From Candidatus Azobacteroides sp. (GTDB lineage Bacteria > Bacteroidota > Bacteroidia > Bacteroidales > Azobacteroidaceae), in contig WRFZ01000164.1 of NCBI GenBank assembly GCA_009778655.1, positions 1 to 32,127 of the forward strand: a stretch of 32,127 nt of DNA, read 5' to 3'. Positions 1 to 32,127 of the stretch are shown in pieces. A model generated the notes under the pieces. That model was not told where the DNA came from. It made no database searches and was given only the letters and a program-made list of their open reading frames with translations. Each line of letters opens with the position of its first letter. Within the stretch, counting starts at the first letter, position 1. Made by a program: the position numbers and the translations under genes.

Positions 1-793
1 CGGCTACTACGGCCTCTTCCAAGTCGGAAATGTTTTTGATATAACCCAATCCGCGAACAAGGTATTCCGCTTTATTCATCTCGATGGTTTCCGCCCCGAT
101 ATCTAAATTACTTTTTTGCACGGCATTCATTACATCCATAATTGAAACGTTATAGGTTTGCAATGCACCCGGATTCACCTCTATTTGATATTCTTTGACG
201 AATCCGCCGACGGAAGCGACTTCCGCTACCCCTTCGGCTGTTGCCAGATGATATTTTACATAGAAATCCTGTAAGGTTCGCAATTCGTCGGGATCCCAAC
301 CTCCGGTCGGTTCGCCCGTCTGCGGATTACGTCCTTCGAGCGTGTACCAGAAAATCTGACCCAAAGCGGTGGCATCCGGTCCCAAAGTCGGTTGAACGCC
401 ATAGGGCAATGTGCCGGGAGGCAAAGAATTGAGTTTCTCCAATATTCTTGTCCGGCTCCAATAAAATTCAATATTATCCTCGAAAATAATGTAAATAAAC
501 GACATGCCAAACATAGACGAACTCCGTATCGTTTTTACGCCCGGAATGCCCAGTAAAGAAGTCGTAAGCGGGTAAGTCACTTGGTCTTGAATATCTTTGG
601 GCGATCGCCCCATCCATTCGGTAGCAACAATTTGCTGATTCTCTCCTATATCGGGAATAGCATCCACCGGAATCGGGTCGCGCGGCAATATCCCCGTATG
701 CCAATTAAAAGGCGATACGGAAATACCCCATATAATAACAATAATAAGTAATAATACCGTAATTAAACGATTCTCCAGAAAATATTTGATCAT
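1..793 (-). CDS. CusA/CzcA-family heavy-metal RND efflux pump, N-terminal part
   Basis: Inner-membrane RND transporter subunit of a tripartite pump of the CusA/CzcA heavy-metal type, which moves metal cations out through an adaptor and an outer-membrane channel. Only the first 264 codons are present; the gene runs off the left edge. It starts MIKYFLENRLITVLLLLIIV, giving the first membrane helix at about residues 8-25. The porter-domain text that follows is typical of the family: PVDAIPDIGENQQIV, then EWMGRSPKDIQDQVTYPL, SSSMFGMSFIYIIFED, LPPGTLPYGVQPTLGPDATA and DLQTY-like repeats around SVGGFVKEYQVEVNP. The ATG at 791-793 is the natural start because the terminal helix begins at once. A long leader of about 120 nt separates it from a likely promoter at 922-929. 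No adaptor or channel gene is visible upstream, so partners would lie downstream, outside the window. Metal specificity cannot be read. Confidence 0.93.
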   Translation of the reverse strand, partial: MIKYFLENRLITVLLLIIVIIWGISVSPFNWHTGILPRDPIPVDAIPDIGENQQIVATEWMGRSPKDIQDQVTYPLTTSLLGIPGVKTIRSSSMFGMSFIYIIFEDNIEFYWSRTRILEKLNSLPPGTLPYGVQPTLGPDATALGQIFWYTLEGRNPQTGEPTGGWDPDELRTLQDFYVKYHLATAEGVAEVASVGGFVKEYQIEVNPGALQTYNVSIMDVMNAVQKSNLDIGAETIEMNKAEYLVRGLGYIKNISDLEEAVVA

Positions 794-798
794 AAACA

Positions 799-825
799 AA
801 TTATGAATTATGAGTTATGAATTTG
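799..825. repeat. AATTATGAATTATGA-type intergenic repeat, copy 1
   Basis: Tandem imperfect copies of AATTATGA/GTTATGA lie just upstream of the RND gene. Very similar strings occur at 4916-4955 and 31852-31887, always between genes. They look like a dispersed AT-rich repeat family; no function is evident. Confidence 0.6.
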
Positions 826-860
826 TTTAAGGTCGGTTGCGACGTCGTTATAAATAGCGC

Positions 861-880
861 TATCATCCGTCCGGATGATA
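861..880. promoter_or_regulatory. 20-bp perfect palindrome in the leader of the RND pump gene
   Basis: TATCATCCG and CGGATGATA form perfect 9-bp arms separated by TC. The site lies about 70 bp upstream of the pump start codon and downstream of its likely -7 element (922-929), so it would be transcribed. It could be an operator for a metal-responsive repressor or an RNA hairpin. No regulator gene is visible nearby. Confidence 0.4.
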
Positions 881-921
881 ACTACCCGTTTCATTCTATG
901 GCATTCATTTATTAACGAATG

Positions 922-929
922 CAAAGATA
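922..929 (-). promoter_or_regulatory. Bacteroidetes -7 element for the RND pump gene
   Basis: On the minus strand this reads TATCTTTG, a full match to TAnnTTTG. A well-spaced TTTG -33 element is not seen; the nearest TTTG lies only 15 bp away, at 945-948. Confidence 0.45.
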
Positions 930-977
930 ATTATTTTTTGTTATCAAAACGGATTTTTTCCCAAAAAACAAGCCGGA

Positions 978-1009
978 TTTGTTTTTTGCAACTAAAACAG
1001 TTACTTTTG
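978..1009 (+). promoter_or_regulatory. Promoter upstream of the RSH gene
   Basis: TTTG at 978-981 and TACTTTTG at 1002-1009 are separated by 20 bp, an exact match to the Bacteroidetes sigma-ABfr consensus TTTG-N19/20-TAnnTTTG. A second, weaker -7-like sequence (TTACTTTG) lies at 1086-1093, 20 bp before the start codon. The gene may therefore have two start sites, with leaders of about 100 nt and of about 15 nt. Confidence 0.6.
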
Positions 1010-1027
1010 TAAACAAGTTCAAAAGAT

Positions 1028-1117
1028 ATGGAACGGTTGGAATATATTGGAATTGACAAATTAAAAATAAAATCAAATATTTTTCTTACTTTGCAGCTAA
1101 AAATACGTAAAAGATGA
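1028..1117 (+). CDS. Possible 29-codon leader ORF overlapping the RSH start
   Basis: An ATG at 1028 opens a frame of 29 codons (MERLEYIGIDKL..., ending KIRKR) that stops at TGA 1115-1117. It overlaps the ATG of the RSH gene at 1114 in the form ATGA, the usual signature of translational coupling. It begins 18 bp after the -7 element at 1002-1009, so that transcript would carry it. Against it: a second possible promoter lies inside it, no Shine-Dalgarno is seen, the peptide resembles nothing I know, and a frame this short can arise by chance. Confidence 0.2.
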   Translation: MERLEYIGIDKLKIKSNIFLTLQLKIRKR

Positions 1118-3312
1118 ACCCACCGGCATCAGAGCTTAAACGTTCCGATTTCTTTTCTCTTTATCACAATTTACTGAGAAGTTCCGGAGATTCCGTACCG
1201 ACCGGCGACCGGCAAAAGATAAAAGAAATCATTCGCCAATCCGTCTTGTCCGGCGGATACGGGAAGGATGTTTATGGAGAAAATCATTTATTTCGAAGTC
1301 TTCATACGGCATTGATTGTCTCGGAAGAAATAGGATTGACGGGACCGGCCCTTGTTGCCGTTTTGTTGTTGCCATCGGTTATAAACGGATATTTTTCGGT
1401 CGAGCAAATTCGGGAAACTTTGGGAGACGACGTCGCCGGTATTATTCGCGGCTTACTGAGAACGCAGGAACTGTATGCCAAAAACGCCGCCGTCGAAACC
1501 GAAAATTTTCGCAAATTATTACTCTCTTTTGCCGAAGATGTACGCGTTATCTTGATTATGATTGCCGACCGCCTGCATTTGATGCGAATAGCCAAACGAT
1601 TGGATAAAGAACAGGTTCTAACGATTTCAGCAGAGGCCTCTTTTCTTTATGCTCCGCTTTCGCATCGTTTGGGTTTGTATGCGATTAAATCGGAGTTGGA
1701 AGACTTGGCGCTTAAATTTCAAGACCGCGAGACGTATGATTTCATTGCTCGTAAAATCAATGAAACCAAACGTTCGCGCGATAAATACATTGCGGAGTTT
1801 ATCGCGCCGATTGAGGCAAAATTGAACGAACTGCATTTGAATTTCGACATCAAAGGTCGTACCAAATCCATTCATTCCATCCGAAATAAACTCTTAAAGC
1901 AAAAAATCGAATTTGAAAGTATTTACGATTTGTTTGCTATTCGGGTCATCTTAAATACGCCGATCGAAAAAGAAAAAGCGGAATGTTGGCAAGTCTATTC
2001 GGTCATTACCGATATGTACCAACCCAATCCCAAACGTTTGAAAGACTGGTTGTCCATTCCTAAAAGCAACGGCTATGAATCGTTACACGCAACGGTCATG
2101 GGGCCGCACGGAAAATGGGTGGAAGTACAAATCCGCAGCAAACGAATGGATGAAATTGCGGAAAGAGGGTTGGCCGCCCATTGGAAATACAAAGGCATCA
2201 AGGGAGAAAATGGTTTGGACGAATGGATGAACAACGTGCGCGAAGCCTTGGAAAATAAAGATTCGGCGCCTGCCGATCTGATCATGGATTTCAAAATGGA
2301 TCTGTACGATGACGAAATATTTGTTTTTACACCCAAAGGCGATTTATTTAAACTTCCGCGAAACGCTACCGTCCTTGATTTCGCTTTTGCTATTCACACG
2401 AAATTGGGTTCCAAATGCGTCTCGGCAAAAATCAACGGTAAGAATGCGACGATTAAACATCGGCTGCAAAACGGCGACCAAGTGGACATACAAACTTCGC
2501 CGAATCAAACGCCCAAGCAAGATTGGCTGAATTTTGTCGTTACCTCCAAAGCCCGAGTAAAAATCAAGCAGTCTTTGAAAGAACAGTCGGCTAAGCAGGT
2601 GGAATATGCCAAAGAACTGTTATACCGCCGTTTCAAAAATCGGAAGATTGACGAAGAGGAAGCGAAGTTGATGCGGTTGATTAAGAAAAAAGGCTACAAA
2701 ACCGTTACCGATTTCTATGCCGATATTGCCGACGAAAAATTGGACGTCAATGCGATTATTGATCAATATTTGGAGTTGGAAAAGAAAGAGCAGGAATCGG
2801 CGGAACATCCGGATCGCAGCGTTGAAAATTATCAAGCCCAAACTTCGGGTGATGAAATTCCCAATAAAGAAGATGTTTTGGTGATTGACCGAAACCTCAC
2901 CGGAATCGAGTACAGTTTCGCCAAATGTTGTAATCCGATTTACGGCGATGAAATCTTCGGCTTTGTTTCTTCCAAAGGAATCAAGATTCATCGCTTGAAT
3001 TGTCCGAATGCTCAAACCATGTTCAGTCGGTACGGTTACCGGGTTATCCAATCGCGTTGGGCCGGAAAATCGGGCGCAAGCTATCCGGTTACGTTAAAAA
3101 TTATCGGCAATGACGATATCGGTATCGTAACTAATATTACCTCCGTCATCGCGAAAGAAAACGGGATGACGCTGCGTTCTATTCATGTGGATCCTTCCGA
3201 CGGATTGTTTCAAGGAACATTGACGGTGATGCTGAGCGATACGGCCGCGATGAACAGCCTTATCAAAAAAATTCAAGCGATTAAAGGCGTAAAACAGGCG
3301 AGCAGGTATTGA
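1114..3312 (+). CDS. relA: RelA/SpoT-family (p)ppGpp synthetase with degenerate hydrolase domain
   Basis: Long RSH enzyme of 732 residues, the usual family length, which makes the stringent-response alarmone (p)ppGpp from GTP/GDP and ATP. Domains in order: HD-hydrolase-like region (about 50-200), synthetase (about 240-370), TGS (about 398-460, from DEIFVFTPKGD), zinc-finger/helical region (FAKCCNPIYGDEIFGFV) and ACT (YPVTLKIIGNDDIGIV to the end). The synthetase keeps RLKDWLSIPKSNGYESLH and the VEVQIRSKRMDEIAERG segment. The hydrolase region does not keep its metal motif: where active enzymes have LLHDVVED this one reads LLLPSVING (L86-P87 replaces His-Asp), although ADRLHLMR is recognisable. 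It is therefore probably a synthetase-only enzyme, with another RSH protein elsewhere as hydrolase. I use relA in that functional sense. The start ATG follows a short leader. Confidence 0.93.
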   Translation: MNPPASELKRSDFFSLYHNLLRSSGDSVPTGDRQKIKEIIRQSVLSGGYGKDVYGENHLFRSLHTALIVSEEIGLTGPALVAVLLLPSVINGYFSVEQIRETLGDDVAGIIRGLLRTQELYAKNAAVETENFRKLLLSFAEDVRVILIMIADRLHLMRIAKRLDKEQVLTISAEASFLYAPLSHRLGLYAIKSELEDLALKFQDRETYDFIARKINETKRSRDKYIAEFIAPIEAKLNELHLNFDIKGRTKSIHSIRNKLLKQKIEFESIYDLFAIRVILNTPIEKEKAECWQVYSVITDMYQPNPKRLKDWLSIPKSNGYESLHATVMGPHGKWVEVQIRSKRMDEIAERGLAAHWKYKGIKGENGLDEWMNNVREALENKDSAPADLIMDFKMDLYDDEIFVFTPKGDLFKLPRNATVLDFAFAIHTKLGSKCVSAKINGKNATIKHRLQNGDQVDIQTSPNQTPKQDWLNFVVTSKARVKIKQSLKEQSAKQVEYAKELLYRRFKNRKIDEEEAKLMRLIKKKGYKTVTDFYADIADEKLDVNAIIDQYLELEKKEQESAEHPDRSVENYQAQTSGDEIPNKEDVLVIDRNLTGIEYSFAKCCNPIYGDEIFGFVSSKGIKIHRLNCPNAQTMFSRYGYRVIQSRWAGKSGASYPVTLKIIGNDDIGIVTNITSVIAKENGMTLRSIHVDPSDGLFQGTLTVMLSDTAAMNSLIKKIQAIKGVKQASRY

Positions 3313-3345
3313 TGATTCGATAATAACGTGATAAAACGATAAAAT

Positions 3346-3376
3346 TTTGTTATATTCCGGATATTGCGTAATTTTA
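3346..3376 (+). promoter_or_regulatory. Promoter of the small outer-membrane barrel gene
   Basis: TTTG at 3346-3349 and TAATTTTA at 3369-3376 are 19 bp apart. The -7 element has one mismatch (final G to A). The distance to the ATG at 3402 is 25 bp. Confidence 0.45.
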
Positions 3377-3401
3377 CACCCTAAATTAAATAATGATTGT
3401 A

Positions 3402-3956
3402 ATGAAGAAAATGATATTCGCTTTATTGTTTGTGATTCTATCGGTTCATGCTTTTTCTCAAAGCGGTGATTTAACGATAGGAGCAAAAGGAGGATATGTA
3501 TTTAGTACCGATTACTATAAAGGTATTCTTTACGGGTTTGATGTCGCTTATCACCTTGCGGATCCGTTGGAAGTCGCTTTCACCGGATTGTTTAATCCGG
3601 ACATTTCATACACGAATCCTATGCAAGTAAAAAAACAATTATCGGTTTATTCCGCCAACTTGGACCTCCGGTTGTATCTTATTCATCATGAGGTATGGGC
3701 TACGGGACCGACTTTGGGCGGTCAATACTATGTTGTGGATGATAAAAGCAATGAATACGGGGCAGATAAAGCTTGGGGATTTAATATGGGTTGGCATCTT
3801 CGCGTCAATTTGACGGATAATGTTAAAATAAACGGCGGTTATCGTTATACCAATGCCAATGCGAAAGATCGCAACAGTTGGGATGATAGCGCCAAATTCC
3901 CACTGAGCCACCATTTGATCTATCTCGGGGTGGCCTATACGTTTGAACTGAAATAA
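3402..3956 (+). CDS. Small outer-membrane beta-barrel protein
   Basis: Secreted protein of 184 residues whose body looks like an eight-stranded outer-membrane barrel of the OmpA-like/porin-family type common in Bacteroidota. I start it at MKKMIFALLFVILSVHAFSQ because this is a clean signal peptide ending at AFSQ; an ATG three codons earlier (3393) is also possible. Alternating hydrophobic and aromatic strands follow, for example LTIGAKGGYVFS, LYGFDVAYHLADPLEVAFTG, SVYSANLDLRLYLI and WGFNMGWHLRVNLTDNVKINGGYRYT, and the chain ends LIYLGVAYTFELK with a terminal aromatic strand. It has no OmpA peptidoglycan-binding domain, so it is probably a bare barrel of unknown role. It has its own promoter. 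Its stop codon touches the stop codon of the convergent glycosyltransferase with no bases between. Confidence 0.75.
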   Translation: MKKMIFALLFVILSVHAFSQSGDLTIGAKGGYVFSTDYYKGILYGFDVAYHLADPLEVAFTGLFNPDISYTNPMQVKKQLSVYSANLDLRLYLIHHEVWATGPTLGGQYYVVDDKSNEYGADKAWGFNMGWHLRVNLTDNVKINGGYRYTNANAKDRNSWDDSAKFPLSHHLIYLGVAYTFELK

Positions 3957-4910
3957 TCAACCAATTGTTTCGGAAACGATATAGCGGTTTCTTTCGGAAG
4001 AATTTCGAGTAATCAGTTCTCCGATAAAGCCGGCAAGAAACAATTGCGTCCCGATAATCATCGAAACCAAGGCAATATAGAAATACGGCATATGGGTTAT
4101 CAAAGGGGCTTGAATCCCTTTGTGTAAACAATAAATTTTCATACCGCCTACCACAAAGACGGATATAAATCCGATGAGGAAAATCAAACTGCCTAAGAAT
4201 CCGAAGAAATGCATGGGTTTTTTACCGAATTTCGAGAGGAACCACAACGTAAATAAATCGAGATAGCCGTTGAAAAAACGACTGAATCCGAATTTACTTG
4301 TTCCGTACTTACGCGCCCGATGTTGTACCTCCTTTTCTCCGATTCGGGTGAATCCCGCATTTTTAGCCAAATAAGGTATCCAACGGTGCATGTCGTTATA
4401 AATTTCGATATTTTTCACGACGCTTTGATGATACGCTTTTAAGCCGCAATTGAAATCGTGCAACTTGATTCCCGAAATAGCGCGAGCCGTAGCGTTAAAC
4501 AGCTTGGTGGGAAGCGTTTTGCTCAACGGATCGTAGCGTTTCTTTTTCCACCCGGAAACCATCTGAAACTTATCTTCCGTAATCATCCGGTAAAGTTCGG
4601 GAATTTCATCCGGACTGTCTTGCAAATCGGCATCCATTGTAATGACAACCTCTCCCGTCGCTTTTTGAAAGCCGTATTGCAAAGCCGGCGATTTTCCGTA
4701 GTTTTTCCCGAATCGAATCCCTTTGACTTCCGGATGTTGTTGACCGAGTTGAGTGATAATTTTCCATGAATCGTCCCTGCTCCCGTCGTCAACAAAGATT
4801 ATCTCATAACTGAAATCGTTTTCTTTCATCACCTTAGCAATCCATTCATACAATTCGGAAAGCGATTCGGCTTCATTAAATAAAGGAATGACTACAGAAA
4901 TAGAAGGCAT
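3957..4910 (-). CDS. Family 2 glycosyltransferase, polyisoprenol-phosphate hexose type
   Basis: Membrane-bound GT2 enzyme of 317 residues resembling dolichol-phosphate mannosyltransferases and bactoprenol glucosyltransferases (GtrB/ArnC-like). These move a sugar from a nucleotide donor to a polyisoprenol phosphate at the inner face of the inner membrane. The catalytic part has SVVIPLFNEAESL at the N-terminus, IIFVDDGSRDDSW, the donor/metal motif MDADLQDSPDEIPE and the FNCGLKAY segment. Two helices close the protein (about 230-255 and 275-300), the usual anchor for this group. The ATG at 4908-4910 is right because the GT2 fold starts at residue 3. Likely promoter at 5015-5022, with a leader full of AT repeats. 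It stands alone, so the lipid-linked sugar's destination (O-antigen, protein glycosylation or lipid A) cannot be told. Confidence 0.88.
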   Translation of the reverse strand: MPSISVVIPLFNEAESLSELYEWIAKVMKENDFSYEIIFVDDGSRDDSWKIITQLGQQHPEVKGIRFGKNYGKSPALQYGFQKATGEVVITMDADLQDSPDEIPELYRMITEDKFQMVSGWKKKRYDPLSKTLPTKLFNATARAISGIKLHDFNCGLKAYHQSVVKNIEIYNDMHRWIPYLAKNAGFTRIGEKEVQHRARKYGTSKFGFSRFFNGYLDLFTLWFLSKFGKKPMHFFGFLGSLIFLIGFISVFVVGGMKIYCLHKGIQAPLITHMPYFYIALVSMIIGTQLFLAGFIGELITRNSSERNRYIVSETIG

Positions 4911-4915
4911 AATAT

Positions 4916-5007
4916 AATTATGAATTATGAATTAAAAATTATGAATTATGAATTAATTCTACTTATAACTTATGATCTATAACTTAAAACTTATAGCTTA
5001 TAACTTA
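4916..5007. repeat. AT-rich repeat block, copy 2 plus a TATAACTTA array
   Basis: Bases 4916-4955 hold two runs of AATTATGAATTATGAATTA, the same family as at 799-825 and 31852-31887. Bases 4960-5007 then carry repeated ATAACTTA/AACTTATA-like units. The block occupies nearly the whole leader of the glycosyltransferase gene. No coding potential is seen. Confidence 0.6.
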
Positions 5008-5014
5008 CAAAATG

Positions 5015-5022
5015 CAAAGATA
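5015..5022 (-). promoter_or_regulatory. -7 element for the GT2 gene
   Basis: The minus strand reads TATCTTTG, a full TAnnTTTG match. TTTG at 5046-5049 is 23 bp upstream, slightly further than optimal. Confidence 0.4.
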
Positions 5023-5088
5023 AGACTAAAATACCGATTTCGATTCAAAATAATTCAATGTTTCGCATTTTTAATTAAAAAAAATACG

Positions 5089-5096
5089 TACCTTTG
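5089..5096 (+). promoter_or_regulatory. -7 element of rpsO
   Basis: TACCTTTG is a full match to the Bacteroidetes -7 consensus, 42 bp before the rpsO start codon. The -33 element is poor. Confidence 0.5.
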
Positions 5097-5138
5097 CAGT
5101 TCAAAAAATAAATATTATTAAATTAATAATTCGTAATC

Positions 5139-5408
5139 ATGTATTTAGATTCGGAAAAGAAAAAAGAAATCTTCGCTAAATACGGGAAGTCTAACACTGA
5201 TACCGGTTCTTCGGAAGGACAGATCGCATTGTTTTCCTACCGTATTTCGCATTTAACTGAGCATCTCAAGTTAAATAAGAAGGATTATAGCACGGAAAGA
5301 TCTTTAAAAATGTTAGTCGGTAAACGTCGTCGCCTATTGGATTATTTGAAAGATCGGGATATCGAACGTTATCGTTCTATTATCAAAGAGTTGAACATCA
5401 GAAAATGA
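5139..5408 (+). CDS. rpsO: 30S ribosomal protein S15
   Basis: Primary rRNA-binding protein of the small subunit; it binds the central domain of 16S rRNA and nucleates assembly of the platform. The 89 residues are exactly the family length. Hallmarks are DTGSSEGQIALFSYRISHLTEHLK in the helical core and the basic segment MLVGKRRRLLDYLKDRD near the C-terminus. The gene is monocistronic here: its own -7 element lies upstream and a strong intrinsic terminator follows 43 bp after the stop. No pnp gene is adjacent, unlike in many Proteobacteria. Confidence 0.98.
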   Translation: MYLDSEKKKEIFAKYGKSNTDTGSSEGQIALFSYRISHLTEHLKLNKKDYSTERSLKMLVGKRRRLLDYLKDRDIERYRSIIKELNIRK

Positions 5409-5451
5409 GTTTCACTCAGTGTTAATTTTTTAATTTTTTTCATGGTGAACG

Positions 5452-5484
5452 GGCGCTTGAATTTTTTAAGCGCCTTGTTTTTTT
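5452..5484 (+). terminator. Intrinsic terminator of rpsO
   Basis: GGCGCTT (5452-5458) and AAGCGCC (5468-5474) form a 7-bp stem with a 9-nt loop, followed by TTGTTTTTTT. Confidence 0.85.
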
Positions 5485-5512
5485 GTATTTGGATTTATTC
5501 TGCTTACTTTTG
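5482..5512 (+). promoter_or_regulatory. Promoter of the Ser/Asn-repeat lipoprotein gene
   Basis: TTTG at 5482-5485 and TACTTTTG at 5505-5512 are 19 bp apart, a full consensus match. The -33 element overlaps the T-tract of the rpsO terminator. Confidence 0.65.
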
Positions 5513-5589
5513 CAGAAAAAAACTTTGAATGCCGATAAAAACCAATATAAAGTAAAGTATATTTATTCATTATCAAAATTTTTAGAATC

Positions 5590-6747
5590 ATGAAAAAAGG
5601 AATGATAACACCGATTGCCGTTTGTCTTCTGTTCTTAGCGCTATCTTCATGCCAGACTTATGTAAATACGGGAACTTCGACTTCCGGAAATTCAATTACG
5701 GTCGAAGCTTTAGACGATGAAATCAGTTACAATCTCGACCTGCGAGCCGTTGCGACCCTATTTGCGGATTCTCGCAATACGGAAGATTTTGAACGCATGC
5801 TAAACGATTACGATCGAGGAATTTCCAACCTTGACTTAAACCATGACGGCTATGTTGATTACCTTCGCGTAGTCGAAACGTATGAAAACGGTACACATCT
5901 GTTTCTGCTTCAAGCGGCTTTGGACTATGATGTATTTCAAGATGTTGCAACTATTGTCGTGGAAAATAATCAAGACGGCGTTTCCGTAGATATTATCGGC
6001 GATCCTTTTATTTATGGCTCATCTTATATTATCAATCCGGTATTTTCTCGTACTCCGATGATATATTCATCATTTCGTACTCCGGGCTACACATCTTGGT
6101 ATTCGCCGTATTATTGGGGATATTATCCGGTTTATTATCATTACCGAGCGCCGATACGCACCAATGTATATGTGACCAATGTTTATAATGTAGTTAATGT
6201 AAATAATAATTACAGATATGTCAATTCGATAAGCAACCGCCGTACCGTTGATCGTATGCAATCAAGCCTCAGCCGTAACGATTATGCCAGAGCCAATCCG
6301 AGACAGTCGTTCAGCAGCCGTAATGCAAACGTAACTAACGCAAGGGAAATACAAACTCGCAACGCAAATACTCGAACAACTACAAGTTCAAGTCGAAGTT
6401 CGTCATCGTTAGCGACAAGAAACTCCGACAATGCAACCAATAATTCATCTTCGAGCAGAAGCGGTTCAAGCGGAACAATAAATTCAAGTAACAATAATTC
6501 AAGCAGAAGCAGCTCAAGCGGGACGGTAAATTCAAGTAACAATAATTCGAGCAGAAGCAACTCAAGCGGAACCAATACTAATAGTTCAAGCAGAAGCAGC
6601 TCAAGCGGGACGGTAAATTCAAATACCAATAATTCAAGCAGAAGCAGCTCAAGCGGAACCAATACTAATAGTTCATCTTCGAGCAGAAGCAGCTCAAGCG
6701 GTTCAAGCGAGACAAATTCCCGTTCCTCTTCCGGAGGAAGAAGATGA
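5590..6747 (+). CDS. Lipoprotein with Ser/Asn-rich repeat tail
   Basis: Predicted lipoprotein of 385 residues, family not recognised. The signal sequence MKKGMITPIAVCLLFLALSS ends in the lipobox LSSC with Cys21 as the lipidated residue. Residues about 35-150 are a folded domain with an acidic segment DLNHDGYVDYLRVVE that resembles a single calcium-loop-like or dockerin-like motif; it is followed by a Tyr-rich stretch (YYWGYYPVYYHYRAPIRTNVY, part). From about residue 205 the chain becomes low-complexity Ser, Asn, Arg and Thr, with five tandem units (see 6472-6699), ending SGGRR. No membrane helix is present besides the signal. The tail may be a flexible spacer or a binding surface. The gene has its own promoter and a shared bidirectional terminator. 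Confidence 0.8.
   Translation: MKKGMITPIAVCLLFLALSSCQTYVNTGTSTSGNSITVEALDDEISYNLDLRAVATLFADSRNTEDFERMLNDYDRGISNLDLNHDGYVDYLRVVETYENGTHLFLLQAALDYDVFQDVATIVVENNQDGVSVDIIGDPFIYGSSYIINPVFSRTPMIYSSFRTPGYTSWYSPYYWGYYPVYYHYRAPIRTNVYVTNVYNVVNVNNNYRYVNSISNRRTVDRMQSSLSRNDYARANPRQSFSSRNANVTNAREIQTRNANTRTTTSSSRSSSSLATRNSDNATNNSSSSRSGSSGTINSSNNNSSRSSSSGTVNSSNNNSSRSNSSGTNTNSSSRSSSSGTVNSNTNNSSRSSSSGTNTNSSSSSRSSSSGSSETNSRSSSGGRR
6472..6699 (+). repeat. Coding tandem repeats, Ser/Asn-rich units
   Basis: Five in-frame units of 13 to 16 residues: GTINSSNNNSSRSSSS, GTVNSSNNNSSRSNSS, GTNTNSSSRSSSS, GTVNSNTNNSSRSSSS and GTNTNSSSSSRSSSS. The DNA is also highly repetitive, so the copy number may vary between strains. 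Confidence 0.85.
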
Positions 6748-6820
6748 TTTATTCTTATAAAGTGCGTATGTGAAAGCTGTGCGTCAACTTGATTAAAGGA
6801 TAGAACAAAAATTAAAATCA

Positions 6821-6859
6821 TATAGCCCCTAAGAAAAGTTAATTTTTTCGGGGGCTATA
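6821..6859. terminator. Bidirectional terminator between the lipoprotein gene and secA
   Basis: TATAGCCCC (6821-6829) pairs perfectly with GGGGCTATA (6851-6859) across a 21-nt loop. T-rich DNA follows on the plus strand (TTATTTTTTT), and the upstream A-rich DNA provides a T-tract on the minus strand. It lies between two convergent genes and can serve both. Confidence 0.8.
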
Positions 6860-6879
6860 CGATTTATTTTTTTCGGCTT

Positions 6880-9800
6880 CTACGCTCTTCCGCAACAGTT
6901 TTTGTATTTCTTTCCGCTGCCGCAAGGACAAAGATCATTTCTTCCCACCGTTTTTTCGGCGCGGATGGGTGCGGTCTTCTGTTGTTCACGGGTATCACGA
7001 GAAGCAACTTGAGCTTGTACGCGGCGGCCTTCCGAAATTTCGTCTTTCTGCGTGCGGTATTTACTGTAATCCGTTTTACGTTCGGGCGCTGCTTGGCGCA
7101 CTTCTTCCGGTTCCCGCATCGGAATTTGTCCGCGCATCAAGACCGAAACGGATTTTCGGTTCATATCGTCCACCATTTTTCTGAATAACTCGAACGATTC
7201 CAGTTTATAAATCAGTAAGGGATCTTTGTTTTCATAACTTGCATTCTGAACCGATTGTCGCAAATCGTCCATTTCCCGGAGGTGTTCTTTCCAAGCTTCA
7301 TCAATCGAATGTAAGAGAATCGCCTTTTCAAACGATTTGATAATATCTTTTGATTCCGTCATGTACGCTTCTTTGAGGTTACATTGGATATTGTAAACCC
7401 GTTTCCCGTCCGTAATCGGAACGACAATATTTTCGTAGCGGTCGCCTTGTTCTTCATAAACCTTTTTTATCACCGGATGAGCGATTTGAGCCATTCGGTC
7501 GGTTTTACGCTTGAAGCTGTCCAATGCGGCATTGAAAATTTTATCTTCTATCATTGCCGGTTTCATCCCTTTCATTTCTTCTTCGGTAATCGGAATTTCC
7601 AAAGCCATGGTTTTGAACAGTTCAAATTTCAATCCTTCATAATCGTTGTCATTTTCAAATTGTTCGCAAACGGTATGCGTTGTATCATACAGCATATTCA
7701 AAACGTCGAGACCGATTCGTTCGCCCATCAATGCGTGTCGGCGACGGGTATATACCACTTCGCGTTGCGAATTCATCACGTCGTCGTATTCCAATAAGCG
7801 CTTACGTATTCCGAAATTATTTTCTTCCACTTTTTTCTGAGCGCGTTCTACCGATTTATTCAACATATTGTGTTCCAACATTTCACCTTCTTTGAATCCC
7901 ATGCGGTCCATCATTCCGGCAATTCGTTCCGTAGCAAACAAACGCATCAATTCGTCTTCGAGTGAAATGAAAAAGACCGATGAACCCGGGTCTCCCTGCC
8001 GTCCGGCACGTCCGCGTAACTGTCGGTCCACCCGACGCGAATCGTGTCTTTCCGTACCGATAATCGCCAACCCTCCGGCGTCACGTACCGCCGGCGACAA
8101 TTTGATGTCCGTACCACGTCCGGCCATATTGGTTGCAATCGTAACCGTCCCGGTTTGCCCGGCTTGCGCTACAATCTCGGCTTCTTTCTGATGCAATTTG
8201 GCGTTCAAAACATTGTGTTGGATTTTTCGCATAGTCAACATGCGGCTTAATAATTCCGATATTTCCACCGAAGTTGTACCAACCAACACCGGACGTCCCG
8301 CATCCCGAAGTTTAACAATCTCTTCAATCACCGCAGCGTATTTTTCCCGAGCCGTTTTGTAAATCCGGTCGTTCATATCGTTCCGGTTAATCGGGCGATT
8401 GGTAGGAATAACGACGACATCCAATTTATAAATATCCCAAAATTCTCCGGCTTCTGTTTCGGCCGTACCGGTCATTCCGGCTAATTTGTGATACATACGG
8501 AAATAATTTTGGAGCGTGATGGTTGCGAACGTTTGGGTAGCCGCTTCCACCTGTACCCGTTCTTTGGCTTCAATCGCCTGATGCAATCCGTCGGAATAGC
8601 GGCGACCTTCCATGATACGGCCGGTCTGTTCGTCAACAATTTTTACTTTATTGTCAATGACTACATATTCATCGTCTTTTTCGAATAAACAATAGGCTTT
8701 CAGCAATTGATTAACGGTATGCACCCGCTCCGATTTGACGGCGTAGTTTTGCATCAATTCGTCCTTTTTCGCTTGCTTTTCTTCATCGGTTCCGCCTTCC
8801 TGTTCAATGATTGCGATTTGATGTCCGATATCCGGCAAAACAAAAAACAACGGGTCATCCGAATTTCCCGTCAGAAGATCAATTCCTTTATCGGTAAGTT
8901 CGATGGTATTATTTTTTTCATCAATAACAAAATACAAAGGATCGGTGATAACGTGCATTTCCTTGTTTTGCTGTTGCATGTAAAACTCTTCCGTTTTCAG
9001 CATGCTGGCTTTTACGCCTTGTTCACTCAAAAATTTAATCAATGCTTTGTTTTTCGGCATCCCTTTGAATGAACGGAACAACAGGACAAATCCTTCTTTT
9101 TGTACTTCCGAATCGGAAGAAGCAATTTTTTGTTTCGCTTCCGTAAGCAGTTTGGTAGTTAAATTTTTCTGTACGCTCACCACATTTTCGACACGGGCGC
9201 GGTATTCTTCAAACAATTGGTCGTCTCCTTTCGGAACGGGACCGGAAATAATCAAAGGGGTACGGGCATCGTCAATTAAAACCGAATCCACTTCGTCCAC
9301 AATGGCGTAATTATGTTTTCTTTGTACTAAATCTTTCGGACTGACCGCCATGTTATCGCGCAAATAGTCGAATCCAAATTCGTTGTTCGTACCAAAAGTA
9401 ATATCGGCTTCGTAAGCCTTTCGACGATTATCGGAATTGGGTTGATGTTTGTCAATACAATCAACGGATAAACCATGGAACATATACAAAGGTCCCATCC
9501 ACTCCGAGTCGCGTTTTGACAGATAGTCGTTGACCGTTACGACATGTACGCCGTTATGGGTCAAAGCATTTAAAAATACGGGAAGCGTTGCGACCAAGGT
9601 CTTTCCTTCACCGGTAGCCATTTCGGCGATGTATCCGCGCACCCTTTTACTGAGTTTCGGGTCTTCCGTATCTTTTTCGAATTTCTTGGGATTATGGTTA
9701 TGTAACACGACGCCTCCGAATAATTGCACATCGTAGTGAACCATGTCCCATTTGATCATATTTCCGCCGGCCATCCATTGATTGGCGTAAACGGCTTTGT

Positions 9801-10248
9801 CTCCGTCAATGGTTACAAAATCGTGTGTAACGGCTAATTTTCGGTCAAAATCGTTTGCAGTCACAACGACTTGTTCATTTTCCACCAAACGGCGAGCGGT
9901 ATCTTTAACGATCGCAAATACTTCCGGAAGAACTTCATCCAACACACGTTCCTGCTTTTCCGAAATCACTTTTTCAATGGAATCTATTTCCGCCCAAACT
10001 TTTTCACGGTCTTCCAATTCCATTTCTTCAATCCCCGATTTTAATTTTTCAATTGTATCTTTTTCGGCGCTTACCGCATCCGTTATTTTTTGCTTGATTG
10101 CATCCGTGCGAGCGCGAAATTCATCGTTCGATAATTCTTCGATACTCGGATAAACTGCCTTAATTTTTTCAACATAAGGCGATATTTCTCTCAAATCGCG
10201 TTGGGCTTTGTTCCCGAACATTTTTGATAAAAAATCATTGAAACCCAT
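6880..10248 (-). CDS. secA: Preprotein translocase ATPase SecA
   Basis: Motor ATPase that drives unfolded preproteins through SecYEG. The 1122 residues exceed E. coli SecA (901) and fit the long Bacteroidota form, which carries extra residues in the N-terminal helices (about 50-110) and between the nucleotide-binding and cross-linking regions. Walker A is GEGKT at 213-217; the DEVDS Walker B box, GRGTDIKL and the arginine-finger region [16 protein letters not shown] are all present. The C-terminus keeps the zinc/SecB-binding tail CPCGSG...CC at 1107-1119, preceded by a variable linker. The start [20 protein letters not shown] is typical of SecA. It is the last gene of a minus-strand group after the DUF4105 and phosphatase-like genes, but a 160-bp spacer full of palindromic repeats intervenes. 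I see no clear promoter in that spacer. Confidence 0.98.
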
Positions 10249-10293
10249 AATTGTTATTGTTATTTTATTACTGTATTATTTATTTATATTATT

Positions 10294-10400
10294 GTCATTG
10301 CGGGCCTGACCCTCAATCCCCTTTTTCGAGGGATCCCGCATCAAACACGGGATAACAACTTTCTTGATCAAGAGGATTCCGCATCAAGTGCGGAATGACA
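10294..10400. repeat. Cluster of GC-rich palindromic (REP-like) repeats
   Basis: The stretch begins GTCATTGCGGGCCTGACCC and contains two hairpins: ATCCCG/CGGGAT (10333-10353) and a perfect 8-bp ATTCCGCA/TGCGGAAT (10376-10396). The text GCGGGC-TGACCC recurs at 31891-31903. Such elements are typical short dispersed palindromes of intergenic DNA. They could damp or protect transcripts between the phosphatase-like gene and secA. Confidence 0.65.
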
Positions 10401-10407
10401 GCTCCTT

Positions 10408-11979
10408 TTATCTGATAAATTCCTGCAAAGGAGCATCTGTAGCTGCATTTGGCGGTCGGATTCTCAAGATGAATGCAACGGTGGGCGCAATTTCCGTTGC
10501 TTTAATCTCCCGATACACTTGTTCTTTTCGCGTATTTCCACCGAAAATAAATAACGGAGACAGTATGGCTTTGCTGCGCATGTAGTCCGTTTTAATGTTT
10601 TGATTTTCATTGATAACCGACCATCCGGGTTGGAGTTCGATAAATATATCTCCGCTTATTTTTTTATTCATTCCCCGGCGAAAATCAACCGAGCGTCCCC
10701 TATCATCAACGAACCATTGTCCGGCCGTAACAACATCTTGGACGCCACTGAAACGAGCAACAAATTCAGCCGATTTTCGTAAAATCTCATCCCAATTGAC
10801 GTTTTGATTTTCGATTAATTTCTTATTCAAGTAAATTTGTTCATTGTAATAACCTTCCACCCAATTCCCCGAACCGTAAATAGCCATCAGATACATATTG
10901 AGCAAAGACGTACAGCGATTCGGATAAAATTCGCCGGCAGGTTTAAAGCCCTCCGGAAGTGTGGCAACCGAATCATAATAACCGTCGGAAGAAAGGATTA
11001 TCAATACATTCTTTAGTCCTACTTTTTTATCAGCCAAATCCAACAGCCGTTCAATCTCTTTATCCAAACGATAGTAAATATCTTGAATTTCCCATCCGAA
11101 ATCATCATAACTATTGCTGAATTTGTAATTTCCGGCATAATACGTAACAGCCAGAAAATCGGGATAGATTCGTTTACCGAAATCCTCATATTCGAAAAAA
11201 GTAGCCGCCAAATCGGTAATTTCCGTATTAATAAAAGGAGATTGCTTTATTTTTATAAAACGATCATAATCTCCTTTGGTAAAGGTATATTTAAATGGCG
11301 CATTAGTTTGATTGTAAGGGATTCCGTTATAGAACGTCATTGCCGGCGTCCATACTTTTTCGGGATTGTTTCCGATGGCTTGAGACGTATTGTACCGGTC
11401 CACGTACCATGGAACGTTTTTGTAATACGTAGTGGTTGCCCATTTGCCGTTGGAATTATCCAACCAAAATGCAGCATCGGCGTATCTTCCGGCAGACAGA
11501 ATCGCTTCTTCGGCATCGGGAGCAATTGCGAAAACATCCGATTTTCCTTCCGATATTATTTTAAGTTCATCACCCAAAGTAGAAGCTGAAAGCGCTAAGG
11601 GTGAATAACGATTCGTCGTATAATTTCCCAAATAGGCGTCATCGTGAATTACGGATACCTCGCGACGAGCTTCAAAATCGAAATTTTTATCCGCAACAAT
11701 TCCATGATAATAAGGATAAGTACCGGTATAAATAGTTGCAATAGAAGCAGCCGGTCCGACGTTGGGAAATCCGAACTCCACCCGGTGATAGACCAAACCT
11801 TCGTTCATCAATCGCTTAAAGCCTTTTTCGCCAAAAATCGGACTGAAAAATTGTAAATAGTCGCCTCTTAATTGATCCACAACAATACTGATCACCAATT
11901 TAGGCGAATCGTTTGATTGTTGGGCGTGTAAACTGTTTACCGCCAGAACGGCTATCAGAGGAGCTAACCATTTATTCAT
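10408..11979 (-). CDS. Alkaline-phosphatase-superfamily protein, apparently catalytically dead
   Basis: Secreted protein of 523 residues (signal peptide MNKWLAPLIAVLAVNSLHAQ) with the fold of PafA-like alkaline phosphatases: LVISIVVDQLRGDYL at the start of the fold, IYTGTYPYYHGIV, FLAVTYYAGNY, LIILSSDGYYDS and LSPLFIFGGN. Most catalytic positions look altered. Asp35 remains. The nucleophile region reads GPAASIATIYTG where PafA relatives have a Thr before GHAS-IYTG. The Asp-x3-His metal ligands after LAVTYY are not seen, and the usual DHG is DGY. I infer a pseudoenzyme with a binding or envelope role, or a very divergent activity. Its start overlaps the stop of the DUF4105 gene by 8 bp, so the two are probably co-translated. 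Confidence 0.75.
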   Translation of the reverse strand: MNKWLAPLIAVLAVNSLHAQQSNDSPKLVISIVVDQLRGDYLQFFSPIFGEKGFKRLMNEGLVYHRVEFGFPNVGPAASIATIYTGTYPYYHGIVADKNFDFEARREVSVIHDDAYLGNYTTNRYSPLALSASTLGDELKIISEGKSDVFAIAPDAEEAILSAGRYADAAFWLDNSNGKWATTTYYKNVPWYVDRYNTSQAIGNNPEKVWTPAMTFYNGIPYNQTNAPFKYTFTKGDYDRFIKIKQSPFINTEITDLAATFFEYEDFGKRIYPDFLAVTYYAGNYKFSNSYDDFGWEIQDIYYRLDKEIERLLDLADKKVGLKNVLIILSSDGYYDSVATLPEGFKPAGEFYPNRCTSLLNMYLMAIYGSGNWVEGYYNEQIYLNKKLIENQNVNWDEILRKSAEFVARFSGVQDVVTAGQWFVDDRGRSVDFRRGMNKKISGDIFIELQPGWSVINENQNIKTDYMRSKAILSPLFIFGGNTRKEQVYREIKATEIAPTVAFILRIRPPNAATDAPLQEFIR

Positions 11980-13153
11980 ATTCTTTTTGCTTTAAAACAA
12001 CCCAATACCCTCCCGAAACAACCCATAAACAAAGGATGAACGGGATAAAAGCCTTATTCAGTTCTTGCGGAATCCAATGCCATCCCAACAAAAAACTTGA
12101 CAAAAGTACAAAATTTGCAGCATGATACCAACAAATCCACCGATAAGATTTCCGGAAAAAGAAACCGATACAGGCAATAAAGTGCAAGGGATGAAGCCAA
12201 AGTATATTCCAATTCGATTGAACACAAGGATGAAGAGAGAAAAAGTTAAGCATAGCGACAATACAACCGCCGGCTCCGGCAATGAGAAACAGGAGAGCAA
12301 ACGGTAAACTTAACCGATATTTTTTAATATACGCTACACTAACTAAAACTAAATAAAAAGCGAAAACAATAAACCCCGCTACAAAAGGACGACTCCAAAA
12401 ACTTAAAAGCGCCGGTTGAGCGCTTTGCGACCGGAGGATTAATTTTGAAGCAAGAACGATCGGTTGTTCATCGCCGGTCGGGAGTTTTACTGTCGCATCA
12501 TTTAAAGCGTCCATCAGTTTTTCCGGTAGAAACAGTTCGTTATGATATGAAATCAACGAATCGGCGCCGCTGCCGATAATGCAATCAATACCCAATTCCA
12601 ACCAAGGATAATACCGTGTATATTGATGAAACAATTGACGGAAAGTAACCGGTTGTTTTTGTTCGGGATAAACCAGCGTTCCTCCGCAAAACCGTTCAAT
12701 AATGTCGCGCGGACGAGTGGTGCAGTTATCAAAAACAAAACTGTAACGATAACCGACATTCTCCGGTAAAAGATTGATTTGCAAAAATTTCAATAAATCC
12801 TCTTTTTCGCTGTCCGGTATATTCAAAACCTGTTCAATCACCGTAACTCCATCGCGGTCACACTCCGAAATGACATATTGAAACGGAAGAGCGCTTAAGA
12901 AATAATCCGTTTTGCCCTCTATAAAGTTTAAAATAAAATTCGGCTTCCCTGTATCGAACATTCCCCAATTGAAAGCCAAATCCATATTCCGAGCAGGGTC
13001 GGAAACACGTAAAGCGGTATGCCCGAAAATTGTCCATACGGCTTTTGAATGAGGCTCTATAGTCAGTAAACTGAACCGAACGCTATCATAAGTCCGGGAT
13101 TTTACCGAAGAAAAAGCAAATAGCAACAGGAGAATGCACAGAAACCGATTCAC
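11972..13153 (-). CDS. DUF4105 (Lnb N-terminal periplasmic-like) membrane protein
   Basis: Exported protein with a periplasmic DUF4105 domain and a C-terminal membrane part; molecular role unknown. Family signatures are TIFGHTALRVSD, LAFNWGMFD, the NFILNFIEGKTDYFLSALP segment and FVFDNCTTRPRDIIERF, where the Asn-Cys-Thr-x-Arg group is the conserved core. About four helices follow from residue 260 on (PFVAGFIVFAFYLVLVSV, PFALLFLIAGAGGCIVAML and others). I choose the GTG at 13151-13153 as start: it gives the signal peptide MNRFLCILLLLFAFSSVKS. The only longer option begins at a TTG lying inside the -7 promoter element at 13181-13188, so it could hardly be translated. No in-frame ATG fits. The downstream phosphatase-like gene overlaps it by 8 bp. 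Confidence 0.8.
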   Translation of the reverse strand: MNRFLCILLLLFAFSSVKSRTYDSVRFSLLTIEPHSKAVWTIFGHTALRVSDPARNMDLAFNWGMFDTGKPNFILNFIEGKTDYFLSALPFQYVISECDRDGVTVIEQVLNIPDSEKEDLLKFLQINLLPENVGYRYSFVFDNCTTRPRDIIERFCGGTLVYPEQKQPVTFRQLFHQYTRYYPWLELGIDCIIGSGADSLISYHNELFLPEKLMDALNDATVKLPTGDEQPIVLASKLILRSQSAQPALLSFWSRPFVAGFIVFAFYLVLVSVAYIKKYRLSLPFALLFLIAGAGGCIVAMLNFFSLHPCVQSNWNILWLHPLHFIACIGFFFRKSYRWICWYHAANFVLLSSFLLGWHWIPQELNKAFIPFILCLWVVSGGYWVVLKQKEYE

Positions 13154-13180
13154 GAATGTTTTTGATTCATTATTTTGGAG

Positions 13181-13188
13181 CAAAGGTA
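13181..13188 (-). promoter_or_regulatory. -7 element for the DUF4105/phosphatase-like operon
   Basis: The minus strand reads TACCTTTG, a full consensus match. A start site near 13175 leaves a leader of about 25 nt before the GTG at 13153. No clear -33 TTTG is present. Confidence 0.5.
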
Positions 13189-13211
13189 GTACAATTTTTC
13201 ATAAAAGCCGC

Positions 13212-13873
13212 TTACTTCTCTTCCACTCGTATCTTTTCCACTTGCCGGATGATTTTTCCGTCGCTTGTTAATCCTTCTATAACTACGGAGTACGTTGTTT
13301 TGAAGTCGGAAGTGTAAAATTCAAAACCTGCGTCTTCGCCACCGGAAATAACAAGATCGGGTTTCCAGAAGATGGTAGTACGGTAATCGGGTACGGTTGA
13401 ATGATCGGATTCCGATGTTTCATATCGGGGCGAATAAAATTCCACTGGTTTTTGATAGCCCAAAGGAGTGTATATCGCAAAATCGGTTGTCTTCTTTCCG
13501 CTGAAATTCGTTACCTGCCGTATATCTATTCCCTTTCTCGTGGTGATACTGATTGCCCCGTTGGCGCCGCGTGCGCCGAATACCGATGCGGAAGCTCCTT
13601 TGAAAACATCGAAATCATCCGCCGCCGTTTTCTCCTCTTTATTTTCTTTACCTATCCGGATATTTTTCTTGAAGAAGTAATCATCGCCCGAATTTTCCAT
13701 ATACCGGGTATAGGCGCGAAGCGTATAATTACCTTCCGGAAAAGGTTTTCTCCCAGTACGGTATTCCGGAAAAAATTGATGTCTTTTTTTCGAAAATGAA
13801 CTTTTTCTACCACCACCACTTCGTTCAATTCGTTGATACGCAAGGCCGCATTAAAAGTCACAAAAAAAGTCAC
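13212..13873 (-). pseudogene. Remnant of an MG2/TonB-plug (SusC-like) protein gene
   Basis: Pieces of a larger Bacteroidota protein, normally around 800 residues with macroglobulin-like (MG2) repeats followed by a TonB-receptor plug. One frame near the left of the minus strand reads LNEVVVVEKVHFRKKD, the classic sequence before a SusC plug. Another frame then reads FPEGNYTLRAYTRYMENSGDDYFFKKNI, an MG2-repeat motif that should lie upstream of the plug. This runs, after a short linker, into VFKGASASVFGARGANGAIS, the end of the plug, and finishes as a beta-rich C-terminal domain at 13212. Frames are out of order and a large middle part is missing, so internal deletions and a frameshift seem to have occurred. 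The last 162 codons form an open frame that could still be translated, but without a signal peptide. Confidence 0.6.
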
Positions 13874-13957
13874 AAAGTTTATTGGTATGCTGACAAAGAG
13901 AGCGGCTTATTGTTTATATCACACCCTTCCGGCAATAATAAAAACTACGGCAACCGA

Positions 13958-15283
13958 TTATCGTTTGATCTGCTTCATAATATCGTAATAAAACCGCTCC
14001 AACAAACGCAAATCTTTGGTGACGATTTCCGCCTCTCCCCGTAAACCGTCCCGATACATGATTTCTTTTCCGTAATCGGTTCGCAGTCCGTTTTGTAAAG
14101 CGACTTTGGCAAAATACCCGGTATCGGTTGCAACATTGGAAATAAACGACAGGTTACCGCAAACGGCTCCGTATTCTTGAAAAGGATAAGAAGAAAACTT
14201 TAACAGCACTTTTTGTCCGACGGCAACTTTCCCGAAATTGGCTTGAGGTATAACCAATTGGGCAAAATACAAGGTGTTTTCGGGATTAACGTAGCAAACG
14301 GTTTGATTGCTCTGCAATTGTTGATTTTCCTGTATAAGACCGGCAAAGGTTACTTTACCGTCCGTGGGAGCGGTCAGCAAGTATTTCTTTTCCCACTCAT
14401 CAATCTGACTTTTTAAGGTATTGAGCGCCTGTCGGAAAATCATTTTTTGCTGTACAATCGTATTATCCAACTCCGCTATCTCTTTTTGTTTTGCGTTTTG
14501 GTCCGATTCATTGCCGATAACGGCATTGTTGATTTGCGGTAAACTCAATTTTTTATTGAGAAACTTGCTTTTTTCGTCGTTATAGTCCAATTCCGACAAA
14601 ACTTTCTTATCTCTCAACGTTTGGTTGGCATTAAACGATTTTTCCGACAATTCCACATCCTGTTCTTCCAGCTCTTTTTGACTCAACAGATTCGCATGCA
14701 ATTTTTCCAAATTATCCATATCTTTCAATAACATGCTCTTTTTTCGCAGATAAAATCCATCGGAGAGGTAACTTGTAAAAGTCAAAAACGCTTGCGAAAA
14801 AGTCTGATAAGGAACTTGGAGTTCACCCAATCGGGTTTCGGACAGGTTGAAAAACCGCCCTATTTCTTCCGGATGATTGGTATTGAGTAAATCCCGGATG
14901 GAATCCGTGTTGGCCGCCAGTTGCAATACTTCGTCATGATTGGCGGTTGATTCCAAATAGCCCAACACTTGATTTTGTTTCACCGCATCGTTTTCAGAGA
15001 CAAAAAGCCGTATCAGTTTGGCATTGATAGTTGTTACGACCGGTTTGGGAGCGTTAACAGAAGTCAAAGTCGCTTCTGCCGTGACAATGTCCGGATATTT
15101 GATAATCCAACAAATAACGCCCGTAATCAACAGAAAGAAGAAAAAACAAAGCGTTCCCCAACGAATAATCCAAGGCGGACGTTGAGATATAATCTCTTCC
15201 ACTTCACCCCCGTAGTCGGAAAAGGTGTTTTTCAGAAGAACTTTTGTTTCATCCGATTGCCGTATAACAGGTTCAGTTTCCAA
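13958..15283 (-). CDS. HlyD-family membrane fusion protein of the peptide exporter
   Basis: Periplasmic adaptor of 441 residues that connects an ABC exporter in the inner membrane to an outer-membrane channel. A short cytoplasmic tail is followed by one helix at about 42-61 (WGTLCFFFFLLITGVICWII). Then comes the first half of the lipoyl-like domain (TLTSVNAPKPVVTTINAKLI), a long coiled coil at about 160-300 (YLRKKSMLLKDMDNLEKLHA and on), the second lipoyl half (LTAPTDGKVTFAGLIQENQQL) and a beta-barrel region (VIPQANFGKVAVGQKVLLKF). Its start overlaps the end of the C39 ABC transporter by 11 bp, so translation is probably coupled and the two form one machine. The outer-membrane channel gene is not in the window, so a TolC homologue elsewhere is presumably used. 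Confidence 0.92.
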   Translation of the reverse strand: METEPVIRQSDETKVLLKNTFSDYGGEVEEIISQRPPWIIRWGTLCFFFFLLITGVICWIIKYPDIVTAEATLTSVNAPKPVVTTINAKLIRLFVSENDAVKQNQVLGYLESTANHDEVLQLAANTDSIRDLLNTNHPEEIGRFFNLSETRLGELQVPYQTFSQAFLTFTSYLSDGFYLRKKSMLLKDMDNLEKLHANLLSQKELEEQDVELSEKSFNANQTLRDKKVLSELDYNDEKSKFLNKKLSLPQINNAVIGNESDQNAKQKEIAELDNTIVQQKMIFRQALNTLKSQIDEWEKKYLLTAPTDGKVTFAGLIQENQQLQSNQTVCYVNPENTLYFAQLVIPQANFGKVAVGQKVLLKFSSYPFQEYGAVCGNLSFISNVATDTGYFAKVALQNGLRTDYGKEIMYRDGLRGEAEIVTKDLRLLERFYYDIMKQIKR

Positions 15284-17504
15284 GTTCCAATTGATTTTTT
15301 ACCAGTTCGTAATATTTTCCCTTCAGAGCGATAAGTTCCGAATGCGTCCCTTCTTCCGCGATTTCGCCGTTGTCCATGACCAAAATATGATCGGCATTTT
15401 TTACCGTACTCAGCCGATGCGCCACCACGACCACCGTTTTGTCTTCAAAAAAACTTTGCAGGTTTTCCAAAATCACTTTCTCGTTGCTTGCATCCAACGA
15501 ATTGGTGGCTTCGTCGAAAAAGAGGAATTTCGGATTTTTATAAACGGCTCGCGCAATGGCGATGCGCTGTTTTTGTCCGCCGCTGATTCCCGTTCCCTCG
15601 GCTCCTAATCGGGTATAAAAACCCAAGGGTAACGATTCGATAAACGGCAAAATATTGGCGATTTCACAGGCATGCATCAATTGTTCCGTATTCACTTGCT
15701 CATCGGTAACGGTAATGTTTTTATGAATCGTTGCATTGAAAATAAAACTTTCCTGCATCACGCTGCCGCTCACGCTTCGCCAAAATTTGGGACTGATGGT
15801 TTTGAAATTGGCATTGCCGATATAAATATCTCCTTTATACGAATCGTAAAACCGTAATAACAATTTAACCAAAGTGGTTTTACCGCTTCCGCTCATCCCC
15901 ACGACGGCGGTTACTTTTCCTTCGGGAATCACGATATTGATATTTTTCAATACCAGCTCGTTACCGGCGCCCGGATAAGTAAACGAAAGATTTTTGATTC
16001 GGATGGATTGTTGCGCGGGGAGATAATGATTGAATTGTTTATGCAAAGGTTCTTCATCTTCCAAAGAATGAATGTCGTTCAAACGCTCCAAACTGATTTT
16101 GGCATCCTGCGCCTGTTGAGTAAATCCGATGAATTGTTCCACCGGAGCATTTAATTGGCCGATAATGTATTGAACGGCGAGCATGGCGCCCAAAGTCAGT
16201 TTCCCTTCGATGACCAAGCTTGCCGTGATAAAAGTGATCAGAATATTTTTACCTTGATTAATAAAAAAAGCGCCGATTTGTTGATATTGATTCAACGACA
16301 ATCGGGTAAAACTCAACTTGAACAGACGCGCTTGAAGTCCTTCCCAAGCCCAACGGTAGGTGCTTTCCGCATTGTTGAGTTTGATCTCCTGCATACCATA
16401 AATCAGTTGCATGGTGGCGTTGTTTTCGCGGGAAGAAATATCGAAACTTTTATAATCCAATTGTCGTCTGTATTTGAGAAAGATACGGATCCAGAATACA
16501 TACAGTACGCTGCCGACCGCAAAGATGACAAAAACGGTTACATTGTAATTCAACAGGACGACAGAAAAAAGAATAAGATTGATAAGACTGAAAAAAGTGT
16601 TAAGGGAAGTTCCGGTGAGAAAGCTTTCGATACGGTGATGATCGCCGACCCGTTGGATAATATCGCCCGGATGTTTACTGTCGAAAAACTGCATCGGAAG
16701 CCGCAGGAGTTTGGTCCAGAATCCCGACAACAGCGAAAGATTAATCCGGGTACTAACATAAAGCAAAATACGGCTTCGAATAAATTCCACGACGGTTTGG
16801 GAAAAAAGCAGCATCAATTGCGCCGCCAACACAATTTGAATAAAATTGAGATTTTGAGTGTTGATCCCCATATCAACAATGCTTTGAGTAAGGTAGGGAA
16901 ATATCAGTTGCAATACGCTGCCAATAAGGATGCCGATAAAGAGTTGAAAAACAAAGGATTTATTTTCATTCAAATAGCCGAACAAAAAACTCCAATTCAA
17001 GGCGGCCGGTTTTTCTTCTTCTCCCGACCAGAAATCCGTTTCTTTGAAACGGGGAGTCGGTTCCAGCAAAAGCGCGATTCCCTTTCCCTTATCTTTTTCG
17101 GTCGTAGAAACCCAATGTTTTTCAAATTCTTCCCGGTCGAGCGTTATCAATCCTGCCGCAGGATCGGCGATATAGAACTTATTCTCGTCATTTTTAATTC
17201 GCCATCTCCTTTGCTTATTGATTTTATACAGCACCACAAAATGCCCTTGATTCCAATGAATAACGGCGGGCAACAACGCATCGTTCATCAGTTGTTCCAT
17301 GGTAAGTTTTGCTCCGACTGCTCGAAATCCAATGCTCTCGGCAGCTTCCGCCACCCCCAGCAACGAGACTCCCGTTTTCCCGTATTGCGATTTTTCACGC
17401 AGGTAATCCAGCGAAACGGTACGTCCGTGGTACTTGGCAATCATGCGCAGACAAGCGGGGCCGCAGTCCATGGCGTCGAGTTGGGGGTAGTAGGGAAAGT
17501 TCAT
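15273..17504 (-). CDS. C39 peptidase-containing ABC exporter (bacteriocin type)
   Basis: Inner-membrane exporter of 743 residues that cuts double-glycine leaders and exports the core peptide. The N-terminal C39 protease is intact: Gln8, Cys14 (DAMDCGPACLRM), His88 (NQGHFVVLYK) and Asp114 (YIADPAAG) are the expected catalytic set. A six-helix membrane domain occupies about 165-460. The ATPase domain has Walker A GMSGSGKTT, the signature ISGGQKQRIAIA, Walker B FLFFDEATNSLD and the switch His in VVVAHRLSTVKNADH. The length is typical of PCAT transporters. It sits at the end of the minus-strand cluster containing a double-glycine precursor (22513-22710), which is its obvious substrate, and overlaps the HlyD gene. 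An open frame on the other strand is only its mirror. Confidence 0.95.
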   Translation of the reverse strand: MNFPYYPQLDAMDCGPACLRMIAKYHGRTVSLDYLREKSQYGKTGVSLLGVAEAAESIGFRAVGAKLTMEQLMNDALLPAVIHWNQGHFVVLYKINKQRRWRIKNDENKFYIADPAAGLITLDREEFEKHWVSTTEKDKGKGIALLLEPTPRFKETDFWSGEEEKPAALNWSFLFGYLNENKSFVFQLFIGILIGSVLQLIFPYLTQSIVDMGINTQNLNFIQIVLAAQLMLLFSQTVVEFIRSRILLYVSTRINLSLLSGFWTKLLRLPMQFFDSKHPGDIIQRVGDHHRIESFLTGTSLNTFFSLINLILFSVVLLNYNVTVFVIFAVGSVLYVFWIRIFLKYRRQLDYKSFDISSRENNATMQLIYGMQEIKLNNAESTYRWAWEGLQARLFKLSFTRLSLNQYQQIGAFFINQGKNILITFITASLVIEGKLTLGAMLAVQYIIGQLNAPVEQFIGFTQQAQDAKISLERLNDIHSLEDEEPLHKQFNHYLPAQQSIRIKNLSFTYPGAGNELVLKNINIVIPEGKVTAVVGMSGSGKTTLVKLLLRFYDSYKGDIYIGNANFKTISPKFWRSVSGSVMQESFIFNATIHKNITVTDEQVNTEQLMHACEIANILPFIESLPLGFYTRLGAEGTGISGGQKQRIAIARAVYKNPKFLFFDEATNSLDASNEKVILENLQSFFEDKTVVVVAHRLSTVKNADHILVMDNGEIAEEGTHSELIALKGKYYELVKNQLELGN

Positions 17505-17562
17505 TCTTTATATGTGCGATTATATTCTATAGACATATTTTTTATTTATATAAATTTCGACA

Positions 17563-19479
17563 TTACAATAAATTAATCCATTGCCGGTTGTGATTTTGCA
17601 AAAATAACAAAAACAAACCTTCGGTAATGATTCCATTGAGCAGAGAAGGCTTACTTTCTAAATTGATCTTAATATCTTCGGGATGAAAAATTATTGATGA
17701 ACCGAAATATTTCGAATTTAACTGTTCCCTAATATATTTTCCTGTTTCACCTTCCAAGTAGCCGAATTTTAGGGAAATTTTTTCTATCCGATATTTTATA
17801 TTTTTTCTGTCCAAAATTTTTTCCACGTAAGCAGAATACTGTGGAAACTGTTTCATGTCGTACAAAGAACGGTAAATGTCCGTAATTTCATTATCCGATA
17901 CATTTTCCGGAATATTTGAATCAACAATCTGTAAAATATGATCCAAAGCTTCTACTATTAATGTATTTTTATCATTTTGCATTATATTGGTATTATTCTG
18001 TAATCGAAATGTCCAATAACGCGCCAATCCCATGTATCCGTTAAGAAGGCTGAAATTTGAAACGGGAGTATCAAATGTAGCCTTATAAATTAAATCATCA
18101 CATTCTGCCAAAATATCATTGGTGTTGTTATCAATAAACCGGTTCTGTGCCAGATATTCAAATCCGGTTCCTATGCCTGCCAACCCATTTTCATAATAAA
18201 CCGGAATATTATAGTTGATCATGTATCTGATTTCCTCGATTAACTGCATGGCATAATTTTCATATAAATCGTTACCTGTAAATTGATAATAGTGGAAAAA
18301 GAAGATTACCTTTCCCATTTTTCCGTACAGCAATCCGAGATCATTGTTAACGGTATTGTCAATCATGAGATTTTGAATAATTCTTTCCACGGGTGTTTTT
18401 GCTGATAAGGTATGATACAACAGGTTATTTATTTTATTCAGATTTTTTTGAATATTAAAAAAGTTCGTCCTTGAGCCGTTCTTAGCTTTACGGGCATACA
18501 AAGTTCTTAACGATTCATTACTTATCATTTCTTTTAAACCGTTGTAAACGGCGTCATCATCCGTATCAACCAATATCCCATATTTCCCGTGAGCCAATAA
18601 ATCCGTTACCCCTGAAACTCTCGTTGCAACAATCGGTTTGCCTAAACACAAAGCTTCACCGACAACAAGAGAAAATCCTTCGGCAAAAGAAACCGATACA
18701 AAAACATCCGATGCCCGGAGCCATGGATAAGGATTTTTTTGAAACCCCAACAGATAAACAGCATCCTCCAAATTAAACTCTTTTATGAGATTTTGAACTA
18801 GATTATGCAGTTCTCCTTCGCCTATAATCCAAAAACAGAAGTCGAATCCATCATTTTTTAGTCTATTTAGAATTGGGATTAAGCGAGTGTAGCCCTTTAT
18901 AGGCGTTAGGCGTCCGATACTGCATAACGTCAGCTTTTCCTTTTTTTTACATGGGATTACTTTGAGCTTGGATTTTTGTATAATATTTTTTTTATTCAAT
19001 AAATTATATATAACCTGTTTTTTTGTCGTAACTTTCGGAAACAACCTCTCAAATTGTTGCATGGTTGAGTGTGAAACAAATATAATACGATCCACCATAT
19101 TATAACATAATGTTTCTTCATGAATGTCATAATATGAAGATCCTGTCCAATGTACGGTATATAAATCACTATGTACCCATGCAATTTTAATGGCGTCGGT
19201 CTGACGTAACGCAATAAATTTCGTTGATTCTCCTTCTAAAAAAGCAACTTCAACATCATAGTTTTTGGATGGTAAAGAGAGAGCGTCTTCATAAATAAAA
19301 TATTTTACGGAATCGGGAATATCATTAAAATATACTCCGACATTTTTTAATACACACAAATCTATATCAAAGTATTCATAATTGATTCTATGCAAAATAT
19401 CAATTAACAATTTTTCAGCTCCTCCACCGGTTAGTGTCTCAATACAGAAAAGTACGGACCGTTTTTTGATTTTATCCAT
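17563..19479 (-). CDS. GT4 glycosyltransferase fused to a LanC-like domain
   Basis: Two-domain cytoplasmic protein of 638 residues. Residues about 1-360 are a GT-B fold glycosyltransferase of family 4: ETLTGGGAEKLLIDIL near the start, SIGRLTPIKGYTRLIPIL, and the donor-binding E-x7-E motif with Glu267 and Glu275 (FAEGFSLVVGEALCLGKPIV). Residues about 380-638 resemble the alpha/alpha toroid of lanthionine cyclases: LYGKMGKVIFFFHYY, YYENGLAGIGTGFEYLAQ, FSLLNGYMGLARYW and a closing SLLNGIITEGLFLLFLQNHN. The zinc ligands of true LanC (Cys and Cys-His) are not visible, so cyclisation is unlikely; the domain may hold the peptide. The gene sits between the exporter and other maturation genes. Inferred role: attaching a sugar to the precursor. 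Lower GC than the housekeeping genes suggests transfer. Confidence 0.72.
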   Translation of the reverse strand: MDKIKKRSVLFCIETLTGGGAEKLLIDILHRINYEYFDIDLCVLKNVGVYFNDIPDSVKYFIYEDALSLPSKNYDVEVAFLEGESTKFIALRQTDAIKIAWVHSDLYTVHWTGSSYYDIHEETLCYNMVDRIIFVSHSTMQQFERLFPKVTTKKQVIYNLLNKKNIIQKSKLKVIPCKKKEKLTLCSIGRLTPIKGYTRLIPILNRLKNDGFDFCFWIIGEGELHNLVQNLIKEFNLEDAVYLLGFQKNPYPWLRASDVFVSVSFAEGFSLVVGEALCLGKPIVATRVSGVTDLLAHGKYGILVDTDDDAVYNGLKEMISNESLRTLYARKAKNGSRTNFFNIQKNLNKINNLLYHTLSAKTPVERIIQNLMIDNTVNNDLGLLYGKMGKVIFFFHYYQFTGNDLYENYAMQLIEEIRYMINYNIPVYYENGLAGIGTGFEYLAQNRFIDNNTNDILAECDDLIYKATFDTPVSNFSLLNGYMGLARYWTFRLQNNTNIMQNDKNTLIVEALDHILQIVDSNIPENVSDNEITDIYRSLYDMKQFPQYSAYVEKILDRKNIKYRIEKISLKFGYLEGETGKYIREQLNSKYFGSSIIFHPEDIKINLESKPSLLNGIITEGLFLLFLQNHNRQWINLL

Positions 19480-19512
19480 GATTACAAATTTTTTAATCTT
19501 TTCCGGTGAATC

Positions 19513-20325
19513 TTATTGTCTGTTATACCGAATATTCATTAATTTCAGTATCATTAATTGTTGTAAAGTATTTAAACCAAGAATTTTACAAATGGATGCG
19601 CAAAAGTATTGATAATCGTGGAACTTGAGTAAAACTTTTGCTCCGTTTAACCACTTTATTAATTCCGGCGAATATTCGTTTACGTTCTCATTTATATAGG
19701 ATTCTATAGTTTCACTGATTTCTTCGATATCTATTTTATCTTTAATCAGTTCATTAATGATATTAATTTCAATATCAACAGATATCTCATGAAGGGTTTG
19801 CGATAAGACATTTTTTTGCTTGTCGCCATCTATACAAGATAATCCTTTTGTTAACAAATAAATACCAAGAGATAAAATGGAATCTGCTGAAAAATCATCT
19901 CCGGTTAATTTCAAAATTAAATCGGTGGTCTGTTGATGAAAGCAAATGCATTGCTCCGAATAATCCGGTAATATAAATTTATTCCAAGTTAATGAGTTAT
20001 TCGGAAAATTACCCCAAACGGTTTTATCAAAAGAAAGTTTATTTTTCTCGACAGAAGGATTTTGATTGACAAACAATTGAAAATGGTTTTGAATATCGTA
20101 GAGATAATTGTCGGCATTTAAAAGTGAAACAAAAGTTACATTTATATTATCTTCAGAAAAAGAAAGTAAGCAATTACAAAATTGATTGGGACGCTTTTGA
20201 TAATAACGAATAATTTGAGTAATAAGTGTAATCCAACTTTCTCTTGCATAAAATATAGAGAGAAAATACCAACGCTTTTCATTCAAGATAAGTGGTGTCG
20301 GTAATAATTTGCCTACATATTTCAT
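19513..20325 (-). CDS. Possible SpaB_C/thiopeptide-type maturation protein
   Basis: Protein of 270 residues that I recognise only tentatively. Near the N-terminus RWYFLSIFYARESWITLITQ and, 25 residues later, LLSFSEDNINVTFVSLL follow the pattern of the lantibiotic-dehydratase C-terminal (SpaB_C, thiopeptide-type) domain, where a Trp-aromatic strand precedes a long helix and an F/Y-x-D-x-N/H strand. Later ICFHQQTTDLILKLTGDD and SLGIYLLTKGLSC match the helical half. The large dehydratase part of LanB is absent here and nowhere else in the window, so dehydration chemistry cannot be assumed; this domain alone might eliminate or simply bind the peptide. It overlaps the upstream glycosyltransferase gene by 4 bp (ATGA) and is followed by the GT4-LanC gene, so it clearly belongs to the operon. 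It is AT-rich and has no signal peptide. Confidence 0.45.
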   Translation of the reverse strand: MKYVGKLLPTPLILNEKRWYFLSIFYARESWITLITQIIRYYQKRPNQFCNCLLSFSEDNINVTFVSLLNADNYLYDIQNHFQLFVNQNPSVEKNKLSFDKTVWGNFPNNSLTWNKFILPDYSEQCICFHQQTTDLILKLTGDDFSADSILSLGIYLLTKGLSCIDGDKQKNVLSQTLHEISVDIEINIINELIKDKIDIEEISETIESYINENVNEYSPELIKWLNGAKVLLKFHDYQYFCASICKILGLNTLQQLMILKLMNIRYNRQ

Positions 20326-21176
20326 AATTCATCGCTATTTTTAATTCCATATATTTTCTTCTTCCCGATTCGAAATTTATCGGGAATTATTTTATGTAAA
20401 TCAATCGGTTCCGAATATTTTAGTTTAAATCGCACCAAATGATAAAGCATGGCTTCAAATTGTTTCCGGTAAATCAACGTTCCTTTATTCCACAGCATAT
20501 TACCGGCAAAACCTTCCACGATTTGAAATTCAAAATAGGCTTTCAGTTTGTTTTCTTCCTGCAATCGCCGCACGACATGCGTCATACTTTCCACTTCCGT
20601 TCGGATTTGGCTGTAATGCACACCTTTTCCGAATGCTTTGAAAGCAAAATTGGTTTCGTCGAAATAAAAATTACGAGGTTCGGTAAAGACCTTTTTGTAA
20701 TCTCTGCTTTGCATGAATAATTCCCGCATTTCCGTATTGTTCCGATACAAAGCGAAACAGCCGGTCAGATAGTCGTGACGGGCGCTGATAATATCGTATT
20801 CATCCAACAACTCATCAGTCATAAACGCACGGATATTCCCGAAAATAACATCTATATCGCAATAACCCCAAAAATCATAATCTTTGATATAATCATAAAA
20901 AATATATCCGAAAGCCGGTCTGAAATCGCATAATTTATATCCCGATTCTACTGCGACCTCAAACCCTAATGCTTTAATGGCATCAGCTTTAAAATGTTCA
21001 ATCGAATAGGGAATGACTTTTACATTGACAGGTAAATCAAGTTTTGCATCCGTGTTGTCCGTAAAAATAAGAAAATCAACAGTTGGGTTGTACCGGCAGG
21101 AATGAAGGAAATAGGGGAAATACCATGGGTAATCACCTAAAAAAACAATGATGAAAGCTATTTTGTCTGGTTTCAT
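20322..21176 (-). CDS. DUF6625-like glycosyltransferase
   Basis: Soluble protein of 284 residues resembling the DUF6625 glycosyltransferase group (GT-A-like fold). Characteristic text: IAFIIVFLGDYPWYFPYFL at the N-terminus, KLCDFRPAFGYIFYDYI, then DYDFWGYCDIDVIFGNIRAF, where Asp107-x-Asp109 is the DxD metal/nucleotide-sugar motif. ARHDYLTGCFALYRN and NFYFDETNFAFKAFG follow, as expected for the acceptor side. The start MKPDKIAFIIVF begins directly with the first strand. It is the second glycosyltransferase of the peptide cluster and is translationally coupled (ATGA overlap) to the SpaB_C-like gene. Its substrate may be the precursor or a sugar already placed by the GT4 enzyme; neither can be told from the sequence. 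Confidence 0.75.
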   Translation of the reverse strand: MKPDKIAFIIVFLGDYPWYFPYFLHSCRYNPTVDFLIFTDNTDAKLDLPVNVKVIPYSIEHFKADAIKALGFEVAVESGYKLCDFRPAFGYIFYDYIKDYDFWGYCDIDVIFGNIRAFMTDELLDEYDIISARHDYLTGCFALYRNNTEMRELFMQSRDYKKVFTEPRNFYFDETNFAFKAFGKGVHYSQIRTEVESMTHVVRRLQEENKLKAYFEFQIVEGFAGNMLWNKGTLIYRKQFEAMLYHLVRFKLKYSEPIDLHKIIPDKFRIGKKKIYGIKNSDEL

Positions 21177-21211
21177 ATCTGCATAAATCCGTATTCATTT
21201 TGAAATTTATA

Positions 21212-22369
21212 TTATTGCTTACCCGCAATTTTATACAATTTTTTTAAATCCGCATCGTATCGCACTTCTATTTCCTCATACTTACCGTCAGGATAAACCA
21301 TTAATACCGTTGGAAAACCGGGATAATTGAAAAATTGTTGCTTTATTTCTTCTAAATTGTATGCTGCCAATACGCTGCGCCAAGTGATTTCCTTGTCAAT
21401 CATCAACTTTTTCCAAGCACCAACCGTAGTCGTTTCGTCCATCGAAATGTAAACCATTGCAACTTTATTTCCCAATTCTTCGGCAATCTTTTTTAAAAGC
21501 GGAATTTCGGCAATACAGGGCTTACACCATGATGCGGAAAATATAACCAAATTTATCTTTGAAAAATCTTTTATTATCGGTTCCTGCTTTTCGGTATCCC
21601 ACGCAGGCAACAAGGTGTTTCTAAAATAAGAAACAGTATCAGACAAGAACTCCTGTATTCCTATGCCGTAATAGGATTGTTTTTGTTTGTCGGAAAAATT
21701 ATCGTAAATTTTTTGTATATTATCTTTTACGTGATATTGTCTTTTCAAGCCGTACAACTTGCTTATCAATGAATGAGAATTAGGATATTTTTGCACAGTT
21801 TTTTCAAATTGATTAATTATCTCATCATAATCCTCATCCAGAACATCCGTAATAAAAAAGCGATTAGCGGCCGATTCAACGGATGATAAATATTCTTTGT
21901 CGGTTATATCGTTCAAAAAATAAACATCATCCAACTCCACCGGGTTCATATCCGAAATCGTCCTTGTTTCTATTTTTAGGCCGGCATTAATAATAGCAAT
22001 ATCAACATCGTCGAACACATATTGCCGTGCCGTTAACGTATCATTGTCGATGATTTGCCTAAAAGATATACTATGCAGAATTGTGTCATTATGAGTAGGT
22101 ATAAAAAAACGAAAAGAAGTACATTTTTCATATAAACTCCGAGGATACTCAAATATCCACGAATTATCATTTAATAAGCCTGAAAAACGAAAAAAACTGT
22201 CCGGACCACATCTGATTGTTAATATCAGTTCTTCATATTCATTTTTCCCAAAGTTTAGGCGAACAACATTTGTATCTCTTTCCTGCGAATGATTTGTAAA
22301 ACAAGGATAGGCGCCTATTAAAACGGGTATGAAAAATACCGACAATAAAAATAACTTCCTTTTTCGCAT
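21212..22369 (-). CDS. TlpA-like thioredoxin-fold protein, exported
   Basis: Envelope thiol-disulfide oxidoreductase of 385 residues. The start I choose (ATG at 22367-22369) gives MRKRKLFLLSVFFIPVLIGA, a good signal or anchor sequence; an upstream ATG at 22414 would put a poor 15-residue extension in front. A beta-rich domain of about 200 residues, similar to the N-terminal part of Bacteroidota TlpA/DUF4369-type proteins, is followed by a TlpA thioredoxin domain: VIFSASWCKPCIAEIPLLKK with the active-site Cys282-x-x-Cys285, VAMVYISMDE and the cis-proline loop YPGFPTVLMVYPDG. It follows the precursor gene directly, after a hairpin, so it is probably dedicated to reducing or isomerising disulfides of the exported peptide. 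Confidence 0.82.
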   Translation of the reverse strand: MRKRKLFLLSVFFIPVLIGAYPCFTNHSQERDTNVVRLNFGKNEYEELILTIRCGPDSFFRFSGLLNDNSWIFEYPRSLYEKCTSFRFFIPTHNDTILHSISFRQIIDNDTLTARQYVFDDVDIAIINAGLKIETRTISDMNPVELDDVYFLNDITDKEYLSSVESAANRFFITDVLDEDYDEIINQFEKTVQKYPNSHSLISKLYGLKRQYHVKDNIQKIYDNFSDKQKQSYYGIGIQEFLSDTVSYFRNTLLPAWDTEKQEPIIKDFSKINLVIFSASWCKPCIAEIPLLKKIAEELGNKVAMVYISMDETTTVGAWKKLMIDKEITWRSVLAAYNLEEIKQQFFNYPGFPTVLMVYPDGKYEEIEVRYDADLKKLYKIAGKQ

Positions 22370-22465
22370 GATTGTAATTGTACAATTATTATGAAGTATG
22401 TTGTTGGGTATCAAAAATAAAAATAATATGCCGAATAAAACATATAAAGAATTAACAATAGAAAA

Positions 22466-22507
22466 TAGAAGATGTTCGCATAATTAAAAAAATGAGAACA
22501 TCTTCTA
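22466..22507 (-). terminator. Strong hairpin directly after the precursor gene (partial terminator or mRNA stabiliser)
   Basis: TAGAAGATGTTC (22466-22477) and GAACATCTTCTA (22496-22507) form a perfect 12-bp inverted repeat with an 18-nt loop. On the minus strand the stem starts 5 nt after the precursor stop codon and is followed only by TTTTC. It probably lets part of the transcripts read on into the maturation genes while protecting the precursor mRNA. Confidence 0.65.
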
Positions 22508-22512
22508 ATCAA

Positions 22513-22710
22513 TCAGATGCTCCTCTTTTGGCAAGTACAACTCTTATTGTTGTCGTCGGGTCGACAAGAACCCTCTATATCGCCATAGTAACACAGAGTA
22601 ATCTTGTTACATGCACCAGTACTGCACGTAACACCACTACCTCCCAAGACATTCTTGAGCTCTTCTTCGCTTAGGATTTCAGAAATCCCTCTTAAATTAA
22701 TCTTTTTCAT
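22513..22710 (-). CDS. Double-glycine leader precursor peptide, Cys-rich core
   Basis: Precursor of 65 residues of the Bacteroidales double-glycine type (TIGR04149-like). The leader MKKINLRGISEILSEEELKN followed by VLGG is the recognition pattern for C39 exporters; cleavage is expected after Gly24. The core SGVTCSTGACNKITLCYYGD (and 21 more residues) is 41 long and hydrophilic, with six cysteines at positions 29, 34, 40, 49, 58 and 60. The even count fits three disulfides, or two plus modified cysteines. Ser and Thr residues offer O-glycosylation sites, but no site is proven. It is the only such precursor I found here, next to the thioredoxin and VKOR-type genes. The mature peptide may be an antimicrobial or a signal. 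It has its own likely promoter. Confidence 0.88.
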   Translation of the reverse strand: MKKINLRGISEILSEEELKNVLGGSGVTCSTGACNKITLCYYGDIEGSCRPDDNNKSCTCQKRSI

Positions 22711-22828
22711 ACAAAAAAACAGTTTAAAATTTAATAACTAAAAATAATTAACACGTTTTTGTTGCTTTTTACAATCGTTGATCGGACGACTGCTCCCTGC
22801 CTGCAACACGGCAAGGATTATTTAACAT

Positions 22829-22860
22829 CAACATTAAATTCATTTTTATTTTACGACAAA
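22829..22860 (-). promoter_or_regulatory. Likely promoter of the precursor gene
   Basis: On the minus strand TTTG (22860-22857) is followed after 20 bp by TAATGTTG (22836-22829), one mismatch from TAnnTTTG. The leader would be about 110 nt. The stretch 22711-22936 has no gene; 22783-22816 is markedly GC-richer than its surroundings and can form small stems, for example TGCC/GGCA. Confidence 0.45.
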
Positions 22861-22892
22861 AGATTTATAGAATTAAGAAGATAGAAACAGAT

Positions 22893-22917
22893 AAAAAAGA
22901 CATTTAAACACGTCTTT
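22893..22917 (-). terminator. Terminator of the VKOR-fusion gene
   Basis: On the minus strand AAAGAC (22917-22912) pairs with GTCTTT (22901-22896) over a 10-nt loop, and the T-run continues to 22893 (TTTTTT in total). It lies 20 bp after the stop at 22937, so the precursor probably starts a new transcript. Confidence 0.55.
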
Positions 22918-22936
22918 ATACCTTTGTCTGTTTTTT

Positions 22937-24520
22937 TCAATCTTTGATCTTTGATCTTTCAAAATATTTTAAATCCTCAATTTTATAATTATCCGGCAAC
23001 TTGTATCCGTTCACCAAAATCGTAGGCGTTGCTCGTAACTGCGTTTTTTCTCTCCACGCTTCATGCTTTTGAAACTCGGTTTCAATCTCCGGATTATTCA
23101 TATTCAAATGCAAGTCATTGAAAAACGCTTCTTTTAACGGTTTGCCTTTTTCGAACCAATCGGCAATAATACGTTCAAATTCGCTTTGTTCGTTTTCCAA
23201 ATAAGCAGCAATCAACTGTTTATTGGCAAATTCCAAATCGGGACTGAAGGAAGAAAAAATATATTGAATACAAATATTCCGCTTGGTATCTTTCAGTATT
23301 TTTTCCACTCTTTTGTGCATTTTTGCACACGGATTGCAAAAAGGATTGGTGAGAACGGTTATTTTCAACAAAGCGTCCGGATTCCCGAAAAGAATTTGCG
23401 AATCGGCTTTGCTCACTTCATAAACCGGTTGCCGGCTGAGCAATGTTTTGAAAACTTCTTCATTGGCTTTGATGGAATTGATTTCCTGTTTCACCTTTTC
23501 AATCTCATTTCCTCTACTAAGGGTTGGGATTAAAAGATTGAAGCCGAAAATTAAAACGGCATACGTACAACCTATTAATAAAATATCCTTTAGAATAATA
23601 GCAGAATAAAGTTCCGGCGTCCGAATGTATCCGAATATACAGTCGAGAATGAAAACAGTCCACAATAAAATCTGTACAATCAAGCAAAGCGGACACCATT
23701 GCCGAGCTTTCACTTTCTGATACCATACGCTCCAGAAACTGTAAGGAAGCGTGAAAATATTGATTACAGCTAAAAGAGAAACCGTATGCGGTAAAAAGAG
23801 TAACAATAAGACATTAGCGGAGAAATAGCCCAATCCGATTTCGCTCCAGCCGAAAACGCCCCACAATTTGGCCGCTTCCGATTCCAACACATTGTTACAA
23901 TCGCTTTTGCTGAACAACGAACATATTTTATCGGCATATTGACTGCCAATATGCATCTGTTTCAATACCAATAAGTATCCGATATAAACGCCTATCAAAT
24001 TGATTATTAAAAGAAGATTGATTCCTAAATCGGTAAACAAAGAATTACTGATATAAGCCAAACCAAAAATCAGAACTCCGGCTGAAATTAAGATTGATTT
24101 CTGAGCAATGTTGAACCGTTCTTTTTTTCGATGTTCCGGATAATCCGGTTCTCCGGAATCGGGCGTAGTTTCGGCTAAAAGAATAACGCCCGACCATCCT
24201 CGGATAAATTGCGAAACGGGAATGGTTATTTTTTTACCGTTCCAAAAACAGTGAACGTTATCGGGTTCCACTTTATCTACCGCAACAAAATCACTGCCGT
24301 AATGAGCAATAAAAGGACATTCGATATTAAAAAGGTCTTTTTCCTTGTCTGCAATTCGGGTTCCAACATTCTCAATCCCATAATCGGACAACATTTTGGA
24401 AAGTCCGAACAAATTGTACTTGTGCGGATGCTCGTTGAAATATCGGTTTGAAAAATCATTGGTATGTTTTACCTTTAATAAATCTAAAAATGTAACGAAT
24501 GTGTTTTGCCGGTTTTTCAT
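22937..24520 (-). CDS. C39-like / VKOR / DsbA-like fusion thiol oxidase
   Basis: Inner-membrane protein of 527 residues with three parts. Residues 1-125 resemble a C39 peptidase-like domain (PFIAHYGSDFVAVDKVEPDN, WSGVILLAETTP), but the catalytic cysteine near the N-terminus is absent, so it cannot cut and may instead bind the leader. Residues about 140-330 are a VKOR quinone-linked oxidase: four or five helices, Cys200-x7-Cys208 (KICSLFSKSDCNN) and the CPLC redox pair at 276-279. Residues about 365-527 form a DsbA/thioredoxin-like domain with Cys395-x-x-Cys398 (TNPFCNPCAKMHK) and RATPTILVNGYKLP. VKOR-Trx fusions pass electrons from substrate thiols to quinone, so this makes disulfides. It should oxidise the six-cysteine peptide encoded next to it. 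ATG at 24520 has a consensus promoter upstream. Confidence 0.88.
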   Translation of the reverse strand: MKNRQNTFVTFLDLLKVKHTNDFSNRYFNEHPHKYNLFGLSKMLSDYGIENVGTRIADKEKDLFNIECPFIAHYGSDFVAVDKVEPDNVHCFWNGKKITIPVSQFIRGWSGVILLAETTPDSGEPDYPEHRKKERFNIAQKSILISAGVLIFGLAYISNSLFTDLGINLLLIINLIGVYIGYLLVLKQMHIGSQYADKICSLFSKSDCNNVLESEAAKLWGVFGWSEIGLGYFSANVLLLLFLPHTVSLLAVINIFTLPYSFWSVWYQKVKARQWCPLCLIVQILLWTVFILDCIFGYIRTPELYSAIILKDILLIGCTYAVLIFGFNLLIPTLSRGNEIEKVKQEINSIKANEEVFKTLLSRQPVYEVSKADSQILFGNPDALLKITVLTNPFCNPCAKMHKRVEKILKDTKRNICIQYIFSSFSPDLEFANKQLIAAYLENEQSEFERIIADWFEKGKPLKEAFFNDLHLNMNNPEIETEFQKHEAWREKTQLRATPTILVNGYKLPDNYKIEDLKYFERSKIKD

Positions 24521-24583
24521 ATATTATTCAATTTATAATAAATATGTAAATTATTATATAATAATATTTCATAATAATTAATA

Positions 24584-24598
24584 TTTCATAATATGAAA
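24584..24598. promoter_or_regulatory. 15-bp perfect palindrome at the start site of the peptide cluster
   Basis: TTTCATA-A-TATGAAA is a perfect 15-bp palindrome directly downstream of the -7 element at 24606-24613, where transcription should start. AATATTTCATAAT occurs twice (24563-24575 and 24580-24592), and a 16-bp AT palindrome lies at 24550-24565. Together these make a plausible operator region. Confidence 0.4.
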
Positions 24599-24605
24599 CA
24601 CACGA

Positions 24606-24636
24606 CAAAGGTAAACAATAAAAATGAAACACACAA
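24606..24636 (-). promoter_or_regulatory. Promoter of the VKOR-fusion gene
   Basis: On the minus strand TACCTTTG (24613-24606) is a full -7 match, and TTG (24636-24634) lies 20 bp upstream in the -33 position. The leader is about 80 nt and extremely AT-rich. Confidence 0.6.
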
Positions 24637-24791
24637 TAAAAAACAACAAAAAAAATACAAAGTTTTCCAATATGCTATCAAAAAGAGTCAACCAAACAAA
24701 ACAATTGCCTCAAAAGTCTGTCATTTTCCGTTTGGCGGAATTTTTCGACATTGAAACAGCCGATTTGTTTTGTGATTCTTACCCTAATTGA
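24624..24791 (+). CDS. Possible small ORF of 55 codons, XRE-like tail
   Basis: A plus-strand frame from ATG 24624 to TGA 24791 gives MKHTIKNNKKNTKFSNML... and ends with IFRLAEFFDIETADLFCDSY plus two residues. The part LAEFFDIETADLF has the spacing of the last helices of an XRE-type helix-turn-helix domain, but the recognition helices are missing. It could be a remnant of a regulator, a tiny real protein, or chance. An internal ATG at 24672 is an alternative start. No promoter is evident, and it overlaps the minus-strand promoter of the peptide cluster. The rest of the 400-bp gap (24521-24925) holds only that promoter, AT repeats and the promoter of the CPBP gene. Confidence 0.25.
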   Translation: MKHTIKNNKKNTKFSNMLSKRVNQTKQLPQKSVIFRLAEFFDIETADLFCDSYPN

Positions 24792-24890
24792 TATAAGCGA
24801 CAAACGGGTTATCATTTGCATCTGCGGATTTTTTTTCGATACCCGGAAATAATATTTCATTATCAAAACCGGTAATCCGATAAAAAAACG

Positions 24891-24898
24891 TAATTTTG
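24891..24898 (+). promoter_or_regulatory. -7 element of the CPBP protease gene
   Basis: TAATTTTG is a full TAnnTTTG match, 27 bp before the start codon; no TTTG -33 element is obvious. Confidence 0.5.
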
Positions 24899-24925
24899 TG
24901 AAATTTTTAATGACTTTAGGATAAT

Positions 24926-25855
24926 ATGCAATTTTTAGAACGGTCTCTTGATCAACAAAATCAATTTTGGAAATATTTGATAGTCGTTTTGGCCGCTTTC
25001 TTCGGCGGACAAATTCTCGGCGCGATCCCCTTGGCAAGCGTAATGATATATAAAGTCATTACAAGTGGCGGAGCTTTTGTCTCGAATCCTAAAAATCTTA
25101 CAGATTTAACCGCATTCGGCATCTCAAAAAACGTATCCTTATTTTTATTTATGCTTATTCCGGTTGTATTTTTACTTATTACAATTCTGTTAATCAAAGT
25201 ATTACACAAAAGATCATTTGCGGAAACCGTCAATGGTACGCAAAAAGTGCGAATCAAGCGTTGCTTGACCGGAGCGGCCGTATGGAGCTTTTTGATGGCC
25301 ATCTATTATTGGGGAGATTATATGATGAATCCGGAAAATTACCGTTTGCAATTCAATCTTTTAGCATTTATTCCTTTATTACTCATTTCTGTTATACTGA
25401 TCCCGATCCAAACCACCTCCGAAGAGTTTTTTTTCAGGGGATATCTTTCGCAAGGATTTGCCGGATGGACGAAAAACCGTTGGTTGGCCATTCTTATTCC
25501 CGGATTGTTATTCGGATTAACGCATAGCGCTAATCCGGAAGTAAAAGAATTCGGATTTTGGGTATCAATGTCGCAATACGTCTTTTTCGGATTATTGTTC
25601 GGGTTGGTATCGGTATTGGACGACGGCATTGAATTAGCGATGGGAATGCATGCCGCAAACAATGTATTCTTATCTTTGTTCGTTACGAATTATGCCTCTG
25701 CACTTCAAACAGATGCCGTATTCGAAGAACTTCATATTGTACCCGTCAAGGAAACGATCAGCCTTATAATTATAGGAATGATTACTCTTGCTTTTTTTGC
25801 ATGGAAATATCAATGGAATTTCAAAATTCTTAATCAAAAAATTATAAAATTATGA
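24926..25855 (+). CDS. CPBP-family intramembrane metalloprotease
   Basis: Polytopic membrane protein of 309 residues of the CPBP/Abi (Rce1-like) family, with about eight helices. The three family motifs are intact: Glu166-Glu167 and Arg171 in TTSEEFFFRGYL, His200 in GLTHSANP, and HAANNVF near residue 243. These residues bind the metal and water for peptide hydrolysis within the membrane. In Gram-positive bacteria such proteins often serve as bacteriocin immunity factors or process peptides; here the gene is divergent from the peptide cluster, about 400 bp away, so a link is possible but unproven. It overlaps the next gene by 4 bp (ATGA), so both belong to one operon. Confidence 0.88.
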   Translation: MQFLERSLDQQNQFWKYLIVVLAAFFGGQILGAIPLASVMIYKVITSGGAFVSNPKNLTDLTAFGISKNVSLFLFMLIPVVFLLITILLIKVLHKRSFAETVNGTQKVRIKRCLTGAAVWSFLMAIYYWGDYMMNPENYRLQFNLLAFIPLLLISVILIPIQTTSEEFFFRGYLSQGFAGWTKNRWLAILIPGLLFGLTHSANPEVKEFGFWVSMSQYVFFGLLFGLVSVLDDGIELAMGMHAANNVFLSLFVTNYASALQTDAVFEELHIVPVKETISLIIIGMITLAFFAWKYQWNFKILNQKIIKL

Positions 25856-26454
25856 ACAAATTAATTATTATCGGGTTATTAACCCTTGGAAGCGTATCCT
25901 GTTTCGCTCAGGATATTCAGTTGCCTTCACCGAACAGAACCGGCGGAAAGCCGCTGATGGATGCTTTGAATGAACGTCAAAGCAATCGGGATTTTTCAGA
26001 TAAAGAATTAAGTATGCAGACTCTATCCGATTTGTTATGGGCTGCTTACGGATTTAACCGCGAGACGAAACGAACGGTACCGTCTTCGCAAGACCGACAG
26101 GAAATAGACTTGTATGTTTTCTTGAAAACCGGCGTTTATTTCTACGATGCCAAGAATCAACAACTGATTCTGAAAATACAGGGTGATTATCGGGCGAAAA
26201 CCGGAGTACAGCCTTTTGTGGAAGTCGCTCCGCTCAATTTTGTATTTGTCGCCAATTTGGATAAAGCGTCCAATCGCGATGCCGCTTTAACGGATTGCGG
26301 ATTTATTGCCCAAAACATTTATCTTTTCTGTGCTTCGGAAGACTTAATAAGCGTAGTGCGAGGCTCCGTCAAAAAGGAGGAAGTTCACGATTTGTTGGGA
26401 TTGAATGAAAAACAGGAAGTTTTATTGGCGCAAACGGTAGGTTATAAACAATAA
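25852..26454 (+). CDS. Secreted SagB/ThcOx-like nitroreductase
   Basis: FMN-type nitroreductase of 200 residues with a signal peptide (MNKLIIIGLLTLGSVSCFAQ), so it acts in the periplasm. The family pattern is NERQSNRDFSDKELSMQTLS near residue 45, followed by LLWAAYGFN, and the central helix DCGFIAQNIYLFCASEDL. The sequence is closest in style to the SagB/ThcOx branch, whose cytoplasmic members oxidise azolines in thiazole/oxazole peptides; secreted, stand-alone versions are common in Bacteroidota and have no known substrate. No YcaO or cyclodehydratase gene is present, so azole chemistry should not be assumed. It is translationally coupled to the CPBP protease. Its stop codon touches the poly-A that forms the end of the convergent RNA gene. 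Confidence 0.82.
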   Translation: MNKLIIIGLLTLGSVSCFAQDIQLPSPNRTGGKPLMDALNERQSNRDFSDKELSMQTLSDLLWAAYGFNRETKRTVPSSQDRQEIDLYVFLKTGVYFYDAKNQQLILKIQGDYRAKTGVQPFVEVAPLNFVFVANLDKASNRDAALTDCGFIAQNIYLFCASEDLISVVRGSVKKEEVHDLLGLNEKQEVLLAQTVGYKQ

Positions 26455-26675
26455 AAAAAGCCGCACCGTGGATATGATAGAAACTCCTAATGACAAGATT
26501 TGAGAATTTCACCGTGTTTGTAATCCGCTGAGTATAAAAACTTGGCCAAAGGCTGCGGCCCGCCATTCACGGCAAAATTTGTCTCGGAATAACTTTTTTT
26601 TCTGATGAGTTTTCCAATCGACAAAATGCGGCTTTAATTACTAACCTTTAAAATTACTGTATCACGCTTGATACA
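26453..26675 (-). ncRNA. Structured RNA gene, family not recognised
   Basis: The 330-bp gap holds no convincing protein frame but a complete minus-strand RNA unit. Promoter: perfect TTTG-N20-TACATTTG at 26711-26680. Outer helix: AAAGCCGCA (26635-26627) pairs with TGCGGCTTT (26465-26457), running into a seven-T tract like an intrinsic terminator. Inside are three hairpins: H1 with TTTGTC/GACAAA and GGAAAACT/AGTT-TTCC (26578-26625), H2 with CCGTG/CACGG plus CCGC/GCGG (26512-26572) and H3 with GAAA/TTTC and CTC/GAG (26480-26510). The enclosed part is 179 nt, the size of 6S RNA, though the branched fold is not the 6S rod. tmRNA, SRP RNA and RNase P signatures are not seen. Candidates are the 6S-Flavo class or a new RNA. 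Confidence 0.6.
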
Positions 26676-26676
26676 G
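26657..26676. promoter_or_regulatory. Palindrome at the start of the RNA gene
   Basis: CTGTATCA and TGATACAG are perfect 8-bp arms with a 4-bp spacer. The site overlaps the expected transcription start of the RNA (-7 element at 26680-26687), so it may be an operator; if start is further upstream it would be a 5' hairpin. Confidence 0.45.
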
Positions 26677-26679
26677 ATG

Positions 26680-26711
26680 CAAATGTAGAGTTTATAATTC
26701 AATTATGCAAA
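26680..26711 (-). promoter_or_regulatory. Promoter of the RNA gene
   Basis: Minus strand: TTTG (26711-26708), 20-bp spacer, TACATTTG (26687-26680). Every consensus base matches. Confidence 0.75.
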
Positions 26712-26719
26712 TAAATTTG
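26712..26719 (+). promoter_or_regulatory. -7 element for proB
   Basis: TAAATTTG matches the consensus fully and abuts the divergent promoter of the RNA gene. The -33 element is poor (TTTA at 26691, 17 bp away). The leader to proB would be about 60 nt. Confidence 0.35.
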
Positions 26720-26783
26720 AGGAAACTTTATACATTACTTGATCTTTTTAATTTAATTACTTGAGAATTAATCTATAATATAA

Positions 26784-27872
26784 ATGTTAAAAATGTATCG
26801 GTTGAAACGAATCGCTCTAAAAATCGGAAGTAACGTACTGACTCGAAAAGACGGAACATTGGATATTACCCGGATGTCGTCGTTGGTTGACCAAATTGCC
26901 GAACTTCATAGAAACGGCTTGGAAATCATTCTCATTTCTTCCGGAGCCGTTGCTTCGGGACGAAGCGAAGTGCAAGTCAAAGGAAAATTAGATAACGTAT
27001 CCGCTCGCCAATTGTATTCGGCTGTAGGGCAAGCCAAATTGATAAACCGTTATTACGATTTTTTCAAAGAACACGGCATTGCTTGCGGCCAAGTGCTCAC
27101 GACCAAAGAAAGTTTGGGTACACGCCGTCATTATCTCAATCAGAAAAATTGCGTGAGCGTTATGTTGGAAAATAAAGTAATCCCGATTATGAATGAAAAC
27201 GACACGATTGCCGTCACCGAACTGATGTTCACCGATAATGACGAACTTTCGGGAATGATTGCCGCCATGATGAATGCCGAAGCCTTGATCATTTTAAGTA
27301 ATGTTGACGGCATCTACAACGGAAAACCCGGACATTCGGGACCGGAAGTTATCCGGGAAATTGATATAGACAAAGATATCAGCGCTTATATTCAAGTAAC
27401 CAAATCCGCTTTCGGACGGGGAGGAATGATCACTAAATATCGAATCGCTCGGAAAGCCGCAAAGGAAGGTATTGAAGTCATTATCGCCAACGGAAAAACC
27501 GAGAATATTCTCAAGCAATTGGTTGAAAATAAATCCGATGTGATTTGTTCACGTTTTCTCCCTTCGCAGAAAGCCTCATCGGGAATCAAAAAATGGATTG
27601 CCCATTCCGACAGCTTCGCTAAAGGTGAAATTCACATCAACGCCAACGCAGCCAAAGCTTTGTCGGGCGAGAAAGCAAATTCGCTTCTTCCGGTCGGAAT
27701 CATTGCCGTAGAAGGTGAATTTGAAAAAGACGATATCGTTCGTATTTTGGATGAAAAAGGATTGCCGATCGGCGTCGGAAAAGTAAGTTATGACAGTAAA
27801 AAAACGCGGGAGTTAATCGGGAAAAAAGGAAATAAGCCGGTCATCCATTACGATTATCTGTATTTGGAGTGA
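26784..27872 (+). CDS. proB: Glutamate 5-kinase
   Basis: First enzyme of proline synthesis: it phosphorylates the gamma-carboxyl of glutamate with ATP, giving glutamyl 5-phosphate for ProA. The 362 residues match the long form of the family, an amino-acid kinase domain followed by a PUA domain. Visible motifs: LKRIALKIGSNVLT, ILISSGAVASGR, the MNENDTIAV and FTDNDELSGM substrate loops, LIILSNVDGIYNGKP and the GGMITKYRIARKAAKEGIEV end of the kinase domain. The PUA part runs from about KGEIHINANAAKAL to VIHYDYLYLE. An alternative start is the ATG at 26793 (MYRLKRIALKIG); both lack a clear ribosome-binding site. proA is not adjacent in the window. Confidence 0.95.
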   Translation: MLKMYRLKRIALKIGSNVLTRKDGTLDITRMSSLVDQIAELHRNGLEIILISSGAVASGRSEVQVKGKLDNVSARQLYSAVGQAKLINRYYDFFKEHGIACGQVLTTKESLGTRRHYLNQKNCVSVMLENKVIPIMNENDTIAVTELMFTDNDELSGMIAAMMNAEALIILSNVDGIYNGKPGHSGPEVIREIDIDKDISAYIQVTKSAFGRGGMITKYRIARKAAKEGIEVIIANGKTENILKQLVENKSDVICSRFLPSQKASSGIKKWIAHSDSFAKGEIHINANAAKALSGEKANSLLPVGIIAVEGEFEKDDIVRILDEKGLPIGVGKVSYDSKKTRELIGKKGNKPVIHYDYLYLE

Positions 27873-27883
27873 ATGTTTTAATC

Positions 27884-27939
27884 TTAACAAATTCGTAACA
27901 ATCTCGTATTCTTTTCGTAATATATACAAGGTAATTTTG
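27884..27939 (+). promoter_or_regulatory. Pho-box-like tandem repeats and -7 element of the pstB operon
   Basis: Four hexamers, TTAACA, GTAACA, GTATTC and GTAATA, stand at exact 11-bp intervals (27884, 27895, 27906 and 27917) with 5-bp spacers. A full -7 element TAATTTTG follows at 27932-27939, and no TTTG -33 element is present. Direct repeats of 11 bp just upstream of a core promoter are the layout of PhoB/PhoP boxes, and the operon encodes a PhoB-type regulator. Confidence 0.6.
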
Positions 27940-27953
27940 CGCAAATCAAAATT

Positions 27954-28700
27954 ATGATTGAAGCGAAGAACATTGACTTTTATTACGGGAGTTTTCATGC
28001 GCTCAAAAATATCAGCTTGACCATGGAACCCCACACAGTGACAGCGCTCATCGGTCCTTCGGGTTGCGGAAAATCCACTTTCTTGAGGCTTTTCAACCGG
28101 ATGAACGATTTGATTGATGATACGCGCTTGACGGGCGAATGCTTGATTGACGGAGAGAATATTTACGGAAAATCCATTCAAGTGGATGATTTACGTAAAA
28201 AAGTGGGGATGGTATTTCAAAAACCCAATCCGTTTCCGAAAACCATCTTTGAAAATGTAGCCTACGGCTTACGAGTAAATGATATTCGAAACAAATCGTT
28301 TATTTCTCAACGAGTAGAAGAATCACTGAAAGCGGCCGCTCTTTGGGAAGAAGTGAAAGACAAATTGAAAAAGTCGGCATTTGAACTATCCGGCGGCCAA
28401 CAACAACGACTTTGTATCGCTCGCGCTTTGGCTATTTCGCCTTCTATTTTACTGATGGACGAACCGGCTTCGGCGCTCGACCCGATTTCAACTTCAAAAA
28501 TAGAGGAATTAATCTACTCATTGAAGAAGAATTATACGATTGTTATCGTCACGCACAATATGCAGCAAGCGGCCCGCGTCAGCGATAAAACCGGCTTCTT
28601 TATGTTGGGTGAATTGATTGAATGCAGCGATACAAAAAAAATGTTTTTAAATCCCGATAAAGAACAAACGCAGAATTACATCACCGGAAGATTCGGATAA
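27954..28700 (+). CDS. pstB: Phosphate ABC transporter ATPase PstB
   Basis: ATPase subunit of the high-affinity phosphate importer PstSCAB, at the cytoplasmic face of the inner membrane. The 248 residues are typical. Walker [21 protein letters not shown], the Q-loop [12 protein letters not shown] (very characteristic of PstB), signature [15 protein letters not shown], Walker [17 protein letters not shown] and the switch His in [13 protein letters not shown] are all present. The ATG is at 27954, 15 bp after the -7 element, so the leader is very short. It is the first gene of pstB-phoU-regulator-kinase; pstS, pstC and pstA are not upstream, where proB sits instead, so the rest of the transporter must be encoded elsewhere. 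Confidence 0.96.
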
Positions 28701-28715
28701 ACAGACGGAAAGAAT

Positions 28716-29387
28716 ATGAAATATACAGAAGAAGAATTGCAGACGCTCAAAGAAGAAGTGAGCGAAATGTGGAAATTGGTTTTATCTCAACTCGAAAAAG
28801 CCAAACAATCTTTTTTAAATGGAGATGTTGAAGTGGCTCGGGAAATCGTCAGTCGGGAAAAACGCGTAGATGCTTTCGAATTGAAAATAGACAGCGATTG
28901 CGAAAACTATATTGCCTTATACAGTCCCGTAGCCGTTGACTTACGATTGGTTCTCTCGCTGATTAAAATAAGCATAACGCTTGAACGAATCGGCGATTTT
29001 GCCGAAGGAGTCGCTCGCCACATCATCGAAGAAGAATGCAACACAATGGATCCCGCATTAATCGAAGAATTGCAAATGGAAAAAATGTTCGATACGCTTA
29101 TTTCCATGTTATCGGACAGCTTTGTCGTTCTCGAATCGGAAAATACCCGGATTTCCGGGAAAATTCTGGCGAAAGACGATGAAGTGGATACCCTTTATCA
29201 TCAAGCAATCAACATTTTAGCAGAATATATGAAACAAAATCCAGCACAGATTCGTTGCGGATTGAAAACCGTTTTAGTTATTCGCAAATTGGAACGAATC
29301 GGAGATCACTGCGGTAATATCGTGGAAGAGATTGTTTTTTATGTTGATGCCAAAGTTTTGAAACACGGCGGAAAAGCAGTAATATAA
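28716..29387 (+). CDS. phoU: Phosphate signalling protein PhoU
   Basis: Cytoplasmic adaptor of 223 residues that links the Pst transporter to the PhoR kinase and keeps the Pho regulon off when phosphate is sufficient. Two repeated three-helix bundles are seen, each with the metal-binding signature: DCENYIALYSPVAVDLRLVL with LERIGDFAEGVARH in the first and LERIGDHCGNIVEEIVFYV in the second. The start at 28716 lies 15 bp after pstB. The chain is close to the usual length (about 220-240). The position between pstB and the two-component genes is the expected one. Confidence 0.95.
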   Translation: MKYTEEELQTLKEEVSEMWKLVLSQLEKAKQSFLNGDVEVAREIVSREKRVDAFELKIDSDCENYIALYSPVAVDLRLVLSLIKISITLERIGDFAEGVARHIIEEECNTMDPALIEELQMEKMFDTLISMLSDSFVVLESENTRISGKILAKDDEVDTLYHQAINILAEYMKQNPAQIRCGLKTVLVIRKLERIGDHCGNIVEEIVFYVDAKVLKHGGKAVI

Positions 29388-29414
29388 ACCGATTTTTTCA
29401 TTATATATATACCT

Positions 29415-30119
29415 ATGACTTACTCCGATCATCACGATTTACCGAAAAAAATTCTCGTTGTTGACGATGAAGCGGTTATATGCGAAATTCTCGAATTTAA
29501 CTTGACTAACGAAGGTTACGAAGTGAATTGCGCTCATTCGTCGGAAGAAGCTTTGAACCGGCTTTCGCCCGACCATTCGCTTATCCTTTTGGATGTAATG
29601 ATGAGCGGGATGTCGGGTTATAAATTAGCTGAACTCTTGCGGCAAAGGAAAAACAAAATCCCTATTATTTTCCTTACGGCAAAAGACACGGAAAATGATA
29701 TGCTGACCGGGTTCTCCGTAGGCGGCGACGATTACATTTCAAAACCTTTTTCAATAAAAGAAGTGGTTGCCCGGGTGAAAGCCGTATTGAAACGAAGCGA
29801 ACAACCGGTCGAAAAATCAAAAAACAAATTAGTCTTTGACGATTTGCGGATTGATTTGGAATTGAAAGAATTAATTATAGGAGAAGAAAAAATTCCGCTG
29901 ACGAAAACGGAATTTGAAATCATTGTGCTTTTATCGGAAAATAAAGAAAGGATTTTTTCGCGCAACGAAATTATTGACCGAATATGGAAAGACACGCCGT
30001 ATATTACCGAACGCACGGTGGATGTGCATATCACCCGTTTACGTAAAAAATTAGGAAACAAAGCGTCGCTTATTTCCAACCGCGCCGGATTCGGTTACCG
30101 ATTTAATCCTTCCAAATAA
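29415..30119 (+). CDS. phoB: PhoB-like OmpR-family response regulator
   Basis: Transcription factor of 234 residues with a receiver and a winged-helix DNA-binding domain. The receiver has the acidic pair in ILVVDDEAVI, the phosphate acceptor Asp60 in LILLDVMMSGMSG, the switch Thr in IIFLTAKD and the Lys in DDYISKPFS. The C-terminal part has the OmpR-type pattern IPLTKTEFEIIVLLSEN, VFSRNEI-like FSRNEIIDRIW, and RTVDVHITRLRKKLG...RAGFGYRF. It stands 27 bp behind phoU and 13 bp before the kinase gene. Context points to PhoB, which would bind the direct repeats at 27884-27922 and control its own operon. The symbol is by context as much as by sequence. Confidence 0.88.
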   Translation: MTYSDHHDLPKKILVVDDEAVICEILEFNLTNEGYEVNCAHSSEEALNRLSPDHSLILLDVMMSGMSGYKLAELLRQRKNKIPIIFLTAKDTENDMLTGFSVGGDDYISKPFSIKEVVARVKAVLKRSEQPVEKSKNKLVFDDLRIDLELKELIIGEEKIPLTKTEFEIIVLLSENKERIFSRNEIIDRIWKDTPYITERTVDVHITRLRKKLGNKASLISNRAGFGYRFNPSK

Positions 30120-30132
30120 AGTAATAACAGGT

Positions 30133-31851
30133 ATGAAAACAAATTATAAACAAAAACTGTTCCTCTGTTTTGTCGTTATTTTTGCCTTGTTTACCGTTGG
30201 AATCGTTTTCTTGGAACAAACGCGCGAAAAAGAGTACAAAACTTCCGCCTTGGAAGATAAATTGGACAATTATGCCGATATAGTTAACGTGATGCTGGAA
30301 AAACATCCGAATAATTTATCCATGATTGACAGTTTAGTTCAGTTATTCCCGTCTAATTTTCGGCTGACTTTGATTGACCGGCAGGGAAATGTATTCTATG
30401 ATAATAAAATTTCGGATATTAAAAAGATGGAAAATCATTCCGGTCGCGCGGAAATTATAGCCGCTCGGAAAACAGGTAAAGGAAGCGATATCCGAGTTTC
30501 CGCCTCTAACGAAAAAAAATATTTGTACTACGCTAAACAGTTTACTTTATATTATGTGCGTGTCGCTTTGCCTTACGATATTCAAGTCCGACAGATTCTG
30601 AAACCGGATAATCTTTTCCTGTATTATATTCTTGCGCTGTTTATTGTTATATTATTAATAATTAATGCGGTGGCAAGTCGTTTCGGCCTATCTATACGCA
30701 GCCTCCGCGATTTTGCAAAAGCGGCGGAACAGGGAAATTTGCATACGCAAATTCATTTCCCTCAAGACGAATTGGGTGAAATCGGCGCTGAAATTATCGA
30801 AAACTATCGTAATCTGAAAGAAAGTAAAAAAGAAATTGATTTGGAACGTGAGAAACTCCTGCAACACGTTCTTATTTCGGAAGAAGGCCTGTGTTTTTTC
30901 TCTTCCGATAAAACCGTAGAATTTTATAACGGTTTGTTTATTCAATACTTAAATATTATCATTGACGAAGCGAACAGCAACCCGGCCGTAATATTCACCG
31001 ATCCGGCCTTTGTAAAAGTGATTTCTTTCTTATCCCGGTCGGAAAAACAAGAAAACTATTTTGAAACTCAGATTAATAAACAGGGGAAAACGTTTGCCGT
31101 GCGACTCAACAGATTTGATGACCGAAGCTTCGAGATTACCTTGAACGATATAACCAAAAAAGAGGCGACACGCCGCATGAAACAAGAGATGACCGGAAAT
31201 ATCACGCATGAATTGCGAACGCCGGTAACCGGGATTCGCGGATGCCTTGAAACCATATTGGAACATCCGTTGGATCCGGAGAAAAAACAATACTTCATCG
31301 AGAGGGCTTATAATCAAGTATTGGCGCTTTCGGAAATCATTCAAGACATGGGCTTACTCACCGGAATGGAAGAAGCGCCGCAATCATTTAAATTAGAATC
31401 GGTTTCTATCAGCGAATTACTCGAAAATCTTCGAAAGGATTTAGAAATTCAATTGCAGGAAAAAAATATCCGGATGGAGTGGAACACGGAAAACGTCATT
31501 GTAAGAGGAAATCATAACCTGCTTTATTCCATCTTTCGTAATCTGACGGACAATGTGATTCGTCACGCCGGCGCCAATGTAAACATTTTCGTAAACAAAT
31601 ACAACGAAGATAAAGACTTCTACTATTTTTCATATTCCGACACGGGCCGTGGCATTTCCGGTGAGCAACACTTGAATCGGTTGTTTGAACGTTTTTACCG
31701 GGTCAGTGAAGGTCGTACCCGCGATACGGGAGGTTCCGGATTAGGCTTATCCATTGTTAAAAATGCAATTTCTTTCCACAAAGGAACCATTGTCGCCAAA
31801 AACAAACCGGACGGAGGCTTGGAGTTTTTGTTTAATTTACCGAAACGTTGA
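30133..31851 (+). CDS. phoR: PhoR-like sensor histidine kinase
   Basis: Inner-membrane sensor kinase of 572 residues, partner of the regulator just upstream (13-bp gap). Helix 1 is at about 7-27 (KLFLCFVVIFALFTVGIVFL), a periplasmic sensor of about 130 residues follows, and helix 2 is near 160-180 (NLFLYYILALFIVILLIINA). A HAMP-like segment, a PAS-like region (about 250-335) and the HisKA domain come next, with His359 in MTGNITHELRTPVTGI as phosphorylation site. The ATP-binding domain has FRNLTDNVIRHAG (N-box), DTGRGISGE and GGSGLGLSIVKNAI. A large periplasmic domain is absent from E. coli PhoR but common in other phyla. The gene ends 150 bp before the convergent receptor gene. Confidence 0.88.
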   Translation: MKTNYKQKLFLCFVVIFALFTVGIVFLEQTREKEYKTSALEDKLDNYADIVNVMLEKHPNNLSMIDSLVQLFPSNFRLTLIDRQGNVFYDNKISDIKKMENHSGRAEIIAARKTGKGSDIRVSASNEKKYLYYAKQFTLYYVRVALPYDIQVRQILKPDNLFLYYILALFIVILLIINAVASRFGLSIRSLRDFAKAAEQGNLHTQIHFPQDELGEIGAEIIENYRNLKESKKEIDLEREKLLQHVLISEEGLCFFSSDKTVEFYNGLFIQYLNIIIDEANSNPAVIFTDPAFVKVISFLSRSEKQENYFETQINKQGKTFAVRLNRFDDRSFEITLNDITKKEATRRMKQEMTGNITHELRTPVTGIRGCLETILEHPLDPEKKQYFIERAYNQVLALSEIIQDMGLLTGMEEAPQSFKLESVSISELLENLRKDLEIQLQEKNIRMEWNTENVIVRGNHNLLYSIFRNLTDNVIRHAGANVNIFVNKYNEDKDFYYFSYSDTGRGISGEQHLNRLFERFYRVSEGRTRDTGGSGLGLSIVKNAISFHKGTIVAKNKPDGGLEFLFNLPKR

Positions 31852-31887
31852 ATTAATTATGAATTATAAATTATGAATTATAAATTA
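31852..31887. repeat. AATTATGAATTATAAATTA repeat, copy 3
   Basis: Tandem AATTATGAATTATAAATT units directly after the kinase stop codon, the same family as at 799-825 and 4916-4955. Confidence 0.55.
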
Positions 31888-31972
31888 ATGGCGGGCTTGA
31901 CCCGCCATCTCCCGGAAAATCAAATATAAATTATGAAGGGATTGCGGGTCTTCGCTACGCTATGCCCGCAAT
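31888..31972. repeat. Two GC-rich palindromes (REP-like), possible terminators
   Basis: ATGGCGGG/CCCGCCAT with a 5-nt loop (31888-31908) and ATTGCGGG/CCCGCAAT with a 16-nt loop (31941-31972), both perfect 8-bp stems. They resemble the elements at 10294-10400. Lying between convergent genes, they may stop transcription in both directions, although T-tracts are missing. Confidence 0.65.
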
Positions 31973-32002
31973 GACACGGTACTCTTATGACAGCCTCATT
32001 TT

Positions 32003-32127
32003 TTATCTCAACCTTGCTTTTTCTTCTGCCGCACCGGTTTCGACTTTCTTATCGCTTACTTTTTTGCCGGATTGGAAATTGTAGCTCAAGGAAGCGCCAA
32101 TCGTTCTGGCATTATACCATCCCTTCA
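32003..32127 (-). CDS. C-terminal end of an outer-membrane beta-barrel receptor
   Basis: Only the last 41 codons lie inside the window. They read GWYNARTIGASLSYNFQSGK, then a charged tail KKVSDKKVETGAAEEKARLR and a TAA stop at 32003-32005. The pattern x-RTIGASLSYNF is the final barrel strand of TonB-dependent receptor-like, outer-membrane beta-barrel family proteins of Bacteroidota, and a short basic tail after it is common there. The ligand cannot be inferred. The gene converges on the phoR-like kinase gene. Confidence 0.65.
   Translation of the reverse strand, partial: KGWYNARTIGASLSYNFQSGKKVSDKKVETGAAEEKARLR

Follow-up and report, generated by a model that had tools for sequence, protein, structure and literature searches.

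A candidate operon for a glycosylated, disulfide-bonded double-glycine peptide in Candidatus Azobacteroides

What does an operon make when a double-glycine peptide gene lies among genes for glycosyltransferases (GTs), thiol oxidases and a peptidase-bearing exporter? In the window, the 32,127-nucleotide stretch of Candidatus Azobacteroides DNA analysed here, all eight open reading frames (ORFs) that an earlier sequence-only reading had described are present on the minus strand at 13958..24520. That reading had listed a GG peptide, two different GTs, a TlpA-type thioredoxin, a VKOR-DsbA oxidase, a C39 exporter and HlyD. Profile searches of each protein bore this plan out, with matches to TIGR04149, GT4 (Glycos_transf_1), DUF6625, thioredoxin, VKOR and the DsbA-like Thioredoxin_4, Peptidase_C39 with ABC exporter domains, and HlyD_3. 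The operon probably directs the biosynthesis and export, in its Bacteroidota host, of a small peptide with sugar and disulfide bonds, whose role is most likely antibacterial or signalling; the sugar on this particular peptide we infer from gene content. The features are as follows.

22937..24520, minus strand: 527-aa fusion of VKOR and a DsbA-like thioredoxin, with a C39-like domain at the N terminus (profile matches)
22513..22710, minus strand: precursor peptide gene, 65 aa (TIGR04149 match)
22639..22710, minus strand: double-glycine leader, 24 residues, ending in GG (sequence)
22516..22638, minus strand: core, 41 residues, six cysteines (sequence)
21212..22414, minus strand: TlpA-type thioredoxin, CKPC motif, N-terminal transmembrane (TM) or signal segment (profile and motif)
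20322..21176, minus strand: DUF6625 protein, GT-A-fold glycosyltransferase (profile; DxD)
19513..20325, minus strand: 270-aa protein (ORF; homologue in genome G144)
18403..19479, minus strand: GT4 domain of the fusion protein at 17563-19479 (PF00534, 96.6 bits)
17563..18402, minus strand: LanC-like domain of this fusion protein, zinc-less (LANC_like, 28.9 bits)
15273..17504, minus strand: C39 peptidase-containing ABC exporter (Peptidase_C39, 113 bits; ABC domains)
13958..15283, minus strand: HlyD membrane-fusion protein (HlyD_3, 40.8 bits)

The HlyD and exporter (PCAT) ORFs overlap by 11 bp and the 270-aa and DUF6625 ORFs by 4 bp; the precursor is separated from TlpA by 98 bp and from VKOR by 226 bp, and the three other gaps measure 33-58 bp. 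Within the operon the GT genes are flanked by the precursor on one side and the exporter on the other, and neighbouring genes overlap or nearly touch. The arrangement is more than chance, because the operon recurs in G144, which shares the peptide, VKOR, TlpA, the 270-aa protein, the exporter and HlyD in the same order.

The precursor scored 28.6-29.3 bits against the NCBIfam profile TIGR04149 (cutoff 25), which places it in the GG-Bacteroidota leader family, the match spanning residues 1-36, chiefly leader. The G144 precursor is 72% identical to it over 29 residues of the double-glycine leader region. Homologues also occur at L019 and L052, and GGS and three cysteines are invariant between these two and the window precursor. 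The core cysteines lie at positions 5, 10, 16, 24, 33 and 35, and their spacings (4-5-7-8-1) are unlike those of sublancin, which has C-X6-C pairs. The computed monoisotopic mass of the core is 4389.92 in the linear form and 4383.87 with three disulfides; one hexose would raise the latter to 4545.93 and one HexNAc to 4586.95. In a survey by a leader rule, whose 16 seeds were picked by eye (12 VKOR loci, 4 LanC loci) from lists filtered for at least two cysteines, 58 of 60 precursors, not independent of each other, had an even number of cysteines, the exceptions being L217 (seven) and L068 (five). The rule missed the precursors of L052 and L219, both with six cysteines and the latter with AG, not GG. 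Among control precursors from 44 LanC loci, 11 of 15 were even, and because this control is small the contrast by itself is weak. Cysteine parity adds support to the disulfide reading.

The VKOR fusion has five TM-like segments, VKOR cysteines at 200, 208, 276 and 279, and a thioredoxin CNPC motif at 395-398, and it likely forms disulfides in the periplasm. Its N-terminal C39-like domain, absent from the sequence-only reading, matches only profile positions 44-131 of 133; the missing first third is where the catalytic cysteine of C39 lies. TlpA also has a TM-like segment, and an in-frame ATG at 22369. The two GT proteins have no TM-like segment.

The GT4 domain has relatives in the PDB that include Cps3D and TarM. 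The DUF6625 protein, which scored 222 bits against its family profile, has a GT-A fold with a conserved DxD (D107, D109), and a PDB sequence search with it returned no significant relative. DUF6625 is present in 8 of 149 genomes; by eye, within 1.5 kb either side, other copies have polysaccharide-type genes or more DUF6625 nearby. The GT4 protein scored 70.9 bits against TIGR04157 (cutoff 400) and is not a member of that family, whose NCBIfam short name, glyco_rSAM_CFB, ties it to Bacteroidota radical SAM (rSAM) peptide systems and which is likewise of GT4 type. TIGR04195, the SunS family, gave matches over its cutoff in none of 10 genomes searched and weaker ones in 8 of the 10 and in most control genomes; three weak matches in G000 all lay on contigs other than the window's. 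It was absent among the matches listed for the GT4 protein (25 of 34 families), and the DUF6625 protein had no match in that comparison. A scan of genome contigs with the GT4-LanC protein gave 13 loci, which were set aside because their matches, ending at query residue 380 or earlier, reach only the GT half.

The LanC-like claim held in part. The domain exceeds the LANC_like cutoff (23.2 bits), but over profile positions 5-139 of 350 only, and because the C..CHG zinc triad is absent we rejected a cyclase role. GT linkage was seen for 21 of 30 zinc-less LanC-like ORFs against 1 of 26 with zinc, or 16 of 21 against 1 of 16 when 1.5-kb flanks were required; the zinc-less tally includes short fragments (102, 115 and 144 aa), scored so because fragments cannot show a triad. 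The GT2 gene that adjoins LanC at L126 runs on the other strand and was left out of the tally. A C39 exporter lay within 8 kb of 14 of the 30 zinc-less and 7 of the 26 zinc ORFs, a difference that is not significant (p 0.17). Of 23 zinc-less loci, only 5 (L114, L115, L117, L121 and L137) yielded a precursor under the double-glycine rule, and two further ones, at L109 and L112, were seen by eye.

The SpaB_C-like label given earlier to the 270-aa protein was not confirmed: Pfam, NCBIfam and PDB sequence searches yielded no usable match for it, and its G144 homologue (46%) had no SpaB_C match in profile searches. Comparison with five Lant_dehydr_C-type proteins by hhalign gave 0.2%, with only two sequences on one side, and the AlphaFold model (pLDDT 35.5) is too poor for fold comparison. 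The protein was found convincingly only in the window and G144. Matches arose in 4 of 295 genomes of the order, the other two being weak C-terminal matches (L004, L005) that we attribute to chance, since a cluster of this kind is lacking in L021 and L022; among 395 genomes of the phylum only the window matched.

The first VKOR search covered 22 of 26 places (19 stretches, the window, G144, and L049 inside a stretch), L042, L043, L044 and L050 being excluded as short or weak. From the 41 places of a second search, 20 stretches were taken, G487 (151.8 bits) was left out, and the rest lay inside stretches or were weak; this sample leans towards GT-linked kin because its model was built from four GT-linked VKORs. 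Family-centred searches around G144, G257 and G337 (3, 3 and 12 genomes) gave no new full-length VKOR. Among the 41 VKOR loci examined (L068 being a C39-like match only), a GT was detected at six and none at 35, so that a sugar would be an optional addition. At these and the LanC loci, detection used phmmer with our own GT queries, partly checked with Pfam, and other GT families could be missed. On a VKOR tree of 34 rows, four of the six GT loci form one clade (100/98), and the GT label changes three times, a value as low being reached in 0 of 500 shuffles; L219 has a long branch and unsure placement, and L053, L055, L057, L068, L069, L209 and L215, with no VKOR ORF above 430 aa and 85 bits, are omitted.

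These loci show GTs recurring beside VKOR and cysteine-rich GG-type precursors, with the GT families changing; the linkage of precursors to the GT4-LanC and DUF6625 genes themselves, which the sequence-only reading had set as a check, is only loose. This fusion and DUF6625 were seen alongside a GG operon in the window alone; in other genomes different GTs, either by themselves or accompanied by a LanC-like protein, replace the pair. In G144 a DUF6734 protein and a Glyco_transf_7C protein stand where the window has DUF6625 and GT4-LanC; the two GT sets showed no significant similarity on comparison, and residues 288-507, the C-terminal part of the DUF6734 protein, gave no significant match. G257 has a six-cysteine precursor, VKOR, TlpA, exporter, HlyD, two GTs and a LanC-like protein. 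G337, which belongs to the same clade of the VKOR tree, carries GTs and cysteine-rich proteins, but the stretch read contains no precursor of the double-glycine kind.

We propose that the 65-aa precursor, whose gene is evident, is made in the cytoplasm, where the GT4 domain would attach a first sugar to a core Ser or Thr while the LanC-like domain holds the peptide. The DUF6625 enzyme would add a second sugar or use a second site, and the 270-aa protein may assist. Judged by family, the C39 exporter would cut at GG and, with HlyD, move the core out; the VKOR-DsbA fusion, with TlpA, would close three disulfides, as cysteine parity suggests.

It is conceivable, though unlikely, that the peptide is only disulfide bonded, like the bacteroidetocins, and that both GTs act on a surface glycan and are merely co-located in the operon. 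The 35 VKOR loci at which no GT was detected (other families could be missed) and the polysaccharide-type genes seen by eye near DUF6625 relatives would fit this, as would the published bacteroidetocin regions: these are made up of a peptide, a TM protein, a thiol oxidoreductase and a transporter, and "glycosyl" appears nowhere in the main text of the paper (PMC6671954). Against it stand the position of the GT genes within the precursor-exporter interval, the different GTs that replace them in G144, and two more VKOR loci, L207 and L219, where precursor and VKOR directly flank a GT. We regard it as improbable that the GTs serve self-protection, altering a surface target on the producer and so sparing the cell from its exported disulfide peptide. 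None of the eight genes is an obvious immunity gene, and changing GT families could follow changing targets, but the GT proteins lack TM-like segments, peptide modification fits better with the GT-LanC pairs and fusions of further peptide clusters, and bacteroidetocin producers are inhibited by their own product and apparently have no immunity proteins (PMC6671954).

A class I lanthipeptide pathway, combining LanC with a LanB elimination domain, is very improbable. The LANC_like match favours it, and genomes of the same order hold split-LanB clusters (L117, L122 and L124) that share with the window a GG peptide, C39 exporter, HlyD and the LanC family. Unlike the window operon, these have Lant_dehydr_N and Lant_dehydr_C; C..CHG is kept in the LanC of L122 and L124 and lost in the GT2-LanC fusion of L117. 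Lant_dehydr_N is not among the matches listed for the eight operon proteins, zinc triad and SpaB_C match are absent, and the operon encodes a disulfide oxidase and a peptide of even cysteine count. Modification by a radical SAM enzyme, to which the name of TIGR04149 and the precursor's match to it would point, is scarcely credible: that match is chiefly to the leader, no rSAM family is among the matches listed for the eight proteins and six further window ORFs, and with no rSAM seen in the operon we rejected the role.

How does a glycosylated, disulfide-bonded product compare with known systems? As described in the text available from PMC6405829 and PMC12457901, the glycocins (sublancin, glycocin F, pallidocin and thermoglycocin) have in common with the window a GG-type peptide, a GT, thioredoxin-like and disulfide proteins and a C39 exporter, and this gene set is found here in one cluster. 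Those sources describe SunS- or GccA-like GTs, two nested disulfides, and five cysteines in glycocins characterised before 2025, seven in thermoglycocin (whose leader ends in GK) and eight in OrgA; the window instead has GT4-LanC and DUF6625, six cysteines spaced otherwise, a VKOR fusion and HlyD. Membership of the glycocin family, to which the sequence-only reading had likened the operon, fails because no SunS-type GT is among the matches listed and the cysteine spacing differs, and the operon's enzymes differ from those of known sugar-bearing Gram-positive bacteriocins. O-linked glycocins do exist, as in enterocin F4-9 (PMC8620827, text available in part). With the bacteroidetocins (class IIf) the window shares Bacteroidota origin, a GG leader, an even cysteine count (at least two), a thiol oxidoreductase and a peptidase-bearing ABC exporter. 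By description only, in the part of PMC6671954 available, bacteroidetocins A and B have four cysteines, a 15-aa leader (15-16 aa in bacteroidetocins generally) and four genes, GTs going unmentioned, against six cysteines, a 24-aa leader, two GTs, LanC-like, TlpA and HlyD in the window; their five-TM protein has a possible counterpart in the five TM-like segments of the VKOR fusion itself.

GT matches near Bacteroidales RiPP clusters are already published. In the portion of PMC10352776 available, clusters with GG precursors include LanC-like proteins without the zinc motif (BGC3, 4 and 5) and a glycosyltransferase (BGC3), and the authors incline towards regarding the LanC-like proteins as endoglucanase-like. 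BAGEL4 "GlyS" (peptide S-glycosyltransferase) matches there nearly all accompany rSAM enzymes (rSAM, 7 areas; rSAM and LanC, 41; rSAM and YcaO, 3; alone, 2), unlike the window operon. Our search of the literature, partly in partial text, found no characterised glycosylated bacteriocin of Bacteroidota. Tentatively, and with somewhat more doubt than belief, we suggest a Gram-negative class of glycosylated, disulfide-bonded GG peptides in Bacteroidota, with a fixed chassis (peptide, VKOR-DsbA, TlpA, exporter and HlyD), exchangeable GT cassettes, and a zinc-less LanC-like domain turned from cyclase into the GTs' peptide-binding partner. Such a class, with swappable glycosyltransferases, would be useful for new glycopeptides, would suggest why zinc-less LanC-like genes recur in the order, and would offer a testable role for DUF6625, and perhaps DUF6734, both Pfam families without an assigned function. 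Double-glycine peptides with an even cysteine count that lie next to VKOR-DsbA also mark a mostly unread set of disulfide peptides in the phylum.

All eight minus-strand genes read from sequence alone as a glycocin-like pathway are present at window positions 13958-24520. Pfam and NCBIfam searches backed the assignments of HlyD, the C39 peptidase-ABC exporter, the thioredoxin (TlpA), VKOR-DsbA, the DUF6625 protein, and a GT4 glycosyltransferase (GT) domain fused to a LanC-like domain, and the double-glycine precursor exceeds the TIGR04149 cutoff. Assignment of the host to Bacteroidota, probably Bacteroidales, is based on this TIGR04149 match together with the overall gene content. The label SpaB_C-like for the eighth, 270-aa protein was not upheld: neither database gave a family match, and comparing its profile with five Lant_dehydr_C-type proteins from related genomes (three of them Pfam-checked) gave none either; its AlphaFold model was of unusable quality. 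At the N-terminus of the VKOR protein, a C39-like domain aligns with no more than positions 44-131 of the 133 in the profile and thus lacks the part that carries the catalytic Cys; this domain may bind the leader.

This pathway is real and recurring. In G144, a genome of the same order, the genes run VKOR, precursor, TlpA, two GTs, 270-aa protein, exporter, HlyD. Identity to the window is 85% for the exporter, 75% for HlyD, 67% for VKOR, 63% for TlpA, 72% over the first 29 residues of the precursor, and about 45% for the 270-aa protein. The G144 GT pair consists of a Glyco_transf_7C protein and a DUF6734 protein, the latter taken for a GT as a guess, solely on account of the genes around it. 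This pair has no significant similarity to the window pair, DUF6625 and GT4-LanC. In G257, the order is VKOR, six-Cys precursor, TlpA, exporter, HlyD, GT, LanC-like, GT2, and G337 has DUF6734, a Gly_transf_sug-domain GT, VKOR, a polysaccharide pyruvyl transferase, and three long Cys-rich proteins, with no double-glycine leader in the stretch read. The window, G144, G257, and G337 form one clade (support 100/98) in a 34-row VKOR tree, on which the GT label needs three changes, a number as low in 0 of 500 shuffles. Between precursor and VKOR lie a Gly_transf_sug protein at locus L207 and a DUF6734 protein at L219; overall, GTs were found at 6 of 41 VKOR loci (the window, L019, 19 loci of one set and 20 of another), L219 falling out if DUF6734 is not a GT.

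Retention of the chassis (precursor, VKOR-DsbA, TlpA, exporter, HlyD) while the GTs are replaced is expected if the peptide is what the GTs modify. The anticipated linkage of GTs to such precursors was supported in part, by GTs at some other VKOR/precursor loci, but DUF6625 was seen with a double-glycine operon only in the window, which counts against this reading. DUF6625 occurs in 8 of 149 genomes; within 1.5 kb either way, the genes around the other copies resemble, by eye, those for polysaccharides or are further DUF6625 genes.

The GT4-LanC, 270-aa, DUF6625, and TlpA genes (17563-22414) have a G+C content of 0.29-0.37, and the exporter, HlyD, and precursor genes one of 0.41-0.44; G144 shows the same trend, consistent with an imported cassette. 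At L051:8107-11074, VKOR and GTs are accompanied by three Cys-rich proteins, each long (139-198 aa) and without a double-glycine leader; in the first, the C-terminal six-Cys spacing resembles, by eye, that of the window core. Pattern matching found fourteen distinct ORFs for Cys-rich double-glycine peptides next to one VKOR and one exporter at L212:214-8474.

A leader model with seeds picked by eye found 60 double-glycine precursors at 28 of the 41 VKOR loci, which are related; the Cys count was even in 58 (4 in 19, 6 in 31, 8 in 8) and odd in 2, and even in 11 of 15 precursors at 44 control LanC loci. Unless the Cys are paired, such parity is difficult to account for. The VKOR protein retains four VKOR Cys and a thioredoxin CxxC, and TlpA retains its CxxC. 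Bacteroidetocins offer an experimental precedent for disulfides in double-glycine peptides: PMC6671954 reports weaker toxin activity after deletion of the thiol oxidoreductase and altered migration of the peptides on reduction. The cores of the window, G144, and G257 have six Cys each, which, if pairing is the rule, leaves no spare Cys for an S-linked sugar; the sugar would more likely be O-linked, to Ser or Thr, than S-linked as in sublancin.

The pathway would work like that of a glycocin but differs in its GTs and its cysteine plan. No SunS-family GT exceeded the cutoff in 10 genomes searched, and none of the weaker matches in the window's own genome lies on its contig. The glycocins described in PMC12457901 and PMC6405829 combine a GccA- or SunS-like GT with nested disulfides and have five or seven Cys (eight in OrgA), a plan that differs from that of the window, as read from Cys positions alone. 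Bacteroidetocin-type peptides are nearer by lineage and chassis; the window adds the glycosylation cassette. The chassis is ordinary and the combination new: no description of it was found in searches of open-licence literature on glycocins or glycosylated bacteriocins of Bacteroidetes/Bacteroidota (including PMC4573289 and PMC13289728) or mentioning the family accessions.

TM-like segments number five in the VKOR protein and one, N-terminal, in TlpA, with none in either GT protein or the 270-aa protein. From this distribution we infer that the sugar would be added in the cytoplasm, the C39 exporter would then cleave and export the peptide, and disulfides would form in the periplasm. The data show the gene content, the protein families, and the recurrence of the operon; the sugar, its site, the order of steps, the bonds, and the activity of the product are putative.

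Of 393 genomes searched within the order, 34 have a LanC match. Among 56 LanC-like ORFs of at least 30 bits in 47 loci searched, 26 carry the zinc triad C..CHG and 30 lack it. GT linkage (fused, or same strand within 3 kb) holds for 21 of the 30 without the triad versus 1 of the 26 with it (Fisher 2e-7, relatedness ignored), and that one, at L115, is accompanied by another LanC, a zinc-less one with a GT on either side. A LanB N-domain lies within 8 kb of 3/30 and 15/26, respectively, and a C39 exporter within 8 kb of 14/30 and 7/26 (not significant). Read simply, the zinc-less LanC-like proteins work in the service of glycosyltransferases. Fused GT-LanC proteins are encoded in the window (GT4) and at L111 and L117 (GT2; LANC_like at L117 scores 18.1 bits, below the Pfam cutoff), and the L112 GT-LanC cluster has a double-glycine precursor with zero Cys, rich in Ser, Thr, and Asn. 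PMC10352776 describes three Bacteroidales clusters with LanC lacking the zinc motif, one with a GT, and 53 areas with BAGEL4 matches to a peptide S-glycosyltransferase domain (7, 41, 3, and 2 by combination), and proposes that the LanC-like proteins resemble endoglucanases. It also reports LanB absent from the screened Bacteroidales, although in the order surveyed here many LanC loci include LanB genes. L117:8529-19179 (Pfam) and L115:7266-17396 (phmmer) each hold a GT, zinc-less LanC, LanB N-domain, SpaB_C, double-glycine peptide, and C39 exporter and are candidate glyco-lanthipeptide clusters.

Downstream of HlyD, short ORFs at 13212-13873 carry, by eye, a TonB-plug-like stretch spread over more than one frame and may be what is left of a decayed receptor gene; Pfam gave no match for 13212-13700. 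CPBP proteins can act as bacteriocin immunity proteins. Next to the operon, at 24926-26454, a CPBP (Rce1-like) protease gene and a nitroreductase gene run divergently and overlap by 4 bp; no CPBP gene was noticed by eye beside the G144 operon. The second TIGR04149 peptide of the window's own genome (L023; G000:C181:54062-54193 plus flanks) adjoins, by eye, a retropepsin-type aspartyl protease lookalike, and a double-glycine peptide at L112:13350-15153 adjoins a Pfam-matched one.
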